Part shown: positions 1 through 64,000 of the stretch, piece by piece
Layout of the letters: every line of letters begins with the position of its first letter
How positions within the stretch are numbered: the stretch's first letter is position 1
NCBI RefSeq assembly: GCF_002210165.1
Contig: NZ_AQQP01000006.1
Span: 62,001 to 126,000, forward strand
Reading direction: 5' to 3'
DNA length: 64,000 nt
DNA from: Phaeobacter sp. 22II1-1F12B
GTDB taxonomy: Bacteria > Pseudomonadota > Alphaproteobacteria > Rhodobacterales > Rhodobacteraceae
Program-made: the position numbers and the translations under genes
The notes under the pieces: model-generated
Seen by the model: only the letters and a program-made list of their open reading frames with translations
Database searches by the model: none
What the model was told of the DNA's origin: nothing

Positions 1-247
1 GCCGATAACGCTTCAGGTGGCCAACACCGGTGACCGCCCGGTTCAGGTCGGCTCGCATTACCATTTCGCCGAAACCAACCCCGCGCTCGACTTTGACCGC
101 GACAAGGCGCGCGGCATGCGGCTGGACATTGCCGCGGGAACGGCTGTTCGTTTCGAACCCGGTCAGCGCCGCGATGTCACGCTGATCCCGCTGTCGGGAG
201 ACCGGCGTGTTTACGGTTTCAACCAAGCCGTGATGGGAGACCTGTAA
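1..247 (+). CDS. ureB: Urease beta subunit (partial, 5' end outside window)
   Basis: C-terminal part of the small urease beta subunit, which packs against UreC in the cytoplasmic nickel urease that splits urea to ammonia and carbamate. The frame is open from the first bases of the window (reading [20 protein letters not shown]), so the start lies upstream; the internal GTG at 17 is not the start. The family signatures GSHYHF and the end [12 protein letters not shown] are visible. About 81 residues are present of a usual length near 100. The stop (TAA, 245-247) is followed one base later by the next ATG, so the genes are co-transcribed. ureD and ureA would be expected just upstream of the window. 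Confidence 0.95.
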
Positions 248-248
248 C

Positions 249-590
249 ATGGCACGCAAGGGTAATCAGTTCGTAACGCCCGCCGATATGATCGGGCAGT
301 GGATGAACATGAATATGCTCTGGATCGAAACCATGTCTGTGATGTCGATGCGGATGCTCGGCATGGCCGGCATGTGGTCGGTCACCCCCTCCGAGAACAA
401 GCGCATGGTGGCCGAGAAACCGCTGGCCTTCATGGGCTCCATTGCAGCCGCCCAACGCGCGGCCCTTGCCGGGAAACGTCCCGACCAGATCGTCGACGTC
501 GCCGTGACCCGGCTGCGCCGCAAGACCCGCTCCAATACCCGCAGACTGGCCAAGCGGGGCATGACCCGCCGCCCCGGCCCGCGCCGCTGA
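249..590 (+). CDS. Met-rich small protein inside the urease operon, function unknown
   Basis: A 113-residue protein lying between ureB and ureC. It has a good ribosome site (GGGAGA, 8 bases before the ATG) and a one-base gap from ureB, so it is a genuine operon member. Residues about 15-45 form a hydrophobic, methionine-rich segment (QWMNMNMLWIETMSV and following) that could be an amphipathic or membrane-associated helix. Residues about 80-113 are strongly basic, with many Arg and Lys. I see no catalytic motif and no signal peptide. Proteins at this position in related Rhodobacterales have, to my recollection, carried an unreliable antifreeze-protein label; I do not endorse it. A role in urease assembly or nickel handling is suggested only by position. 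Confidence 0.8.
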   Translation: MARKGNQFVTPADMIGQWMNMNMLWIETMSVMSMRMLGMAGMWSVTPSENKRMVAEKPLAFMGSIAAAQRAALAGKRPDQIVDVAVTRLRRKTRSNTRRLAKRGMTRRPGPRR

Positions 591-602
591 AAGGACCGCC
601 CG

Positions 603-2354
603 ATGCCCGCAAAGATCGACCGCGCTGATTATGCCGCCATGTTCGGCCCCACCACCGGGGACCGGCTGCGCCTTGCCGACACCGACCTGATCATCGAGGT
701 CGAAAGCGACCTGACCGCCGAACGCGCGGCCCAAGGCCTTGGCAGCCGCAATGCGCCGATCTACGGCGAAGAGGTTAAGTTCGGCGGCGGCAAGGTGATC
801 CGCGACGGTATGGGCCAAAGCCAGATGACCCGCGCGCAAGGGGCCGTCGATACGGTCATCACCAACGCGCTGATCGTCGACCATACCGGCATTTACAAGG
901 CCGACGTGGGCCTGAAAGACGGGCGCATCCACAAGATCGGCAAGGCGGGCAACCCCGACACCCAGCCCGGCGTCGACATCATTATCGGCCCCGGCACCGA
1001 GATCATCGCGGGCGAAGGCCGCATTCTCACCGCGGGCGGTTTCGACAGCCACATCCACTTTATCTGCCCGCAGCAGATCGAGGACGCGCTGCATTCCGGC
1101 CTGACCACGATGCTTGGCGGCGGCACCGGCCCCGCGCATGGCACGCTGGCCACGACTGTCACCCCCGGCCCCTGGCACATGGCGCGTATGTTGCAGGCCG
1201 CCGATGCCTTCCCGATGAACCTCGCCTTTGCGGGCAAGGGCAATGCCTCGCTGCCCGCCGCGCTGGAAGAACAGATCAAGGGCGGTGCCTGCGCGCTGAA
1301 ACTGCACGAAGACTGGGGCACCACCCCCGCCGCCATCGATTGCTGCCTTGGCGTGGCGGATGCGATGGATGTGCAGGTGATGATCCACACCGATACGCTG
1401 AATGAATCCGGCTTTGTCGAACACACGGTCAAAGCCATGAAGGGCCGCACGATCCACGCCTTTCACACCGAGGGCGCAGGCGGCGGTCACGCGCCGGACA
1501 TCATAAAGATCTGTGGCGAGGCCCACGTCCTGCCCTCTTCCACGAACCCGACACGGCCTTTCACGGTCAACACGCTGGAAGAACATCTCGACATGCTGAT
1601 GGTCTGCCACCATCTCGACAAGTCGATCCCCGAAGACGTGGCTTTCGCCGAATCCCGCATCCGGCGCGAAACCATTGCCGCCGAAGACATCCTGCATGAC
1701 ATGGGCGCCTTTTCGATCATCGCCTCGGACAGTCAGGCAATGGGCCGCGTTGGCGAAGTGCTGATCCGTACGTGGCAGACCGCCGACAAGATGAAGAAAC
1801 AGCGCGGCCGCCTGCCCGAGGAAAAGGGCGACAACGACAACTTCCGCGTTCGCCGCTATATCGCCAAGTATACGATCAACCCGGCCATCGCCCACGGCAT
1901 CTCGAAAGAGATCGGTTCGATCGAGGAAGGCAAGCGCGCCGATCTCGTATTGTGGAACCCGGCCTTTTTCGGCGTAAAACCTGAAATGGTTCTGATGAGC
2001 GGCACCATTGTCTGCGCCCAGATGGGCGACCCCAACGCCTCTATCCCGACTCCGCAGCCGGTCTACACGCGCCCGATGTTCGGCGCCTATGGCCGGTCGC
2101 TGGAAAATTCAGCGGTGACATTCGTCTCCGAGGCGGCGCAGGCCGACGGTATTCGCGATAAGCTCGGGCTCGCGAAACAAACGATTGCGGTGCAGAATAC
2201 GCGCGATATCGGCAAGGCCGATCTGCTGCTGAACAACGCCACGCCCAAGATCGAAGTGAACCCCGAAACCTACGAGGTTCGCGCCGATGGAGAGCTTCTG
2301 ACCTGCGAACCAGCCGAGGTTCTGCCCATGGCGCAGCGGTATTTTATGTTCTGA
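603..2354 (+). CDS. ureC: Urease alpha (catalytic) subunit
   Basis: Catalytic subunit of the nickel urease, 583 residues. The N-terminus carries about 14-16 extra residues (around [19 protein letters not shown]) compared with the roughly 567-residue Klebsiella-type protein. The metal site is intact: HIH at about 150-152, the lysine to be carbamylated in LKLHEDWG at about 233, His in MIHTD (about 262) and in [15 protein letters not shown] (about 288), the flap His in MVCHHLD (about 336), and Asp in SDSQAMGR (about 376). An AAAGGA-type ribosome site precedes the ATG by 7 bases. The gene follows the small Met-rich gene by 12 bases and needs the UreE, UreF and UreG chaperones encoded downstream. 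Confidence 0.98.
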
Positions 2355-2367
2355 AACAGCGCCCTAG

Positions 2368-2402
2368 GCAGCATTGCTGCAGGTGCATAACAAAAATGCT
2401 GC
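2368..2402. repeat. Inverted repeat after ureC
   Basis: Eight-base arms GCAGCATT (2368-2375) and AATGCTGC (2395-2402) with a 19-base spacer, directly after the ureC stop. It has no T-run after it, so it is not a standard intrinsic terminator. It could be a 3' mRNA-stabilising or processing hairpin separating the ureC messenger from the DUF1127 gene. Confidence 0.4.
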
Positions 2403-2426
2403 ATTTGCATTGGTCATCAGGCCTGG

Positions 2427-2463
2427 GTCAGCATATCTTACCTATCAAGGACGATATGCTGAC
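2427..2463. promoter_or_regulatory. Perfect 11-bp inverted repeat in the DUF1127 leader
   Basis: The arms GTCAGCATATC (2427-2437) and GATATGCTGAC (2453-2463) match perfectly around a 15-base spacer. The right arm ends 22 bases before the chosen DUF1127 start at 2486. It may be a protein operator or, in RNA, a strong hairpin next to the ribosome site. The spacer TTACCTATCAAGGAC contains AAGGA, a Shine-Dalgarno-like element that would sit in the loop. Confidence 0.55.
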
Positions 2464-2485
2464 ACAGATTTGAATGAGGTTCCCG

Positions 2486-2719
2486 ATGGCAGTCACAGCT
2501 TTTGAAACGAAATCCGAAATCCGCGGCGCTGGTCTCCGCTCCGCTTTTGGCGCTTTCACCGCCAGCCTGCGCGATGCATTCAACCTTTATATCGAGCGCG
2601 CCTCGCGGTCCGATCAGGTCAAGCGCCTGAACATGAAATCCGATGCCGAGCTGGCCAAGTTGGGCCTGCGCCGCGAAGACATCCCGATGTATGTTTTCCG
2701 CGACCTGATGCACCTCTGA
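2486..2719 (+). CDS. DUF1127 family small protein
   Basis: A 77-residue protein of the DUF1127 (YjiS-like) family, recognised from the C-terminal signature RLNMKSDAELAKLGLRREDI. In other alphaproteobacteria such proteins are linked to RNA turnover and to phosphate or stress responses; nothing here shows which role applies. I chose the ATG at 2486 because GAGGT lies 5 bases upstream; an in-frame ATG at 2474 is the alternative. The gene sits between ureC and ureE, in the same direction, but with gaps of 131 and 272 bases and its own structured leader. It may therefore be an independent unit inserted in the urease cluster. Confidence 0.85.
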   Translation: MAVTAFETKSEIRGAGLRSAFGAFTASLRDAFNLYIERASRSDQVKRLNMKSDAELAKLGLRREDIPMYVFRDLMHL

Positions 2720-2742
2720 TCGCGGCTTTCACAGCAATTGCC

Positions 2743-2763
2743 GCGCGGCCCCACGGGCCGTGC
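2743..2763 (+). terminator. GC-rich hairpin after the DUF1127 gene
   Basis: GCGCGGCCC and GGGCCGTGC pair with one mismatch around a 3-base loop, 24 bases after the DUF1127 stop. It lacks a T-run, so it may be a weak terminator or a 3'-stabilising stem. The rest of the 272-base gap to ureE (2720-2991) holds no other structure I can support. Confidence 0.35.
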
Positions 2764-2991
2764 CGCGAAACCAACTGAAACCGCCACCCTCTGGCGTTTT
2801 CCAGCATGCAAACCGGCGGATTAACGTGGTTTGCCAATTCTCTGATGCTTGCGCCCGCCATTCTCTAATGGCATGATTCCGCAAGCGTTTCCCGAACCTT
2901 CTCTGGCCGCAGGCACCCGATCCCAGGCGTGCAGGACCAAATGGAAGGCACGGGGATTGCCCGGATCTGCGCCAATCGGGGACATAACATC

Positions 2992-3444
2992 ATGAGCGAT
3001 CTGCCTACCGCCCAAATCCTGCACCGCCACGGCGCGTGGAACACGGCTGGCGACACCTGCACTCTTAGCTATGACGACCGTTTCCTGCGGCGCAAAGTTC
3101 TGGAAACCAGCGCGGGCAAACGCTTTCTGGTCGATCTCGAACACACGGAATCGCTCGATCACGGCGACGCGCTTGAGCTGAATGACGGGTCGCTGATCGA
3201 AGTGCAGGCCGCCGCCGAAGAGCTGCTTGAAGTAACGGGCGATGATCTCGTCCGTCTCGCCTGGCACGTGGGCAACCGCCATACCCCTTGCCAGATCGAG
3301 AAAGACCGCCTGCTGATCCAGCGCAACCACGTGATGCAGGATATGCTGACCCTTCTGGGCGCCACGCTGCGCGAGGTGGTCGAGCCCTTTACGCCCGAAG
3401 GCGGCGCTTATGGCCACGGTCGCACACACTCGCATGAGCACTGA
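2992..3444 (+). CDS. ureE: Urease accessory nickel-delivery protein UreE
   Basis: Nickel metallochaperone that passes Ni(II) to the UreDFG complex bound to apo-urease. It is 150 residues long. The N-terminal part (SYDDRFLRRKVLETSAGKRF, LVDLEHTE) is the peptide-binding fold. GDDLVRLAWHVGNRHTPCQI is the conserved metal-binding region, including the dimer-interface histidine of the HVGNRH type. The C-terminus ends in a short histidine-rich tail ([10 protein letters not shown]), typical of nickel-storing UreE. I placed the start at 2992 (MSDLPTAQ) after a GGGG element; an upstream in-frame ATG at 2929 would add 21 non-conserved residues. It overlaps ureF by 11 bases. Confidence 0.95.
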   Translation: MSDLPTAQILHRHGAWNTAGDTCTLSYDDRFLRRKVLETSAGKRFLVDLEHTESLDHGDALELNDGSLIEVQAAAEELLEVTGDDLVRLAWHVGNRHTPCQIEKDRLLIQRNHVMQDMLTLLGATLREVVEPFTPEGGAYGHGRTHSHEH

Positions 3445-4087
3445 CACACCGGACGTGATGCTGACGCTGGCGCAATGGTTTTCTCCAGCTTTCCCTATCG
3501 GTGCTTTCAGCTTTAGCCATGGGCTGGAATCGCTTGTTGAGACAGGCGAAATCCGTTCCGCAGAGGATGTTGAGGCCTGGCTGAACTCGGTGCTGAACTA
3601 TGGCGCGGGGCGCAATGATGTAATTCTGATGGCCGTGTCGTTCCGCGCGTCCTCCAAGGACGAGATCAGGGAAATCGACGCGCTCGCCCGGGCCCTGTCG
3701 CCCTCCAAGGAACGTCTGCTCGAAACCGAGGTGCAAGGCGAAGCCTTTATCCGCACGATCAACGAAGTCTGGGGCAGCGAACTGCCAGCTCTTTGCTATC
3801 CGGTGGCCATCGGGGCATCCGCCCGGGCCTGCGGCATGCCGCTGCGAGAAACGGCCTGCATGTATCTTCACGCGCTGACCAGCTCACTCGTTTCCGCGGC
3901 AATCCGCGTCGTGCCGCTTGGCCAGACCGAAGGGCAAAGCATCGTTCGCCGCCTTGCCCCCCTCTGCGATGAACTTGGGTCGGGCTACATTGATGAATCG
4001 CTTGAAGCCATCGGCTCAAGCAGTTTCATTGGCGATATCGCGTCGATGACGCATGAAGACCAATATTCGAGGATGTTCCGCTCATGA
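3434..4087 (+). CDS. ureF: Urease accessory protein UreF
   Basis: Scaffold protein of the UreDFG activation complex, proposed to gate the UreG GTPase during nickel loading. The protein is 217 residues from the ATG at 3434, close to the family norm, and is all-helical. The family signature [17 protein letters not shown] is at about residues 16-32. The start at 3434 (MSTDTPD) overlaps the ureE stop by 11 bases, and the stop overlaps ureG as ATGA. Translational coupling of ureE, ureF and ureG is therefore likely. An alternative in-frame start is at 3410. Confidence 0.95.
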
Positions 4088-4695
4088 GTTCAAATCACGG
4101 CCCCCTGCGCATCGGTATCGGCGGCCCGGTCGGTGCCGGAAAAACGACGCTCACCGCCGCCCTTTGCGCCGCGATGCGCGATGATTTTTCTGTCGCGGTC
4201 ATCACGAACGATATCTACACGCAGGAAGATGCCGAAGCCCTGATGCGGCTTCAGGTTCTGCCGCTGGACCGGATCATGGGCGTGGAAACCGGCGGTTGCC
4301 CACATACGGCTATCCGCGAAGATGCGTCGATCAACCTTGCCGCGATTGCCCGGATGCGCGAAAGGCATCCAGATCTGGATGTCGTGCTAATCGAATCCGG
4401 TGGCGATAACCTGTCGGCGACCTTTTCCCCGGAACTGGCCGACTTGACCATATACGTGATCGACGTGGCTGCAGGCGAAGAGATTCCCCGCAAAGGCGGC
4501 CCCGCCATCACCAAGTCCGACATTCTGGTCATCAACAAGACCGATCTGGCCCCCCATGTCGGCGCGTCGCTGGAAGTGATGGAACGGGACAGCATCAAGA
4601 TGCGCAAAGAGCGACCGTTTTTCTTTGCCTCCCTGCGCAAGCAGGACGGCCTTGATGCGATTGTCCAATCAATCCGGGAGATTGGCGGTCTCTAG
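4084..4695 (+). CDS. ureG: Urease accessory GTPase UreG
   Basis: SIMIBI-class GTPase that powers nickel insertion into urease, 203 residues, cytoplasmic. The P-loop GPVGAGKT is at residues 14-21. The metal-binding region ([16 protein letters not shown]) is at about 75-90, with the CPH nickel motif intact. [16 protein letters not shown] is the switch II region, and [12 protein letters not shown] gives the NKxD guanine specificity motif. The start overlaps the ureF stop by 4 bases. It is the last gene of the urease operon in this window. Its TAG (4693-4695) directly abuts the stop of the convergent response-regulator gene, leaving no intergenic base. Confidence 0.98.
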
Positions 4696-5133
4696 TCAGG
4701 CGATTGCGTCGACGATATCCGGAAAGGCCGCCCGGTAGATCTGATAAAGTTCTTCTGCGCCCGCCGCATCCAGTGGCTTTTCGATATACCCCCTCACCAG
4801 CGAAAACGAGGCGGCTGCCGCCTTGTCCTTGGGATTGCCCGAGGAGGTAAACATCATCACGACCACGGCCTGAGGGGCGACCCCCAGCTTTTGCCGCTTT
4901 TCGAATTCGGCGATGGTTTCGAACCCGTTGCGACCGGGCATGTTGATGTCGATCAGGATCAACAGCGGCCGGTCAGGCTGCAAGCCATTCTTTTCATTGC
5001 AATATTTTTCGAGAAACTGATCGCCAGAGGCCACTTCAACGACCTCGTCGAAACCGCCGTGCTTGTCGAGCCGGCGCTTGGCCGTGTACCTGTCTACAGT
5101 TTCATCATCGATAACCATAACCGGTATCTTCAT
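4696..5133 (-). CDS. Single-domain response regulator
   Basis: A stand-alone receiver domain of about 145 residues with no output domain. The acidic pocket (MVIDDE, near residues 9-11), the phosphoacceptor Asp in LILIDINMPGRNGFE (about 62-63) and the Lys in GYIEKPLD (about 117-119) are all present. It resembles Rcp1-type regulators that pass phosphate onward or regulate by protein contact. The start is the second of two adjacent ATG codons (5133) because the GGAGG site is too close to the first (5136). It overlaps or abuts the stop of the PAS kinase gene, so the two are translated together and form a likely kinase-regulator pair. Confidence 0.9.
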   Translation of the reverse strand: MKIPVMVIDDETVDRYTAKRRLDKHGGFDEVVEVASGDQFLEKYCNEKNGLQPDRPLLILIDINMPGRNGFETIAEFEKRQKLGVAPQAVVVMMFTSSGNPKDKAAAASFSLVRGYIEKPLDAAGAEELYQIYRAAFPDIVDAIA

Positions 5134-6572
5134 CATTCCTCCCTTTCCTCCAGTGGAATTAGAAAACTGAATTCCGTGCCCTGCCCTTCGACGCTGTGAA
5201 CCGAAATCGCGCCGCCAAGCCGTTCGATCTGTTTGCGCACCAACGCGAGGCCGACACCCTCATTGCTTAGCTCATCGAACCTTGAAAAATAGGTAAAGAC
5301 CCGCTGCAGGTTACCGCCGGAAATACCGCGCCCATTATCGCCCACAACCATCTGCAACTGATTGTTTTCCCGCCGACTTGAGATTCTGATCACATGAGAT
5401 GGTTTCTCCGGGTCGCCATAGCGCAGAGCATTCGACAACAGGTTGGCAAGTATCATGTTCACCGCGGCGCGCTCGAGGTTGACGATATCGCCATGGCGAA
5501 GATCAAATTCCAGTACCGCGCCCGCAGACCCAACGGACCGCAAACTACGCCAGATCTCTACGATATCCGCGCGCAGTGAAAACCTTTCCTTGTGCAACTT
5601 GGCCTGGCCTGCCTGTGCAAGTTCGATGATTTTCTCCACCTTGCTGGCGTTGGAACGGCTGATTAGCAGCGCTTCTTCAAGGTTTTTCTTCAACTCGTCG
5701 GTGTCGCCAGCTTCGAGATCCTCGAGACAAAGGCTCAGCAAGCCTTCGATTGAACATAACGGCGCCTTGAGATCGTGACTGGCGCTGTTGGCAAAGGCCG
5801 AGAGTTCCGCGTTAAGCTGCTCAAGCTCTTTCGCTTTCTGAGAAATTTCCGTTCGGGTCGCCACGTGCTCGGTCAGATCGACGATCGTGCACATGATCTC
5901 GGCGTCCACCTCGTTGACAGGCGTCAGCACGATTTCGATCGGGATTTCATGCCCTTCCTTGTGAACAGCGGTTACCTTGCTCTTCCGACCCATCGCGCGG
6001 GGTTTCATCACCTTGCCGAATTCGGCCCGGTAATCTTCGTGATGTTTCTTGAGCCTGCTGGGAACAAGCTGGTCCACACACATCCCGATCAGGCTGCCAA
6101 CATCATACCCCAGCAGCCCACCCGCCGCGCGGCTTGCAAACCTGATCGCCCCCTTGGCATCACACATAATGATGGCACTTGCCGAAGCATCCACAATATC
6201 GCGAAAATTTTGCGAAGAAGGGCCAGGCGACTCCCCTTGGCTGAGCGCAATGCAATAAGAAACCGCCGCGTTCTGTTCCGAAGGCGCGCGGAGGATGGAA
6301 ACGACAACGCTCCGGCCATCGGTCGTTTTGCTGGATTGCTTGAGCGATGCGTCTGGTGGGGGTGTACTAAGTACGGCATGGCCGAGTGCCGGGTTGCTTT
6401 GCCCAAGGGTTACGTCCGCAAGCAAGCTAACGAGCGGTTTGCCCTCAATCTCCGACCGGGGCATGTCCAGCAGTTCAGCGGCCATCGAATTGCATTCTGT
6501 CACAATTCCCGTCTCTGAAACGAGTAAGGCTGGAGCCGGAAAGTGATCGATAGACAGCAGTGTCGGCGACAT
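5133..6572 (-). CDS. Soluble PAS sensor histidine kinase
   Basis: A 479-residue histidine kinase with no membrane segment, so it senses cytoplasmic cues. Two PAS-like regions (about 1-100 and 122-240; the second reads ASASAIIMCDAKGAIRFASR) are followed by a short coiled coil. The H-box SASHDLKAPL has His at about 266. The ATPase domain follows, with N-box NLLSNALRYG, G1 box VVGDNGRGIS and G2 box GVGLALVRKQ. I chose 6572 because GAGGT lies 6 bases upstream; an ATG at 6605 has a poor site. It is co-transcribed with the downstream receiver gene. No cofactor-binding residue (heme, flavin) can be assigned with confidence. Confidence 0.9.
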   Translation of the reverse strand: MSPTLLSIDHFPAPALLVSETGIVTECNSMAAELLDMPRSEIEGKPLVSLLADVTLGQSNPALGHAVLSTPPPDASLKQSSKTTDGRSVVVSILRAPSEQNAAVSYCIALSQGESPGPSSQNFRDIVDASASAIIMCDAKGAIRFASRAAGGLLGYDVGSLIGMCVDQLVPSRLKKHHEDYRAEFGKVMKPRAMGRKSKVTAVHKEGHEIPIEIVLTPVNEVDAEIMCTIVDLTEHVATRTEISQKAKELEQLNAELSAFANSASHDLKAPLCSIEGLLSLCLEDLEAGDTDELKKNLEEALLISRSNASKVEKIIELAQAGQAKLHKERFSLRADIVEIWRSLRSVGSAGAVLEFDLRHGDIVNLERAAVNMILANLLSNALRYGDPEKPSHVIRISSRRENNQLQMVVGDNGRGISGGNLQRVFTYFSRFDELSNEGVGLALVRKQIERLGGAISVHSVEGQGTEFSFLIPLEEREE

Positions 6573-6695
6573 ATCGGGACCTCGGCCCGAAGAAGAATTC
6601 TTCATTCTTCAAGCGATAAGAGCTATTGCAGATCAGCCCGCCGGTCGCTCTTCCATCTTTCATGCAAGAGCCGTCTTCGAAACCCGGTTGGGTCT

Positions 6696-7391
6696 TTAAT
6701 GCCGAAATTCCTGTCGGCGCGACACCGTGTGAGGATCAAGCAGCAATGACCACAGTTTGATACACTGACGCTCAATGTTCTCCAGTTCACCCGGAACATT
6801 TGCCTCTTTATCCGGAAGCGCCGATCTCAGGCTTCTCATATCGCGAATAACCCGGGCCAATTTTGGCTGCAGCGCGTTTGTATATTTAGCCATAATAACG
6901 GAAGTTACCTGTTCAATTTCCGATTGCACCAGCGCGTCGATTCCGGCGTTCTTCGCAGCACTATTAATTGCCCCCATAATGCTGGACTTTAAAGTCTCCG
7001 GAGTCATTTCATCCTTGGTGAGGTAATCTTCGCACCCCATCTTCAAAGATTTGACCGCGACATCCGATTTATCGTCACCGGTAACCATGATCGTCGGGCA
7101 AGAACCGTTCACATCATGGTTCCGAATCACTTGAAGCGCCTCGATCCCGTCGCCTTGGGGAAGATTGAAATCAATGAGGATCACATCGAAACGCTCCTGA
7201 TCCAATGCTTCATGCAAGCCCTCGATCGAAGCTGTTTCATCAAGCGTTATTCCCAATGCGGTATCATCACTGAGACGACGGATGCGACGACGGTCAAAGA
7301 CGCTGTCGTCCAGAATAAGAGCTTTGATTCCCGGCTCGGGGCACGGGGCCTTGACGGTAACAGTTTCAATTTCTTGAATATTCTGCTTCAT
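6696..7391 (-). CDS. Response regulator with helical C-terminal domain of unknown function
   Basis: A 231-residue protein. The receiver spans about residues 22-145: acidic pocket ILDDS (28-29), phosphoacceptor Asp in ILIDFNLPQGDG (about 74), Thr in MVTGDD, and Lys in DYLTKDEM (about 126). The Lys is followed by Asp rather than the usual Pro. The roughly 85 C-terminal residues look alpha-helical and match no DNA-binding output domain I recognise. It is a clear paralogue of the regulator at 8519-9178, sharing the DDxxFDRRRI block and the AVxxLKxGCxDxL block. Ribosome site AAGGGAGT precedes the ATG. It is divergent from the kinase at 7627. Confidence 0.88.
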   Translation of the reverse strand: MKQNIQEIETVTVKAPCPEPGIKALILDDSVFDRRRIRRLSDDTALGITLDETASIEGLHEALDQERFDVILIDFNLPQGDGIEALQVIRNHDVNGSCPTIMVTGDDKSDVAVKSLKMGCEDYLTKDEMTPETLKSSIMGAINSAAKNAGIDALVQSEIEQVTSVIMAKYTNALQPKLARVIRDMRSLRSALPDKEANVPGELENIERQCIKLWSLLLDPHTVSRRQEFRH

Positions 7392-7626
7392 ATCTACTCC
7401 CTTCGATAAGGTATGGCCGACAGGATATGCGCCCCATGACGTGGGAACCTAGCTGTAAACCGGTTACCCATTGGTGAAATACGATCACGCATATTGCGAA
7501 AACTTTTAGGATTTTTGAAAACAGTAGTGATTCGATATCGTTTTATAAACGCCGGAATGCCAACTTAAGGATCCGTTAGGTCAAAAGCGCTACGAAGCCC
7601 GAGCTTAGCATGATCAAGGATACACG
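7392..7626. promoter_or_regulatory. Divergent promoter region between RR and HK genes
   Basis: A 235-base region separating the minus-strand response regulator (start 7391) from the plus-strand kinase (start 7627). It is clearly more AT-rich than the surroundings (for example ACTTTTAGGATTTTTGAAAA near 7501-7520), as expected of promoters. I could not assign a specific sigma-factor motif, and found no convincing palindrome. Confidence 0.5.
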
Positions 7627-8376
7627 ATGTCTCTGCCAGAAAGAAAAGTGGATACGAATACGTCGGGCGTTGTTTCAATTGAAAATGCCGCACAGGAATT
7701 CGAGGATTTCATTTATTTAGTGAGTCATGACGTACGGAATTCCGTGCGCGCGCTTCTCGAACTTCCCCAATGGATCGAAGAAGATATCAGGGATGCCGGG
7801 CTGCCAATTTCCGAATCTCTCGCCGGAAACATCGAACTGATGAACACCCATACGCGGCGCCTGGATCGGATGCTGATCGACCTTCTGGTCTATTCGCGGA
7901 TCGGGAGAATGCAGGAATCCGTTCAATTGGATTGGAATACTGTCATTGACACGACCCTTGACCAGGTGCCCGTGCCGCAGGGTTTCGAACTTACGAGGGA
8001 GATCCATTCGCCGACTATTTTCCTCGGCGAACATGATGCGCTGACCTTGGTATCTTCGCTTCTCTCCAATTCGATAAAGCATCACGACAGTGAAACCGGT
8101 TTTATCAAGATATCCACCCACGACACGCCGCAGGGTCCGGTTCTGTCCGTCTGGGACGACGGCCCCGGTATTCCGCAAAAATCAAGAGAAAAAGTTTTCG
8201 AGGTCATGACTACTCTGAAACCCCGGGATGAAATCGAGGGCAGCGGTATGGGTCTGGCCAATGTCCGCAAGATCGCGAACCTTTACAAGGCGCAGATTGA
8301 ATGGCTCCCCACCGACGATACGCGAGGCACCCGCATAGCGATCAGATTTCCAAAGTCCTGTCGGACAGCTGGCTAG
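7627..8376 (+). CDS. Small soluble histidine kinase without sensor domain
   Basis: A 249-residue kinase consisting only of a dimerisation/phosphotransfer region and an ATPase domain. The H-box FIYLVSHDVRNSVRALLELP has His at 34. ATP-binding boxes follow: SLLSNSIKHHD, SVWDDGPGIP and GSGMGLANVRKIANL. The H-box resembles phytochrome-family kinases (SHDLRxPLR), but no PAS, GAF or membrane region precedes it. It must therefore receive its signal through a partner protein. AAGGA lies 6 bases before the ATG. It is followed by a regulator gene in the same direction and is divergent from that regulator's paralogue. Confidence 0.88.
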   Translation: MSLPERKVDTNTSGVVSIENAAQEFEDFIYLVSHDVRNSVRALLELPQWIEEDIRDAGLPISESLAGNIELMNTHTRRLDRMLIDLLVYSRIGRMQESVQLDWNTVIDTTLDQVPVPQGFELTREIHSPTIFLGEHDALTLVSSLLSNSIKHHDSETGFIKISTHDTPQGPVLSVWDDGPGIPQKSREKVFEVMTTLKPRDEIEGSGMGLANVRKIANLYKAQIEWLPTDDTRGTRIAIRFPKSCRTAG

Positions 8377-8518
8377 AGATATTCGCGGCTCCGCAGATTG
8401 CTCGGTGGAAAGTTTATTAAAACCTTCCATACGCGCATCATCCCCACCCCGGCGAAATTAACGAAATCCGGATCGTTGCCGGTTACGATCGGTCTGGGTG
8501 ACAATGCGGGGGTCGCAA

Positions 8519-9178
8519 ATGACAGACACTTCCACGATCAATCCATCGCCAGAGCGTAAAGCTGTACATGCGCTCCTGCTCGACGATGACGAATTTGACC
8601 GGCGGCGCATCTGCCGGATGAGCGATGGGCTGGGTCTTCCCATTACGATGCATTCTGTTCCGACGCTGGAAACGATGGAACGGTCCATGCAGGAAAACGC
8701 CTATGACCTTGTGCTGGTGGATTATCGGCTGGCCGATGGTGACGGTTTTTCGGCGTTGGACATGGTTCAGGCGAGCAGCAAGAACCGGAATGCCGCGACC
8801 ATCATGATCTCTGGAAACGGACAGATTGAGCTGGCAGTCGCGGCACTGAAAGCCGGTTGCAGTGACTTTTTGCCGAAACAGGATATCTCGCCCGAAAGCC
8901 TGCGCACCGCGATCCTGCAGGCGCTGGCCAGCCGTGTTCAGCAGTACAACCCCGAAATGCTGAAACGCGAGGCTGAACGTGCACTTATTGCAGCCCTACG
9001 TGACGACAGCTTTCGTCAGTCTCTGCGCCCCACCATGATCGCAGCAATGTCCGAAGCGGCGCAGGCAATCGCGCGCGAGAAACGACAGGAAAAGCACGCG
9101 CACCTGACCGGTTATCTCATGGAGTTCACCAAGGACGATGACTTTTGCTTTCAGACCGGCCCCCTGCGAAAGACGTAA
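8519..9178 (+). CDS. Response regulator, paralogue of the one at 6696-7391
   Basis: A 219-residue receiver protein: acidic pocket LLLDDDEFD (22-24), phosphoacceptor Asp in LVLVDYRLADGDG (about 68), Ser in MISGNG where Thr/Ser is expected, and Lys in DFLPKQD (about 120) followed by Gln instead of Pro. The C-terminal 85 residues are charged and probably helical (KREAERALIAALRDD, AQAIAREKRQEKHAH), with no DNA-binding motif. I chose the ATG at 8519 because GGGGG lies 6 bases upstream; GTG 8498 and ATG 8504 are alternatives. It lies 142 bases after the kinase gene. Confidence 0.88.
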   Translation: MTDTSTINPSPERKAVHALLLDDDEFDRRRICRMSDGLGLPITMHSVPTLETMERSMQENAYDLVLVDYRLADGDGFSALDMVQASSKNRNAATIMISGNGQIELAVAALKAGCSDFLPKQDISPESLRTAILQALASRVQQYNPEMLKREAERALIAALRDDSFRQSLRPTMIAAMSEAAQAIAREKRQEKHAHLTGYLMEFTKDDDFCFQTGPLRKT

Positions 9179-9263
9179 TCCAGTCTGAAAGAACGCATCC
9201 CCGGCAAGACAACAGCTTCCAAAGCACAAGACCCAAACGGCGCCAAGTCTATTCCCGCAATAG

Positions 9264-10451
9264 CTACGCGGGAACGGTCGAGCGCCCTTGGCGCTGGAAG
9301 AACAAATAGACCACGACCGCGGTTACCACGAGCATGATTGCCGCCACGCCAAAGGTGCCCTCATAACCGAAAGCCCCGACCATCGGCATGCTGAAGATCG
9401 GCGAAATGAACTGACCAAGGAAGATGCTGGTGGTGATCGCGCCCGAAACAAGACCCCGGTGCTGCGCAGGCGCTGCGTCAAGCGCTACGGCAAAGAAAGT
9501 GGGCATCGTCAGGCCAAAACCTGCACCGATGAACAGCGCTCCCAGATCAATCAGGGCCATGCTATGCACCCAGTCCAGCAAGCCAAACCCGCAGGCCATC
9601 AAAAGAAAACCGCACGCCGGCGTCAGCCCATGCCCAAGGCGGGCGTGGATGCGTCCGAAGGCGAGCGCCGTCGCGCCCCCCGCGAGCGTCACCATCGCAA
9701 GAACCTGCGCCGGGGCAGAGGCGCTGTCGAAACCGATGGTCGCGAGGTAGAACGGGATCTGCGTCGGCACGACGTAGAACACGACAAAGCTGAGCGCCGA
9801 AAGGGTGACGATGACCATCAGCGTCAGAACCCATCCCGTAGACCCGGAATTTTCGCCCGCGACCTCCGGGCCGGTGGATGCCTTGGCAACCGGGTCCTTC
9901 ACCGTGAACCAGAGATAGGGGAAGATGATCGCCCCAAGCGCGTAGATCAGGAAAGGCAGGCGCGGCGACATGCCCGCAAGAAAGCCCGACAGGGCGATAA
10001 AGGCAAACCCGCTGAAATTGACCACGGCAATCTGCAGCCCCATGAACTTGCCACGCGCTTCACCGTCGAAATAATCACCGATGAGAGCGGCCTGCCCCGT
10101 CATCACCAGTGCAACCGAAAGCCCAAGGAACAGGCGGCTGATAAGGATGGTTTCGAGGCTCGGCAAAAGCGTCCCCGCGCAGCCCGCCAGCGAAAACAGC
10201 AAGGCGCCGACCAGAATCTGCCGCCGACGGCCAAAGCGGTCCGCAACCATACCAGCGAAGGGCGCAAAGAACGCCACGAGCAGCGAGGGTGCGGTGACCA
10301 GCAGCCGGGTCATCAGTTCCGCATTGGGATTGTCCGGAAAGCTCGCCTGCAACCCGGGCAGCGCCGGGCTGATGATCGTATTGGACAGAATGGTAAGCGA
10401 TGCCGCCAGCAACAATGCGACGGCCCGTGGATCTTTAAAGAACGCGAGCAT
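9264..10451 (-). CDS. MFS transporter (12-TM, drug/metabolite efflux type)
   Basis: A 395-residue major facilitator with about 12 hydrophobic segments. The cytoplasmic loop motif between TM2 and TM3, GMVADRFGRRRQI, is the classic MFS motif A (GxxxDRxGRR). The TM5 region (ALVMTGQAALIGDYFDGEARGKFMG) is like DHA1-type antiporters and sugar-efflux permeases. The substrate cannot be read from sequence. The gene stands alone, convergent with the upstream regulator cluster and divergent from the GntR gene at 10834. The start at 10451 (MLAFFKDPRAVA) has only a weak ribosome site. Confidence 0.85.
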   Translation of the reverse strand: MLAFFKDPRAVALLLAASLTILSNTIISPALPGLQASFPDNPNAELMTRLLVTAPSLLVAFFAPFAGMVADRFGRRRQILVGALLFSLAGCAGTLLPSLETILISRLFLGLSVALVMTGQAALIGDYFDGEARGKFMGLQIAVVNFSGFAFIALSGFLAGMSPRLPFLIYALGAIIFPYLWFTVKDPVAKASTGPEVAGENSGSTGWVLTLMVIVTLSALSFVVFYVVPTQIPFYLATIGFDSASAPAQVLAMVTLAGGATALAFGRIHARLGHGLTPACGFLLMACGFGLLDWVHSMALIDLGALFIGAGFGLTMPTFFAVALDAAPAQHRGLVSGAITTSIFLGQFISPIFSMPMVGAFGYEGTFGVAAIMLVVTAVVVYLFFQRQGRSTVPA

Positions 10452-10833
10452 GGAGATTTCCGGAAACCTTGATTTGGGTGCTTCTTAGATAGCGGCCCGG
10501 ACGAATGGGAAACATGCGTGATCGCACATAACGGACGCAGCCGCTGCACAGCAGCGTTGCATCTGTATGTAACCTCTTGTCGCGGAAAAACAAATCCACC
10601 ACTCGCGTACCGCGCCGGGTGTTCCGGCTGTTTGCCCAATAAATGACCCAAGCGCCGTTCTTTCGGCATTGTCCGCGGAATTTCGGGCGCGGCGGCTGTC
10701 ATCCCCCCTGTCCCGCTGCTAAGCGCGGCGCTGCGACGGCACGGGTTTTCCACAAGGCCCAGGAAAAAAAAATCATGTCGTGGCAGCGGCCAGTCGGGGT
10801 AGTCTGGTGCTGTAAGGATGGGAGATGGGGAAT
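10452..10833. other. 382-bp intergenic region with divergent promoters
   Basis: This is the gap between the start of the MFS gene (minus) and the first FadR-type regulator (plus). It must hold both promoters. I see one small perfect hairpin, CGCTGC (10542-10547) and GCAGCG (10551-10556), and no gene, tRNA or convincing operator. Open frames across it lack ribosome sites and recognisable protein families. Confidence 0.5.
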
Positions 10834-11577
10834 ATGGGTCTGCGGGGACAGCAATTGACCGTGAACTATGCTTATCGTCAGTTCGCCGATGAGATCGAAG
10901 ACCAGATCATGCAGGGGACGCTGAAACCCGGCGAACGCCTGCCCGGCGAAATTGCGCTGGCCGAGATGTTCGGCGTCACCCGCTCGACCGTACGTGAAGG
11001 GCTGCGGCAACTTGAAAGCGAGGGGCTGGTGTGCCGCCCGACTCCGCGCCGGCTCGAGGTTGCCCGCCCGCAAAGCGACAAGCTGTCCAGCCGGTCCAGC
11101 CGCGCCATGGTGCTGATGAACGTGACGTTTCGCGAACTCTGGCAGGTCGCGCTGGAAACCGAACCTCTCGCGGCCGCCCTTGCCGCCGAATTCGCGACAG
11201 ACGCGGAAATAACCGCGCTGGAAGAACTGCACGACGCGCTGATCGCGGCCAAGGGAAACGAAGACGAGACCATCCAGCTTGACACGCGGTTTCATTCGCT
11301 CATTGCCGAGGCGGGCAAGAACCGTGTGCTGAGCCTTGCGCGCGAACCGATTGCCCTGCTGCTTTATCAAGGCTTCACGCAGGTCGCGCCGAAAGTGCCG
11401 CAGGCAATCTCGCGCCAGATCGAGGCGCATTCGCAACTGCTTGTGGCGATACGGGATCGCGATCCGGAACGCGCCCGCGAATGGTCGCGCCGCCATATCG
11501 AGGATTTCTGGCGCGGCATCCAGCTCGCCGGGCTGGAAGACGCGACACCGATCACCGACCCGAGCGTTTTGCAATAA
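10834..11577 (+). CDS. GntR-family (FadR subfamily) transcriptional regulator, copy 1
   Basis: A 247-residue DNA-binding regulator. The N-terminal winged helix spans about residues 10-75, with the hallmark LPGEIALAEMFGVTRSTVREG followed by LRQLESEGLV. The helical effector domain (FCD type, about 95-230) binds a carboxylate or acyl ligand, as is usual in the subfamily. The start at 10834 (MGLRGQQLTV) matches that of its sister at 16429-17172 (MGLERRQIHV), and GGGG precedes it at a good distance; ATG 10825 is an alternative. The sisters have identical lengths and are similar throughout. This one is convergent with the TRAP genes. Confidence 0.92.
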   Translation: MGLRGQQLTVNYAYRQFADEIEDQIMQGTLKPGERLPGEIALAEMFGVTRSTVREGLRQLESEGLVCRPTPRRLEVARPQSDKLSSRSSRAMVLMNVTFRELWQVALETEPLAAALAAEFATDAEITALEELHDALIAAKGNEDETIQLDTRFHSLIAEAGKNRVLSLAREPIALLLYQGFTQVAPKVPQAISRQIEAHSQLLVAIRDRDPERAREWSRRHIEDFWRGIQLAGLEDATPITDPSVLQ

Positions 11578-11581
11578 CAGC

Positions 11582-11604
11582 GGGCGGGCAGATGCTGCCC
11601 GCCC
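11582..11604. terminator. Strong hairpin between convergent regulator and dctM
   Basis: A perfect 10-bp stem GGGCGGGCAG/CTGCCCGCCC with a 3-base loop fills the 32-base gap between the GntR stop (11577) and the dctM stop (11610). It is placed to end transcripts from both sides. There is no clear T-run, so termination may be Rho-assisted. Confidence 0.6.
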
Positions 11605-11609
11605 CTTGC

Positions 11610-12917
11610 CTAGCTGATCAGATCGGGCAGGATCAGAACCAGCGACGGCCAGACAGACAGGACCACGACGATCACGAGGTCCATCACCATGAACCAAAGC
11701 ACGCCGCGGAAGATGGCCGAGGTCTTGACCAGATCGCCGACCACGCCCTTGATCACAAAGACATTCATGCCGATGGGCGGCGTGATCATCCCGATTTCTA
11801 GCAGCTTTGTCAGCACGACGCCGAACCACAGCAGGCTCCAGCCCGAGGCATCGACGACAGGCAGGATAATCGGGAGGGTCAGAAGCATCGCCCCGATTGG
11901 CTCAAGGAACATCCCAAGCAGCAGGTAGACCACCACGATCCCCAGCAAGAGCAGCGCCGGGTTTGCCGCGACCGACATGATGCCAGCCGACAGGTAATCG
12001 CCCGCACCGGAGAGCGCGAGAAAGCGTGTCAGCAGGCTGGCCCCCACCGCGATAATCAAAAGCGATGCAGTTGTCGTCGTCGTCTCGCGCGCGGCTTTCA
12101 GGAACCGTTCAAGCGTCAGTTCGCCGCTGATCAGGGCCACGAGACAAGCCAGGAAAGCACCCACGGCCCCGGCTTCGGTCGGGGTAAAGATGCCGCTGAA
12201 CAACCCGCCAAAAATGCCGATCATCACCAAGAGGATCGGCCATGTGTCCTTGAGCGCGAGGATTTTTTCGGAAAGGCTGGCCCGGTCATCCCGCGACGGG
12301 GCCAGTTCCGGGTTCAGCTTCACCCGCACCAGCACCACGATCACATAGCCGATGGCGGTCAGGATACCGGCGCTCACCCCGCCAAGGAAAAGCTTGGCAA
12401 TCGAAACCTGCGCGATCACACCGTACAGGATCAGGATGATCGACGGCGGGATCAGCGCGCCGATCGTACCGGCGACGGCAACCGTGCCTGTGGCCAGTTC
12501 CGGGTGGTACTTGTGCTTGATCATCTCGGGGATCGCGATGCGCCCCATCGCGGCGGAACAGGCCAGCGACGAACCGGACACGGCAGCAAACCCGGCCGAG
12601 CCAAAGATCGAGGCAATGGCAAGCCCCCCCGGCAGGCCCGACATCCACGCCCGCGCCGCCTGAAACAGCCCGCGAGTCAGTTGCGTGTGATAGCTAATGA
12701 ACCCGAGGAACAGGAACATCGGGATCGAACTCAGCACCCAGTTGGCGGTGAACTGATAGGGAATCGTACCAAGCGCCCCCCATGCCACGCGCCAGCCCAT
12801 CAGCGACCAGAGCCCCACAAAGGAAACGCCGATCAGCGACACGCCAATCGGCACGCGCAAGCCAATCAGCACCAGCAGCGAACCCAGCCCGGTCAGCCCA
12901 ATTGCAACATCAGTCAT
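11610..12917 (-). CDS. dctM: TRAP transporter large permease (DctM family)
   Basis: The 435-residue, 12-segment integral membrane subunit that carries the translocation path of a sodium-driven TRAP importer. Family features visible include the repeated hydrophobic hairpins, AASIFGSAGFAAVSGSSLACSA, the ALIPPSIILILYG block (PPS motif) and FTPTEAGAVGAFLA. It overlaps the small permease gene by 8 bases. The substrate is decided by the periplasmic subunit, here encoded by a frameshifted gene at 13502-14640. Enoyl-CoA hydratase and acyl-CoA synthetase genes nearby point to an organic acid. Confidence 0.93.
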   Translation of the reverse strand: MTDVAIGLTGLGSLLVLIGLRVPIGVSLIGVSFVGLWSLMGWRVAWGALGTIPYQFTANWVLSSIPMFLFLGFISYHTQLTRGLFQAARAWMSGLPGGLAIASIFGSAGFAAVSGSSLACSAAMGRIAIPEMIKHKYHPELATGTVAVAGTIGALIPPSIILILYGVIAQVSIAKLFLGGVSAGILTAIGYVIVVLVRVKLNPELAPSRDDRASLSEKILALKDTWPILLVMIGIFGGLFSGIFTPTEAGAVGAFLACLVALISGELTLERFLKAARETTTTTASLLIIAVGASLLTRFLALSGAGDYLSAGIMSVAANPALLLLGIVVVYLLLGMFLEPIGAMLLTLPIILPVVDASGWSLLWFGVVLTKLLEIGMITPPIGMNVFVIKGVVGDLVKTSAIFRGVLWFMVMDLVIVVVLSVWPSLVLILPDLIS

Positions 12918-13446
12918 GAATAATCTCTACGTCCAGATCCGTTTCCCGCAGCCCGCTGCGACTGCCCGAGGCCGTGACCAGCGCCTTGTAGACGCAGATC
13001 AGCGCGATCAGCCCGGCCCCCAGTGGAATGAACCAATAGCTCTGCCAAACCGGGATCATGGCCGAGCCCTGCTCCATCGCGGCGCCGACCTTTGTCTTCT
13101 TCATCGCCTCTTCATAGGCGCGCACCGCCAGCAGCCCGAAAACCGCCGCAGAAAGGATGCTCGAGAATACCGCGATCCAGCCCTGAAAGCTGTCTGGCAG
13201 CATATCTGTCAGGAATTCCACGGAAATATGCGCCCGCTGCTCTTCGGCGACGCCCAGCGCGATAAAGACCACGGCGATCATGTAGAAATGCCCGACGATC
13301 GCGATTGTCCCGGGCAGTGGCCGGTTGAACAGGTAGCGACCGGCCACATCGGCGGTCACATGCAGCATCATCAGGACGATGCAAAGCGTCCCCAGAAAGG
13401 ACGCAACCCTTGTCAGGCCGGACAAGATCCTGCCGGTTTTGTACAT
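12910..13446 (-). CDS. dctQ: TRAP transporter small permease (DctQ family)
   Basis: A 178-residue, four-segment membrane subunit that joins the binding protein and the large permease. It shows the family pattern: a short basic N-terminus, TM1 around residues 12-35 (SFLGTLCIVLMMLHVTADV), the AGRYLFNRPLPGT motif after TM1, then FYMIAVVFIALGVAEEQRAHISVEFL. I chose the ATG at 13446 (MYKTGRIL) because GGGGAGGAAG lies just before it; an upstream ATG at 13461 would place this site inside the gene. It ends within dctM. Confidence 0.9.
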   Translation of the reverse strand: MYKTGRILSGLTRVASFLGTLCIVLMMLHVTADVAGRYLFNRPLPGTIAIVGHFYMIAVVFIALGVAEEQRAHISVEFLTDMLPDSFQGWIAVFSSILSAAVFGLLAVRAYEEAMKKTKVGAAMEQGSAMIPVWQSYWFIPLGAGLIALICVYKALVTASGSRSGLRETDLDVEIIHD

Positions 13447-13501
13447 CTGCTTCCTCCCCAAAGCGTGGCCGGGCCCCTGTTATGAGGGACCCGTAACCGG
13501 T

Positions 13502-14640
13502 TCACATGCCGTAGCTGGATACGTCGATCTTGGAATAGATCTCGTCCCAGTAGATCGTCGCAAGCTGTTCGGCGCTTTCGACCCCCGAGGTCAGCTCGGT
13601 CCAGCGCGTCAGCAACTCGCGCACCTTGGCGCTTGCATCCGCGCCATTCGCCAGATCAAAGCGTTCCGCATAGATGTCGACGACCGAGGACAGGTCTTTT
13701 TCAATGAACTCCTGATTCATCGAGATCAGGCTGTCATTGGCGTCGGTCACCTCGATGCCGCGCTCTTCGGATTGCGACAGGCCCGAGCGTGCCTCTTCAA
13801 GATAGACCCAGGTCATTTCCGCCGCGAGATCGGCATTCGCCTTCATCAGCGCCTGACGCGATTCCTCGCTCAGCCCCTGCCAGCGGTCCCTGTTCATCAT
13901 CGTCGGCACGGTGAACTGCCCACCGGGAAGCCCGATGTAGACATGCTTTACCACGTCGATAAAGCTGAAGTTCACCAGCTCGGCGGGATTACTGGCGGTA
14001 CAGTCCAGCACGCCCTGGCTCAGCGCCTCGAAGGTCTCGTTGATCGAGATCGAGACCGGCACCGCGCCCATCGCTTCGGCCCAGCGCGCCCAGTAGGCGC
14101 CGCCCGCCCGGACACGTTTGCCTGTCAGTTCCTCGGGCGAGGTCACCGGCGCCGTGCATTGCAGCGCATAAGAGGTCGTCATCCCCGCGCCCATGTAAAC
14201 CTGGTTCTGCGCCGCGACTTCTTCCTGGCAGTTGTCGCAGTTCAACATCACGTATTCCGACACTGCCCCCGCAAAGGCAAGTGAACTAAGTTCGCCGGAA
14301 AAGTCGGCCAGTTCAACCATTTCCGAGAATTCGGAGATCATGTTGAGATTGGGAAATTCGGCCGAGAAATACGGTGTCAGGATCGTCGAAAGATCAGCCA
14401 GACCGTCGCGCAGACCCGCGTTGCTTTCGGCAAAGCTGAGCAGCGACAGCGGGAAGACCCGCATGGTCAGCTCGCCGCCGCTGGCTTCGCCCACGGCTTC
14501 GGCGTAATTCTCAAGCGCCCCGGTCGGACCCGATCCCGCGGCCAGCCGCCCGCATAGCTCAGCTGATCCGCCGCCTGAACCGCTGGCGCAAGTGCCAGCA
14601 GCGATGCGCCCGTCAGTAATCCCTTGAATAGTTTCGTCAT
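13502..14640 (-). pseudogene. dctP: TRAP transporter solute-binding protein, frameshifted
   Basis: Periplasmic binding protein of the TRAP importer, broken by a one-base frameshift. The start at 14640 (MTKLFKGLLTGASLL) follows a very strong GGAGGAGG site and encodes a clean signal peptide ending AVQA. The mature protein begins ADQLSYAGGWP, then the frame is lost near 14536-14541 in a CCGCGGG stretch. Homology resumes in the next frame as GALENYAEAVGEASGGELTM and runs to the stop at 13502. The span of 1139 bases is one short of 380 codons, and adding one base restores WPxGSGPTGALENY. The rest is intact, with no other stop. It is either a recent mutation or a sequencing error. Confidence 0.85.
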
Positions 14641-14674
14641 TCGATTTCCTCCTCCTGAAATTCGAAACCCCTGA

Positions 14675-14696
14675 ATCGCGTAACGTTTCACGCGAT
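14675..14696. promoter_or_regulatory. Inverted repeat upstream of dctP
   Basis: Arms ATCGCGT (14675-14681) and ACGCGAT (14690-14696) are a perfect 7-bp inverted repeat with an 8-base spacer, 35 bases before the dctP start. Its position suits an operator for one of the two neighbouring FadR-type regulators. This is a guess from symmetry and place only. Confidence 0.35.
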
Positions 14697-14763
14697 CCAC
14701 CACTCCCGCTTGCGTTAACCGGCTCTCCTCAGCCAGCGCCCGCCCACGGTTGCATTCTTTCGC

Positions 14764-15537
14764 CTAGCCGAACTTTGCCGGACGCTTTTCGAGAAACGCC
14801 GTTACCCCTTCGGCGAAGTTGTCGGTCAGACCGGCCTGCCGCTGCAATTCCCGCTCCGTTGCCAGCGTCGTGCTGAAATCGCTGTCGGCGGCGCTCCACG
14901 CGGCCTTGCGGATCAGCGCATAGCTTTGCGACGGACCCGCGGCGAGCCGTTCGGCAATCGCCATCGCGGTGCTTTCAACCGCGTCGTCTTCGGCCAGCCG
15001 GGTGATCAGCCCCCAGTCCATCGCCTGCGACGCCGGGATCTTTTCTGCCAACAGCATCATTTCCATCGCGCGCACCCGGCCCACGGCGCGGGTCAGCAGC
15101 CATGTCGCGCCCCCGTCGGGGATCAGGCCGATACGGGCGAATGCTTCAAGAAAATAGGCGCTTTTCCCGGCAACGATGATATCACAGGCCAGCGAGATCG
15201 AAGCCCCGACACCGGCCGCCGCGCCCCGCACAGCCGAGACCAGAGGCACCGGCAGGTCGCGGATCGTTTCCATCAGCGGGTTGTAATGCTCTTCCAGCGT
15301 TTTGCCGACATCCAGCGACGTGCGGTCGGTCGGCATGGCCGAGTTCAGGTTCGCACCGGACGAAAAGGCACGTTCGTTTCCGGCCAGAATGATCGCCCGC
15401 GCGGTTTCACTCTCGGACCTTAGCAGCTTGCGCAAATCCGTCGCCATCTGGCCCGTCATCGCATTCATCGAACCGGGGTCGTTCAGGCGCAACACCGTCA
15501 CCGCCCCGTGTTTTTCAACCAGTATGTGATCGCTCAT
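14764..15537 (-). CDS. Enoyl-CoA hydratase/isomerase family protein A
   Basis: A 257-residue crotonase-fold enzyme acting on a CoA thioester in the cytoplasm. The first oxyanion-hole region is ERAFSSGANLN (about 70-80) and the second is VRGAAAGVGASISLACD (about 100-120). The catalytic loop reads ARIGLIPDGGATWLL, with Asp where classical hydratases have Glu. That pattern is seen in PaaG-type isomerases, so isomerisation is as likely as hydration. AGGAG lies 6 bases before the ATG at 15537. It is downstream of, and co-directional with, a second crotonase gene 19 bases away. Confidence 0.85.
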   Translation of the reverse strand: MSDHILVEKHGAVTVLRLNDPGSMNAMTGQMATDLRKLLRSESETARAIILAGNERAFSSGANLNSAMPTDRTSLDVGKTLEEHYNPLMETIRDLPVPLVSAVRGAAAGVGASISLACDIIVAGKSAYFLEAFARIGLIPDGGATWLLTRAVGRVRAMEMMLLAEKIPASQAMDWGLITRLAEDDAVESTAMAIAERLAAGPSQSYALIRKAAWSAADSDFSTTLATERELQRQAGLTDNFAEGVTAFLEKRPAKFG

Positions 15538-15556
15538 CACATTCTCCTATCGTTGC

Positions 15557-16432
15557 TCATGCCCATGGCGGCTCCTGCCACCACGGAAAGAAACCTGGCA
15601 TATCGGCGCTGACCTTGTCGGGAAACTGCGCCGGTCGTTTTTCGAGAAAGCTGGCGACGCCCTCCGCCGCATCGCCGGAAGAACCGCGCGCCGCGATTGC
15701 TCGGCTGTCGATGCGATGGGCCATCATCGGATGTTCGGCCCCCGCCATGCGCCACATCATCTGGCGGGTCAGCGCAACCGACACCGGCGCGGTATTGGCG
15801 GCGATTTCACCGGCGATGCGATGCGCCTCGTCCAGCAGGTCTTCGGGTGCGTGGACCGACCGGACCAGCCCCCCGCGCAGGGCTTCGTCAGCGTCGAACA
15901 CGCGACCGGAAATCGCCCATTCCAGCGCCTGCGACATCCCCACGAGACGCGGCAAAAACCATGACGAAGCCGCCTCGGGTACGATGCCGCGCCGCGCAAA
16001 GACAAACCCGAACCGCGCCTTTTCCGAGGCGATGCGGATATCCATCGGCAATTGCATCGTCGCGCCAATCCCCACCGAGGGGCCGTTGACCGCCGCGATC
16101 AAAGGCTTGAGTGAATTGAACAATCTCAGCGTCAGCACGCCGCCCATGTCGCGGTTGGCCGGGTCGGCCCAGACCTCCGGGTCTTTTGACATAGGGTCGG
16201 GCTTGGCCGCGGTGAACGCGTCGTCATCGTCAAGATCGACACCCGCGCAAAAGCCGCGCCCTGCCCCCGTGACGATCACCGCGCGGACGTCATCATTGGC
16301 ATCCGCTTCGTCTATCGCCGCGATCATCTCATGCATCATGCCAAGCGTAAAGGCGTTCAGCCGGTCTGGCCGGTTCAGCGTGATCACCATCACCCGATCC
16401 TGAATATCCGTGGTCAGTGTCGTCGCGCTCAT
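15557..16432 (-). CDS. Enoyl-CoA hydratase/isomerase family protein B
   Basis: A 291-residue crotonase-family enzyme, somewhat longer than its neighbour because of an insert near residues 68-90 (DLDDDDAFTAAKPDPMSKD) and a C-terminal tail. Oxyanion elements are GRGFCAGVDL and NGPSVGIGATMQLPMD. The catalytic loop reads ARRGIVPEAASSWFLPRLVG, with the Glu typical of a large group of enoyl-CoA hydratases of uncertain substrate. Its start overlaps the stop of the regulator gene as ATGA. With crotonase A and the acyl-CoA synthetase it likely forms part of a beta-oxidation-like route for the TRAP substrate. Confidence 0.85.
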   Translation of the reverse strand: MSATTLTTDIQDRVMVITLNRPDRLNAFTLGMMHEMIAAIDEADANDDVRAVIVTGAGRGFCAGVDLDDDDAFTAAKPDPMSKDPEVWADPANRDMGGVLTLRLFNSLKPLIAAVNGPSVGIGATMQLPMDIRIASEKARFGFVFARRGIVPEAASSWFLPRLVGMSQALEWAISGRVFDADEALRGGLVRSVHAPEDLLDEAHRIAGEIAANTAPVSVALTRQMMWRMAGAEHPMMAHRIDSRAIAARGSSGDAAEGVASFLEKRPAQFPDKVSADMPGFFPWWQEPPWA

Positions 16433-17172
16433 GACAATGCCTTTACGTTTTTGACAGCCGCTTCATCCTCCAGCCCGGCGATCTGCACGCCGCGCCAGAA
16501 ATCTTCGATATGCTTGCGCGCCCATGTTTCGGCCCGGACGGGATCGCGGGCTTCGATTGCGCCCACGATATTTGAATGCGCCTCGATCTGGCGTTTGTAG
16601 AATTGCGGGACAAAGGGGGCGATCTGCGCAAATCCGCGAAACAGCAGATGGGCCACTGGTTCGCGCGCGAGGCCCAGAACGCGGTTCTTGCCGATCCGCG
16701 CTACCTGCGAATGAAAGCGCCCGTCCAGTTCGATGGTCCGGCGTGCATTGCCTTCAGCGCCCGTCAGTTCTTCGTGGAGCGATTTGAGGGCTGCGATTTC
16801 GTCATCCTTTGCCATTTCCGCCGCAAGCCGGGCGGCCAGCATCTCGGTCTTCAGTGTCACCTGCCACAGCTCGCGATAGGTCACTTTCATCAGGGCCATC
16901 GTGCGCCCGGACCGGGTCGAAAGCCGGTCGATACGCGGGATCGCCACGACCAACCGCCGGGGGGTCGGACGGCAGACAAGACCTTCGCTTTCCAGCCTCC
17001 TCAACCCCTCTCGAACGGTAGACCGGGTGACGCCGAACATCTCTGCCATCTCCGTCTCACCGGGCAGTTGTTCCCCCGGCTTCAAGGTGCCTTCGAGAAT
17101 CTGGGATTCGATCTCTTCAGCGATGCGCTGATAAGCATAGGCCACGTGAATCTGACGCCGTTCAAGGCCCAT
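16429..17172 (-). CDS. GntR-family (FadR subfamily) regulator, copy 2
   Basis: A 247-residue regulator, sister of the one at 10834-11577 and of the same length. The winged helix carries LPGETEMAEMFGVTRSTVREG and LRRLESEGLVCRPTPRRL, nearly the same as the sister. The C-terminal helical FCD domain is well conserved too (for example RQIEAHS, HIEDFWRGVQIAGLED). I chose 17172 (MGLERRQIHV) because GGGGGGAGA precedes it and the sister starts at the same place; an open extension to 17298 is not conserved. It is translationally coupled to crotonase B, so it is probably autoregulatory. Confidence 0.92.
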   Translation of the reverse strand: MGLERRQIHVAYAYQRIAEEIESQILEGTLKPGEQLPGETEMAEMFGVTRSTVREGLRRLESEGLVCRPTPRRLVVAIPRIDRLSTRSGRTMALMKVTYRELWQVTLKTEMLAARLAAEMAKDDEIAALKSLHEELTGAEGNARRTIELDGRFHSQVARIGKNRVLGLAREPVAHLLFRGFAQIAPFVPQFYKRQIEAHSNIVGAIEARDPVRAETWARKHIEDFWRGVQIAGLEDEAAVKNVKALS

Positions 17173-17267
17173 TCTCCCCCCCTGTTCCGCGCCTCCCAAC
17201 GCGAAGTCCGTGCCGCGCCCGGTAGTTTGGGACGCCTGCGCCCGACAGGATCGATTATGAATTAGTG

Positions 17268-17321
17268 TCGGACATTCACACACTGTCGCTCGATCCACTC
17301 AAAGTCAACATGAATGTCCGA
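17268..17321. promoter_or_regulatory. Perfect 11-bp inverted repeat upstream of the second FadR-type regulator
   Basis: The arms TCGGACATTCA (17268-17278) and TGAATGTCCGA (17311-17321) match perfectly across a 32-base spacer, 96-149 bases before the regulator start. The left arm also lies inside the small palindrome TGTCGGACA (17266-17274). GntR-family proteins bind short palindromes of this kind, so it is a candidate autoregulatory operator with two sites. The spacing would allow DNA looping or side-by-side binding. Confidence 0.5.
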
Positions 17322-17360
17322 TGGCGGGTAAAACCCTTTCCCAGCCTTGCCTATGCTGCC

Positions 17361-18932
17361 CTAGGCAGGGCCGCGCAGCTCGGTTTTCAGCACTTTTCCA
17401 TTGGCGTTGCGGGCCAGCGGCTCGCTCAGAAAGGTCACCAGATCCGGCACCTTGTAGTCGGACAGGCGCTCGGCGCAGAAGCTTTTGATCTCATCCGCAT
17501 TCAGCTCATGCCCGTTGCCATAGACAAAGGCATGCACCCGCTCGCCCAGCACCTCGTCAGGCGACCCTACGACAGCCGCTTCGACCACATGCGGATGATG
17601 CGCCAGCACATTCTCGACCTCGATGGAATAGATCTTGAACCCTGCCCGGTTGATCATGTCCTTCTTGCGGTCGATGATGCGCACAAAGCCATCCTCGTCC
17701 TTTATACCCACGTCGCCGGACACCCAGTAGCCGCCGGTAAATCCCTTGGCATCGCCCTCAGGATTGTCCCAATAGCCCGGCACCACCATTGGCCCGCCAA
17801 TCAGCAATTCACCGCTTTCCCCGGGGGGCACCTCTCGTCCGTCTTCATCGACGATCACGATATCGGCCAGCGGCAGCGGCTGCCCCACGGAATCCGGATG
17901 CTCGGATATGGTCCCGGCGGGCAGCAGGGTCGCCGGAGAGCTGGTTTCGGTCGAGCCATAGGCGTTTTGCAACACAAGCGAGGGCACGTGGCGTGCCAGT
18001 TTCTCAATCGTTGCGGGCGGCATCGGTGCGCCGCCAAACCCGGCGACACGCCAAGACGACAGATCGAAATCGGCGAACGCAGGCTCCAGCAGGCAAAGGT
18101 TGTACATGGCCGGCACCATGACCGTGGTTGTGATCCGCTCGGCCTCGGCCAGTTCAAGGAATTTCCGCGCCTTGAACGCCCGCATCATGACGGTCGTACC
18201 GCCCACATGCATCATCGCAAGGATAATCGCGACAAGTCCGGTTACATGGCTGGCCGGAACCGCAAGGAAACCCACATCGCCCGCGCGCAGGTCCATCCCC
18301 CATTCGAAATGGATCATCGAATGGATGACCGACACATGGGTCAGCATTGCGCCCTTGGGCTTGCCCGTCGTCCCCGAGGTATAAAGCAGGCAAAGCGTGT
18401 CCTCTTCGTCGACCTCGGGCCAGTCGACATCGGCGCGGGCGGCATCGCGGATCGGGCCAAGCCCCTCGTCGCCATCAAGGATATAGACGCCGCGCAGGCT
18501 TGGCACCTTAGCCTGTTCCGGCAGATTCTCGGCAAATTCCGCCTCGGCGATCACGGCGGAGGAGCCGTTCTGGTTCAGCACGAATTCGATCTCGGGCCGA
18601 CGCTGGCGCGTGTTCAGCGGCACCGAAATCAATCCGATCCGCGCCGCGGCGAGGAAAAGCGTGATGAATTCCAGACGGTTACCGATCAGCAGCGCGACAC
18701 GTTCGCCCTTGCGATACCCAAGCGCGAGCAACCCGGCGGCCAGTTCCTGCACCTCCGCATCAAGCGCGGTATAGGTCAGGCGCCGGTCTTCATCGACCAC
18801 CGCAACCCGGTCGCCATGTTGCGCCACGGTGGCGCGAAACCCTGCACCCAGACTGGCGGGCCGGTCCGCGAAACAGCGCACGACGCGACGGCCATACAGC
18901 ACCTCGTGCCGTATTGCGGGCAAATCTTTCAT
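17361..18932 (-). CDS. Acyl-CoA synthetase (AMP-forming)
   Basis: A 523-residue ANL-superfamily ligase that activates a carboxylate to its CoA thioester with ATP. The A3 core motif CLLYTSGTTGKPKGAMLTH is at about residues 155-173. Further motifs are NAYGSTETSS, YWVSGDVG, IDRKKDMINRAGFKIYSIEV, and the catalytic Lys near the C-terminus in NGKVLKTEL. The chosen start (18932, MKDLPAIRHEVL) follows AGGAGGAGAG; a longer open frame to 19007 is not conserved. It lies upstream of, and in the same direction as, the regulator, crotonase and TRAP genes, so it likely activates the imported acid. Confidence 0.9.
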   Translation of the reverse strand: MKDLPAIRHEVLYGRRVVRCFADRPASLGAGFRATVAQHGDRVAVVDEDRRLTYTALDAEVQELAAGLLALGYRKGERVALLIGNRLEFITLFLAAARIGLISVPLNTRQRRPEIEFVLNQNGSSAVIAEAEFAENLPEQAKVPSLRGVYILDGDEGLGPIRDAARADVDWPEVDEEDTLCLLYTSGTTGKPKGAMLTHVSVIHSMIHFEWGMDLRAGDVGFLAVPASHVTGLVAIILAMMHVGGTTVMMRAFKARKFLELAEAERITTTVMVPAMYNLCLLEPAFADFDLSSWRVAGFGGAPMPPATIEKLARHVPSLVLQNAYGSTETSSPATLLPAGTISEHPDSVGQPLPLADIVIVDEDGREVPPGESGELLIGGPMVVPGYWDNPEGDAKGFTGGYWVSGDVGIKDEDGFVRIIDRKKDMINRAGFKIYSIEVENVLAHHPHVVEAAVVGSPDEVLGERVHAFVYGNGHELNADEIKSFCAERLSDYKVPDLVTFLSEPLARNANGKVLKTELRGPA

Positions 18933-19060
18933 GATTCTCTCCTCCTCGCGGCCCCTCCCAAGGCCGCCCCGCGTCAACCTAACCGGATGCGAGACCAAGA
19001 CAACCACGCAATCCGCGCCGCCCGATTGCGTTTACACGCTGACCAGACGGAACCACGAGA

Positions 19061-19092
19061 AAAACCGGCCCCTTTTGACAGGAGCCGGTTTT
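19061..19092 (-). terminator. Intrinsic terminator of the carboxynorspermidine operon
   Basis: On the minus strand a stem AAAACCGGC/GCCGGTTTT with a 14-base loop is followed by a T-rich run, 42 bases after the dehydrogenase stop. The stem itself supplies A and T tracts, so it may work in both directions. Confidence 0.75.
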
Positions 19093-19133
19093 CAATCAGG
19101 CTAGATCCGTATGCTCAGGGCAGTGGAGGAATG

Positions 19134-20369
19134 TTATTCGTTCCAGGCGCGGTCGCCGTTCTCGTCCTTGACGCGGGTCGGCAGGCCGATCCGGTCGAGG
19201 ATGGTAAAGAACGGTTTCGGGTCCATTTCTTCGACGTTTTTCATGGTCTTGGCATCCCAGGTCCCATCCGCCACCAGCATCGCGGCCGCCACTGGCGGCA
19301 CGCCTGCCGTATAAGAGATCCCCTGCGAACCGACCTCGAGATAGGCTTCCTTGTGATCGGCCACGTTATAGACGAACATCTCCACGTCCTTGCCGTCGCG
19401 CGTGCCCTTCACCAGATCGCCGATACAGGTCTTGCCCGTGTAATCGGGCGCGAGCGAGGACGGATCGGGCAGGCATGCTTTGACCACCTTAAGCGGCACA
19501 ACCTCTTGCCCCTCGGCCAGCGTGACGGGCTGTTCGGATAGCAGGCCGATGTTCTTCAACACGCTGAAGACGTTGATGTAATGCTCGCCAAAACCCATCC
19601 AGAACCGGATGTCGGCCTGCGGGTAATTGGTCGCCAGCGAATGCACCTCGTCATGGCCCGACATATAGGCCATCTGCTTGCCAACCACGGGCAGGTCCCA
19701 TTCATGGCCAACCTCGAACATGGAATTCTCTTTCCACTCTCCGCCCTGCCAGGAATAAACCGTGCCGGTGAATTCGCGGAAATTGATCTCGGGGTCGAAG
19801 TTGGTCGCGAAATACTTGCCGTGGCTGCCCGCGTTGATGTCTACAATATCGACGCTCTTGACCTCGTCCATCGTGTCGATGGCAAAGCGCGCAAAGGCAT
19901 TCACCACGCCCGGGTCGAACCCGGCGCCAAGGATCGCGGTCACGCCTTTTTCCGCGCAGAGATCGCGCTTTTTCCATTCGTAATTCGCATACCACGGCGG
20001 AGTTTCGCAGATCTTGTCGGGCTCTTCATGGATCGCTGTGTCGATATAGGCCGCACCGGTTTCGATGCAGGCATCCATGACCGACATGTTTACAAAGGCA
20101 GACCCCACGTTGATCACGATCTGCGCACCGGTATCAGTGATGACCTTGGCGACAGCCGCACTGTCGAGCGCGTCGACCTGGTGAGCCTTCAGCACGCCGT
20201 CCACTTTCATCGCGCTCTTTTCGCGCACGCTATCGATGATCGCCTCGCATTTCGAAAGCGTCCGGCTGGCAATGTGAATATCGCCCAGCACGTCATTGTT
20301 CTGAGCACATTTATGCGCCACCACCTGTGCGACGCCACCAGCGCCGATGATAAGAACGTTCTTTTTCAA
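19134..20369 (-). CDS. Carboxynorspermidine/carboxyspermidine dehydrogenase (saccharopine dehydrogenase family)
   Basis: A 411-residue NADPH-dependent enzyme that reductively condenses aspartate semialdehyde with a diamine (putrescine or diaminopropane) to carboxy(nor)spermidine. The Rossmann motif VLIIGAGGVAQVVAHKCAQN starts at residue 5. TAILGAGFDPGVVNAFARFA, YSWQGGEWKENSMFEV and YTAGVPPVAAAML are family blocks. It sits 42 bases downstream of the decarboxylase gene that takes the next step, so the pair forms a SAM-independent spermidine or norspermidine route. Sequence alone does not decide which diamine is used. Confidence 0.93.
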   Translation of the reverse strand: MKKNVLIIGAGGVAQVVAHKCAQNNDVLGDIHIASRTLSKCEAIIDSVREKSAMKVDGVLKAHQVDALDSAAVAKVITDTGAQIVINVGSAFVNMSVMDACIETGAAYIDTAIHEEPDKICETPPWYANYEWKKRDLCAEKGVTAILGAGFDPGVVNAFARFAIDTMDEVKSVDIVDINAGSHGKYFATNFDPEINFREFTGTVYSWQGGEWKENSMFEVGHEWDLPVVGKQMAYMSGHDEVHSLATNYPQADIRFWMGFGEHYINVFSVLKNIGLLSEQPVTLAEGQEVVPLKVVKACLPDPSSLAPDYTGKTCIGDLVKGTRDGKDVEMFVYNVADHKEAYLEVGSQGISYTAGVPPVAAAMLVADGTWDAKTMKNVEEMDPKPFFTILDRIGLPTRVKDENGDRAWNE

Positions 20370-20411
20370 CGTGATATCCTCGTGTTGTTGTTTCGTGCCG
20401 AAAGAGCGGAT

Positions 20412-21530
20412 TCAGGAAAGTGCCGCAGCAAAATCCTCGTAGGTAAAGTCGCGCACCATCCGTTCGCTACCGTCCAACTCGCGCACCGCAATGGCGGGCA
20501 TCTTGACGCCGTTGAACCAGTTCTTCTTGACCATCGTGTAACCAGCCGCGTCCTGAACGCTCAGGCGGTCGCCGGGTTTCAGCGCCTCGGGAAAGCGGAA
20601 CTCGCCAAAGATATCGCCCGCAAGGCAGGATTTGCCGCAGATCATCCACTCTTCGGGGCCAGCGTCCGGTTCCATCTTGGCGGATTCGCGATAGATCAGC
20701 AGATCGAGCATATGCGCCTCGATCGAGCTGTCGACGATGGCAAGGTTCTTGCCGTTGTAAAGCGTATCAAGCACCGAAACTTCCAGCGTCGTGGACTTGG
20801 TGATCGCCGCCTCGCCCGGCTCCAGATAGACCTGCACCTCGTTTTCGCCGGCAAAGCGTTTCAGCCGCTCGGCCAGACGGTCAAGCGGATAGCCCTCGCC
20901 GGTGAAATGGATGCCGCCGCCAAGGCTGATCCAGTCCATTGCGCGGATCAGATGACCAAAGCGTTGTTCGATACTTCCCAGCATCGCGTCGAACCGGTCA
21001 AAATCGGCGTTCTCGCAGTTGTTGTGGAACATGAACCCGGTGATCAGGTCGGCAAAGGGCTCAATCACTGTCGGATCATGCTCACCCAGACGGCTGAAGG
21101 GCCGCGCCGGATCGGCCAGATCGAACTCGGACGTCGATACACCGGGGTTGACCCGGATGCCGCGCACATGGCCCTCGGACTCGCTCTCGAAACGCGAAAG
21201 CTGCCCGGTGGTGTTGAAAATCACCTTGTCCGAATTCGCAAGAACCTCGTCGATCTCATGATCGGCCCAGGCCACGGAATAAGCATGGGTTTCGCCCGGG
21301 AATTTCTCACGCCCCAGCTTGACCTCGAATAGCGAACTAGACGTGGTGCCGTCCATGTATTCGCTCATCATGTCGAACACGGACCAGGTGGCGAAGCATT
21401 TCAGCGCCAAAAGCGCCTTGGCCCCCGAGTTTTCTCGCAGCCATGCGATTTTTTCCATGTTCGGCAAAAGCCGGGATTTATCGACCAGATAGTATGGTGT
21501 CTGCAACGCGAATGCCCCTTTCTGGGTCAT
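20412..21530 (-). CDS. nspC: Carboxynorspermidine/carboxyspermidine decarboxylase
   Basis: A 372-residue PLP-dependent decarboxylase of the alanine-racemase fold that converts carboxy(nor)spermidine to (nor)spermidine. The PLP lysine is in AKALLALKCFATWSVF (about residue 43). Further family signatures are the SLGGGIHFTGEGYPLDRLAERL block, with the glycine-rich phosphate loop, and CLAGDIFGEF near the active site of the partner subunit. The first step in the pathway is encoded just downstream. Spermidine is probably the product in an alphaproteobacterium, but this is inferred. Confidence 0.93.
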   Translation of the reverse strand: MTQKGAFALQTPYYLVDKSRLLPNMEKIAWLRENSGAKALLALKCFATWSVFDMMSEYMDGTTSSSLFEVKLGREKFPGETHAYSVAWADHEIDEVLANSDKVIFNTTGQLSRFESESEGHVRGIRVNPGVSTSEFDLADPARPFSRLGEHDPTVIEPFADLITGFMFHNNCENADFDRFDAMLGSIEQRFGHLIRAMDWISLGGGIHFTGEGYPLDRLAERLKRFAGENEVQVYLEPGEAAITKSTTLEVSVLDTLYNGKNLAIVDSSIEAHMLDLLIYRESAKMEPDAGPEEWMICGKSCLAGDIFGEFRFPEALKPGDRLSVQDAAGYTMVKKNWFNGVKMPAIAVRELDGSERMVRDFTYEDFAAALS

Positions 21531-21607
21531 GAGCTAGGCCAAACAGGAAGCCGGTCTATAGGAAACTTGGCGCTTTCAGGTCAAGGGACTCGCGCCGCCT
21601 TTTCCAA

Positions 21608-22648
21608 TCACGTCTTGTTGGTCTCGACCGTCTGGGCCAGCCGCGCGACGATACTGTCCGAGCTGACCACCCCGATAACCTTGCCACCTTCGGTCACGCC
21701 CAGCCCGCCGGGCGCGTCGTTCAGCCGGTCGATCACATCCAGCAGCGGATGATCCGCAGCAACCGTGCCCGCCTCTGTGCCGCCCTCGGCCGAGACCATC
21801 ACGTCGCGCGCGCAAAGCGCGCCGAGCGGGTTCATGTTGGCGACGAACTCGGTCACGTAATCGGTGGCGGGTGCCGAGAAAATCTCGCGCGGGGTGCCGC
21901 ATTGCACGATCCGCCCGCCTTCCATGATCGCAATACGACCGCCCAGCTTAAACGCCTCGTCCAGATCGTGGCTCACGAAGATGATCGTGCGTTTCAGATC
22001 GCGCTGCAACTCAAGCAATTCATCCTGCAGCCGAGAGCGGATCAGTGGATCAAGCGCCGAAAACGGCTCGTCCATCAGCAGAATCGGCGCATCCGTGGCA
22101 AAGGCGCGGGCAAGACCGACGCGCTGCTGCATCCCGCCCGACAACTCTCCTACCTTGCGGTCAGCCCAGTCGATCAGCCCGACCAGCTCAAGCTGGCGAT
22201 CCGTGCGTTTCAGCCGTTCGGCCTTGGGCACGCCCGCCAGTTCCAGCCCCAGCGCCACGTTATCGCGCACGGTTCGCCACGGCAGCAGACCGAACTGCTG
22301 AAACACCATCGACACGCATTCACGCCGCACCCGGCGCAGATCGGCGGGATTGGCATTAGCCACATCGCAGGACCAGTCGCCATCGAAAATCCGCACGGTC
22401 CCGCGCGCCGTCGGGTTCAGCCTATTCACCGCCCGCAAGAGCGTGGATTTCCCAGACCCGGACAGGCCCATCAGCACAAGGATCTCGCCCTCTTCCACGC
22501 TGAGAGAGCAATTGTGCACGCCCAGCACCTGACCGGTTTCCTGCTGGATCTCCGCGCGGCTTTTGCCCTTGTCCATCAAGGGCAGCGCCACCTGAGGCTT
22601 GTCTCCGAAGACAATGGAAACGTTGTCGAATTCTACCGCTGTCGTCAT
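21608..22648 (-). CDS. choV: Choline ABC transporter ATP-binding protein
   Basis: A 346-residue ATPase of the osmoprotectant (OpuA/ProV-like) group. Walker A GLSGSGKST is at about residues 59-67, signature LSGGMQQRVGLARAFA at about 170-185, and Walker B ILLMDEPFSALD next. The N-terminal stretch before the first beta strand (VALPLMDKGKSRAEIQQETG) is typical of the choline-type ChoV subfamily. The C-terminal roughly 70 residues (VVSAEGGTEAGTVAADHPLL, and a GVVSSDSIV stretch) look like a reduced CBS-like regulatory segment. It overlaps the permease gene by 4 bases. Confidence 0.9.
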   Translation of the reverse strand: MTTAVEFDNVSIVFGDKPQVALPLMDKGKSRAEIQQETGQVLGVHNCSLSVEEGEILVLMGLSGSGKSTLLRAVNRLNPTARGTVRIFDGDWSCDVANANPADLRRVRRECVSMVFQQFGLLPWRTVRDNVALGLELAGVPKAERLKRTDRQLELVGLIDWADRKVGELSGGMQQRVGLARAFATDAPILLMDEPFSALDPLIRSRLQDELLELQRDLKRTIIFVSHDLDEAFKLGGRIAIMEGGRIVQCGTPREIFSAPATDYVTEFVANMNPLGALCARDVMVSAEGGTEAGTVAADHPLLDVIDRLNDAPGGLGVTEGGKVIGVVSSDSIVARLAQTVETNKT

Positions 22649-23478
22649 TTCTTGCCCACCCGCAGCATCCGGTCGAGCATGATTGCGACCACCACGATGA
22701 TAAAGCCCGATTCAAACCCAAGCCCCGTGTTCACCTGGTTGAGCGCGCGCACCACCGGCACGCCCAGCCCGTCTGCGCCGACAAGCGCGGCGATCACCAC
22801 CATCGACAGCGACAGCATGATGGTCTGGTTCAGCCCGGTCATGATCTGCGGCAGCGCATAGGGCAACTCGATCTTCCAGAGTGTCTGGCTCGGTTTCGCA
22901 CCGAAAGCCTCGGCCGCTTCCAGCAGCGCGGTGGGGGTTGAACTGATCCCGAGCTGCGTCAGCCGGATCGGCGCGGGCAGCACGAAAATCACGGTTGCGA
23001 TCAGCCCCGGCACCATGCCGATGCCAAAAAACACGATCGCGGGAATAAGATAGACAAAGGTCGGCAGCGTCTGCATCAGATCAAGCACCGGCGCCATCCA
23101 GGCATAAAGCTTGGGCCGATGCGCCGCCGCGATGCCAATCGGCACGCCCACGCCCATACAGACCACGCAAGCCGACAACACCAGCGTCAGGCTTTCTGTC
23201 GTTTCCTCCCAATAGCCTTGATTCAGGATGAACAGGAACCCGATCACCACAAACAGCGGCATCTTCCAGCCGCGCTGGATCACCCATGTCAGGCCTGCGA
23301 AAACCGCGATCACGATCAGCGGGTGCGGGCTTTGCAAGACCCAGAGAACGGCCTCAATCAGCCATTCCATCCCGTCGGCGAGCCCGTCAAAGAACCAGGC
23401 CCCGTTGATCTGTAACCAGTCGAATACCACCTCGGCGACATCCCCGACCGGTATCTTGTTATCCGTGAGCCAATTCAT
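22645..23478 (-). CDS. choW: Choline ABC transporter permease
   Basis: A 277-residue membrane protein with about six segments. The coupling-helix region LLEAAEAFGAKPSQTLWKIELPYALPQIM (about 190-220) is the EAA motif that contacts the ATPase. The start at 23478 (MNWLTDNKIPVGD) gives the usual length; an open extension to 23553 is not conserved. The gene follows the binding-protein gene after a 190-base gap that holds a strong hairpin, and overlaps choV as ATGA. The set is a choline importer feeding glycine-betaine synthesis or catabolism, whose genes are not in this window. Confidence 0.92.
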   Translation of the reverse strand: MNWLTDNKIPVGDVAEVVFDWLQINGAWFFDGLADGMEWLIEAVLWVLQSPHPLIVIAVFAGLTWVIQRGWKMPLFVVIGFLFILNQGYWEETTESLTLVLSACVVCMGVGVPIGIAAAHRPKLYAWMAPVLDLMQTLPTFVYLIPAIVFFGIGMVPGLIATVIFVLPAPIRLTQLGISSTPTALLEAAEAFGAKPSQTLWKIELPYALPQIMTGLNQTIMLSLSMVVIAALVGADGLGVPVVRALNQVNTGLGFESGFIIVVVAIMLDRMLRVGKK

Positions 23479-23627
23479 GAATGCGCCACTATCCGTGTTT
23501 TGCCGATACGACCGAGAGGGGAAAAACGCCGTCACAAGCACTAAGATGCCCAAAGCGTATTTCGCAGATCGTTGTTTCCAAACCGAAAGCCTTGTCTGGA
23601 AACACGAATTCGCCCGGCTGCCGGAAT

Positions 23628-23658
23628 GACCCCGCCCGCTTTCGGCGCGGGCGGGGTC
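23628..23658 (-). terminator. Attenuator-like hairpin between choX and choW
   Basis: A perfect 12-bp GC stem, GACCCCGCCCGC (23628-23639) and GCGGGCGGGGTC (23647-23658), encloses a 7-base loop, 10 bases after the choX stop. Such hairpins after binding-protein genes usually protect the upstream message or cause partial termination, giving more binding protein than permease. Confidence 0.7.
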
Positions 23659-23668
23659 GCCATGCTGA

Positions 23669-24592
23669 TTACTTCAGCTTTTCTTCGGCCGCTGCCATTG
23701 CGTCGCCACCGTCGATGGTGGTTACGCCAGCAAGCCATGTATCCAGAACCTCGGGATTTTCCTTGATCCAGACCGCCGCCGCCTCGGACGGATCTTTGCC
23801 GTCGTCGAGGATCGCGCCCATGATCTCGTTTTCCATGGCCAGCGTGAACTCGAGATTGTTCAGCAGCTTGCCCACGTTGGGGCATTCTTCGACAAAGCCC
23901 GCGCTGGTGTTGGTGTAAACCGTCGCACCGCCAAGGTTCGGGCCGAAATAATCGTCGCCGCCCTCAAGATATGTCAGGTCGAAATTCGCATTCATCGGGT
24001 GCGGTTCCCAGCCAAGGAAGACAACCGGCTCGCTGCGGCGATCCGCCCGCGCGACCTGCGCCAGCATCCCCTGCTCCGAGCTTTCGACAACCTCGAACCC
24101 GGACAGGCCAAAGGCATCTTCATCGATCATCGACTGGATCAGGCGGTTGCCGTCATTGCCCGGCTCGATGCCGTAGATCTTGCCGTCAAGCGCTTCGGCC
24201 TGTGCCGCGATATCGCCAAAGCTGGTGATCCCCAGATCGGCCGCTGCGGCGTTGACCGCCAGCGTGTATTTCGCGCCTTCAAGGTTCGCGCGCACCGTGT
24301 CCACCGTGCCGTCTTCGCGATAGGGCGCGATATCCGCCTCCATCGTCGGCATCCAGTTGCCGAGGAACACGTCGATGTCGCCCTTGGCAAGCGAAGTATA
24401 GGTCACCGGCACCGACAGGATCTTGATGTCGGTCTCATAGCCCAGCGCGTCGAGCACAACCGTCGTCGCCGCCGTCGTCGCGGTGATGTCGGTCCAGCCC
24501 ACGTCCGAAAAGGTGACGGATTCGCAGTCGGCCATGGCCGCACCGGCGCTGACCGCCAGTGCCAGAACAGAAGTAGAGAGCGTGGTTTTCAT
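23669..24592 (-). CDS. choX: Choline-binding periplasmic protein
   Basis: A 307-residue secreted binding protein with signal peptide MKTTLSTSVLALAVSAGAAMA (cleavage about residue 21). Aromatic-cage candidates fit the ChoX family: Trp in FSDVGWTDI, Trp in VFLGNWMPTME, Tyr in GAKYTLAVN and Trp in VFLGWEPHPMN. These form the cation-pi box that holds the trimethylammonium group. It is the first gene of the cho operon, in the order choX, choW, choV on the minus strand. Family knowledge supports choline as ligand; betaine-type ligands are less likely but not excluded. Confidence 0.9.
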   Translation of the reverse strand: MKTTLSTSVLALAVSAGAAMADCESVTFSDVGWTDITATTAATTVVLDALGYETDIKILSVPVTYTSLAKGDIDVFLGNWMPTMEADIAPYREDGTVDTVRANLEGAKYTLAVNAAAADLGITSFGDIAAQAEALDGKIYGIEPGNDGNRLIQSMIDEDAFGLSGFEVVESSEQGMLAQVARADRRSEPVVFLGWEPHPMNANFDLTYLEGGDDYFGPNLGGATVYTNTSAGFVEECPNVGKLLNNLEFTLAMENEIMGAILDDGKDPSEAAAVWIKENPEVLDTWLAGVTTIDGGDAMAAAEEKLK

Positions 24593-24672
24593 TTCAGAAT
24601 ATCCCCGTTTATTGTTTTCTCTTGCGCCAATATAGGCTTAGGGACAGTGGTCTTTGCAACCGAATAGTCGGT

Positions 24673-25359
24673 TCAGCCGGTTTCACCGCCCCAGACGCGC
24701 AGGATTTCTTCGGATCGCATCACCAGCCCGGTGTGCAGCGACACCATCTTGAGCGCGGCATCCTCCATTTCCTCGTTCGTGCCGCGCACCAGATCGGCGG
24801 CGACACAGACACGGTAGCCGATGTTCGATGCGTCAAAGGTGGCGTTCAACACGCAGCAATCGGTCATCCCGCCATTCAGCACGACGCGCTTTATCCCCAT
24901 GCTGCGCAACAGGAAATCCAGATCGGTCGGATAAAAAGGCGACAGACGCCGCTTGGTTTCGACGATCAGGTCCTCTTCCAGCACCTCGGTGGAAAACTCG
25001 GTCCATTTCGTACCCTCAAGCGCATGTTCCGCCTCGCCCGGTATCGCCCCGACCGTCAGCGGGAAAAGCGTCCGCCACGCCGCCGGATGCGCGCCGGCCA
25101 GATCGTCCTGACCGCCCTTGCGCAGGATCGAGCGAACATGAATGATCGGCACGCCCAGCGCCCGTGCCTCACGGTGAAAGGCGTTGACCGGCGCGATTAT
25201 TTCGCGCCCGCGCGGCGCCGGACAGGGGCACATCGGGTCTTCGGACAGATGTCCCTCGTGCATGTCGATGGAAATGATCGCCGTATCCGCGCGCGACACC
25301 CATTCACTGAATGTCTCTTCGGGCAGGTCCTTTTCTGCCCCGTAAACCAACGCTTTCAC
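24673..25359 (-). CDS. Cysteine hydrolase (isochorismatase-like family)
   Basis: A 228-residue enzyme of the isochorismatase-like hydrolase superfamily, which includes ureidoacrylate, N-carbamoylsarcosine, nicotinamide and biuret hydrolases. The catalytic triad is visible: Asp in IISIDMHEGH (about 32), Lys in VETKRRLSPF, and Cys in MTDCCVLNATFDASNIGY. It starts with GTG at 25359, supported by AAGGGG 7 bases upstream. It is last in a minus-strand run with a VOC protein, an oxygenase and a BMP-type ABC importer, so it probably cleaves an amide or carbamoyl product of that pathway. The exact substrate is unknown. Confidence 0.85.
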   Translation of the reverse strand: MKALVYGAEKDLPEETFSEWVSRADTAIISIDMHEGHLSEDPMCPCPAPRGREIIAPVNAFHREARALGVPIIHVRSILRKGGQDDLAGAHPAAWRTLFPLTVGAIPGEAEHALEGTKWTEFSTEVLEEDLIVETKRRLSPFYPTDLDFLLRSMGIKRVVLNGGMTDCCVLNATFDASNIGYRVCVAADLVRGTNEEMEDAALKMVSLHTGLVMRSEEILRVWGGETG

Positions 25360-25437
25360 GTGATTTCCCCTTGTCTCTATGTGAAAAAGGCGGCCGCACG
25401 CGGCGCCCGCCCTGATACCGGCCCAAGGGCCGAACCG

Positions 25438-25827
25438 TTACGGCGTTGTGCAGGCCAGCCGGATCGCGTTTCCGTCCGGATCGCGCATCACCGCCATGTA
25501 CCAGTGGTAATAGGTCATGAACTGTTCCTGCACCATCGTGCCACCCATGCCCTTGGCCTTTTCGACGATGGCGTCCAATGCCTCCTTGCTCTCGCATTGA
25601 AAGGTAAAGGCGGTCTGGTCGCCCTCGCCCGCCTTGCGCGGCTCAAGCCCCAGCATCTCGTAAGCGGCCAACGCGCTGAAGCCGACCATGACGTCGCCCG
25701 ACATATAGCCCCGGAACACGTCCGAGCGCAGGCTTTCGTTCTCTGTCAGGTCGAACAGGTCGCGATAGAACTCGGACAGGGTGATGAAATCCTCGGAAAA
25801 GAGGCTCACCTGCATCAAGAGATTCAT
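25438..25827 (-). CDS. VOC-family (glyoxalase/bleomycin-resistance fold) protein
   Basis: A 129-residue protein of the vicinal-oxygen-chelate fold, with two beta-alpha-beta-beta-beta modules. Recognisable parts are SEDFITLSEFYRDLFDLTE at the start and the end block YHWYMAVMRDPDGNAIRLAC. Metal-binding residues cannot be assigned with confidence. It lies 9 bases downstream of the oxygenase gene and 78 bases before the cysteine hydrolase gene. It is probably a small lyase, isomerase or dioxygenase in the same pathway. Confidence 0.75.
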   Translation of the reverse strand: MNLLMQVSLFSEDFITLSEFYRDLFDLTENESLRSDVFRGYMSGDVMVGFSALAAYEMLGLEPRKAGEGDQTAFTFQCESKEALDAIVEKAKGMGGTMVQEQFMTYYHWYMAVMRDPDGNAIRLACTTP

Positions 25828-25836
25828 GGTCTTTCC

Positions 25837-26823
25837 TTATGCCGCAGCGATACCAAAGGTCTTTTCGAACTGCGCGCGCAGATGCTCACCCGCCGTCATC
25901 GCCGGGTACTTGGCATAGCCATCATGCTCAAGGATGGTCGGCGCACACTCGACCTTGTAGAAATATTCCGGATCGCAGAAAGTCGGGCAGGAATAGCGGG
26001 TCTTGTCGCTGTGGTTGTTAAGAACCCGGTGATAGGTCGCCTTGTAACGGTCATTGGTGATGACCGGCAGCATCTCTCCGAGGTTGATGATATAGGTGCC
26101 CGGGATCGGCGGCGCGGCGATCCATTCGCCATCGGCATTGCGCACTTCCAGACCGCCGATATCGTCCTGCAACAGCAGCGTCAGCAGACCCCAGTCCGTA
26201 TGCGCACCCGCGCCCAGCTGGTTGTCCGCGGCATCCGCAGGCATCGGCGGATACTTCAGGATGCGGCAATAATGCAGCGGTTCTTCCAGCGCCTGGTCAA
26301 AGTAATCCTCGGGCAGTTCCAGCGACAAGGCCACCAGCTGCGCAAGGTGACGCCCAAGATCCAGAACCTTTTCGACGTAGGCCTCGTATTGCGGGCGGAA
26401 TTCGGGAAAGGTTTCGGGCCACTGGTTCGCCCCGGTGCCCGGCACGTTCGCCTTGGTATAGCGATGCTCCGGCCCGGCCTCGACGCTCGACATGTAGCCT
26501 TCTTTCAGATCCGGCGGGGAACCCTCGTCCAGCGTCTGCGCCGCCATCGGCTCATAGCCACGGGTCGAGTGCTGGTTGACGGAATCAAGCTTCATCTTTT
26601 CTTCAATCGGAAGGTCAAAGAATTCAGCCGCCAGTTTCAGCTGGTTATCCATCACCTCCTGCGCGATGCCATGGTTCTTGATGTAAAAGAACCCGGTGTC
26701 GACACAGGCCTTGTGGATTTCCCAGGCCACTTTCTTGCGCTTTTCAATGTCGTCGGAAAAGCTGTCGGTCAGGTCGATCAGCGGAATTTCCGTCGCCGCG
26801 TGAGGGGGTTCGTAGATAATCAT
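25837..26823 (-). CDS. 2-oxoglutarate/Fe(II)-dependent oxygenase (isopenicillin-N-synthase-like)
   Basis: A 328-residue non-heme iron oxygenase with the DIOX N-terminal segment (IPLIDLTDSF, DTGFFYIKNHGI) and the double-stranded beta-helix core. The iron triad is complete: His and Asp in AGAHTDWGLLTLLLQD and His in KATYHRVLNN. The co-substrate site is RYSCPTF (R-x-S), which binds 2-oxoglutarate. It is therefore a probable hydroxylase or demethylase rather than an antibiotic cyclase. The AGAGGA site is 8 bases before the ATG. Its operon places it between import by the BMP transporter and cleavage by the hydrolase. Confidence 0.88.
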   Translation of the reverse strand: MIIYEPPHAATEIPLIDLTDSFSDDIEKRKKVAWEIHKACVDTGFFYIKNHGIAQEVMDNQLKLAAEFFDLPIEEKMKLDSVNQHSTRGYEPMAAQTLDEGSPPDLKEGYMSSVEAGPEHRYTKANVPGTGANQWPETFPEFRPQYEAYVEKVLDLGRHLAQLVALSLELPEDYFDQALEEPLHYCRILKYPPMPADAADNQLGAGAHTDWGLLTLLLQDDIGGLEVRNADGEWIAAPPIPGTYIINLGEMLPVITNDRYKATYHRVLNNHSDKTRYSCPTFCDPEYFYKVECAPTILEHDGYAKYPAMTAGEHLRAQFEKTFGIAAA

Positions 26824-26862
26824 GCGTAAAGTCCTCTTGGGTTCGTTTCAGGGTTCAGGCGC

Positions 26863-27753
26863 TCAGTCACGCTCTTCTCTTATGTGATGCTGGCCAAGGG
26901 CAGCCGGTTGCGCCCAGCGGTCCGACCCGCGCAGCGCGGCCCAGATCATGACGCCCAGCGTGGCCAGATAGGGGGTCATCTGCAGGAAATAGCGGGGCAC
27001 ATCCGCGCCGGTCGCCGCGATCCTCGGGATCAGCGCTTCGATACAGCCGAAGAGCACCGCGCCCAGTACCGCGCGCCACGGATGCCAGCGCGCAAAGATC
27101 ACCAGCGCAATCGCGATCCAGCCGCGCCCGCCAACAACCGTATCGACCCAGATGCGCGCCACGGCCACGGTCAGGTATCCGCCCGCCAGACCGATCAGCC
27201 CCGCGCCGATGACGATGGCGGCAAAACGCATCGCGGTGACGTCGATCCCCGCCGCATCCGCCGCGCCCGGGTTTTCACCAACCGCTCGCAGGGAAAGCCC
27301 AAAACGCGTTTTGTTCAGCAGCCAGAGCACCGCAAGCGTCAGCAGCGGCACGGCGAAAATCACCACGTCCTGCCCCAGAAAGACCGGCTCAAGCCCCGCT
27401 ATCGCCTTGTTATTCCAGCGTTCCGCGCTTGCGATGAAACTCACCAGCGCCTGTGCGAAGAACACCAGCGCCAGCCCGGAGATCACGTGATTGATCCGCA
27501 GTGAGGCGACCATCACCGCGAAAAGCAGCCCCAGCAGCATGCCTGCCACCACCGATCCGCCCAGCGCCAAGAGCGGTGCCGATCCATTCAGCATCGCGCC
27601 CACACCGGCCAGCGCACCGACCAGCATGAACCCTTCGGCGCCAAGGTTCAGCACCCCGGCCCGCTCGGTGATGATCAGCCCCAGCGCCGCCAGCGCGAAA
27701 GGCGCGGCAAAACCGGGGATGTTGATCAGCCAGTTCAGAAGAAAATCGCTCAT
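26863..27753 (-). CDS. ABC transporter permease 2 (BMP/nucleoside type)
   Basis: A 296-residue permease of the branched-chain/simple-sugar permease superfamily with about eight membrane segments. Its partner encoded just upstream overlaps it by 4 bases (ATGA). The motifs GLIITERAGVLNLGAEGFMLVGAL at the N-terminus and GENPGAADAAGIDVTAMRF in the coupling region are typical of purine/nucleoside (NupQ- or YufQ-like) systems. It follows the genes for the ATPase and the other permease. Because it ends 39 bases before the oxygenase start, transporter and enzymes are likely one transcript. Confidence 0.9.
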   Translation of the reverse strand: MSDFLLNWLINIPGFAAPFALAALGLIITERAGVLNLGAEGFMLVGALAGVGAMLNGSAPLLALGGSVVAGMLLGLLFAVMVASLRINHVISGLALVFFAQALVSFIASAERWNNKAIAGLEPVFLGQDVVIFAVPLLTLAVLWLLNKTRFGLSLRAVGENPGAADAAGIDVTAMRFAAIVIGAGLIGLAGGYLTVAVARIWVDTVVGGRGWIAIALVIFARWHPWRAVLGAVLFGCIEALIPRIAATGADVPRYFLQMTPYLATLGVMIWAALRGSDRWAQPAALGQHHIREERD

Positions 27754-28877
27754 GCCGCCTGCCTCCAGTGCATTCGGTAGGTCAGGAAAAATTCCGAAGC
27801 CGCGACGCAGGTGATAAAGATCGCCTGGATCAGCTGCACCAGCGCGAAAGGCACACCAAAGAACACCTGCAGGCTCTGCCCCACCAGCAAAAGCACCGCC
27901 ATGAAGAAGGCGACGATCACCACCCCCAGCGGATGATTGCGCCCCAGGAAAGCGATCAGCACGCCGGAGAACAGGTAACCGCTAAAGAAGTCCTGCGTCA
28001 TACGGAATTCGACCCCGGCGGAAATCGCGAACCCGGTCAGACCGCCGACGGCCCCCGACCCAAGGATCGCGGCCACTGTCAGACCGGCCACCGGCACGCC
28101 CACGGCCCCTGCCATCCGCGCGTTCGAACTCATCAGGTCCAGCAGGTATCCGACCCGGCTGAACGACATGATCCACCACAGGATCAGCGCCAGCCCCACC
28201 GCCAGCGGCAGCGCCCAGTTCAGGTTGAGCCAGCCCAGCATGGGCAGCCGTTCAAAGGTCTCGTATTGCTCGGTATGGGGAAAGGCGCTGACCGGGTCTT
28301 TCCACGGCCCGTACACCATATGCAGCAACAGGTTGAACGCCACGTAGTTGAGCAACAGGGTTGTGATAACCTCGTTGATGCCAAGACGTTGCTTCAGCAG
28401 ACCCGGACCCGCGATCCAGAGCATCCCGCCCAGACAGGCCGCCAGCGCCATGGTCACCACGCGCCCGTTCTCCGGCCCGATGTCATAGATCGCCACAGCC
28501 GAGGCAAAGATCGCACCAAGGATCATCTGCCCTTCCAGCCCGATGTTCCAGAAATTGGCGCGAAAGGCGATGGCCGTCGCCAGCCCTGCAATGACCAGCG
28601 GCGCCGTACGCACCAGAACTGAGCCAAGCGCACGCGGGCTCGAAAAAGCAGTCGTTGCAATCTCGCGCCCCAGATCGGACGGGGCAACGCCCGACCATGC
28701 CAGCAATGCGACCGAAAGCGCCGCCGCCACCAGGAGGCTGACGACATAAACGCCGATCCGCAGCCGCTCGGACACGCTCTGGCGCACTTCGAGCAGCGGC
28801 ACCATGCGCAGTCGCGTCGCGGGGGGCGTCACCGCCACCGTTTCATGGTTTGTATCTGTCAACTCTGTACTACTCAT
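27750..28877 (-). CDS. ABC transporter permease 1 (BMP/nucleoside type)
   Basis: A 375-residue permease with a cytoplasmic N-terminal stretch of about 45 residues, then 8-9 membrane segments. Family blocks include ANFWNIGLEGQMILGAI, LGINEVITTLLLNYVAFNLL and the coupling region MSSNARMAGAVGVPVAG. The start at 28877 (MSSTELTDTN) overlaps the ATPase stop by 8 bases (ATGAGTAG). The partner permease overlaps at the other end, so the operon is tightly coupled. Confidence 0.9.
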   Translation of the reverse strand: MSSTELTDTNHETVAVTPPATRLRMVPLLEVRQSVSERLRIGVYVVSLLVAAALSVALLAWSGVAPSDLGREIATTAFSSPRALGSVLVRTAPLVIAGLATAIAFRANFWNIGLEGQMILGAIFASAVAIYDIGPENGRVVTMALAACLGGMLWIAGPGLLKQRLGINEVITTLLLNYVAFNLLLHMVYGPWKDPVSAFPHTEQYETFERLPMLGWLNLNWALPLAVGLALILWWIMSFSRVGYLLDLMSSNARMAGAVGVPVAGLTVAAILGSGAVGGLTGFAISAGVEFRMTQDFFSGYLFSGVLIAFLGRNHPLGVVIVAFFMAVLLLVGQSLQVFFGVPFALVQLIQAIFITCVAASEFFLTYRMHWRQAA

Positions 28878-30360
28878 GTGAAACCATCGCCGCACCGATG
28901 TCGCCGCGTTCGGCCGGTGCCTTGAATTCGCGTGTCAGACGGCCGCTGTTCAGCACGCCGATCCGGTCGGAAAGCAGCATGATCTCGTCCAGATCGTCGC
29001 TGATCAGGATGACCGCCGCGCCCCTGTCCCGGGCGGCGCGCAGCCTCTCATGCACTGCCGCACCGGCACGCACATCAAGACCACGCGACGGGCTATGGGC
29101 CAGCACGACACGCGGCGCGCCTTCAAATTCCCGAGCGATAACAAGCTTTTGCGCATTGCCGCCCGACAAGAGCCCGGCCCGTTGGCCAAGGCTGCGCACG
29201 CCCTGCACGTCATAGGCGGCAACCGCCTCACGCGCGGCGGCCTGCGCGAGGCCGCGCTTGAAAAAGCCCCAGCCGCCGTAGGCCCCGGCCATCGCGCCAT
29301 TGACCGCGTAATTGTCGGTCACGCTGATCCGCCCGGCCAGCCCGTGGCTGTAGCGATCCACCGGAATACAACCCAGCCCGTGCCGCCGCCGATAGCCCGG
29401 CCCGCGCTTGGAGACATCGCCAAGACCGTTCATTCCGATCCGCCCCGAAGACGGAAAGGACAGGCCCATGATCGCAGCCGAGAGTTCGTTCTGCCCGTTG
29501 CCCGACACGCCCGCGACGCCGTAAATTTCTCCGCGACGCACGCGAAAGCTTACGTCCACCAGCCCCTTGCGCCCAGCTTCACCGCCTAGCGTCACGTTCT
29601 CAAGCTCGACCTCGATTGGCCCGACCGCTTTGGAAAGCTGAGGTTTTTCAATAATCTGCTCGCCCACGATCAAGGTCGTCAGGCTCGCCGGGTCCATGCC
29701 TTCGGGCGTGGTTTCCGAAATCTTGCGCCCGCCCCGCATCACCGTGATCCGGTCGGAATGGTGCAGCGCCTCGTGCAGCTTGTGGGTGACAAGGATCACC
29801 GCGCTGCCCGCCTCGGCCAGCTTTCGCACCAGCCCCATGAGCATCCGCCCCTCTTCGGGGCTGAGCACGGCGGTGGGTTCATCCAGAATGATAATCCGCG
29901 CGCCCGCCACGAGCACTTTCAAAATCTCGATCCGCTGCTGTTCAGCCACGCCCAGCGTTCCGGCCTTGTCCGAGAGCGAAATCTCGAACCCCATCTGCCG
30001 CGCCAGATCCTGCGCCTTTCCGGCCACTTCGGCGGGGCTGCGGCCCGGGTTGAACAGCATGATATTCTCAAGAACGGAAAAGGCAGGCACCAGCTTGAAA
30101 TGCTGGTGCACCATGCCGATGCCCCGTGCCGCCGCGTCGCGCGCGCCTGAAATCCGCACGGTTTTCCCGTCAATGGCCACATGGCCTTCGTCCGGCGCGT
30201 ACAATCCGCAGGCAATATTCATCAGCGTCGATTTCCCGGCGCCGTTTTCACCCAGCAACGCGTGCACCTCACCGGCCCGCGCCACGAAATCGACGGTATC
30301 GAGGGCCCGAAAGCCCCCGAAACTCTTGGACACTGACGAAAGAGTCAGAGTGTCAGTCAT
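28870..30360 (-). CDS. ABC transporter ATP-binding protein with two ABC domains (BMP/nucleoside type)
   Basis: A 496-residue protein made of two fused nucleotide-binding domains, as in ribose and nucleoside importers. Domain 1 has Walker A GENGAGKST (about residue 38) and Walker B IIILDEPTAVLSPEE. In domain 2 the Walker A equivalent is GVSGNGQNEL, degenerate as usual in this group, and the signature is LSGGNAQKLVIAREF. Walker B in domain 2 reads VVLAHSPSRGLDV, without the usual acidic residue pair. The second site is therefore probably ATP-binding but inactive. I chose 30360 because GGGG is correctly spaced from this second ATG. Confidence 0.92.
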   Translation of the reverse strand: MTDTLTLSSVSKSFGGFRALDTVDFVARAGEVHALLGENGAGKSTLMNIACGLYAPDEGHVAIDGKTVRISGARDAAARGIGMVHQHFKLVPAFSVLENIMLFNPGRSPAEVAGKAQDLARQMGFEISLSDKAGTLGVAEQQRIEILKVLVAGARIIILDEPTAVLSPEEGRMLMGLVRKLAEAGSAVILVTHKLHEALHHSDRITVMRGGRKISETTPEGMDPASLTTLIVGEQIIEKPQLSKAVGPIEVELENVTLGGEAGRKGLVDVSFRVRRGEIYGVAGVSGNGQNELSAAIMGLSFPSSGRIGMNGLGDVSKRGPGYRRRHGLGCIPVDRYSHGLAGRISVTDNYAVNGAMAGAYGGWGFFKRGLAQAAAREAVAAYDVQGVRSLGQRAGLLSGGNAQKLVIAREFEGAPRVVLAHSPSRGLDVRAGAAVHERLRAARDRGAAVILISDDLDEIMLLSDRIGVLNSGRLTREFKAPAERGDIGAAMVSHE

Positions 30361-30372
30361 CTTCATCCCCGG

Positions 30373-31455
30373 TTACTGGCCCGAAACGCCGTCAACGAAC
30401 CAGTCCATGCCCCAGAGATCGCCGTCGCCAAGAACTTCGCCTTCGGCCACGCGCTCGGTGCCATCGCGGTCGCTCAGCGGCCCCGCAAAGACATGCTTGC
30501 CGTTGATGATCGCATCACGCTCGGCCATGACCTGCGCTTTCAGCTCTTCGGAAACCGCCGGGCCACAGCAGGCGATATCGGTGCCGCCCTCGGCAATCGA
30601 CAGGAAGGCGCCATAGGGGGCCGGTTCGAACTCACCCGCCGCGATCTTTTCGATCTCGGGCTTGAGGAACTTGTCCCATGTCCAGATCGACGAACACTGC
30701 GTCGCTTCGGAGAACTCCGACAGGTCGCGGTGGTGGCCGGTCCCATAGATGCCTTTTTCAGCAGCAACGATCTGCACGGTCGGCGTGTCGACGTGCTGAC
30801 CGATCACATCGATCCCCTGCTCGATCAGCGCCTCGGCTGCTGCGCGCTCCTTGACCGGGTCCGCCCATGCGCCGGTGAAGACCACCGTCAGTTCCGCATC
30901 CGGGTTCACCTGCCGCGCGCCCATCAGATAGGCGTTCACCGTCCAGTTCACGAGGCCAAAGGGGTTTGCCGCGACAAAGCCCAGCTTGTTGGATTCGGTC
31001 AGACCGCCGGCGACCATCCCGCAAAGATACTGGCTCTCATAGGTGCGGCCATAGACGCTCTTGAGGTTGTCGCCGTTCGTCGTGCCCGCCGGGTTGATAA
31101 AGACAACATCCGGATATTGCTCGGAAAGTTCCTTGAACGTGTCCGAATAGCCAAAGGCCGAGCCAAGGATGATATTGGCGCCGCGTTCGATGAACAGTTC
31201 GGCCGCCGGACGGATCGCCGTTGCGGATTCGGGGACCTCCTCGGCCATCGGAATGCGCAGATCCAGCTCTTCTTCAAGCGTGCCACGCGCCTCGTCGATG
31301 GATTGCGACCAGCCGCCATCATCGGACTGGCCAAAAAGGATGACGGCCGGGCTGGGGTTTCCCACGGCGGCAAATTCTGCCTGAGCGGTAACGCCTTGAG
31401 CAGCCAGAATGGCGCTTGCCGCCATCAGCCGGAAAAAGGTGCGAAAGGTAGTCAT
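30373..31455 (-). CDS. BMP-family ABC substrate-binding protein
   Basis: A 360-residue periplasmic binding protein of the basic-membrane-protein (PnrA-like) family, whose characterised members bind purine nucleosides or related compounds. The signal peptide MTTFRTFFRLMAASAILAAQGVTAQA is cleaved at about residue 26. Family marks are VILFGQSDDGGWSQSIDEARG, ANIILGSAFGYSDTFKEL, VYGRTYESQYLCGMVAGGL and TGAWADPVKERAAAEALIEQG. The start at 31455 follows AGGGAA. Cysteines at the C-terminal part (TDIACCGPAV) are unusual. It is first in the transport operon and defines substrate choice. Confidence 0.9.
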   Translation of the reverse strand: MTTFRTFFRLMAASAILAAQGVTAQAEFAAVGNPSPAVILFGQSDDGGWSQSIDEARGTLEEELDLRIPMAEEVPESATAIRPAAELFIERGANIILGSAFGYSDTFKELSEQYPDVVFINPAGTTNGDNLKSVYGRTYESQYLCGMVAGGLTESNKLGFVAANPFGLVNWTVNAYLMGARQVNPDAELTVVFTGAWADPVKERAAAEALIEQGIDVIGQHVDTPTVQIVAAEKGIYGTGHHRDLSEFSEATQCSSIWTWDKFLKPEIEKIAAGEFEPAPYGAFLSIAEGGTDIACCGPAVSEELKAQVMAERDAIINGKHVFAGPLSDRDGTERVAEGEVLGDGDLWGMDWFVDGVSGQ

Positions 31456-31637
31456 ATCGGTTCCCTGCATTGCTTATGGTGCGCGGCTTCGTTCACGCAC
31501 GACGTGTTTCACCGAGTTTCAAACGCGGATCGGAATATTGGCTTGCACCCGGAAAATAGCCGGTACAAAAGTCACGCTGTCCCCTGCCGGGGCGCCGCGT
31601 CAAAGCAAACACAGCCCGGTTTGCCGTTAGATCGCAA

Positions 31638-31679
31638 AAATTTTTCCAATTGGACAAAATTTAATCGGAACATTGTTCC
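31638..31679. promoter_or_regulatory. Two adjacent palindromes in the BMP operon promoter region
   Basis: A 25-base near-palindrome, AAATTTTTCC-AATTGGACAAAATTT (31638-31662, one mismatched pair), is followed by GGAACATTGTTCC (31667-31679), a perfect 6-bp inverted repeat with a one-base centre. Both lie in the most AT-rich stretch upstream of the BMP operon, about 185-225 bases before the first start codon. The CCAATTGG core is the shape bound by several TetR, GntR and LacI-type repressors; no regulator gene adjoins. Confidence 0.55.
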
Positions 31680-31722
31680 TCAAGGGCGCGTTTCTTACGG
31701 TTTTTCACCCGAGGACACGAAA

Positions 31723-31749
31723 AATGGCGCGAGTGATTCTCGCGCCATT
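31723..31749 (-). terminator. Intrinsic terminator of the hutIHGU operon
   Basis: A perfect 11-bp stem AATGGCGCGAG/CTCGCGCCATT with a 5-base loop (TGATT) lies about 150 bases after hutU. On the minus strand it is followed by a T-run. This is the best intrinsic terminator in the window. Confidence 0.85.
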
Positions 31750-31900
31750 CGATCATATCCAGCCTGTTCAGCTCTTCACGCCGCGAAATTGACGCCAATT
31801 GACGTCAGCAGTGCAATCTTGCCCAGAACGGCAGAAAAGGCTCCGCCGCCGCGGAATGTGACGCCAACCAGCGCCAACTTCCACCTGCGTCAGGCACCAA

Positions 31901-33583
31901 TCAACCGAGGATACCCGGCAGGTTCAGCCCCTGCTCGCGCGCGCAATCAAGCGCGATGTCATATCCCGCATCCGCATGGCGCATCACACCCGTCGCCGGG
32001 TCGTTCCATAGCACGCGTTCAAGGCGTTTATCGGCCTCTTCCGTTCCGTCGCAGCAGATCACCATGCCGGAATGCTGGCTGAACCCCATGCCAACACCGC
32101 CACCGTGATGCAGCGATACCCATGTTGCCCCGCTTGCCGTGTTCAGTAGCGCATTCAGCAGCGGCCAGTCCGACACCGCATCGGATCCGTCCTTCATCGC
32201 TTCGGTTTCGCGGTTGGGCGACGCGACCGACCCACTGTCAAGGTGATCGCGCCCGATCACCACCGGCGCTTTCAGCTCGCCATTGCGGACCATTTCGTTA
32301 AAGGCCAGCCCCAACCGGTGCCGCTGCCCCAGCCCGACCCAGCAGATCCGCGCGGGCAGCCCCTGGAACGCGATCCGTTCGCGCGCCATGTCGAGCCACT
32401 GGTGCAGATGCTCGTCATCGGGGATCAGCTCTTTGACCTTCTGGTCCGTCTTGTAAATGTCCTCCGGATCGCCCGAGAGCGCACACCAGCGGAACGGCCC
32501 GACACCCCGGCAGAACAGCGGCCGGATATAGGCAGGCACGAAACCCGGAAAGGCAAAGGCATTGTCCAGCCCTTCATCCAAAGCCACCTGCCTGATATTA
32601 TTACCATAATCCAGCGTCGGCACGCCTGCGTTCCAGAAATCGACCATCGCGGCCACGTGGGTTTTCATGCTCGCCCGCGCGGCCTTTTCCACCGCTTTCG
32701 GATCGCTTTCGCGCTTTTCGCGCCATTCGGCCATGCCCCAACCCTGCGGCAGATACCCGTTCAGCGGATCATGCGCGCTGGTCTGATCGGTCACCATATC
32801 CGGGCGGATGCCGCCCTCGTTCATGCGCCGGACCAGTTCGGGGAACACATCCGCCGCATTGCCCAGAAGTCCGACGGATTTCGCCTCGCCCGCCTTGGTC
32901 CAGCGCTCGATCATCTCCAGCGCCTCGTCCAGCGTTTCCGCCTTTTCGTCGAGGTATTTCGTGCGCAGCCGGAAATCGATGCTGTCGGGATTGCATTCCA
33001 CTGCCAGACAGCAGGCCCCGGCAAAAACAGCGGCCAGCGGCTGCGCGCCGCCCATGCCACCAAGACCGCCCGTCAGTATCCATTTCCCCTTGAGATCGCC
33101 GCCATAATGCTGCCGCCCGGCCTCGGCGAAAGTCTCATAGGTTCCCTGCACAATCCCTTGCGTGCCAATATAAATCCATGACCCGGCGGTCATCTGGCCG
33201 TACATGGCCAGCCCCTTTTTATCGAGCTCGTTAAAGTGATCCCAATTCGCCCAATGCGGCACGAGGTTCGAATTCGCGATCAATACGCGGGGCGCGTTCT
33301 CATGGGTCTTGAACACGCCCACAGGCTTGCCCGACTGCACCAACAGGGTCTCGTCTTCCTCAAGCTCTTTCAGCGCGGCGACGATGCGATCAAAATCTTC
33401 CCACGTCCGCGCGGCACGACCGATTCCGCCGTAAACCACCAGTTCATGCGGGTTTTCCGCCACATCGGGATGCAGGTTGTTCATCAGCATCCGCATCGGC
33501 GCCTCGGTCAGCCAGCTTTTGGCCGTGATCTCGGGCCCGGTGGGCGGGAAAATATCGCGGATATTATGGCGCGGATTGGTCAT
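31901..33583 (-). CDS. hutU: Urocanate hydratase
   Basis: A 560-residue NAD+-dependent enzyme, second in histidine breakdown, converting urocanate to imidazolonepropionate. Family marks: [23 protein letters not shown] near the N-terminus, [15 protein letters not shown] as the NAD-binding glycine loop, [16 protein letters not shown] in mid-protein, and the C-terminal [17 protein letters not shown]. The length is normal. CCGGAGA precedes the start and the ATG overlaps the hutG stop by 4 bases. It is last of the hutI, hutH, hutG, hutU operon. Confidence 0.98.
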
Positions 33584-34374
33584 GTCAGGTCTCCGGATAG
33601 GGCGAGAGTTTGCAAGGATTGAAGGATTTCCGAAAGCACGGAACGGGTTGGGCCGGCTTTCTCAGGCAGATAGGTCCAGGGCGCGGATTCCGTCATATAG
33701 GTCGATTGCGCCAGCTCCATCTGGATCGCGTGAAAATCCTCGAAAGGTCTTCCATAGTGGCGGGTTGTCCAGCCTCCCTTAAACCTTCCGTTAAGGACGG
33801 ACGTGTAACCCTGAGTTGTTCCGCAGATCTTATCCACGGAGTTTTCCACAAGCGGATCGCAGCTTTGGCCTGTATTGGTTCCAATGTTGAGATCCGGCAA
33901 TTTGCCGTCGAACAAATAGGGAATCCATGACCTGATCGAGTGGCAATCGTACAAGATTGCGACGCCGTGAATATCCTTCACGCGCTGTAATTCAGCGGAC
34001 AGGGCATCATGATACGGCGCGTGATAGCGCTCTCTCCGGCGTTCGATCTCATCCGGATCCGGCTCTTCGCCTTTCCGATATATTGGATTGCCGTCGAAAT
34101 CCGTCACCGGGCAAAGACCCGTGGTATTCTGCCCCGGATACAGGCTTGAACCGTCAGGTCCTCTATTAACATCAATGGCATAGCGGTGGATCGGCGTGCG
34201 CACCGTCGTCACACCGTCAAGCAGCCCGTCATACAGGCGATGAATGTGCCAGTCCGTGTCCGCAATCGCCAGCCCGCGCTCGTTCAGCCGCGCGGCGATC
34301 TCATCGGGCAGATCGGTCCCCGTATGCGGCAGTCCCAGAACGATCGGCCCCTCTCCACGTTGAACTTCGATCAT
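33580..34374 (-). CDS. hutG: N-formylglutamate deformylase
   Basis: A 264-residue zinc-dependent hydrolase that releases formate and glutamate from N-formylglutamate, the last step of the five-step Hut pathway. The N-terminal [11 protein letters not shown] and the [13 protein letters not shown] block provide the metal ligands of this family. [21 protein letters not shown] is another conserved stretch. Its presence together with hutF fits the formylglutamate route. It overlaps hutH and hutU by 4 bases each. Confidence 0.95.
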
Positions 34375-35876
34375 GCGACCACCTCCGGGAATGCGCCCTC
34401 GCGGACCAAAGAAGACGCGATTTCAATGTCCGGCGCGAGGAATCTATCATCAACCAAAGGTTGAATATCCTGTCTTAACCTTTTGATAACCTTGCCGAGC
34501 GACACCGAGGTTTTCAACGGTGCCCGCGCCTCGACCCCCTGCGCCGCGCAAAGCGCCTCGATCCCCAGAATGACGTTCAGGTTCTCGATCATCCGCATCA
34601 GGCGGAACGCCCCATGCGCCGCCATGCTCACGTGATCTTCCTGGTTGGCCGAGGTCGGCGTGCTGTCGGTCACACATGGGTTGGCCAGATGCTTGTTCTC
34701 GCTCATCAGCGCCGCCGTGGTCACTTCGGCGATCATAAAGCCGGAATTCAGCCCCGGATCGGGCGTCAGAAATGGCGGAAGATCATGGCTCAGCGTCGGA
34801 TCGACCATCAACGCGACGCGACGCTGGCCGATGGCACCGATCTCGGCCAGCGCCAGCGCGATGTCGTCAGCGGCAAAGCCCACCGGTTCCGCGTGGAAAT
34901 TCCCGCCCGATACGATCTGCCCGGTTTCAACCAGCACAAGCGGGTTGTCCGTCACAGCATTCGCTTCGATTTCAAGGGTTTGCCCCGCGCGTCGGATCAC
35001 GTCCCACGCCGCGCCGACCACCTGCGGCTGGCACCGGATGCAATACGGGTCCTGCACCCGCGTGTCATTATCACGATGACTTTCGCGTATTTCCGAGCCC
35101 GCCATCAGCGCCCGCATCCGCGCCGCCACGTCGATCTGGCCCTTGTGGCCGCGCAGGGCGTGAATTTCCGGCGTCAGCGGCGCGGTAGAGCCCATGATCG
35201 CATCGGTCGACAGCGAGGCGATGATGATCGAATTTTGCACCGCCCGCTCGGCCTCGAAATACCCGGCAAGCGCGCAAGCCGTGGAAAACTGCGTGCCGTT
35301 GATCAGCGCGAGCCCCTCTTTCGCGCCCAAAACAACCGGTGTCAGCCCGGCCTTTTCAAGCGCCACGCCACCGGCCAGACGTTCCCCATTGTAAAACGCC
35401 TCGCCCGCCCCGATCAGAACCGCCGTCATATGGGCCAGCGGCGCCAGATCGCCCGAGGCCCCGACCGATCCCTGATGCGGCACAACAGGAGTCACACCTG
35501 CCTCGAGCATATCCTCGATCAGTGCGCAGATGTCCCAGCGCACGCCCGAGGCCCCACGCCCCAGCGACATCAGCTTCAGCACCATCATCAGCCGCGTCAG
35601 CCGTTCCGACAGCGGCGCGCCAACCCCGCAGCAATGGGACAGGATCAGGTTTTCCTGAAGCTTTGCCGTATCTTGCGGGGCGATCTTGCGGCTGGCGAGC
35701 TTGCCGAACCCGGTGTTCACCCCGTAGACCGGCGCGCTTGCCGCTGCCGCCTTGGCCACCAGTTCCGCTGCCGCCTCGACCTTGGGTCGCGCCTCATCCG
35801 CTAGGCGCACGGGCGTTTCATTGCGATAGATACGCTCAAGATCCGACAGGGAAACCTGCCCCGGTGTCACGATCAT
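34371..35876 (-). CDS. hutH: Histidine ammonia-lyase
   Basis: A 501-residue lyase that deaminates histidine to trans-urocanate. The self-made MIO electrophile arises from Ala-Ser-Gly in [15 protein letters not shown] (about residues 142-144). VYGVNTGFG, with the catalytic Tyr, is at about 50-58, and [19 protein letters not shown] is conserved near the C-terminus. The length is normal. It is translationally coupled to hutI and hutG by 4-base overlaps. Confidence 0.98.
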
Positions 35877-37066
35877 CCTTCACCTCCAATAATGCGGGCA
35901 AAAAGCGGGTTGAACCCGATCCGATAGGCAAGCTCGCCCGGTGTTTCGACATCCCAGACCGCCAGATCCGCGCGGTATCCCGGCGCGATCTCTCCGCGAT
36001 CTGTCAGGCCCAGCGCGCGGGCGGCGTGGCAGGTCACCCCGGCCAGCGCCTCTTCGGGCGTCAGACGGAAAAGGGTGCAGCCCATGTTGAGCGTCAACAA
36101 CAGCGAGGCCAGCGGCGAAGAGCCGGGATTGCAATCGGTCGCCAGCGCCATCGCCACCCCGTGATCCCGAAACGCCTGCACCGGCGGCATCTGCGTCTCG
36201 CGCAGCGTGTAAAACGCACCCGGCAGCAGCACGGCAACAGTTCCCGCCGCCGCCAGCGCCCGCGCGTCCTCCTCATTCGCGTATTCCACGTGATCGGCGG
36301 AAAGCGCCCCGTACTCAGCCGCCAAGGCGGTACCGCCCAGATGCGACAATTGCTCGGCGTGGAGTTTCACCGGCAGACCCAGCCCCTTGGCCACGTCAAA
36401 GACGCGCGCGATCTGCTTGCAGTCAAAGGCAATTCCTTCGCAGAACCCGTCCACCGCATCGACCAGCCCCTCGGCATGGGCAGCCTTGAGCGCGGGGATA
36501 CAGACCTCGTCCAGATAAGCATCCGGGCGATCCTTGTATTCCGCAGGCACCGCGTGGGCACCGAGGAAAGAGGTCCGCACTGCCACGTTGCGCCGCACCC
36601 CCAGTACCCGCGCCGCGCGCAGCATCCGCAATTCGGTATCAAGGTCGAGCCCATAGCCGGACTTGACCTCGACCACCCCGACTCCTTCGGCGATCAGCGC
36701 ATCAAGCCGCGCCAGCGCTCCTTCGACCAGCGCCGCCTCATCCGCCGCCCGCGTGTCGCGCACGGTCGAAACGATACCGCCCCCGGCGCGAGCCACCTCC
36801 TCATAGCTCGCACCGTTCAGCCGCATTTCGAATTCCAGCGCCCGGTTGCCGCCAAACACCAGATGCGTGTGGCAATCGATCAGCGCCGGGGTGATCAGCC
36901 GCCCGCCCATATCCTCGGGCGTCACGCCTGCGAAACCCTCGGGGATACCCTGCCCAACATGGGCGATAACGCCATCCCGTATCGCGATCACGCCGTGCTC
37001 GATCAACCCGTAACCGCCGCCGGTCATCGTCGCGATCCGCATCCCGCTCAGAACTCGCTCCACCAT
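35873..37066 (-). CDS. hutI: Imidazolonepropionase
   Basis: A 397-residue amidohydrolase-family metalloenzyme that opens imidazolonepropionate to formiminoglutamate. The metal-binding motif [21 protein letters not shown] is at about residues 65-85. Further ligands lie in [13 protein letters not shown] (His) and [12 protein letters not shown] (Asp). A much longer frame stays open upstream, but the start at 37066 ([14 protein letters not shown]) gives the normal length and leaves room for the shared promoter with hutF. It is the first gene of the minus-strand hut operon. Confidence 0.95.
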
Positions 37067-37138
37067 CCCAGATTGACCTTTTATGTCTACTTTAATAACT
37101 TTATGTATAGACATAATTGAGTCGTCAAGAGAGTCCAA
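37067..37138. promoter_or_regulatory. Divergent hutI/hutF promoters with HutC-type operator
   Basis: The 72-base gap between the divergent hut operons is the most AT-rich sequence nearby. It contains an 8-bp perfect inverted repeat, TATGTCTA (37082-37089) and TAGACATA (37108-37115), with the related TATGTATAGACATA at 37102-37115. TTGACC (37073) and, on the other strand, TTGACG (37128-37123) are candidate -35 boxes facing each way. HutC repressors bind repeats in just this position, released by urocanate; that the hutC product at 38491 acts here is inferred. Confidence 0.75.
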
Positions 37139-38491
37139 ATGACAGTTATCCATGCCGGCGCCGCCTTGCTTACCGACGGGTGGCAAACAGATGTCACGCT
37201 CACCCTTGCGCCGGATGGCACGATTGCGCGGCTCGGCGGCGAAAGCCCCGATCATCGCGTCGGCATCCTGCTCCCTGCCCCGGCGAACGTGCATTCCCAT
37301 GCGTTTCAGCGCGCGATGGCGGGTCTGACGGAAACGCGCGGACCGTCGGGACGTGACAGTTTCTGGACATGGCGGCAGCTGATGTTCCGCTTTCTCGACC
37401 GGCTCACCCCCGAAGACATCCGCGCCATCACCGCGCAGGTCCAGATGGAGATGCTGGAATCCGGCTATGCTTCCAGCGGCGAATTCCACTACCTGCACCA
37501 CCAGCCGGGCGGCGCGCCTTATGCCAACCTAGCCGAGACGAGTGCCGCGATCTGCGCCGCCGCCAGCAAAACGGGCATCGGTCTGACCCTTCTTCCGGTG
37601 CTCTACGAACAGGGCGGCGTCGACGGACGCCCGCTTGGCCCCGGCCAGATCCGCTTTGGTAATGATCTTGACCGTTTCCAGGATCTGCACGCGCAGGCCG
37701 CCAAGACGCTAAGCGCGCTTCCTGATGACGCAAGGATCGGTGTCGCCCCCCATTCTCTTCGCGCCGTCACCCATAACGCACTGGCAGAGTTGGCTCAATC
37801 CAGCGGCCCCATACACATGCATCTTGCTGAACAGGTCGCCGAAGTGGATGAGATCAAGGCCGCCTATGGAGCGCGCCCGGTCGAATGGATGCTCGACAAT
37901 TGCCCGCCGGATAAGAACTGGTGCCTGATTCATTGCACCCAGATGGAGCCGCATGAAACCGCCGCGCTGGCGCTAAGCGGCGCAGTTGCCGGTCTTTGCC
38001 CGCTCACGGAATCCTCGCTGGGCGACGGCATTTTCGACGGGGTGCGCTGGCTGGAGAGCAACGGGGCCATCGGGATCGGGTCGGACAGCAACATCCGCAT
38101 CTCCCTCGCCGAAGAACTCCGCCAGCTCGAATATTCCCAGCGGCTGCGCGACAAGGGCCGCGCGGTTCTGGCCGCCCCCGGCGGCAGCACCGGCCGACGC
38201 CTGTTTGACGCGGCCACGGCAGGCGGCGCACAAGCCATCGGGCGCAACTCCGGGCAGATCGCACCGGGATATCTTGCCGATCTCATCGCGCTTGATGCGG
38301 ATGACGCCGACCTGATCGGGCGCAGCGGCGATCAGATCCTCGACACATGGATCTTCGCCCGCGACGACCGGCTGGTGCGCGATGTGTGGTCCGCCGGGCG
38401 GCACGTCGTGCAAAATGGCCGCCACGTCGCCCGCGAGACCATCAGCGCAGACTACCGCGCCTGCCTTTCGCGCCTGGCCGAGGTCATGTGA
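37139..38491 (+). CDS. hutF: Formimidoylglutamate deiminase
   Basis: A 450-residue amidohydrolase-family enzyme that removes the imino nitrogen of formiminoglutamate to give N-formylglutamate and ammonia. Features: [20 protein letters not shown] with the HxH metal ligands (about 47-66), [21 protein letters not shown] and [20 protein letters not shown]. It diverges from hutI across the operator region, and its stop overlaps the hutC start by one base (TGATG). Its presence explains why hutG is the deformylase type. Confidence 0.96.
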
Positions 38492-39183
38492 TGGCGCAAA
38501 GCTGGCAGGACATCCACAAGGAAGCGCTGCGCCGCATTCATAGCCGCGAATGGGCGCCCGACACGCTGATCCCGAACGAGGCTGACCTTGCCGAGGAATT
38601 CGGCTGTTCGCGCGCCACCGTCAACCGGGCCCTTCGCGCGCTGGCCGAGGCAGGCTGGCTCGAACGTCGCCGCAAGGCCGGCACCCGCGTGGCCCGCGCC
38701 CCGCAACGCCGCGCCCAGCTTGCCATTCCGCTTTTGCGCGAGGAAATCGAGGCGCGCGGCCAGCGTTTCGCCCATCGTATCCTCTCGCGCAGCCGGTCGA
38801 AAATGCCCAGCCCCCTGCGCGCCGCGCTTGGCCTTTCGGATGACGCCCCGGTGGAACGGGTCCAGACATTGTACCTGGCCGACGGTCACCCCTTCGCGCT
38901 GGAAGACCGCTGGGTGCACCTGGCCGCCGCACCGGGTTTCGAGACCGCCGATCTGGAAAAAATCAGCCCCAACGAATGGCTTGTCCAGCACGCGCCGTTT
39001 TCACATGGCACGCTGGATTACAGCGCCGCGCCCGCCGGTGATTTCGAGGCGGAGCAACTGGGCTGCGCCAACGGCACCGCACTGCTCTGCATGCAACGCA
39101 GCACCTTTGGCCCCGGCGAGCGCGCCGCGACGCTGGTTACAACGCATTTCGCGCCGAACCACCGGGTCAGGCTGGAAATCTAG
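38491..39183 (+). CDS. hutC: Histidine utilisation repressor, GntR family (HutC subfamily)
   Basis: A 230-residue repressor. The winged helix is at about residues 8-70 (LIPNEADLAEEFGCSRATVNRAL) and the UTRA effector domain follows (about 85-225), ending TTHFAPNHRVRLEI. In characterised HutC proteins the effector is urocanate. It is co-transcribed with hutF from the regulated promoter, so it likely controls itself. Upstream in-frame sequence from 38347 belongs to hutF in another frame. Its stop shares the palindrome CTAG (39180-39183) with the stop of the convergent ptsP. Confidence 0.93.
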   Translation: MAQSWQDIHKEALRRIHSREWAPDTLIPNEADLAEEFGCSRATVNRALRALAEAGWLERRRKAGTRVARAPQRRAQLAIPLLREEIEARGQRFAHRILSRSRSKMPSPLRAALGLSDDAPVERVQTLYLADGHPFALEDRWVHLAAAPGFETADLEKISPNEWLVQHAPFSHGTLDYSAAPAGDFEAEQLGCANGTALLCMQRSTFGPGERAATLVTTHFAPNHRVRLEI

Positions 39184-41429
39184 TTACCGTTCTGGCTGCG
39201 CAGCCATTCCACGATGGCCGGGCGCACCGATTGCTCGCCTCTTTCGCGCGCGTCCCAGATGATCTCGCGCGCTTCGTCAAGGTTCACTCGCCGCAGCAGG
39301 CTCTTGACCGGGCCAATCGACGCCGGACGCATCGACAGCGTCTCGACCCCGATGGCCGCAAGACACACCGCTTCGATTGGCCGTCCCGCATCCTCACCGC
39401 AAAAGGACAGCGGCGTGTTCGATTCCCGGCAGCGCTGCACCACCTTGTCGATCAGGCTAAGGAAGCTGACATTCAGCGTATCATAGCGCCGCCGCACCCG
39501 TTCGTTTTCCCGGTCAGCGGCAAAAAAGAACTGCTTCAGATCATTGCCGCCAATTGACAGGAACCCGACTTCGTCAAAGAATTTCTTGGGCGCAAAGGCC
39601 AGCGAAGGCGTTTCGAGCATCGCGCCGATCTCGATAGATTCCGGCAGCACATGGCCCAGGCGCTCTTCGCGGGCGATGGTCTTGTCCAGTTCGGCCCGTG
39701 CCGCGGTATATTCCTCGAACTGCGCGATAAACGGGAACATCAGCGTCAGCGGACGTCCCGCCGCCGCCCGGATCAGCGCCTGCAACTGCATCCGCATCAC
39801 GCCCGGCTTGTCGAGCCCGACCCGGATCGCCCGCCAGCCCAGAGCCGGGTTCGGCTCGTCATTGGGCTTCATGTAGGGCAGCACCTTGTCCGACCCGATA
39901 TCCAGTGTCCGGAACACCACCCGCTTTCCCTTGGCCGAATCTAGCACCCGCGCATAAAGCGCGCTCAGTTCCGACCGTTTCGGCATCTGATTGCGCACGA
40001 GAAACTGCAATTCGGTACGGAACAGGCCAACGCCTTCGGCCCCGGAATTCTCCAGCGACGGCAGGTCGGCCATAAGACCCGCGTTCATGTGCATGCCGAT
40101 GATGCGACCACAGCGGGTCTCCGCAGGCTTGTCGCGGATCGAACTGAACCGCTCCTGCGCCTGTGCCAGCATCGCGATCTTGTCGCGGAAAGCGCTGACC
40201 ACCGTATCGTCGGGGCGCAGATGCACCACGCCCTGATCGCCATCGACCATGATGTGATCGCCGTTAAGCGCCTCGGTGGTGATCCGGCTGGCATGCACCA
40301 CCAGAGGAATCGCCAGCGCCCGCGCCACGATGGCCGCGTGCGAGCCAACCGACCCTTCCTCGAGCACGATGCCGCGCAATTTGCGCCCGTAATCAAGCAG
40401 TTCGCCGGGGCCGATATTGCGCGCAATCAGGATCGGATCGGGCGGCATCTCTGCCCCGGTCTCGCTCCCCTGCCCGGTCAGGATGCGCAAAAGCCGGTTC
40501 GAGAGATCGTCGAGATCCGACAGCCGGTCGCGCAGATAGGCGTCCTGCACCTGCTGCATCCGCGCCCGCGCCTGCGACTGTTCCTTTTCCACGGCCGCTT
40601 CGGCGGAAAGCCCCCGGCTGATATCTTCCTCCATCCGCCGCATCCAGCCTTTGGAATTGGCGAACATGCGATAGGCTTCGAGCACCTGAAGCTGATCCTT
40701 GTCCCCGGTCAGCGACATCTCCAGCATCCGGTCGACACCAACCCTCAGCTGCTCGACCGCCTCGGTGAGCCGCACCAGCTCGGTCTGCGGATCGTCCGAG
40801 ATCGGGTTGGCCACCACGACGCGTGGTTCATGCAGCCAGACATGGCCCTCGGCAGCGCCCTCCTGCCCGGTCGTACCCCGCAAAAGCACCGCCTGCTGAT
40901 GCCGCGCCGACAACGCCGCGCCCTCGCCGATAAAGGCGCCAAGCTCGGTCATCTCGGCCAGCACCATCGCCACCACTTCCAGCGCGTATTGCTCGTCTTC
41001 GGAAAACTCCCGCGCATCGCGCGATTGCACCACCAGCACGCCCAGCTTTTCGCCAAGCCGCTGGATCGGCACGCCAAGGAAAGAAGAATACCGCTCTTCC
41101 CCGGTTTCCGGCATATAGCGGAACCCCTTGGCCGCCGGGGCGTCCGGCGTATTCACAAGCTGCCCGGTACGCGCCACCCGCCCCACAAGACCCTCGCCCA
41201 GCCGCATGCGAGTCTGGTGAACGGCCTCGGGTTTCAGACCCTCGGTCGCGCAGAGTTCCAACGTTTCCTCGTCCCGGAACAGGTAGACAGAGCAGACTTC
41301 GGTCCCCATGCTATCGGCGATCAGATGGGTAATCTGATCCAGTCGCGCCTGCCCGGCCACGTCGCTGGCCATCGTGTCTCGCAACCGCCGCAAAAGTTTG
41401 CGGCTTTCGGTTTCCATGCGTTCAGCCAT
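39180..41429 (-). CDS. ptsP: Phosphoenolpyruvate-protein phosphotransferase PtsP (EI-Ntr) with GAF domain
   Basis: A 749-residue cytoplasmic protein that starts the nitrogen-related phosphotransfer chain by moving phosphate from PEP to NPr. An N-terminal GAF domain (about 10-160; MGTEVCSVYLFRDEETLELCAT) can sense glutamine or 2-oxoglutarate. The phospho-His domain holds GSVGSHAAIVARALAIPLVV, and the PEP-binding barrel ends with PLSFCGEDAGRPIEAV. The start is uncertain: ATG 41429 is preferred, with ATG 41417 and TTG 41453 as alternatives. Downstream it converges on hutC with both TAG stops in one CTAG. Confidence 0.95.
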   Translation of the reverse strand: MAERMETESRKLLRRLRDTMASDVAGQARLDQITHLIADSMGTEVCSVYLFRDEETLELCATEGLKPEAVHQTRMRLGEGLVGRVARTGQLVNTPDAPAAKGFRYMPETGEERYSSFLGVPIQRLGEKLGVLVVQSRDAREFSEDEQYALEVVAMVLAEMTELGAFIGEGAALSARHQQAVLLRGTTGQEGAAEGHVWLHEPRVVVANPISDDPQTELVRLTEAVEQLRVGVDRMLEMSLTGDKDQLQVLEAYRMFANSKGWMRRMEEDISRGLSAEAAVEKEQSQARARMQQVQDAYLRDRLSDLDDLSNRLLRILTGQGSETGAEMPPDPILIARNIGPGELLDYGRKLRGIVLEEGSVGSHAAIVARALAIPLVVHASRITTEALNGDHIMVDGDQGVVHLRPDDTVVSAFRDKIAMLAQAQERFSSIRDKPAETRCGRIIGMHMNAGLMADLPSLENSGAEGVGLFRTELQFLVRNQMPKRSELSALYARVLDSAKGKRVVFRTLDIGSDKVLPYMKPNDEPNPALGWRAIRVGLDKPGVMRMQLQALIRAAAGRPLTLMFPFIAQFEEYTAARAELDKTIAREERLGHVLPESIEIGAMLETPSLAFAPKKFFDEVGFLSIGGNDLKQFFFAADRENERVRRRYDTLNVSFLSLIDKVVQRCRESNTPLSFCGEDAGRPIEAVCLAAIGVETLSMRPASIGPVKSLLRRVNLDEAREIIWDARERGEQSVRPAIVEWLRSQNGN

Positions 41430-41574
41430 TCTGGCGACAGGTGTCCTATGCAACCTCCGGGCGTTCAGCCCGACCGAAGCCTATAGAACACATGACGCGG
41501 AAAAGCGAAATGGATTTCCGTGGCGGCAGGCCCGAAGATTGCGAGGGAAAACCCAACGTCGGCGCCAAGAAGCA

Positions 41575-41619
41575 AAAAAATTGATCGCAATTTTTTCCGA
41601 AATTTCTTCAAGAAATTTC
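41575..41619 (-). terminator. Tandem AT-rich hairpins after lysC
   Basis: Two perfect hairpins lie back to back: AAGAAATTTC/GAAATTTCTT around one base (41599-41619), and AAAAAATTG/CAATTTTTT with loop ATCG (41575-41596). On the minus strand the second ends in a run of seven T's, 57 bases after the lysC stop. Both stems are mostly A:T, so strength is doubtful. The 21-base palindrome could also be an operator in the ptsP promoter. Confidence 0.55.
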
Positions 41620-41639
41620 CAGCGCGCCGATGCGGGGGC

Positions 41640-42878
41640 TCAGCCTGCCTTGTCCAGTTCGAAAGCGTCATGCAGCGCCTGAACGGCCAGCTCCATGTAC
41701 TTGCGATCGATCAGGACCGAGATCTTGATCTCGGAGGTGGTGATCACCTTGATGTTGATCGCCTCATTGGACAACACGCGGAACATCTTGGCCGCGACAC
41801 CCGTGTGCGAACGCATCCCGATCCCGACAACCGACACCTTGCAAACGTTAGTATCGGCCACCAGTTCCGAGAAATTCAGCACACCATCAGCTTTGGCCGC
41901 GGCCAGCGCCTTGTCGGCGCGGGCAACCTGATCGGTCGGGCAGGAAAAGGTCATGTCCGTGCGACCTTCTTCCGAGATGTTCTGAACGATCATGTCGACG
42001 TTTACATTCGCCTCAGATAGCGCGGTAAAGATCGTGGCGGCGATGCCCGGACGGTCGGCAACCGACAAAAGCGTCATTTTGGCCTCGTCACGGGAATGGG
42101 CGACACCGGCGACTACATTGGATTCCATAATCTCATCCTCATCACAGACAAGCGTTCCCGCCTCGTCCGACTGTTCCTCAAAGCTCGACAGCACCCGCAG
42201 GCGCACCTTGTAGCGCATGGCGAGCTCGACCGAGCGGGTCTGAAGCACCTTGGCCCCGAGCGATGCCAGTTCGAGCATCTCTTCAAAGGCGATCCTGTCA
42301 AGTTTGCGGGCTTTTTCGCAGATGCGCGGATCGGTCGTGTAGACCCCGTCGACATCCGTGTAGATATCGCAGCGTTCCGCGCCAAAGGCCGCCGCAAAAG
42401 CCACCGCGGTCGTGTCCGACCCGCCCCGTCCCAGCGTGGTGATCCGCCCCTCGGGGCTGACGCCCTGAAAACCGGCGACAACGGCCACGCGCATACCCTG
42501 CTCGAACCGGCCCATGATGTTCTCGGTCGGGATTTCCTCGATCCGCGCGGCGGAATGGCTCGACGTGGTCTTGACCGGCACCTGCCAGCCCTGCCAGCTG
42601 CGCGCAGGCACGTCCATTTCCTGCAAAGTCAAAGCCATCAACCCGGCGGTCACGTTTTCACCGCTCGACACGACCGCGTCGTATTCGCGCGCGTCGTACA
42701 TAGGCGAGGTTTCATTGACCCAGCCAACCAGCTCGTTGGTCTTGCCCGACATGGCGGAAACGATGACGATGACGTCATAGCCCTTGGCGACTTCGACACC
42801 GACGCGTTTCGCCGCCCGCTTGATACGATCAAGCGTTGCCACCGAGGTGCCCCCGAATTTCATCACGAGAACGGGCAT
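41640..42878 (-). CDS. lysC: Aspartate kinase
   Basis: A 412-residue aspartokinase making aspartyl phosphate for lysine, threonine, methionine and diaminopimelate synthesis. It starts with the kinase signature VMKFGGTSVATLDRI and includes GRGGSDTTAVAFAAAFGAERCDIYTDVDGVYTTDP. Two C-terminal ACT domains (about 265-400) give feedback control, as in class I/II aspartokinases. The product also leads to aspartate semialdehyde, used by the carboxynorspermidine dehydrogenase at 19134. GAAGGAAG precedes the ATG. It stands as a separate gene. Confidence 0.97.
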   Translation of the reverse strand: MPVLVMKFGGTSVATLDRIKRAAKRVGVEVAKGYDVIVIVSAMSGKTNELVGWVNETSPMYDAREYDAVVSSGENVTAGLMALTLQEMDVPARSWQGWQVPVKTTSSHSAARIEEIPTENIMGRFEQGMRVAVVAGFQGVSPEGRITTLGRGGSDTTAVAFAAAFGAERCDIYTDVDGVYTTDPRICEKARKLDRIAFEEMLELASLGAKVLQTRSVELAMRYKVRLRVLSSFEEQSDEAGTLVCDEDEIMESNVVAGVAHSRDEAKMTLLSVADRPGIAATIFTALSEANVNVDMIVQNISEEGRTDMTFSCPTDQVARADKALAAAKADGVLNFSELVADTNVCKVSVVGIGMRSHTGVAAKMFRVLSNEAINIKVITTSEIKISVLIDRKYMELAVQALHDAFELDKAG

Positions 42879-42964
42879 GTTACTTCCTTCGTGCCTAAGA
42901 ACGCGCCCGCTTTACTTGCGGTCTACACCAAGGGCAACAGGTTTTGCATGCGCGCAGGCCGCAA

Positions 42965-43609
42965 TCAGAACGGATGCGCCCGCCCATCCCATGTCTCGAA
43001 ACAGCCGGTGGTCTCGACCGACAGCGCCTCGAAACGCGATTTCAGGCCACGGGCCGCCTCGTCTACCTCGATATCGGCCGCGCCACCGCCCATGTCGGTA
43101 CGCACCCAGCCGGGGTGATAGATGCCAACGGCAATGCCCTCACCCCTCAGGTCGGTGGCAAGGTTACGCCCAAGGTTCAGCGCCGCCGCCTTGGATGCAC
43201 GATAGATATAGCTGCCGCCCGGCGCCCGCTCTTGTGAGGCCATCTGCGAGGAAATGATCGCGATTTTCGGAGCTTGCGCCATGCGCAGGCTTGGCAACAG
43301 CGATTGGATCGTCAGGAAGACACCCGTCACATTGACCGCGAACATGTCTGCCCAGAGGTCCGGCGCGAACCCGTCTTCGATCTGCTGCCCCTTGTCGAGA
43401 TAGACGCCCGCGTTGCAGACAAGCAGATCAAGCGGCTCTCCTGTCAGGGCCTGCGCCAGATGGCGGTGGGACTCCGGATCGGTGACGTCCAGCTTGGCAT
43501 CACCCGAGGTATCGCGCGCAGTGGCAATGACCGAATCGCCGGAGTCGCGATAAAGATTTGCAATCGCCTGCCCGATGCCGCGATTGCCTCCGGTTATCAA
43601 TACTTTCAT
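42965..43609 (-). CDS. Short-chain dehydrogenase/reductase
   Basis: A 214-residue SDR of unknown substrate. The cofactor motif TGGNRGIGQ is at residues 6-14, the NAG element is in LLVCNAGVYL, and the catalytic Ser-Tyr-Lys set is in IISSQMASQ and YIYRASKAAALNLG. The spacing YxxxK reads YRASK, so catalysis should be intact. The ATG shares a base with the stop of the DUF1178 gene upstream, so the two are co-translated. The short length (about 30-40 residues below typical) is common in C-factor-like SDRs. Confidence 0.88.
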   Translation of the reverse strand: MKVLITGGNRGIGQAIANLYRDSGDSVIATARDTSGDAKLDVTDPESHRHLAQALTGEPLDLLVCNAGVYLDKGQQIEDGFAPDLWADMFAVNVTGVFLTIQSLLPSLRMAQAPKIAIISSQMASQERAPGGSYIYRASKAAALNLGRNLATDLRGEGIAVGIYHPGWVRTDMGGGAADIEVDEAARGLKSRFEALSVETTGCFETWDGRAHPF

Positions 43610-44037
43610 TAGTTCGCTTTTCTTGTCGGCAGGAAAGGCAGGGGCGCAACCGGCACGCCTTCGTCGACCAGCTTCTTGGCCTCGTCCAGCCGTGCCTCGC
43701 CGTAAATAGCGCGTTCCGGCGCGTCGCCTGCATGCATCGCGCGGGCTTCGCTCACGAATTTATCACCGACGTAGCTCGCGTTTTTCTCGATGTTCTTGCG
43801 CAATTCGGCCAGCGCCTGCTCGGCCGGGTTGCGTTCCTTGGCAAGCGACGGCGCCGCCTTTTCCGCCTCTCGGGCGGCACCGACACGCGGCGTCATCATC
43901 GCCTTTTCAACATCCGATCCGCCGCAAACGCTGCATTCCACCATCCCTGCACCGGCAAGCCGGTCAAAGGCGCTGGCGGACTGGAACCAGCTGTCGAATG
44001 TGTGCCCGTTCGAGCATTTCAAGGCGTATTGAATCAT
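43609..44037 (-). CDS. DUF1178 family protein
   Basis: A 142-residue conserved alphaproteobacterial protein. The N-terminus MIQYALKCSNGHTFDSWFQS and CSVCGGSDVEKAMM supply two Cys pairs (about residues 8 and 35-38) forming a zinc-ribbon-like unit. The middle is variable and charged, and EQALAELRKNIEKNASYVGDKF with ARAMHAGDAPERAIYGEA is the conserved C-terminal block. The function is unknown. It overlaps the SDR gene by one base. Confidence 0.88.
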   Translation of the reverse strand: MIQYALKCSNGHTFDSWFQSASAFDRLAGAGMVECSVCGGSDVEKAMMTPRVGAAREAEKAAPSLAKERNPAEQALAELRKNIEKNASYVGDKFVSEARAMHAGDAPERAIYGEARLDEAKKLVDEGVPVAPLPFLPTRKAN

Positions 44038-44099
44038 GGTCGTGCCAAGTTAAACCGTACTGCTTTAATTATTTGTTGAACTGTTAAGATCAAGACCTG

Positions 44100-44561
44100 T
44101 CAGCGCAACTGCTGCGGACGAAAGTCCCGCAAAATCCGCGCAAGTTCCGGCTCGACCACCCGCGCCGCGGCTTTCTTGGGCGAAAACCACTTTACACGCC
44201 TTTGATTTTGCTCGGGAAACTCAGGTTCAAGGGATTTGACGCGCACCGGGTAGACCATGACAACACAAGGCAGTGTGCCATTCTGCGCACTGGTCTTGTT
44301 ATAGGCATAAAGCCCGACGCACTGGTTGACGGCCGCGCCGATCACGCCCGCTTCCTCCCATGCTTCGCGGGCAGCGGATCGTGCCGGGGTGAGTTTGTCG
44401 ATGGGCCAGCCCTTGGGAATGATCCAGCGTTTGCTGCGTCGCGACGTGATGAGAAGGATTTTGACCTTGCCGTTTTCCACCCGGTAGCACAGCGCACCGA
44501 ACTGGGTGCGTACGTCACTTTTGTGCGTCGCGCGGATGCGCATCGGCAATTGTCTTATCAT
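44100..44561 (-). CDS. Nudix hydrolase, diphosphoinositol-polyphosphate-phosphohydrolase-like
   Basis: A 153-residue Nudix enzyme that hydrolyses a nucleoside diphosphate or polyphosphate derivative. The Nudix box is GWPIDKLTPARSAAREAWEEAGV (about residues 52-74); the REAWEEAG core is intact, but the first Glu of the consensus is not present. WIIPKGWP before it is the DIPP-like signature. The specific substrate is unknown. It has its own promoter region (44562-44694). Confidence 0.88.
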   Translation of the reverse strand: MIRQLPMRIRATHKSDVRTQFGALCYRVENGKVKILLITSRRSKRWIIPKGWPIDKLTPARSAAREAWEEAGVIGAAVNQCVGLYAYNKTSAQNGTLPCVVMVYPVRVKSLEPEFPEQNQRRVKWFSPKKAAARVVEPELARILRDFRPQQLR

Positions 44562-44694
44562 CTGGTCTTCCCACTTCCTGCGGGGTCTTCCCTGTCAGAA
44601 AAAGCTACAATGCCACGTCTTCCATTTCACGCAATTTCTCGGATCAGGCGTGAAAAATCCGACGGTGGTTGCCAAGGTACAAAGGTGCCCCGCC

Positions 44695-45453
44695 CTAGCG
44701 CAGATGCTTGCGCATCCGCTGGTTGAGACGGGTCACCAGCTCGGCCTCGGGGATGTCCGCATCGATGGCCAGTCGGCGCAGGCCGAAATGCACCTGCGCG
44801 ATTTCCTGATAGTAGCTGGTAAAGAGGTAATTCGTCGTCGCCCCGGCCACGGCCCCCAAAAGTGGCACGGTCTGGGCCGCCAGTTTCTGGCCAAGCACGG
44901 TTGCCAGCTTCGGCGCAACCGCCGCGATCATCCGGTGCATCGTCGGGCCGGTCAGGGTCAGCCGCAGGGTGACAAAGGAAAGGTCGGCCCCGTCGTCCTG
45001 CTCCAGCGGCCCCGCGGCGGCAAAAACCCGAAGACAGTCGAACTGCACGCTTTCCTCGTCGGGGTTGAACCCGTTTTCGGCCGCAACACCCTGTATCGCG
45101 CGCATCAACACGGTGGTCGTCGCCGGAAGCTCGATCATCGCAGTCGGCAATCCGCCCATGCCCCCGGCCGCGCCCATAGCCGTGGTCATCGCGGTGTTGA
45201 TCCACGCCTTCTGGTCCGGCACCTGCCGGCGCGACTGGCGCGCGCCCTCCATCGCGACTTTCAGCGCCGCCTGCGTCGCGCCCTCCATGCTGTTGCGGAT
45301 CGGGGTCGGCAGACGGTCAAGCAGGTTCTCGGCACGGCTGCCGAGCACGTTCAGCAGGCGCATTCCGATCCCGCTGGCGGCGCGGTAGCGCTTTGCCAGC
45401 CTGTCGAGCTCTGCCTCGGCGTCCACTGGCCGTGCCATCACGATGTCATTCAT
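44695..45453 (-). CDS. EcsC-family protein
   Basis: A 252-residue protein of the EcsC family, recognised by the central Gly/Ala-rich segment AMTTAMGAAGGMGGLPTAMIELPATTTVLMRAIQ and the motif FTSYYQEIAQVHFGLRRL near the C-terminus. Family members associate with membranes or transporters; the molecular role is unknown. GGGAGGG precedes the ATG at 45453 (MNDIVMAR); an in-frame ATG at 45510 is less likely. It lies 59 bases before the GNAT gene and in the same direction. Confidence 0.8.
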   Translation of the reverse strand: MNDIVMARPVDAEAELDRLAKRYRAASGIGMRLLNVLGSRAENLLDRLPTPIRNSMEGATQAALKVAMEGARQSRRQVPDQKAWINTAMTTAMGAAGGMGGLPTAMIELPATTTVLMRAIQGVAAENGFNPDEESVQFDCLRVFAAAGPLEQDDGADLSFVTLRLTLTGPTMHRMIAAVAPKLATVLGQKLAAQTVPLLGAVAGATTNYLFTSYYQEIAQVHFGLRRLAIDADIPEAELVTRLNQRMRKHLR

Positions 45454-45511
45454 GCCAAACCCTCCCGGCTTCCCGATAAGATTGGCACGAATGCGCGGCA
45501 TTTCAATCAAG

Positions 45512-46012
45512 TTATGCGTCCCAGCGGGTCACATCTCCGCTGATCCCCAGCCATGCATCGTCGATCAGCGCCCGGCCAAGCACCCGGTCGGGGTTGGTGG
45601 GCGGTGGCATATGCACGTCATCCAGCCGCTCGAACCCGAACCGCGAATAATAGGGCGCATCGCCCACCAGCATGACACGTTCCCACCCGGTCTCGGCGGC
45701 TTTCTGCAAGGTGCCCTGGATCAGCAGCGCCCCCAGACCTTCGCCTTGATGCGTCGGGTGCACCGCGACCGGCCCCAGCAACAGCGACCGCGCCGCGCCG
45801 ATTCGAACCGGCCAGTACCGGATCGCCCCGGCAAGAATGCCCTGCCCATCGCGCGCGACCGTCGAGAGGCCCGCAACCGATGGCACATCCTCGCGCAAGC
45901 GGTACGAAGACAGGGCTGTCCGGCCCGGCGCGAAACACAGATCGAAAAGCGCCTCGACCTCCCACCAGTCGCTCGCGAGTTCCGGATGCATGTCGATCAA
46001 AGGGGCAGACAT
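45512..46012 (-). CDS. GNAT N-acetyltransferase (YhbS-like)
   Basis: A 166-residue acetyltransferase that uses acetyl-CoA. The core motif A, LGPVAVHPTHQGEGLGALLIQGTL, holds the QGxGxG/A pyrophosphate loop. VMLVGDAPYYSRFGFERL matches the YhbS-like subfamily. The acceptor substrate cannot be read from sequence. It is minus strand, upstream of the EcsC gene, and shares a short promoter gap with the divergent flavin reductase gene. Confidence 0.88.
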   Translation of the reverse strand: MSAPLIDMHPELASDWWEVEALFDLCFAPGRTALSSYRLREDVPSVAGLSTVARDGQGILAGAIRYWPVRIGAARSLLLGPVAVHPTHQGEGLGALLIQGTLQKAAETGWERVMLVGDAPYYSRFGFERLDDVHMPPPTNPDRVLGRALIDDAWLGISGDVTRWDA

Positions 46013-46098
46013 GAGGGCGGCAGGCTTTCTTTACGTCTATCTGGTGGAAATCCGCGTATCACGCCGCTATCCCTAGGGCAAACGTCAGGAGACATCGA

Positions 46099-46704
46099 AT
46101 GTTCTATCGCCCCGAGGATGGCCACGGCCTGCCCCATAACCCGTTCAACGCCATCGTCACGCCGCGCCCGATCGGCTGGATCTCGACCCGCAACGGCACC
46201 GGGCAGAACAACCTCGCCCCCTATTCCTTTTTCAACGCCATCGCCTATTTCCCGCCACAGGTGATGTTTTCCTCGACCAGCGCCAAGGACGATCAGGACG
46301 GCACCAAGGACAGCGTCGCCAATATCCGCGAAACCGGCGTGTTCTGTGTGAACATCGTCGAATACGAGATGCGCAACGCGATGAACGAAACCTCCATGAA
46401 CCTGCCCAAGGAGGAGGATGAATTCAAAGTCGCCGGGCTTGATTTCGAGGAATGCGAAACCATCAACTGCGCCCGCGTTGCCGGGGCGCCCGCCGCGCTG
46501 GAATGCAAGCTGACCCGGATCATCGATCTCCCGGGCGAGGCCAATCGCCTTGTGCTGGGCGAAGTCACCGGTGTCCATATCCGCGACAACTGTCTGGTCG
46601 ATGGCCGGTTCGACGTGACCACCTTCCACCCGCTGTCGCGTCTTGGGTATCGCGATTACACCCGCGTGACCGAGCTGTTCGAACTGACGCGCCCCGACGA
46701 CTGA
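46099..46704 (+). CDS. Flavin reductase-like FMN-binding protein
   Basis: A 201-residue protein of the flavin-reductase-like FMN-binding split-barrel family. Conserved parts are FNAIVTPRPIGWISTRN, NLAPYSFFNAIAYFPPQVMF and VFCVNIVEYEMRNAMNET. It may serve as a reductase partner or as a flavoprotein oxidoreductase. An AGGAGA site is 6 bases before the ATG. It is single, divergent from the GNAT gene, and ended by a terminator-like hairpin. Confidence 0.9.
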   Translation: MFYRPEDGHGLPHNPFNAIVTPRPIGWISTRNGTGQNNLAPYSFFNAIAYFPPQVMFSSTSAKDDQDGTKDSVANIRETGVFCVNIVEYEMRNAMNETSMNLPKEEDEFKVAGLDFEECETINCARVAGAPAALECKLTRIIDLPGEANRLVLGEVTGVHIRDNCLVDGRFDVTTFHPLSRLGYRDYTRVTELFELTRPDD

Positions 46705-46741
46705 TCGGGGCCGAACGGCTGGATCAGTGCACCGCCGATGT

Positions 46742-46785
46742 ACAGGGGGTGTACAGGTTGTGCATCGATATCACCCCCTGTTTTT
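46742..46785 (+). terminator. Terminator after the flavin reductase gene
   Basis: A perfect 10-bp stem ACAGGGGGTG (46742-46751) and CACCCCCTGT (46772-46781), with a 20-base loop, ends in a run of five T's. It separates the gene from the convergent YedK-family gene ending at 46788. Confidence 0.8.
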
Positions 46786-46787
46786 AC

Positions 46788-47444
46788 TCAGATCGGCTCG
46801 ATCAGCTCCGGCCCGCTGGCCCGGTTCGAATTGACCTTGGGATCGACCCGGTACCAGCTCAGCACGTCCTCGTCCCCCGGCACCATGAGCCGGGCCGCCC
46901 CGCGGCCCTCCTCCCCCAGCCAGAGCGGCCAGTTGTCGGGCTCGACGATCAGCGGCATGCGATGATGCAGCTCTGAAACGCGCTTGTTCGCCGCCGTCGT
47001 GACGATGGCGCAGGCGTCCTGCGGGTCATCCTTTCCCCAGCTTTGCCAGATGCCGCCAAAGGCAATCGGTTCGCCATCCTGACGCTGGAAATACCACGGC
47101 AAACGGTTGCCGTTCTCATCCTTGGTCCATTCAAAGAAACCGGTCGCAAGGATCAGGCAGCGCCGCTCGCGACAGGCGGATTTGAAGGCAGGTTTGTCCG
47201 CCACCGTCTCGGCCCGCGCATTGATCAGCAGCGGGCCGTCATTCTCGGCCTTGTACCAGTGCGGCAGGAACCCCCAGCGCATCGAGACAAGCCGCCGACC
47301 ATCGTCTTCGCCCAGGATCACATGCACCTGGTTGGTCGGGCAGACATTGAAATTCGGCACTGGTGGCAAGGCATTAGCAGGCTTCGCCGCGAAAAGCTGA
47401 GCCATCGCATCCGGAGGCAGGGTGACTGCAAATCTACCGCACAT
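46788..47444 (-). CDS. SOS-response-associated abasic-site-processing protein (YedK/HMCES family)
   Basis: A 218-residue protein of the SRAP family that shields abasic sites in single-stranded DNA by a covalent bond. The N-terminus MCGRFAV exposes Cys2, the cross-linking residue. ILATGFFEWTKDENGNRLPWYF provides the Glu-containing active site, and ELHHRMPLIVEP the conserved His. All are intact and the length is normal. No LexA-type box could be identified upstream with confidence. It diverges from the sulfotransferase gene. Confidence 0.93.
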   Translation of the reverse strand: MCGRFAVTLPPDAMAQLFAAKPANALPPVPNFNVCPTNQVHVILGEDDGRRLVSMRWGFLPHWYKAENDGPLLINARAETVADKPAFKSACRERRCLILATGFFEWTKDENGNRLPWYFQRQDGEPIAFGGIWQSWGKDDPQDACAIVTTAANKRVSELHHRMPLIVEPDNWPLWLGEEGRGAARLMVPGDEDVLSWYRVDPKVNSNRASGPELIEPI

Positions 47445-47601
47445 ATCCGACAGTCTAGATTTACACGCGGCTTAGTAAAGCCGATAGATGGGGTCAAAAA
47501 AGCATCTTAACAAAGCAGTCACTTGATAATATTCGGCGGGAAACGGCAGATCTTCGAAAACGCGATTGTGTCTTCCGCCAATTAAGGCAAATGACAGTTC
47601 C

Positions 47602-49350
47602 ATGACAGTCCAGTCTGACCTGACGACATGTATGACGCTGCTTAAGGGTGGCCGACAGAAAGCTGCCTATGACGCCGCCCGAAAAGCCATGGGCCGTCAC
47701 AAGACCCAGCCCGAGTTTCCCAATATCGCGGGCATCGCACTCTGCGGTAACGGGAAATACGCCGAAGGCATCCAGTATTTCAAAAAGGCCCTGAATCTTA
47801 ACGCCGATTTCAGCGATGCACGCAAGAACCTTGCCCAGACGATGATCCTGCTTGGCCAGTTCGCCCCGGCCGAGACCCAGCTTGCCCGGCTGGTGCGCGA
47901 AACCCCGCGCGACGGGGCGGTCTGGTACCTGCTGGCGCAGGCGCGATTGCAGACCGGACAGTTGGAACAGGCACTCGGAGACATCGAACAGGCCATTTCG
48001 ATCGACCCGAAACAGGCGCGCAATCATAACCTGCGTGGCTTACTGCATGACAGGATCGGCCAGCCCGCAGAAGCGCTGGAGGCTTTCGAGAAAGCGCTGG
48101 CGTTGAACCCGAATGACGTGGAAACGCTGGTCAACATCAGCCTGCCGCTGGCGCGCCAGCTGCGCGTGGAAGAGGCGACCGAGGCTGTCCGCCGCGCCGT
48201 GGCTCTTGCGCCCGGCCATCTCGCCGCGCGCCTGCGGCTGGGGATGACCATGGTTGAGGCGGGTCAGGCCGAAGAGGCAAAGGCCGCTTTTGCCGCAGCG
48301 ATTGAGATCGATCCGCTGAACGGCGAAGCCTATGAACAGCTTGTGGCGTTGAACGATGCCGATGCAAATGAGGCGCTTGGTCCTGCGATCCGCCGGGCCT
48401 ACAAGAAAGCACCCAAGAACAGCGAGGCCCGCGCGGCGCTGGCCTTTGCGCAGGCCCGTATGGCGCAGCAGCAGGGCGACAGCGAACAGGCCGCCGAATG
48501 GCTGCGGGACGCGAACCGGAACATGGCCGCCCTGCGCCCCTTTGACAGCGAGGCGGACGATGCGTTTAACGACAAGATCCTCGCGCGGTTCCCGGCACCG
48601 CTGACGCTTGCAACGCAAGGCGGGAACGAACACGGCCCGCGCCCGATCTACGTTCTCGGCCTGCCGCGCTCTGGCACGACCCTTGCCGAAGCCGTTCTTG
48701 GCGCGCATCCGCATGTCATCGCCTTGGGCGAACGCGCGACCGCCGGTATCGCGATCTATCCGCTGATCGATTCAGATGCCGAATTCGACGCCGACGCCTT
48801 TCGCAGGATAGAGGCCGCGGCCCTGCCGTCCTTGCCCGAGGACACGCGGGCCTTCGTCGATAAAATGCCGGAAAACTATAGGCTTATCGGTTTCCTCAAG
48901 ACCGCCCACCCGGATTGCCGCATCATCAATATGCGCCGCGATCCGCGCGATATCGCGCTTTCCATGTGGCGTGGCCGGTTCACCGGACGCGCGCTCGATT
49001 ACACCTATGACCAGCAGGCGATGGCACGCCGCTTCAACACCTATGCGCGGATGATGGCCCACTGGCACAAGGTGCTGCCCGGCCAGATCCTTGACCTCTC
49101 CTACGAAGATATGGTCAGCGATATCGACAGCACCAGCCGCACCCTCGCCGACTGGTGCGGGTTGGAATGGGATGCCGCGATGGCCCGCCCGAACGAATCC
49201 GCCGGTCAGGTTCTCACCATGAGCGCGGCGCAGATCCGCCAGCCCGTGCACCAACGCTCGGTCGGGGGATGGAAAGCGCATGAAACCATGCTGGGCGACT
49301 TCATCAACGGGCTTGATCCGGCGCTCTGGCCCGAGATCGAAAGCAACTGA
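47602..49350 (+). CDS. TPR-repeat sulfotransferase
   Basis: A 582-residue protein: about nine tetratricopeptide-like repeats (residues about 10-310, for example LGQFAPAETQLARLV, LGDIEQAISIDPKQARNHNL), then a PAPS-dependent sulfotransferase domain (about 350-580). The PAPS phosphosulfate loop is IYVLGLPRSGTTLAEAVLGA and the 3'-phosphate site is RRDPRDIALSMW. The start is the ATG at 47602 (MTVQSDLTT); an upstream TTG-led extension is unlikely. Such proteins may modify a surface polysaccharide or peptide, but no carbohydrate cluster adjoins. Confidence 0.88.
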   Translation: MTVQSDLTTCMTLLKGGRQKAAYDAARKAMGRHKTQPEFPNIAGIALCGNGKYAEGIQYFKKALNLNADFSDARKNLAQTMILLGQFAPAETQLARLVRETPRDGAVWYLLAQARLQTGQLEQALGDIEQAISIDPKQARNHNLRGLLHDRIGQPAEALEAFEKALALNPNDVETLVNISLPLARQLRVEEATEAVRRAVALAPGHLAARLRLGMTMVEAGQAEEAKAAFAAAIEIDPLNGEAYEQLVALNDADANEALGPAIRRAYKKAPKNSEARAALAFAQARMAQQQGDSEQAAEWLRDANRNMAALRPFDSEADDAFNDKILARFPAPLTLATQGGNEHGPRPIYVLGLPRSGTTLAEAVLGAHPHVIALGERATAGIAIYPLIDSDAEFDADAFRRIEAAALPSLPEDTRAFVDKMPENYRLIGFLKTAHPDCRIINMRRDPRDIALSMWRGRFTGRALDYTYDQQAMARRFNTYARMMAHWHKVLPGQILDLSYEDMVSDIDSTSRTLADWCGLEWDAAMARPNESAGQVLTMSAAQIRQPVHQRSVGGWKAHETMLGDFINGLDPALWPEIESN

Positions 49351-49355
49351 GACGT

Positions 49356-50162
49356 CTACGCCTCGATGGTGCTGACCGCGAACAGCGCGGGCGCCTCAAA
49401 GGATACGCTCCCGTCGGCCCCCACATAGCCTGCAAGCCGTTCGCGTGCTTTCTCCTTAAGCTTCTCCATCATCGGCGCGTCCACCATGCTTGCCAGTGTC
49501 CAACCGCCGATTTCCGTGTCGAGCCAATCATTTAGCGAGGCGTGTCGGATCATCCCGACCTTTCGGGAAATTTGCACATGCGACAGCCCGCCCTTGTCGA
49601 GCGCTTCTTCGAACGCCTCGCCCTCGCCAAGACAAAACGGCGCCTTGAGGGCCTCGGCCCCGTGATTACCCACGACTTCACCCACCAGCGGGATCAAGTC
49701 GCAATAGCCCGGGGATTTCGCCCATGCCTCGAATACGGCGACGGCGACCTTTCCGCCCGGTTTGCAGACGCGCGCCATCTCGGCCAGCGCCCGGAGCCGG
49801 TCGGCAAAGAACATCAGCCCGAACTGGCACAGAACCGCATCGAACTGCCCGTCGTCAAAGGGCAGGTCTTCGGCTGCTGCGGGTTTAAAATCGACTTCGC
49901 GGGCATATCGGCGCGCGACCGTCAGCATGCCTTCGTTGATGTCGACTGCTGTCACGCGGGCACCCGTGGCCGCGGCGACGCGCGCCACCACGCCGGTGCC
50001 TGTCGCCACGTCCAGAACCTTGTCGCCCGGACCGGCACCGGAGAGTTCCACCAACCATGGCGCGAACTGGCCAAACAGCGCCGGAACAAAGAAGTTTTCA
50101 TAAACAGCGGCGGCCTCGGCAGTGATCTGACCTGCGGCGGCCTTTTCCATTTGCTCAGCCAT
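49356..50162 (-). CDS. SAM-dependent class I methyltransferase (UbiE-like)
   Basis: A 268-residue methyltransferase. Motif I KVLDVATGTGVVARVAAATGA is at about residues 47-67, motif II holds AVDINEGML, and VLCQFGLMFFADRLRALAEMARVCKPGG is the usual downstream block. The substrate is unknown; small-molecule methylation is likely. I chose ATG 50162 (MAEQMEKA), which has GAGGGAGGA just upstream, over the open frame to 50285. It converges with the sulfotransferase gene, 5 bases apart. Confidence 0.88.
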   Translation of the reverse strand: MAEQMEKAAAGQITAEAAAVYENFFVPALFGQFAPWLVELSGAGPGDKVLDVATGTGVVARVAAATGARVTAVDINEGMLTVARRYAREVDFKPAAAEDLPFDDGQFDAVLCQFGLMFFADRLRALAEMARVCKPGGKVAVAVFEAWAKSPGYCDLIPLVGEVVGNHGAEALKAPFCLGEGEAFEEALDKGGLSHVQISRKVGMIRHASLNDWLDTEIGGWTLASMVDAPMMEKLKEKARERLAGYVGADGSVSFEAPALFAVSTIEA

Positions 50163-50309
50163 GACAGTTCCTCCCTCACTGCTGATGCGAGGACAGTATA
50201 GCACAAAAAGCGCTCGATTTCCGTGGAGAGGACAAGCCCCCTGCGTTTTAACGGATCGTAGACGAGCGGCAGGATCAGGCCGCAAGCATCCGGCGCGTTC
50301 AAAAAAGAA

Positions 50310-50331
50310 AACGGAGGCCGAAGCCCCCGTT
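50310..50331 (-). terminator. Terminator of the 5'-nucleotidase gene (TTCG loop)
   Basis: On the minus strand AACGGGGGC-TTCG-GCCTCCGTT forms a 9-bp stem (one G:T pair) closed by a stable TTCG tetraloop and followed by TTCTTTTTT. It lies about 31 bases past the stop at 50363. Confidence 0.85.
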
Positions 50332-50362
50332 CCCGTCGTCTTTTCCAGCAGAACGTCAGCGG

Positions 50363-51922
50363 TTATTTCACCGCGATGCGCCCATCCGTGTAGGGCTTGT
50401 AGGGCGCTTTCTCGGCCAGATACTCCGCCGTCACGTCCGCAAGGTCCGGCCCGAAGTCATAGGCGTTTTGGGCATCGGTGAACATCTTGTAACCGTCGCC
50501 ACCGCCGCGCACGTAGTTGTTCGACACAACGCCATAGAGCTTATCCATCTCGACCGGCGCGCCGCCTATCATGACGTCGCTGACGCGTTCGCCCGCAGGT
50601 TTGGACGCATCAAAGGCATAGGTCATACCGGCGACCTGTGCGAAACGTCCTGCGCCTTCCTCGATCTGGCTCACGCCGTTTTCAAGCGCTTCGACCAGCG
50701 TCGCGCCGGTGACCTGAAAGGTGGACAGCGTGTTCTGGAAGGGCAGCACGGTCAGCACTTCGCCCATCGTGACCTCTCCCGCGTCGATGCTTGCCCGGAT
50801 ACCGCCGCCGTTCTGGATCGCAACGTCGATTCCCTGATCCTTGACCCGGTCGAGCATCGCATCCGCGATCAGGTTGCCCATGGTGCATTCCTGACTGCGG
50901 CAGGTTTCACGATCACCGCCGATGGCCTCATCCGTCTGGGCGACCACCTTTTTACGGATCTCGTCCAGCGGTTTGGCGGCCTCGGCGATCCGGGAAACGG
51001 TCGCCTCATCCTCGACCACGGCGGCATCCATCAAAAGCGGCGCGCCGCTTGCTTCGATCACCTTGCCATCGTCGTCAAAGGTGACGTTCAGCTCGCCGAG
51101 AAACTTGCCATAGGCATAGGCCGACACGATCGCCGTATCGCCCACCATCGTCGGATAAGGGCCCTCGGCACGCTCCATGTCACCCAGCAGCGTGTTGGAA
51201 TGGCCGCCCACGATCACGTCGACGCCCGTCGTGTTCTTGGCCAGTTGAAGATCGACGCCATAGCCGGAATGCGACAGCACGATGATCTTGTTCACGCCCA
51301 TCTCGGTCATCTTGTCCACCTCTGCCTGCACCGCGTCAGCGGGGGCAGTAAAGATGATGTTCGGGCCGGGGCTGGCGAGTTCATCCGTGTCCTGCGGGGT
51401 CAGGCCGATCAGGCCGATCCTTTCACCGTTCTTTTCGATCACGGTGGATTTCTTGAGCACATCGGCCAGCAGCGGCTCACCGCTGACATCGGCGTTGCTC
51501 ATGAGGATAGGAAATTCGAGCGCGTCCATGAAACCGCGCAGCACTTCGGGACCGTCGTCGAATTCGTGGTTGCCCACGGTCATCGCGTCATAGCCCATCA
51601 GGTTCATCATCTCGGCGGCAAGCTTGCCCTTGTAATAGGTATAAAACAGCGTGCCCTGGAACTGGTCGCCCCCGTCCACCAGCAGAGAGTTGTCGAGCCG
51701 CGCACGGGCATCGCGGATCGCGCTCATCAGGCGGGCAGAACCGCCGAAACACTTGCCTTCGGCGTTGTCCTCGGAAGAGCAACCGCTGTCGTACTTGTTG
51801 ATGGGTTCGAACCGGGCATGGAAATCGTTGGTATGCAGGATCGTCAGGGAATAGTCGGCGGCAGCTGCCCCGGCACTTAGGCCAAGCGCCGCAGCAGACA
51901 TCAGGAATCGGTTCATCATTAT
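50363..51922 (-). CDS. Secreted 5'-nucleotidase/2',3'-cyclic phosphodiesterase-type metallophosphatase
   Basis: A 519-residue periplasmic enzyme with signal peptide MMNRFLMSAAALGLSAGAAAA. The calcineurin-like domain (about 20-300) has LTILHTNDFHARFEP, VDGGDQFQGTLF, TVGNHEFDDG and VIVGGHSNTLLGD, which supply the di-metal ligands. The C-terminal 5'-nucleotidase domain contains NLIADAMLDR, AIQNGGGIRASIDAGEVTMG and SNNYVRGGGDGYKMF. An internal cysteine-rich insert (DSGCSSEDNAEGKCFGG) is typical of the UshA/SoxB-like group. It releases phosphate and nucleosides outside the cytoplasm. The start is the first ATG of a pair after GGGAGAG. Confidence 0.92.
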   Translation of the reverse strand: MMMNRFLMSAAALGLSAGAAAADYSLTILHTNDFHARFEPINKYDSGCSSEDNAEGKCFGGSARLMSAIRDARARLDNSLLVDGGDQFQGTLFYTYYKGKLAAEMMNLMGYDAMTVGNHEFDDGPEVLRGFMDALEFPILMSNADVSGEPLLADVLKKSTVIEKNGERIGLIGLTPQDTDELASPGPNIIFTAPADAVQAEVDKMTEMGVNKIIVLSHSGYGVDLQLAKNTTGVDVIVGGHSNTLLGDMERAEGPYPTMVGDTAIVSAYAYGKFLGELNVTFDDDGKVIEASGAPLLMDAAVVEDEATVSRIAEAAKPLDEIRKKVVAQTDEAIGGDRETCRSQECTMGNLIADAMLDRVKDQGIDVAIQNGGGIRASIDAGEVTMGEVLTVLPFQNTLSTFQVTGATLVEALENGVSQIEEGAGRFAQVAGMTYAFDASKPAGERVSDVMIGGAPVEMDKLYGVVSNNYVRGGGDGYKMFTDAQNAYDFGPDLADVTAEYLAEKAPYKPYTDGRIAVK

Positions 51923-52101
51923 TGCTCTCCCGTTGGTTACGCGCGGATGGTGCGCCAATTCCGCCGGCCCTGTCAAAGCTCTCATGCGGCTTGTCGCAGG
52001 GGCAATTCGTGCTGCACGCCGATCCCTCCTCCGTGACGCCTTTTACATGGGCACAAGCGCGCACTCTTGACCGGATCGCCAAAGACCGGCATCTGCAAAC
52101 C

Positions 52102-52440
52102 ATGCTGATCTACAAGATATTCCGCTCCCCCGAATGGGACGCGCTGGTTGCCGACGGGTCCACCCTGGGCGCGCCTATCGACGTCGACGACGGGTTTGTT
52201 CATTTCTCGACCGCCGAACAGGCTGCCGAGACCGCCGCGAAGCATTTCGCCGGGGTCGACGGGCTGGTTCTGCTGGCTGTCGAGACAGACTCGCTTGGCG
52301 ATGCGCTGAAATGGGAAACTTCGCGCGGTGGCGCGCTGTTCCCGCATCTTTACCGCCCGTTGCGGATCGACGATGTGAGCTGGCACAAACCTCTGCCGCT
52401 GGTTGACGGTGCACACCAGTTCCCGGAGGACATGGTTTGA
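52102..52440 (+). CDS. DUF952 family protein
   Basis: A 112-residue conserved protein of the DUF952 family, marked by [43 protein letters not shown] and the end block [14 protein letters not shown]. The function is not established. A longer open frame from 51922 would overlap the divergent nucleotidase start and is not conserved. Its stop overlaps the TTG start of pyrD by 4 bases. Confidence 0.88.
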
Positions 52441-53495
52441 GCCTGATCGAGCGTCTTGGCCTTGCCTTCATGCACCGGATCGATCCAGAAACAGCACATG
52501 GGCTGGCCATTCGCGCCCTGCAAAGCGGTCTGACGCCAAAGCCGGGACCGGTCACGTCCGACCGGTTGCGCTGCACTCTTGCCGGAATCGACCTGCCCAA
52601 TCCGGTCGGCCTTGCGGCGGGGTTTGACAAGAACGCCACCGCTATTGCGCCGCTGTCACAGTCAGGTTTCGGGTTCATCGAGGTCGGCGCGGCCACTCCA
52701 CGCCCGCAACCCGGCAACCCCAAGCCACGCCTGTTCCGGCTGGGCGAGGACCGCGCCGCGATCAATCGGTTCGGGTTCAACAATGACGGGATGGAAGCAA
52801 TCGGTGCGCGCCTTGCGGGCCGACCAAAGGACGCTGTGATCGGTCTCAACCTTGGTGCGAACAAGGACAGCGCCGATCGCGCGGGCGATTTCGCAGCCGT
52901 GCTGCGCCAATGCGGAGCGCATCTTGATTTCGCCACGGTCAATGTCTCCTCCCCCAACACCGAGAAACTGCGTGACCTTCAGGGCAAGGCGGCGCTGACC
53001 GCCCTGCTGAACGGCGTCATGGAGGCGCGCGCCGAGCTGTCAGACCCAATCCCTGTTTTCCTCAAGATCGCGCCGGACCTTGAGACGAGCGAATTGCAGG
53101 ACATTGCCGAGGTTGCCCGCGACACAGGCATCGACGCGATCATTGCGACCAACACGACCCTGTCACGCGAAGGTCTGAAAAGCGCCCATGCGGGCGAGAC
53201 CGGGGGACTTTCCGGCGCGCCCCTGTTCGAGAAATCGACCCGCGTTCTGGCGCAGCTGTCGCAGATGACGGACGGAGAAATTCCATTGATCGGCGTCGGT
53301 GGCATCGGCTCGGCCAAGCAGGCCTATGCCAAGATCTGCGCCGGGGCTTCGGCGGTGCAGGTCTATACATCGCTGGTCTATCACGGTCTGGCGCTGGTGC
53401 CCGAAATCGCGACCGGGCTGGATCGCCTGCTGGCGCGGGATGGGTTTGTAAGCGTCGCCGATGCGGTCGGCAGCAAGAGGAATGACTGGCTATGA
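52437..53495 (+). CDS. pyrD: Dihydroorotate dehydrogenase, class 2 (quinone-linked)
   Basis: A 352-residue membrane-associated flavoenzyme of pyrimidine synthesis that passes electrons to quinone. It starts with TTG at 52437 (reading [18 protein letters not shown]), which fits the family N-terminus better than the next ATG at 52470, and overlaps the DUF952 stop as TTGA. The N-terminal helices form the quinone tunnel. Functional parts include [13 protein letters not shown] and [15 protein letters not shown], with the catalytic Ser of class 2, and [19 protein letters not shown]. It is coupled to the next gene by ATGA. Confidence 0.97.
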
Positions 53496-53836
53496 TCACC
53501 TACTGGCACAACCCGCGCTGTTCCAAGTCCCGTCAGGGGCTGGCGCTGCTTGAGGAAAAAGGCGCGGAGATCACCGTGCGTAAATACCTTGAGGATGCGC
53601 CCGACCTTGCCGAGATCAATGCCGCCTGGGAAGCGCTGGGGAAGCCGCCGGTCGCCGAGATGATGCGCACGGGCGAAAAGGTCTTTCGCGAAGAGGGCCT
53701 GTCCAAAGGGGACGACGACGCCAAGCTGCTGTCGGCAATGGCCGCGCACCCTATCCTGATCGAGCGTCCCTTGGCGATCAAGGACGACCGCGCCGTGATC
53801 GGTCGCCCGCCCGAAGCACTGCTTGGGTTGCTCTGA
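53492..53836 (+). CDS. Arsenate reductase-like protein (ArsC family)
   Basis: A 114-residue thioredoxin-fold protein of the ArsC family. The active-site Cys is in [17 protein letters not shown] (Cys10). [19 protein letters not shown] holds conserved Arg residues that bind the oxyanion in true ArsC. The length and motifs fit glutaredoxin-dependent arsenate reductases, but there is no ars operon nearby. It overlaps pyrD by 4 bases, so a house-keeping role is as likely. Confidence 0.85.
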
Positions 53837-53898
53837 ACGCGGCCCCTTTTACCACGGCACCCGGGGCATTAGGTTGAGGCCAACAAGGAGAGCCTCCC

Positions 53899-54909
53899 AT
53901 GACCCGATTTTCCGTACTCGACCTGTCGCCCATCGTCGAAGGCAGCACCGCCGCCGACTCGCTCGCCAGCACGCTGAAGCTGGCACAGCATGCCGAAGAG
54001 CTTGGTTTCACACGGTTCTGGCTGGCCGAGCATCACAACATGCCAGGCATTGCTTCGGCGGCGACCTCTGTCGTGATCGGCCATGTGCTGGGCGGGACCA
54101 AGACGATCCGCGTCGGCTCAGGCGGGGTGATGCTGCCCAATCACGCACCGCTGGTCATTGCCGAGCAGTTCGGCACGCTTGCGACGCTCCACCCCGACCG
54201 GGTTGATCTGGGGTTGGGCCGCGCGCCCGGCACCGATGGCAAAACCGCATGGGCGCTGCGCCGCAACATGAACCAAAGCGACGAGTTCCCGCGCGATGTG
54301 GTCGAGCTGATGGGATATCTCGGCGACAAGGCGCCGGGGCAGCCGATCATGGCCGTACCGGGTGTCGGCACCAAGGTGCCGGTCTATATCCTCGGCTCAA
54401 GCCTTTATGGCGCGGAACTGGCTGCGCAGCTTGGCCTGCCCTATGCCTTCGCCTCGCATTTCGCACCCGCCGCGCTGGATCAGGCGGTGGCGATCTATCG
54501 AGATCACTTCAAGCCGTCGGCCATGCTCGACAAGCCCTATTTCATCCTTGCCGCCAATGTCTTTGGGGCCGAGGATGACGAAACCGGGGCCTTCCTCAAG
54601 ACCTCGATGCAGCTGGCCTTTGTCCGGTTGCGCACCGGCCAGCCGGGCCCCCTGCCGCGCCCGGTGCGCGACATCAACGAACATGTCGATCCGGCGATGG
54701 TGCGAATGGTCGATCAGGCGCTCAGCGTCTCGGTCACCGGCGCGCCGGAAACTGTTGAAAAAGGCATTAGTGACCTGATCAACCGCTACGCCCCCGATGA
54801 GATCATGTTCAATGGCCAAATTCACGACCAGCAGGCCCGGTTGCGTTCATTTGAAATTGCCGCCAAAGCGATGCAATCATTGAATGCCCGCCAGCAAGCG
54901 GCGGAATAG
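53899..54909 (+). CDS. LLM-class flavin-dependent oxidoreductase
   Basis: A 336-residue monooxygenase-fold protein of the luciferase-like family (LLM, MsnO8-type). Conserved features: [20 protein letters not shown] at the N-terminus, [51 protein letters not shown] and [29 protein letters not shown]. It uses reduced FMN and may need a separate reductase. AAGGAGAG lies ahead of the ATG. It is 12 bases upstream of an SDR gene and likely co-transcribed with it. Confidence 0.9.
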
Positions 54910-54920
54910 GGAGGAATTAC

Positions 54921-55706
54921 ATGACGAAACCTGCGTTTGACCTGACCGGCAAGGTGGCTCTTGTCACGGGTGGCAATGGCGGAATCGGCCTTGGCATGGC
55001 CGATGCGATGGCCGCCGCCGGGGCCAGCATTGCGATCTGGGGCACCAATGCGGACAAGAACGCCGCGGCGATAGAGCAGCTTCGCGGGCATGGCGTCGAG
55101 GCCGAAGCCTTTGTCTGCAACGTGGCCGACCGGGACGAGGTCGATGCGCAGATGGCCGCGACGCTTGGCCGTTTTGGCCGGATCGACGGATGTTTCGCCA
55201 ATGCGGGCGTCTCGGGGCGCGGGGCGCGGTCCTTCCTGGAAATCACGCCCGACGAATGGAAGCGGGTGCTTTCGGTCAATCTCGACGGCGTTTACCACAC
55301 TTATCAGGCCGTGCTGCGCCACATGGTCGAACGGTCCGAAGCGGGTGATACCGGTGGCCGTCTGGTTGCCATGTCGAGCCTTGCCTCGGTCTCCGGCGCG
55401 GCGCGCAGCGAGCATTACGCGGCCTCAAAGGGGGCGTTGAACGCGATGACCTATGCGCTGGCCGTGGAATTCGCCCGCTACGGGATCACGGCGAACGCGA
55501 TCCTGCCGGGCTGGATCGCCACCGACATGACGCAGGACGCGATGGCGAACCAGAAATTCGCCGAGAACGCGGGCAAGCGCATTCCCGCCCGCCGCTGGGG
55601 CGCGCCCGAAGATTTCGGCGGCATCGCCTGCTATCTTCTGTCGGATGCCTCGGCCTATCACTCCGGTCAGCTATTGCAGATCGACGGTGGTTACTGGCGC
55701 TTCTAA
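54921..55706 (+). CDS. Short-chain dehydrogenase/reductase (3-oxoacyl-ACP reductase-like)
   Basis: A 261-residue classical SDR. Cofactor site TGGNGGIGLGMADAM is at about residues 15-29, FANAGVSGRG is the NAG element, and the catalytic residues are in AMSSLASVSG and YAASKGALNAMTY. The C-terminal ITANAILPGWIATDM and SGQLLQIDGGYWRF complete the fold. The substrate is unknown. GGGAGGA precedes the ATG, and the gene follows the LLM oxidoreductase. Confidence 0.9.
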   Translation: MTKPAFDLTGKVALVTGGNGGIGLGMADAMAAAGASIAIWGTNADKNAAAIEQLRGHGVEAEAFVCNVADRDEVDAQMAATLGRFGRIDGCFANAGVSGRGARSFLEITPDEWKRVLSVNLDGVYHTYQAVLRHMVERSEAGDTGGRLVAMSSLASVSGAARSEHYAASKGALNAMTYALAVEFARYGITANAILPGWIATDMTQDAMANQKFAENAGKRIPARRWGAPEDFGGIACYLLSDASAYHSGQLLQIDGGYWRF

Positions 55707-55724
55707 GCAGACATTGAAAACAGT

Positions 55725-55748
55725 GAACGCGCCAACCGTGGCGCGTTC
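55725..55748 (+). terminator. Terminator after the LLM/SDR pair
   Basis: A perfect 10-bp stem GAACGCGCCA/TGGCGCGTTC with a 4-base loop (ACCG), 19 bases after the SDR stop, followed by GTTATTCTAT. The T-run is weak. It separates this operon from the convergent ThDP-enzyme gene. Confidence 0.75.
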
Positions 55749-55784
55749 GTTATTCTATAGGGTGTGGAGAGGGGAGCCCCCTCT

Positions 55785-57326
55785 TCAGATTACAACTTCG
55801 ATCAGGTATGGCCCCTTGGTTTCAAGCCCGTGTTCGATGGCGCGGGTCAGATCGTCGGCCTGTTCGACCCGCACGCCGTCAACCCCCATGCCCTTGGCCA
55901 TCGACACCCAGTCAAGCGCCGGACGGTCGAGCGAGAGCATGTCTACAGCCCGAGGTCCGGGGTTCTGGACGCCGACATTGGTCAGTTCGCCGCGCAGGAT
56001 CTGGTAGCTGCCGTTCGACATGATCAGCACGGTGATATCGAGCTCTTCGCGCGCCATGGTCCAGAGTGACTGAACCGTATACATGGCGCTGCCGTCCCCG
56101 ACCAGTGCCATGACCTTGCGATCCGGGCAAGCCACCGCGCAGCCGATGGACACCGGAAGGCTGTAGCCGATTGAACCGCCGCAGTTGTTGATCCAGGTAT
56201 GGGGCGGCGTGCCTGCCGTATCCGGGAAAAACGCGCGGCCCGTGGTCAGGGATTCATCGACAATAATGGCGTCTTGCGGGATCGTGGCGGCCAATGCCTG
56301 CGCGATGGTGACCGGGTCGTTCTTGCCGGTCGGCACGTCGACTTCCTTGCGCTCGGCCAGAACCGGTTCGCAACTGTCTGCACCGGTCGCGATTACCAGC
56401 GCGTCGAGCACCGCGTCGAGATCACCGCTGGCCCCGGCCAGTTCGACGATCTCACAGCCTTCGCGGGTCAGCACGGCCGGCTTGCCCGGATAGGCAAAGA
56501 AGCCGATGGGTGCCCGGGCCCCGACAAGAACGACTTTCTTGAACGGCTCAAGCGCCTTTAGCGCAATGTCGATCGGGTAAGGCACGCGGTTGATGACAAC
56601 CCGACCCGCGCCGCGCTCAAGCCGCTGGTTCGACCATTCCGAAAGCAGCTTGCAGCCAGTTTTGACCGAGATCTTGCTGGCCAGTTCGAGGTTCTCCGCG
56701 CTCAGCGCCTCGCCGCCGAGCAAGAGCAGCGTATCCTCGCCGCCCAGCGCTTCTACGGCCTTTTCGAGCATTGCCGGATCCATCGGATCGCGCGCGGGCG
56801 GTTCACCGGCGACATGCACCTCGCCCCCGTCGTTCCACGCGGTGTCGCTTGGCAGGATCAGGGTCGCGATCTGCCCTGCTCCGGTCCGCGCCGCCTGCAC
56901 CGCATCGGCACCCGCTTTGCCCACGTCCTCGGCCCGTTCGGAGGTGTGGACCCAATGCGACACCGGACGCGCCAGCCCCTGAATATCAGACATCAGCGGC
57001 GCATCGAGCTTGCGGTGGGTTTCGGCATGTTCGCCGACGATGTTCACAACGGAGGAGTTCGCCTTTTTCGTGTTGTGCAGGTTGGCGATGCCATTGGCGA
57101 GCCCCGGCCCGAGGTGCAGCAGTGTGCAGGCCGGTTTCCGTGCCATCCGGTAATAGCCATCGGCGGCCCCTGTCGCGACGCCTTCAAAGAGCGCCAGCAC
57201 CGAGCGCATTCCCGCCACATGGTCAAGCGCGGCCACAAAGTGCATCTCGGAGGTGCCGGGGTTAGTAAAGCAGGTATCAACCCCGCTATCCACCAGACTT
57301 CGCACAAGGCTTTCGGCTCCGTTCAT
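55785..57326 (-). CDS. Thiamine-diphosphate-dependent enzyme (acetolactate-synthase large-subunit-like)
   Basis: A 513-residue ThDP enzyme. The Pyr domain has FTNPGTSEMHF and the glutamate in LFEGVATGAADGYYRMA (about 43-50). The PP domain has GDGSAMYTVQS ... LIMSNGSY, the GDG-N magnesium/ThDP motif. It is shorter than biosynthetic IlvB and stands far from ilvN, so it is more likely a catabolic lyase or decarboxylase (benzoylformate-decarboxylase or 2-hydroxyacyl-CoA-lyase-like). ATG 57326 is preferred over 57347. It follows a dehydrogenase gene by 34 bases in the same direction. Confidence 0.85.
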   Translation of the reverse strand: MNGAESLVRSLVDSGVDTCFTNPGTSEMHFVAALDHVAGMRSVLALFEGVATGAADGYYRMARKPACTLLHLGPGLANGIANLHNTKKANSSVVNIVGEHAETHRKLDAPLMSDIQGLARPVSHWVHTSERAEDVGKAGADAVQAARTGAGQIATLILPSDTAWNDGGEVHVAGEPPARDPMDPAMLEKAVEALGGEDTLLLLGGEALSAENLELASKISVKTGCKLLSEWSNQRLERGAGRVVINRVPYPIDIALKALEPFKKVVLVGARAPIGFFAYPGKPAVLTREGCEIVELAGASGDLDAVLDALVIATGADSCEPVLAERKEVDVPTGKNDPVTIAQALAATIPQDAIIVDESLTTGRAFFPDTAGTPPHTWINNCGGSIGYSLPVSIGCAVACPDRKVMALVGDGSAMYTVQSLWTMAREELDITVLIMSNGSYQILRGELTNVGVQNPGPRAVDMLSLDRPALDWVSMAKGMGVDGVRVEQADDLTRAIEHGLETKGPYLIEVVI

Positions 57327-57360
57327 TTCTTTTCCTTTCCAGTTCAATATGTTGCGCAGA

Positions 57361-58290
57361 TCACAACCCGTGATCCCGCTTTATCCCTGCCAGCGCGACA
57401 AGCGCTGCATCGCGCCGGTGGACCAGCGTGTCGCGGTCCTGCCCGGCCAGTTCCCTTTCGACCCCGGCGATCAGGTCTTCCTGCAATTCGGGCGTCAGCG
57501 CGCTTTGGCCAAGCTCGCCCCAGCGGACCTCTTGCGTGGGTCCGAGATGTTCGAGGTAGTGGCGATAGCCGCCCGCCCCGCCACCGAGATGATAGAGGAG
57601 ATGCGGGCCCATCAACGCCCAGCGCATCCCCGGCCCGTAGGCGATTGCCTTGTCGATATCTTCGACATCCGCGATGCCTTCGGCCACCACATGCACCGCT
57701 TCACGGTAAAGCGCCGAGGTCAGGCGGTTGGCAAGATGGCCCGCCACCTCTTTTTTGACGCGGATCGGCACCCGGTTCAGCGCGCGATAGATCGCTTCGG
57801 CCCGGTCGACCACATCCGGCGCGGTCGCCTGACCGGCGACCAGTTCAACCATGGGCACCATGTGCGGCGGGTTCATCGGGTGGGCGACAAGAATGCGTTC
57901 AGGATGCTGAGCCCCCGCCTGAATATCGCTGGCCTTCAGCGACGAGGTGCTCGATGCAATGATGACGTCGGGACCGACGTGCTTTTCAAGTTCGGCGACC
58001 AGTTCCTGTTTCACCGCGATCCGGTCCGGCGCGTTTTCCTGGATGAATTCTGCGTCCGCAAGCGCGCTGACGTCAGAGGATACGTCCACGGGCCCCCATG
58101 TTTCGGTCTCGGTCAGGCCCAGCGCCCGCAGGTTTGGCCATGCGTCAGACAGGAACGCCGCAAGTTCGGTTGCCGTTTCGGGACGCGGATCGACGACGAT
58201 CACCTCGGCGCCATGGGCAAGGAACAGGCTTGCCCAGCTCATCCCGATCAGACCGCCGCCAAGAACACCGAAAACGGGCAGATCGGTCAT
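57361..58290 (-). CDS. 3-hydroxyacyl-CoA dehydrogenase-family NAD enzyme (L-carnitine-dehydrogenase-like)
   Basis: A 309-residue NAD-dependent dehydrogenase. The Rossmann motif GVLGGGLIGMSWASLFLAHG is at about residues 8-27. FIQENAPDRIAVKQELVAEL and IIASSTSSLKASDI correspond to the 3-HCDH active region, and AHPMNPPHMVPMVELV carries the catalytic His. Overall form fits L-carnitine dehydrogenases and gulonate dehydrogenases rather than full beta-oxidation enzymes. It overlaps the ligase stop as ATGA. Confidence 0.85.
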   Translation of the reverse strand: MTDLPVFGVLGGGLIGMSWASLFLAHGAEVIVVDPRPETATELAAFLSDAWPNLRALGLTETETWGPVDVSSDVSALADAEFIQENAPDRIAVKQELVAELEKHVGPDVIIASSTSSLKASDIQAGAQHPERILVAHPMNPPHMVPMVELVAGQATAPDVVDRAEAIYRALNRVPIRVKKEVAGHLANRLTSALYREAVHVVAEGIADVEDIDKAIAYGPGMRWALMGPHLLYHLGGGAGGYRHYLEHLGPTQEVRWGELGQSALTPELQEDLIAGVERELAGQDRDTLVHRRDAALVALAGIKRDHGL

Positions 58291-59849
58291 GCTGATTCCC
58301 AGTAGGGAACGCGCAGGTCTTTCTTGAGGATTTTCCCGATGGAGCTGCGCGGCAATTCCTCGCGGATCTCGACGCCTGACAGGCGCTGACTCTTGCCGAG
58401 CTTTTCGTTGGCGGCCTTGCAGATCTCTTCGGCGTTGCGTTCTGCGCCGTTGCGCAGGACCACCAGCCCAAGAGGCGTTTCGCCCCATGCCTCGGACGGG
58501 ATGCCGATCACCGCCGCGTCGATCACATCCGGGTCGTTCAACAAGACCAGTTCCAGATCATTGGCATAGATGTTCAGCCCGCCGGAAATGATCATGTCCT
58601 TCTTGCGGTCGGACAGGACCAGAAAGCCGTCCTCGTCAAAGCTGCCCATGTCGCCGGAGCGGAAATAGATATCGCCCGCCGCGTCGCGCCAGATGTAATC
58701 TTCCGTCAGGTCCTCGCGCCCGTAATACCCGGCCATCATAGTCGGCGACCGGCCGCAGATTTCACCCACCTGTCCGGGCGCGACTTCGCGCCCTTCGGCA
58801 TCGATCAGCTTGATCACGCAGTTCGGCGCGGGCTTGCCAACCGTATGCAGCTTGTCCGGCGTTTCATCGGCGATGAGAACCGTCACGCCGCCGCCTTCGG
58901 TCAGCCCGTAATATTCGCACAGCTTGCCCGGAAAGCGTTTCAGCACGTCGGCTTTCACATCTGCCCGCAGCGGTGCCGAGGTCGAGAATTTCACCTTCAT
59001 CGTGGAAAGGTCGAAATCGTCGAAATCCGGCACATCCATGATGCGTTTGTACTGGACAGGGACCAGCATCGTGTGGGTGATCTTTTCCTTTTCGACCAGC
59101 TCAAGATAGCCACGCGCGTCGAATTTCGGCATCAGCACGACGGTCGAGCCGCCCACCAGAGTCGGTAGAAACGCAACGATGGTGGTATTGGAATAAAGCG
59201 GCGTCGACAGCAGTGTGCGCGCGTTCTGATCGTAGCCATTGGCGCTCACCCGGTCCATCTGCGCCGCCCGCATCCAGTGGTTATGGAGGATGCCCTTTGG
59301 CGTGCCTGTCGTGCCCGAGGAATAGATAAGGTTCACTGCATCGGTCATCTCGATCGGTATCATCGGATCGGTGACCGGCGCCTTGTCCAGCATGTCCTCG
59401 TAATCGGTAAAGCCCGAGGCATCGAAGTCGATCGCGACCTTCTCGGCGATCAGACGGTCAAGGAAGGGCGCGGCCAGATCGCGGTACTGGTTGGCGAGAA
59501 AGAGCATCCGCGCCCCGCAATCGGCCAGCATCTTTTCCAGCGCATCCGGCGACGCCATCGTCGAGAGCGGCGTGATGCAGGCCCCGGCCCGGATAATGCC
59601 CATGAAAAGCTCGGCATAGGCGATGGAATTCGGAGAGAGCACGGCGACGTTGTCGCCTTTGCCAATACCGCGCGCGATAAGCGCATTCGCGACCCGGTTG
59701 ATACGCGTGTCGAAATCGCTCCAGTTCAGCCGTTCGTCGCCGCAGATCAGCGCCTCTTGATCGGGGTTCTTACGGGCGCTGGCACGCACCATGTCCACCA
59801 CCGTGAGTTGCGGCGGCGTTTCTGGCATCGGGGGGGTAATGTCGATCAT
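58287..59849 (-). CDS. Acyl-CoA ligase (AMP-forming), second in window
   Basis: A 520-residue ANL ligase that makes a CoA thioester. Core motif LIYSSGTTGTPKGILHNH, then EYYGLTEGGGVTVL, IYFRSGDMGSFDED, LSDRKKDMIISGGLNIYANDLE and the catalytic Lys in RSSIGKILKKDLR. The cyclohexanecarboxylate- or carnitine-CoA-ligase-like grouping is possible but not provable here. It is the first gene of a coupled run with the NAD dehydrogenase and the ThDP enzyme. The ATG at 59849 has a weak ribosome site. Confidence 0.88.
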   Translation of the reverse strand: MIDITPPMPETPPQLTVVDMVRASARKNPDQEALICGDERLNWSDFDTRINRVANALIARGIGKGDNVAVLSPNSIAYAELFMGIIRAGACITPLSTMASPDALEKMLADCGARMLFLANQYRDLAAPFLDRLIAEKVAIDFDASGFTDYEDMLDKAPVTDPMIPIEMTDAVNLIYSSGTTGTPKGILHNHWMRAAQMDRVSANGYDQNARTLLSTPLYSNTTIVAFLPTLVGGSTVVLMPKFDARGYLELVEKEKITHTMLVPVQYKRIMDVPDFDDFDLSTMKVKFSTSAPLRADVKADVLKRFPGKLCEYYGLTEGGGVTVLIADETPDKLHTVGKPAPNCVIKLIDAEGREVAPGQVGEICGRSPTMMAGYYGREDLTEDYIWRDAAGDIYFRSGDMGSFDEDGFLVLSDRKKDMIISGGLNIYANDLELVLLNDPDVIDAAVIGIPSEAWGETPLGLVVLRNGAERNAEEICKAANEKLGKSQRLSGVEIREELPRSSIGKILKKDLRVPYWESA

Positions 59850-59939
59850 TTTTCGCTATTCGGTTTTGAATTCCACTTTTGCGTGACCTTAGGGCAAGCC
59901 TTTGGAAACACAAGCCACCTTGGTCGGACAATCCGACCG

Positions 59940-60560
59940 TCAAGCAAACCGATAGGTGCCACCCCGCTCAAGCGCGCGCTGCCAGGCCGTGCGTTCGTGC
60001 ATTGCCTGAACAAAGGCGGCGAGTTTCGGATAGCGTTTGCCGCCATCCTGTTTCACCGCGATTTCCGCGGGAAAGCTCAGCATGATATCGGCGGCAGAGA
60101 GGTCATCGAGCACGAAATGACCCGAGGGGCGCAGCATATGTTCCATGAACTGGAAATGGCTGTCGAGCTGTTGTTCGATGCGTGGTTTGAGCGGCTCACC
60201 CGCTGAGCCCAGCCGTCCCGTGTAAAGCTGCAGCAGGATCGGTGTCATCGCGGAACCTTCGGCAAAATGCATCAACTCCATATGGGTTATCGCTTCGTCG
60301 CTGCCCTTGCGCGGCAACAGGTGCCTGCCGAACTGGTTGCAGACATATTCGACGATGGCCCCGCTTTCGGCGATTTTGCGCCCGTTCTCTTCCAGAACCG
60401 GCGATTTTCCCAGCGGATGGACCGAAGCCAGCTCGGACGGTGCAAGATTCGTCACCGGGTCGCGTTCGTAGCGGCGCAGTTGATAGTCGATTTCCAGCTC
60501 CTCCAGCAGCCAAAGGATTCGCTGCGATCTTGAATTGTTCAGGTGGTGAACGATGAACAT
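59940..60560 (-). CDS. Glutathione S-transferase family protein
   Basis: A 206-residue two-domain GST. The thioredoxin-like domain has MFIVHHLNNSRSQRILWLLEEL (residues 1-22, with the conserved Ser near residue 10) and the cis-Pro segment HPLGKSPVLEENG; ESGAIVEYVC binds the glutathione gamma-glutamyl group. GGGGAGAAG precedes the ATG at 60560; a longer frame to 60680 is not conserved. The substrate is unknown. Confidence 0.88.
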   Translation of the reverse strand: MFIVHHLNNSRSQRILWLLEELEIDYQLRRYERDPVTNLAPSELASVHPLGKSPVLEENGRKIAESGAIVEYVCNQFGRHLLPRKGSDEAITHMELMHFAEGSAMTPILLQLYTGRLGSAGEPLKPRIEQQLDSHFQFMEHMLRPSGHFVLDDLSAADIMLSFPAEIAVKQDGGKRYPKLAAFVQAMHERTAWQRALERGGTYRFA

Positions 60561-60680
60561 GTACTTCTCCCCTAGTCGGGGAAGAGAGTGGTCGCCCGCA
60601 ACCGGAATGGCAAGGGAAGACGGGACCGGGTTGTTACCTGAAAGCCGTGCCCAGTGCGGATGTACCGCCGGGAAATGCAA

Positions 60681-60706
60681 AAGGGCGCCCGGTGACGGAC
60701 GCCCTT
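60681..60706 (-). terminator. Terminator after the iron alcohol dehydrogenase gene
   Basis: Stem AAGGGCG/CGCCCTT with a 12-base loop, about 23 bases after the stop at 60729. On the minus strand the stem runs into CTTTTGC, a short T-run. Confidence 0.6.
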
Positions 60707-60728
60707 AAAGTGATCAGCTAGTTTCGTC

Positions 60729-61874
60729 TCAGAGAGCTGCCTGGAACAGCGCCAGCGTATTCTCGGATGTCATCTTGACCGGATTTCCGCCGACGCTCGG
60801 GTCTTCGAGCGCCATCTCGGTGAGTTCGTCGAGACGGTCGTCGCCGACGCCCAGATCGCGCAGGCCGTTCGGAATGCCCAGTTCTTCGCGCAGCGCCATC
60901 ACGCGGTCATAGAACCCGGTGTAGCCGCCAGAGATGCCCATATAAGCCGCCGCCTGTGCCAAGCGCGATTCGACCTCAGGGCGGTTGAAATCGAGCACCG
61001 CAGGCATCACCACCGCGTTGGTCGTGCCGTGGTGCGTGTTATAGACTGCGCCGATCGGATGGCTTAGCGCGTGGATCGCGCCAAGGCCCTTTTGAAAGGC
61101 CGTCGCGCCCATGGCGGCCGCGCTCATCATATGCGCGCGAGCCTCAAGGTCGGAGCCATCCGCATAGGCGCGCGGCAGGTATTCGTTCACCAGACGCAGA
61201 CCTTCCAGCGCGATGCCCTGGCTCATCGGGTGGTAATGGGGCGAGCAGAAAGCTTCAAGACAATGGGCGAAAGCGTCCATGCCGGTGCCTGCCGTGATCA
61301 TCTTGGGCATGCCAACGGTCAGTTCCGGGTCGCAAATCACGACCTGCGGCAGCACTTTGGGGTGGAAGATGATCTTTTTCACATGGGTTTCGGAGTTGGT
61401 GATGACGCTGGCGCGCCCCACTTCTGAACCGGTCCCTGCGGTGGTCGGCACGGCGATGATCGGTGCGATTCCGGCCGGGTCGGCGCGGGTCCACCAGTCG
61501 CCAATATCCTCGAAATCCCAGACCGGGCGCGACTGACCGGACATGAAGGCGATCATCTTGCCCAGATCGAGACCCGAACCGCCACCAAAGGCAATGACCC
61601 CGTCATGATCGCCGTCGCGATAGACCTTGAGACCGGCGGCAAGGTTGATTTCGTTCGGGTTGGGATCGACCTCGGAGAAGAGCGCGCGGCCAAGGCCCGC
61701 CCCTTCGAGGATGTCCAGCGCCTGCGTCGTGATCGGCAGAGAGGCGAGCCCCTTGTCGGTCACGAGCAGCGGCTTGCTCATCCCGCAGGCGACACAGGCT
61801 TCGGCCAGTTCCGCGATGCGGCCCGCGCCAAATTTGATTGCGGTCGGATAGGACCAGTTACCGGTCAGGTTCAT
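60729..61874 (-). CDS. Iron-containing alcohol dehydrogenase
   Basis: A 381-residue group III (iron-type) alcohol dehydrogenase. NAD site GVIAFGGGSGLDLGKMIAF is at about residues 90-108. The metal ligands are present: Asp and His in GMDAFAHCLEAF, His in AIHALSHPIG and His in YNTHHGTTNAV. VPTTAGTGSEVGRASVI is the family signature. It overlaps the aldehyde dehydrogenase gene upstream by 4 bases, so the alcohol and aldehyde steps probably serve one pathway. Confidence 0.93.
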   Translation of the reverse strand: MNLTGNWSYPTAIKFGAGRIAELAEACVACGMSKPLLVTDKGLASLPITTQALDILEGAGLGRALFSEVDPNPNEINLAAGLKVYRDGDHDGVIAFGGGSGLDLGKMIAFMSGQSRPVWDFEDIGDWWTRADPAGIAPIIAVPTTAGTGSEVGRASVITNSETHVKKIIFHPKVLPQVVICDPELTVGMPKMITAGTGMDAFAHCLEAFCSPHYHPMSQGIALEGLRLVNEYLPRAYADGSDLEARAHMMSAAAMGATAFQKGLGAIHALSHPIGAVYNTHHGTTNAVVMPAVLDFNRPEVESRLAQAAAYMGISGGYTGFYDRVMALREELGIPNGLRDLGVGDDRLDELTEMALEDPSVGGNPVKMTSENTLALFQAAL

Positions 61875-63253
61875 TTCGTCACCTTTTTCAGATGGTAGGA
61901 TTTGGGTCGGGTCAGGTTGTGATAGCCGATTTCAGAGAGCGAACCGCCCTTGCCGGTGCTCTTGCAGCCTGTCCAGCAAAGCGCCGGGTCAAGGTAATCG
62001 GCGCGGTTCATGAACACGGTGCCGGTTTCTATCTGCCCGCCCAGCGCCTCGGCCCGTTCCACGTCCTGCGTCCAGAGCGAGGCGGTCAGGCCAAACTCGC
62101 TGTCGTTCATTAGATCAAGCGCCTCGGAATCGGATTTGACCGGCATGATACCGACCACCGGGCCAAAACTTTCTTCGCGCATTACCCGCATGGAGTGATC
62201 CACATTGGTGAGGATCTGCGGTGTCAGGTAGGCACCGCCATCGTCACCGGACATGGTTTCGATATGCGCCTTGGCCCCGGCCTTGATCGCCTCGGCGGTC
62301 TGGGCGCGCACCAGTTCGGCAAAGCGCACATGCGCCATCGGCCCGATGTCAGTTGTCTTCTCAAGCGGGTTGCCAAGCGTATAGCCATTCACGATCTCAA
62401 GTGCGCGGCCGAGGAAATCATCGAACAGGTTTTCATGCACGTAGATCCGCTCGATGCCACAGCAGCACTGGCCCGAGTTGAACATTGCACCATCGATCAG
62501 CGTATCGACCGCCGCCTGCACATCAGCGTCTTCCATGACATAGCCGGGGTCCTTGCCGCCCAGCTCAAGCCCGACGCCGGTAAAGGTACCAGCCGCCGCC
62601 CGTTCGATGGTCTGCCCTGCCCCAACCGAGCCGGTAAAGTTCACGAAGCCAAAGGATTTGGCGGCGATCAGGTCCGAGGTTGTTGAATGGTCAAGGAATA
62701 CGTTCTGGAACACATCCTCGGGCACACCCGCCTCGTGGAACGCCCGCGCCATGCGTTCGCCAACCAGCAGCGTCTGGGTCGCGTGTTTCAGCAGCACGGT
62801 GTTACCCGCGATCAGTGCCGGGGCGACGCCGTTGATCGCTGTCATATAGGGATAGTTCCACGGCGCGATGATCAGCACGACTCCATGCGGTTCGCGTTTG
62901 ATCAGGCGACGGAAGGTGGCGCTGTCCTCGATCTCGATCGGGGCGAGGCCTTTCTCGGCGATCTCGGCCATGTAGGAGGCACGTTCGTTGAAACCGCCGA
63001 ATTCGCCGCCATAGCGCACCGGGCGCCCCATCATATGGGCCAGTTCGGGCACGATCTCGTCATTCATTTCGCCGATGCGGGCGACGCCCTTCATCACAAG
63101 GTCAATACGTTCCTGAACCGGACGCGCCGCCCAGTCCCTCTGGGCGCGCCGCGCGCGGGCGACGGCGTTTTCCGCGTCAGCGCCAGAAAGCACCGCGCGT
63201 TCGGCATAGACCGACCCGTCGATGGGCGAGATACATTTCAAAACCTGTGTCAT
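61871..63253 (-). CDS. NAD(P)-dependent aldehyde dehydrogenase
   Basis: A 460-residue aldehyde dehydrogenase. Signatures: VLIIAPWNYPYMTAINGVAP, NFTGSVGAGQTIERAA, the catalytic Glu in LELGGKDPGYV, the catalytic Cys in FNSGQCCCGIERIYVHENLFD, and EESFGPVVGIMPV. The Cys lies in a run of three Cys residues. I start at the second of two adjacent ATGs (63253) after AAGGA. It lies between the alcohol dehydrogenase and the glutamine-synthetase-family gene, 82 bases from the latter. Confidence 0.92.
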   Translation of the reverse strand: MTQVLKCISPIDGSVYAERAVLSGADAENAVARARRAQRDWAARPVQERIDLVMKGVARIGEMNDEIVPELAHMMGRPVRYGGEFGGFNERASYMAEIAEKGLAPIEIEDSATFRRLIKREPHGVVLIIAPWNYPYMTAINGVAPALIAGNTVLLKHATQTLLVGERMARAFHEAGVPEDVFQNVFLDHSTTSDLIAAKSFGFVNFTGSVGAGQTIERAAAGTFTGVGLELGGKDPGYVMEDADVQAAVDTLIDGAMFNSGQCCCGIERIYVHENLFDDFLGRALEIVNGYTLGNPLEKTTDIGPMAHVRFAELVRAQTAEAIKAGAKAHIETMSGDDGGAYLTPQILTNVDHSMRVMREESFGPVVGIMPVKSDSEALDLMNDSEFGLTASLWTQDVERAEALGGQIETGTVFMNRADYLDPALCWTGCKSTGKGGSLSEIGYHNLTRPKSYHLKKVTK

Positions 63254-63335
63254 CATTGGTCCTTTGTGGAACCGGTGTGGCTGAGGCACCGGGTTCTTCT
63301 GTGAATTGCATGGTCCCGCGCGGACCGGCGTTGGT

Positions 63336-64000
63336 TCAGGCGCGTTCGAACCCGCGCGCGATTTCCCAATCGGTCACGGCGGAATCAAAGCTCTCCTGCT
63401 CCCATTCCGCAGCCCGCGTATAGTGCCGGATGACCTCTTCGCCAAACGCTTCCTTGAGCATGGACGAACCCGCCATCGCCACCGTCGCCGCGATCAGCGA
63501 GGTCGGGATTTCCTTGGCCTTGCCTTCATAAGCGTCGCCGGTCAGCGGCGCGCCCGGATCAAGCTTTTCCTCGATCCCGCGAATGCCCGCCGCAAAGAGC
63601 GCGGCCATCGCCAGATAGGGGTTCATATCCGATCCCGGCACCCGGCATTCGATGCGCACGGCGGGCGAACTGTCGCCGCAGAGCCGGAAGGCCGCGGTGC
63701 GGTTGTCAACGGACCAGACCCGGCGGGTCGGGGCAAAGCTGCCTTTTTGAAAGCGTTTGTAGCTGTTGACATAGGGCGCAAGGAACCACGTCACATCGCC
63801 CGCATAGGCGAGCAAACCGCCAAGGAAATGCCGCGCCAGTTCCGACATGCCCAGATCGGCATCCTTGTCGTAAAAGACCGAATTGCCATCCTTGTCCCGC
63901 AAAGACATGTGGATATGCGCCGCCGAGCCGACCCGGTCGGGTCGCCATTTCGGCAGGAAGCTGACCGCGTGCCCCTGCTGCCAGCCGACTTCCTTGGCAG
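63336..64000 (-). CDS. Glutamine-synthetase family ligase (partial, 5' end outside window)
   Basis: C-terminal roughly 220 residues of a glutamine-synthetase-fold enzyme. The frame is open to the window edge, reading AKEVGWQQGHAVSFLPKW and continuing GSAAHIHMSLRDKDGNSVF (the HIHxSL metal/ATP motif). NSYKRFQKGSFAPTRRVWSV and RIECRVPGSDMNPYLAMAAL are the ATP-binding and C-terminal motifs. The form is that of gamma-glutamyl-amine ligases (PuuA- or GlnA4-like) rather than housekeeping GlnA, whose Tyr adenylylation region is not seen. Likely first in a run with the ALDH and iron ADH genes. Confidence 0.85.
   Translation of the reverse strand, partial: AKEVGWQQGHAVSFLPKWRPDRVGSAAHIHMSLRDKDGNSVFYDKDADLGMSELARHFLGGLLAYAGDVTWFLAPYVNSYKRFQKGSFAPTRRVWSVDNRTAAFRLCGDSSPAVRIECRVPGSDMNPYLAMAALFAAGIRGIEEKLDPGAPLTGDAYEGKAKEIPTSLIAATVAMAGSSMLKEAFGEEVIRHYTRAAEWEQESFDSAVTDWEIARGFERA

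Follow-up and report, generated by a model that had tools for sequence, protein, structure and literature searches.

A conserved kinase and tailed-receiver module in Phaeobacter and its relatives, probably under CtrA control

The stretch of Phaeobacter sp. 22II1-1F12B DNA analysed here (64,000 nucleotides, hereafter the window) encodes a small soluble histidine kinase, HK2, with a response regulator on either side, RR1 and RR2, whose receivers run into conserved helical tails of two unrelated classes. Our proposal, which we hold tentatively and at slightly less than an even chance, is that these genes form a branched two-component module that signals by protein contact and is probably under CtrA control. 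What the sequences provide is the gene content, its conservation, intact catalytic motifs, the tail classes and the enrichment of a promoter box. No description of this kinase-regulator module was found in the openly licensed literature searched, in keeping with an earlier suggestion that it is a candidate for an undescribed signalling system.

The open reading frames bear out the five-gene placement that a previous sequence-only reading had given. Three genes lie on the reverse strand: RR0 (4696-5136, 146 aa), a CheY-like receiver standing alone with an ordinary Lys-Pro (Pfam Response_reg, E 3e-14); a soluble PAS histidine kinase (5133-6605, 490 aa; Pfam HATPase_c, HisKA and PAS in two stretches), whose gene overlaps that of RR0 by 4 bases and which is its presumed partner; and RR1 (6696-7391, 231 aa), with a receiver at about residues 22-145 followed by a class A helical tail. 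On the forward strand are HK2 (7627-8376, 249 aa), a sensor-less kinase that matches HATPase_c (E 3e-18), with HisKA below the Pfam cut-off, and RR2 (8519-9178, 219 aa when read from ATG, with a possible alternative GTG start at 8498), with a class B helical tail. Response_reg was the sole Pfam domain above the cut-off in the three regulators, and Pfam and NCBIfam together gave no gain beyond receiver and kinase domains for the five proteins. An Rfam scan of 4600-9300 returned no match, and a scan of the divergent promoter for sigma-70 promoters and terminators found none.

HK2 carries the motifs of a histidine kinase, namely the H-box His (H34, codon at 7726-7728, forward strand), an N box and G1 and G2 boxes, and the residues H34, N148, D177, G179, G181, G205, G207 and G209 are invariant in 29 aligned sequences including HK2. 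The receiver residues are likewise present in RR1 (D28, D29, D74, T104 and K126) and RR2 (D22, D23, D68 and K120). Across 52 aligned family members, the phospho-Asp D74 and the Lys K126 (RR1 numbering) are always kept, and the Thr/Ser position holds Thr or Ser in 38 and Ala in 14. Judged by these residues, both receivers are phosphorylation-competent, and the receiver and kinase chemistry taken as established by the sequence-only reading is upheld at the motif level. The highest 19-residue Kyte-Doolittle means are 1.18 for the PAS kinase and 0.86 for HK2, compared with 2.66 for a neighbouring transporter; neither kinase therefore has a membrane segment, as had been claimed.

RR1 and RR2 were correctly described as paralogues: their receivers share 38% identity over 130 aa (E 1e-34), and outside the receivers only one further segment aligned (21 aa, E 1.6). 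A DDxxFDRRRI block had been singled out as unusual. Its conservation stands, with D28 in 51/52, D29 in 52/52 and D33 in 52/52 regulators of alignment A3, counts that are partly circular because most of the 52 came from a scan with the pattern L[VLI]LDD[DS]x[FV]DR, which held those letters. In a recount of 30 regulators found by profile, the 19 outside the 52 have D29 and D33 without exception, D28 in 18, and at position 34 Arg in 14 and Gln in five. Among 30 other receivers of the Phaeobacter genome, Asp33 occurs in none (nine are gapped there). The block is nevertheless not unique to RR1 and RR2, since RR0 also has Asp-Arg at this place. The replacement of the usual Lys-Pro also holds: the Pro is absent from 52/52 family receivers and from 19/19 of the additional ones found by profile, whereas Lys-Pro is present in 29 of the 30 comparison receivers, a set that leans towards ordinary receivers because it comprises the best-scoring 30 of 49 PF00072 matches.

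Across 295 family genomes, at least 58 regulator matches of 123 bits or more were found in at least 43. A small HK2-family kinase lies within 1.5 kb of 35 or 36 of the 58 matches listed; the figure of 36 is made up of 33 with open frames of up to 350 aa, two in genome G297 (252 aa from the first start) and one in G075 (a 459-aa frame). Within 4.5 kb, 45 of the 58 listed have an HK2-family kinase, kinases being typed only at 144 bits or above, and 30 of the 38 small kinases listed have a regulator within 1.5 kb. Triples of regulator, HK2 and regulator occur in at least eight genomes, and the exact five-gene block in three among the matches listed. These counts are lower bounds, as the best nine candidates per genome were scored (the best 28 for the tail profile A7 described below). 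The conserved unit in Rhodobacteraceae/Roseobacteraceae is HK2 with one or two tailed regulators; the synteny expected of the island thus holds for this core and not for the block of five. It is highly improbable that these are ordinary two-component genes decaying without coherent function. The tails are variable and lost in some relatives, and regulators of this score are present in 43 of the 295 genomes as a minimum, but the catalytic residues of kinase and receivers are kept across genera, the frames are open, and a sister species shares 96% identity in RR1 and 95% in HK2.

Kinase and single-receiver pairs recur beside the module in the window and four other loci, and larger kinase/receiver clusters adjoin it in seven. 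Such pairs would suit a hub-like relay that unites HK2 and the PAS kinase in one network, with RR0, RR1 and RR2 all served by both. We consider this quite unlikely, given that 13 of 16 Sulfitobacter loci show no additional match to these kinase and receiver profiles and that the alpha-1 helix of RR0 differs from that of RR1 and RR2. Separately, the regulator of locus L105 is 142 aa long.

RR1 and RR2 are not receiver-only proteins of the CheY-like single-domain kind; each ends in a conserved tail of 80-90 aa. AlphaFold2 predicts both tails to be helical, as had been supposed, and domain searches recognised no DNA-binding domain in either regulator; a DNA-binding role for the tails was accordingly discarded. 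In the proposed profile search against Pfam, no known output domain matched the tails strongly, and the domain matches that did appear were weak and unrelated (such as ANC1_spectrin, RRF and TraM). The claim that the C-terminal part is no known output domain therefore stands, but it is not one domain: hhalign between tails A and B gave E 0.18, which rules out a common domain, and the two belong to unrelated conserved types. On sequence evidence, the tails of this regulator family form conserved classes, with a third type elsewhere. In the tree, whose class labels were assigned by patterns written from the tails themselves, RR1 falls in a class A clade shared with Seohaeicola, Pseudooceanicola and Arenibacterium.

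We think it somewhat probable that the RR1 tail is a degenerate HisKA-type DHp hairpin without a catalytic domain. The candidate hairpin spans about residues 157-218 (6738-6923, reverse strand), as indicated by the class A tail profile A7, by hhalign and by the AlphaFold2 model, in which a long helix (131-191) precedes a second (201-218). RR1 resembles LvrB-type REC-HK proteins in joining a receiver to a continuous signalling helix, predicted here at 131-191. Among the Foldseek matches to RR1, 6oaq/6oap, which are REC-helix kinases, and 8vc9, the REC-DHp-CA kinase LvrB, rank highest. In 198 genomes, A7 found at least 20 regulator rows and at least 25 others. Kinase DHps account for 22 of those 25 non-regulator rows, and in 22/22 the catalytic His falls at model position 33, the place of RR1 N172 (codon at 6876-6878, reverse strand), if the alignment is taken to run ungapped from its start to the His. 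These 22 represent few independent events, the majority being apparent orthologues of a single kinase, and two non-kinase proteins score like the kinases; the reversed profile found no match in any of the 198.

Profile comparison gives weak evidence for this origin, with clean controls. The reference set was 22 HisKA domains taken from the Phaeobacter genome and picked independently of the tail (38 PF00512 matches, 30 fetched, eight dropped for want of a match to a Pro-requiring H-box pattern), against which tail A gave E 9e-4, score 22.3 and an hhalign probability of 23%. Controls scored 13.7 (reversed), 7.1 (class B) and at most 13.5 and 16.5 in 100 column shuffles and 100 seven-column-block shuffles, respectively. 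Against HE-type DHps the E-value was 4.2e-5 (reversed 0.043, class B 0.23), but we prefer the former set because the latter included kinases chosen for matching. For another pooled tail test, whose loci were partly fetched as matches, we place weight only on the reversed and shuffled controls. Comparison with the HK2-type DHp was not significant (E 0.11) and that with REC-HK DHps was weak (E 0.26, or 0.0056 with more tails). At a Pfam threshold as loose as E 1, no tail row matched HisKA, and a search of PDB sequences with the tail A profile, taken to E 10, gave no DHp either (best match E 0.17). Receivers outside the family gave DHp matches at E 0.39 (L219, out of register) and 1.5 (L220), and VIA-align rows lay mainly over residues 19-152, without gain. 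The phospho-acceptor His is missing from RR1, where N172 stands, and is present in 1/15 class A rows (L068). There is no HATPase match in RR1, which ends at residue 231.

Class B shows a different signature. Both Phe residues of its F-x-F motif are invariant in the 13 rows of alignment A8, and in RR2 they lie in an acidic tip, DDDFCF (residues 206-211; 9134-9151, forward strand). A supposed likeness between class B tails, for example SPAEIDALISGF, and the N-terminal part of FliM that binds CheY was set aside. The class B profile matched only class B regulators in 198 genomes (4/198), and its best PDB matches were designed helical proteins (E 0.006 upward). Together with the absence of Pfam matches for the tails and of a significant PDB sequence match for class A, this would fit a novel class of output domain whose target, such as an enzyme, anti-sigma factor or scaffold, lies outside two-component signalling, the DHp likeness being convergence of helical hairpins. 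LvrB, for comparison, acts on LvrC, in which a receiver is combined with an anti-sigma domain (PMC13269768). We judge this alternative unlikely: the class A kinase matches fall in one register with clean reversed and shuffled controls, and non-signalling neighbours common to many loci are confined to Sulfitobacter (five largest clusters, 14-17 loci each), a pattern that suggests synteny within the genus and gives no hint of a shared target.

In the branched module that we favour, HK2 would autophosphorylate on H34 and pass phosphate to D74 of RR1 and D68 of RR2. That one kinase serves both is consistent with their nearly identical alpha-1 helices (FDRRRIRRLSD in RR1, FDRRRICRMSD in RR2) and with the triples in eight genomes. 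One kinase with two such paralogous receivers would also suit a plain phosphate sink, in which the two regulators are rivals for phosphate from HK2, one as output and one as sink, and the tails are mere dimerisation coils without any special origin. This is possible, if rather unlikely. In its favour, the two tail classes are unrelated, and three relatives have tail-less receivers (L095, its near copy L096 from Amylibacter cionae, and L097 from Neptunicoccus), in which the tail is therefore dispensable; L088 (Novosphingobium) also has a short regulator, but this is probably a frameshifted version of the near-identical protein in L090 and was left out of this evidence. However, conservation within each class (E207 and W214 hardly vary among 18 class A rows, and F-x-F is invariant in class B) exceeds the need of a generic coil, and many genomes have one regulator only beside the kinase. 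Under the contact-signalling reading, phosphorylation of the RR1 receiver would alter pairing of the helix that joins it to the putative former DHp, as in Rec-controlled kinases, and the hairpin may homodimerise or bind either the DHp of a kinase or the receiver of a partner. RR2, for its part, would act on a putative partner through its helical tail and acidic F-x-F tip. An improbable but specific version makes RR1 a CtrA-wired, receiver-driven decoy kinase, whose dead DHp, once RR1 is phosphorylated, pairs with the HK2 DHp or captures the RR2 receiver.

The divergent promoter contains a CtrA-like box, TTAAGGATCCGTTAG (7565-7579, forward strand), 47 bp 5' of the HK2 start codon; it reads TTAA-N7-TTAG, one mismatch from TTAA-N7-TTAA, and the same variant occurs in six other loci. 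The box was spotted in the window first and then tested in other module regions. An initial test used 38 regions and mononucleotide shuffles; dropping the HK2-RR2 gap of the window, L099 (41 bp), L096 (as the near copy of L095) and L025 (on the same contig as L108) left 34, with limits set by hand. Boxes TTAA-N7-TTAA occur in 19/34 module regions against 18/119 other intergenic regions (Fisher 4.6e-6), and in 17/32 once the window and L064 are removed (Fisher 2.5e-5); dinucleotide shuffles gave a mean of 2.1 and a maximum of 11. Three of six further module regions have it (L067, L068, L072), the others being L101, L081 (108 bp) and L097 (120 bp). In Sulfitobacter, only 6/16 promoters carry the box, and the 17th, L101, does not. 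The genome encodes CtrA (435.9 bits, cut-off 350), so that both sequence marks of a CtrA regulon member, a promoter box and CtrA itself, are present. The module is probably under CtrA control, and the shared promoter would couple its transcription to the CckA-ChpT-CtrA phosphorelay through the TTAA-N7-TTAG box.

Several known systems offer partial parallels. In Sinorhizobium, CheY1 and CheY2 form a branched chemotaxis pair served by one CheA-type kinase, one receiver being a possible phosphate sink; the arrangement of one kinase and two receivers is alike, but the kinase type differs and the receivers are tail-less. The HK2 DHp is, we presume, of a sequence type resembling phytochrome-type (Cph1-Rcp1) kinases, although HK2 has no photosensor; DR-type receivers also occur near phytochrome-like kinases in Okeania. 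DivL of Caulobacter is a large PAS protein without a receiver of its own, and DivL-DivK resembles our reading of RR1 in that a DHp-bearing pseudo-kinase works with a receiver. LvrB of Leptospira, a REC-DHp-CA kinase (PMC13269768), shares with RR1 an N-terminal receiver, a continuous helix and a helical hairpin, with a distance from the phospho-Asp to the His position of 105 residues (D56, H161) against 98 in RR1 (D74, N172); unlike LvrB, RR1 lacks the His and the entire catalytic domain. Osp of Rhodobacter sphaeroides, as described in the available part of its report, is also a Rhodobacterales receiver-type protein under CtrA-box control that contacts a kinase transmitter, but at 120 aa it is missing the Lys and both acidic residues, and it was not phosphorylated; that part mentions no kinase gene beside osp (PMC9430884). 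RR1 and RR2 keep the acidic pocket and Lys and carry tails, and identity with Osp was ruled out on this chemistry.

New here are the tail classes, the probable dead DHp of RR1, the F-x-F tip of RR2 and the enrichment of CtrA-like boxes. A regulator combining a receiver with a pseudo-DHp would be a new architecture, none having been found in the openly licensed literature searched. In Rhodobacterales the CckA-ChpT-CtrA relay operates with a short DivL and no DivK (PMC9430884), and new receivers that act on kinases by contact are therefore wanted in this order. The genes of the module offer specific targets for study in culturable Sulfitobacter, Heliomarina or Arenibacterium. Should the DHp origin prove correct, RR1 would exemplify a kinase reduced to a receiver-controlled pairing module, and if the decoy version held, HK2 would be throttled by its own substrate in bacteria that lack DivK and a full-length DivL.

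The five genes lie exactly where the sequence-only reading had placed them: RR0 (4696-5136, minus strand), the PAS kinase (5133-6605, minus), the tailed regulator RR1 (6696-7391, minus), the small kinase HK2 (7627-8376, plus) and the tailed regulator RR2 (8519-9178, plus). Judged by translation, the genes on one flank (3410-4695) are presumably ureF/ureG, for urease accessory proteins, and the gene on the other flank is presumably an MFS transporter (9264-10451). The same locus is present in Heliomarina baculiformis (G001), the nearest relative compared, with identities of 96% for RR1 and 95% for HK2. A third regulator-family member is encoded elsewhere in the window's genome (L026 4816-5721; G000:C33:174989-175681). 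No HK2-family kinase (≥144 bits) was found within 4.5 kb of it, and its neighbours, judged by translation, are presumably an M23 peptidase and a bactofilin.

RR1 and RR2 share 38% identity across 130 residues, beyond which pairwise comparison found no meaningful similarity. Among 52 aligned regulator-family members, D74 and K126 (RR1 numbering) are invariant, and the T104 position, where receivers normally carry a conserved Thr/Ser, holds it in 38 of 52 receivers and has Ala in 14 (alignment A3). Ala at this position also occurs in 11 of 30 regulators found by profile. D28 is conserved in 51/52 members and D29 and D33 in 52/52, counts to be read knowing that most of these loci come from a peptide-pattern scan whose pattern itself includes the acidic-pair and Asp33 letters. 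The 30 profile-found regulators, 19 of them absent from the 52, carry D33 in 30/30 and R34 in 25/30; Asp33 occurs in 0/30 of the best-scoring other receivers of the window's genome (9 gapped there). Pro follows the conserved Lys in 0/52 aligned members and 0/30 profile-found regulators versus 29/30 of those other receivers. Because the family counts contrast with these 30 receivers, we regard both receiver oddities as real. The DDxxFDRRRI-type block, described earlier as unusual, is not exclusive to RR1 and RR2: RR0 shares its Asp-Arg, yet has an ordinary Lys-Pro.

In agreement with the sequence-only reading, neither kinase has a membrane segment. HK2 also has no sensor region, and its HisKA match falls under the Pfam cut-off. 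All 29 aligned sequences, HK2 included, keep the H, N, G1 and G2 motifs unchanged. Besides small kinases, its closest likenesses are kinase cores (31-36% identity) within large frames of 760-1687 residues.

Scanning named genomes gave 62 loci, a census that is partial because a single peptide pattern was used. For most of these loci that belong to Rhodobacteraceae/Roseobacteraceae, the receiver/kinase table places a small kinase beside a tailed regulator; the two genes are co-oriented in Sulfitobacter and divergent in, among others, Heliomarina, Seohaeicola, Arenibacterium and Silicimonas. At least 58 regulator matches (≥123 bits) occur in at least 43 of 295 family genomes. Among the matches listed, a small kinase lies within 1.5 kb of 35 or 36 of the 58 regulators (the 36 being 33 with frames ≤350 aa, 2 in G297, where the kinase reads 252 aa, and 1 unchecked in G075), an HK2-family kinase (≥144 bits) lies within 4.5 kb of 45/58, and a regulator lies within 1.5 kb of 30/38 small kinases. 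A 240-genome sample of the class, with at least 3 genomes from the family, contained two genomes outside the family with matches below 1e-30; the frames concerned are 386 and 415 residues long. Regulator-HK2-regulator triples are found in the window, L064, L094, L080, L069, L100, G212 and G297. Conservation in relatives, raised as a synteny question by the sequence-only reading, holds for the small kinase beside a tailed regulator, which is widespread in the family. Among the tabulated loci, the complete five-gene block was seen in three genomes: the window's, Heliomarina baculiformis (L064) and Arenibacterium halophilum (L094). Other neighbour genes are common to many loci in Sulfitobacter only, and the shared neighbours of module loci point to no common function.

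Several further loci deserve mention. In G117, a class A tail fragment (G117:C27:531892-531993) lies at a contig end, while a kinase and class B regulator end contig G117:C7; this triple was probably split by assembly. The regulator of L088, a Novosphingobium record, hardly differs from the Pararhodobacter one (L090), and its kinase is fragmented; contamination or transfer, combined with frameshift errors, probably explains this. Another recurring arrangement (L024, L108, L109, L112, L119 and L121) groups a large sensor kinase with a small Rcp1-like receiver and either a REC-kinase or a further receiver-hybrid, next to a receiver of the RR1/RR2 type. In the cyanobacterium Okeania (L106, L107, L110, L111, L115 and L117), DR-type receivers start long multi-domain proteins (1050-1465-residue frames) near a phytochrome-like kinase.

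The regulator tails fall into classes. Class A (RR1) has a helix followed by LExIExxCxxLW, in which E207 and W214 hardly vary across 18 rows; class B (RR2) closes with an acidic stretch and an F-x-F that is invariant in 13/13 rows; a third class has an SDEPxxFK-like ending (L040, L053, L056, L057). A tail-less, 158-residue regulator accompanies the kinase in L095 and in its near copy, L096 of Amylibacter cionae, as well as in Neptunicoccus L097. Tail classes track the receiver tree much more closely than shuffled labels do (for each of A and B, 0/500 shuffles scored as low), although neither class forms a single clade. AlphaFold2 bears out the expected helical tails, with helices at 131-191 and 201-218 in RR1 (mean pLDDT 83.6, pTM 0.60) and at 125-142, 145-161, 163-192 and 194-204 in RR2, whose end is at low confidence.

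The RR1 tail had no match in Pfam or PDB sequence searches, the domain-database check proposed earlier. Searched alone against 198 family genomes, its profile gave, among the matches listed, 20 rows from regulators and 25 from other proteins, and the reversed profile matched in 0/198. Of the non-regulator matches, 22/25 are DHp domains of histidine kinases, with the catalytic His at model position 33 (N172 of RR1) in 22/22; a His occupies this position in 1/15 class A rows (L068). Most of the 22 are presumably orthologues of one TctE/QseC-like kinase. The L153 and L152 kinases differ by eye from this main set, and we take L153 to be PhoR-like. The remaining matches are L224 and L225, which are not kinases, and a 41-residue frame where a G117 contig ends, which the register analysis did not recover. 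Profile-profile comparison with 22 HisKA domains, picked from the window's genome irrespective of the tail, gave a score of 22.3 (E 9e-4, probability 23%). The alignment spans 68 columns and keeps the register of the kinase matches; controls scored 13.7 (reversed), 7.1 (class B), 13.5 (best of 100 column shuffles) and 16.5 (best of 100 seven-column-block shuffles). A structure search with RR1 placed 6oaq/6oap and LvrB (8vc9) first. Phospho-Asp and the His position lie 98 residues apart in RR1 and 105 apart in LvrB (D56, H161; PMC13269768). These comparisons moderately favour a degenerate DHp; we go no higher because the Pfam and PDB searches and the comparison of class A tails with HK2-type DHps gave no significant match.

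RR1 and HK2 are separated by 235 bp, within which TTAAGGATCCGTTAG stands at 7565-7579. For Dinoroseobacter, TTAA-N7-TTAAC serves as the CtrA consensus (PMC4046655); for R. sphaeroides, a 6-bp spacing is described, as is a site common to divergent promoters (PMC6180460). With up to one mismatch, the N7 pattern occurs in 19/34 module promoter regions (mean length 248 bp) versus 18/119 further intergenic regions at the same loci (mean 184 bp; Fisher 4.6e-6, the related genomes not being independent of one another). Other spacings from 2 to 15 occur in 1 to 6 module regions each, N6 apart (11), and dinucleotide shuffles gave a mean of 2.1 (maximum 11); the controls have no N7 peak (N6 17, N10 19). 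As the window's box was noticed ahead of the test, the window and L064 were left out, giving 17/32 (Fisher 2.5e-5). The box is present in 13/18 module regions outside Sulfitobacter versus 6/16 within it, and in 3/6 regions added later. CtrA is encoded in the window's genome.

The open-licence literature yielded no description of the tailed regulator family, of its pairing with a sensor-less kinase, or of a receiver joined to a probable dead DHp, though such absence is weak evidence of novelty. The chemistry and folds of the RR1/RR2/HK2 module are those of two-component systems. HK2 would phosphorylate the two regulators that flank it, which have almost identical alpha-1 helices. Both would then signal by contact: RR1 by means of a helix under receiver control and a probable dead DHp hairpin, and RR2 by means of its acidic F-x-F tip. 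Upon receiver phosphorylation, the central helices of LvrB become a coiled coil (PMC13269768), and this switching is the model proposed for RR1. We infer every transfer, pairing and target step; the best-supported reading is that HK2 serves both regulators, which signal by contact.
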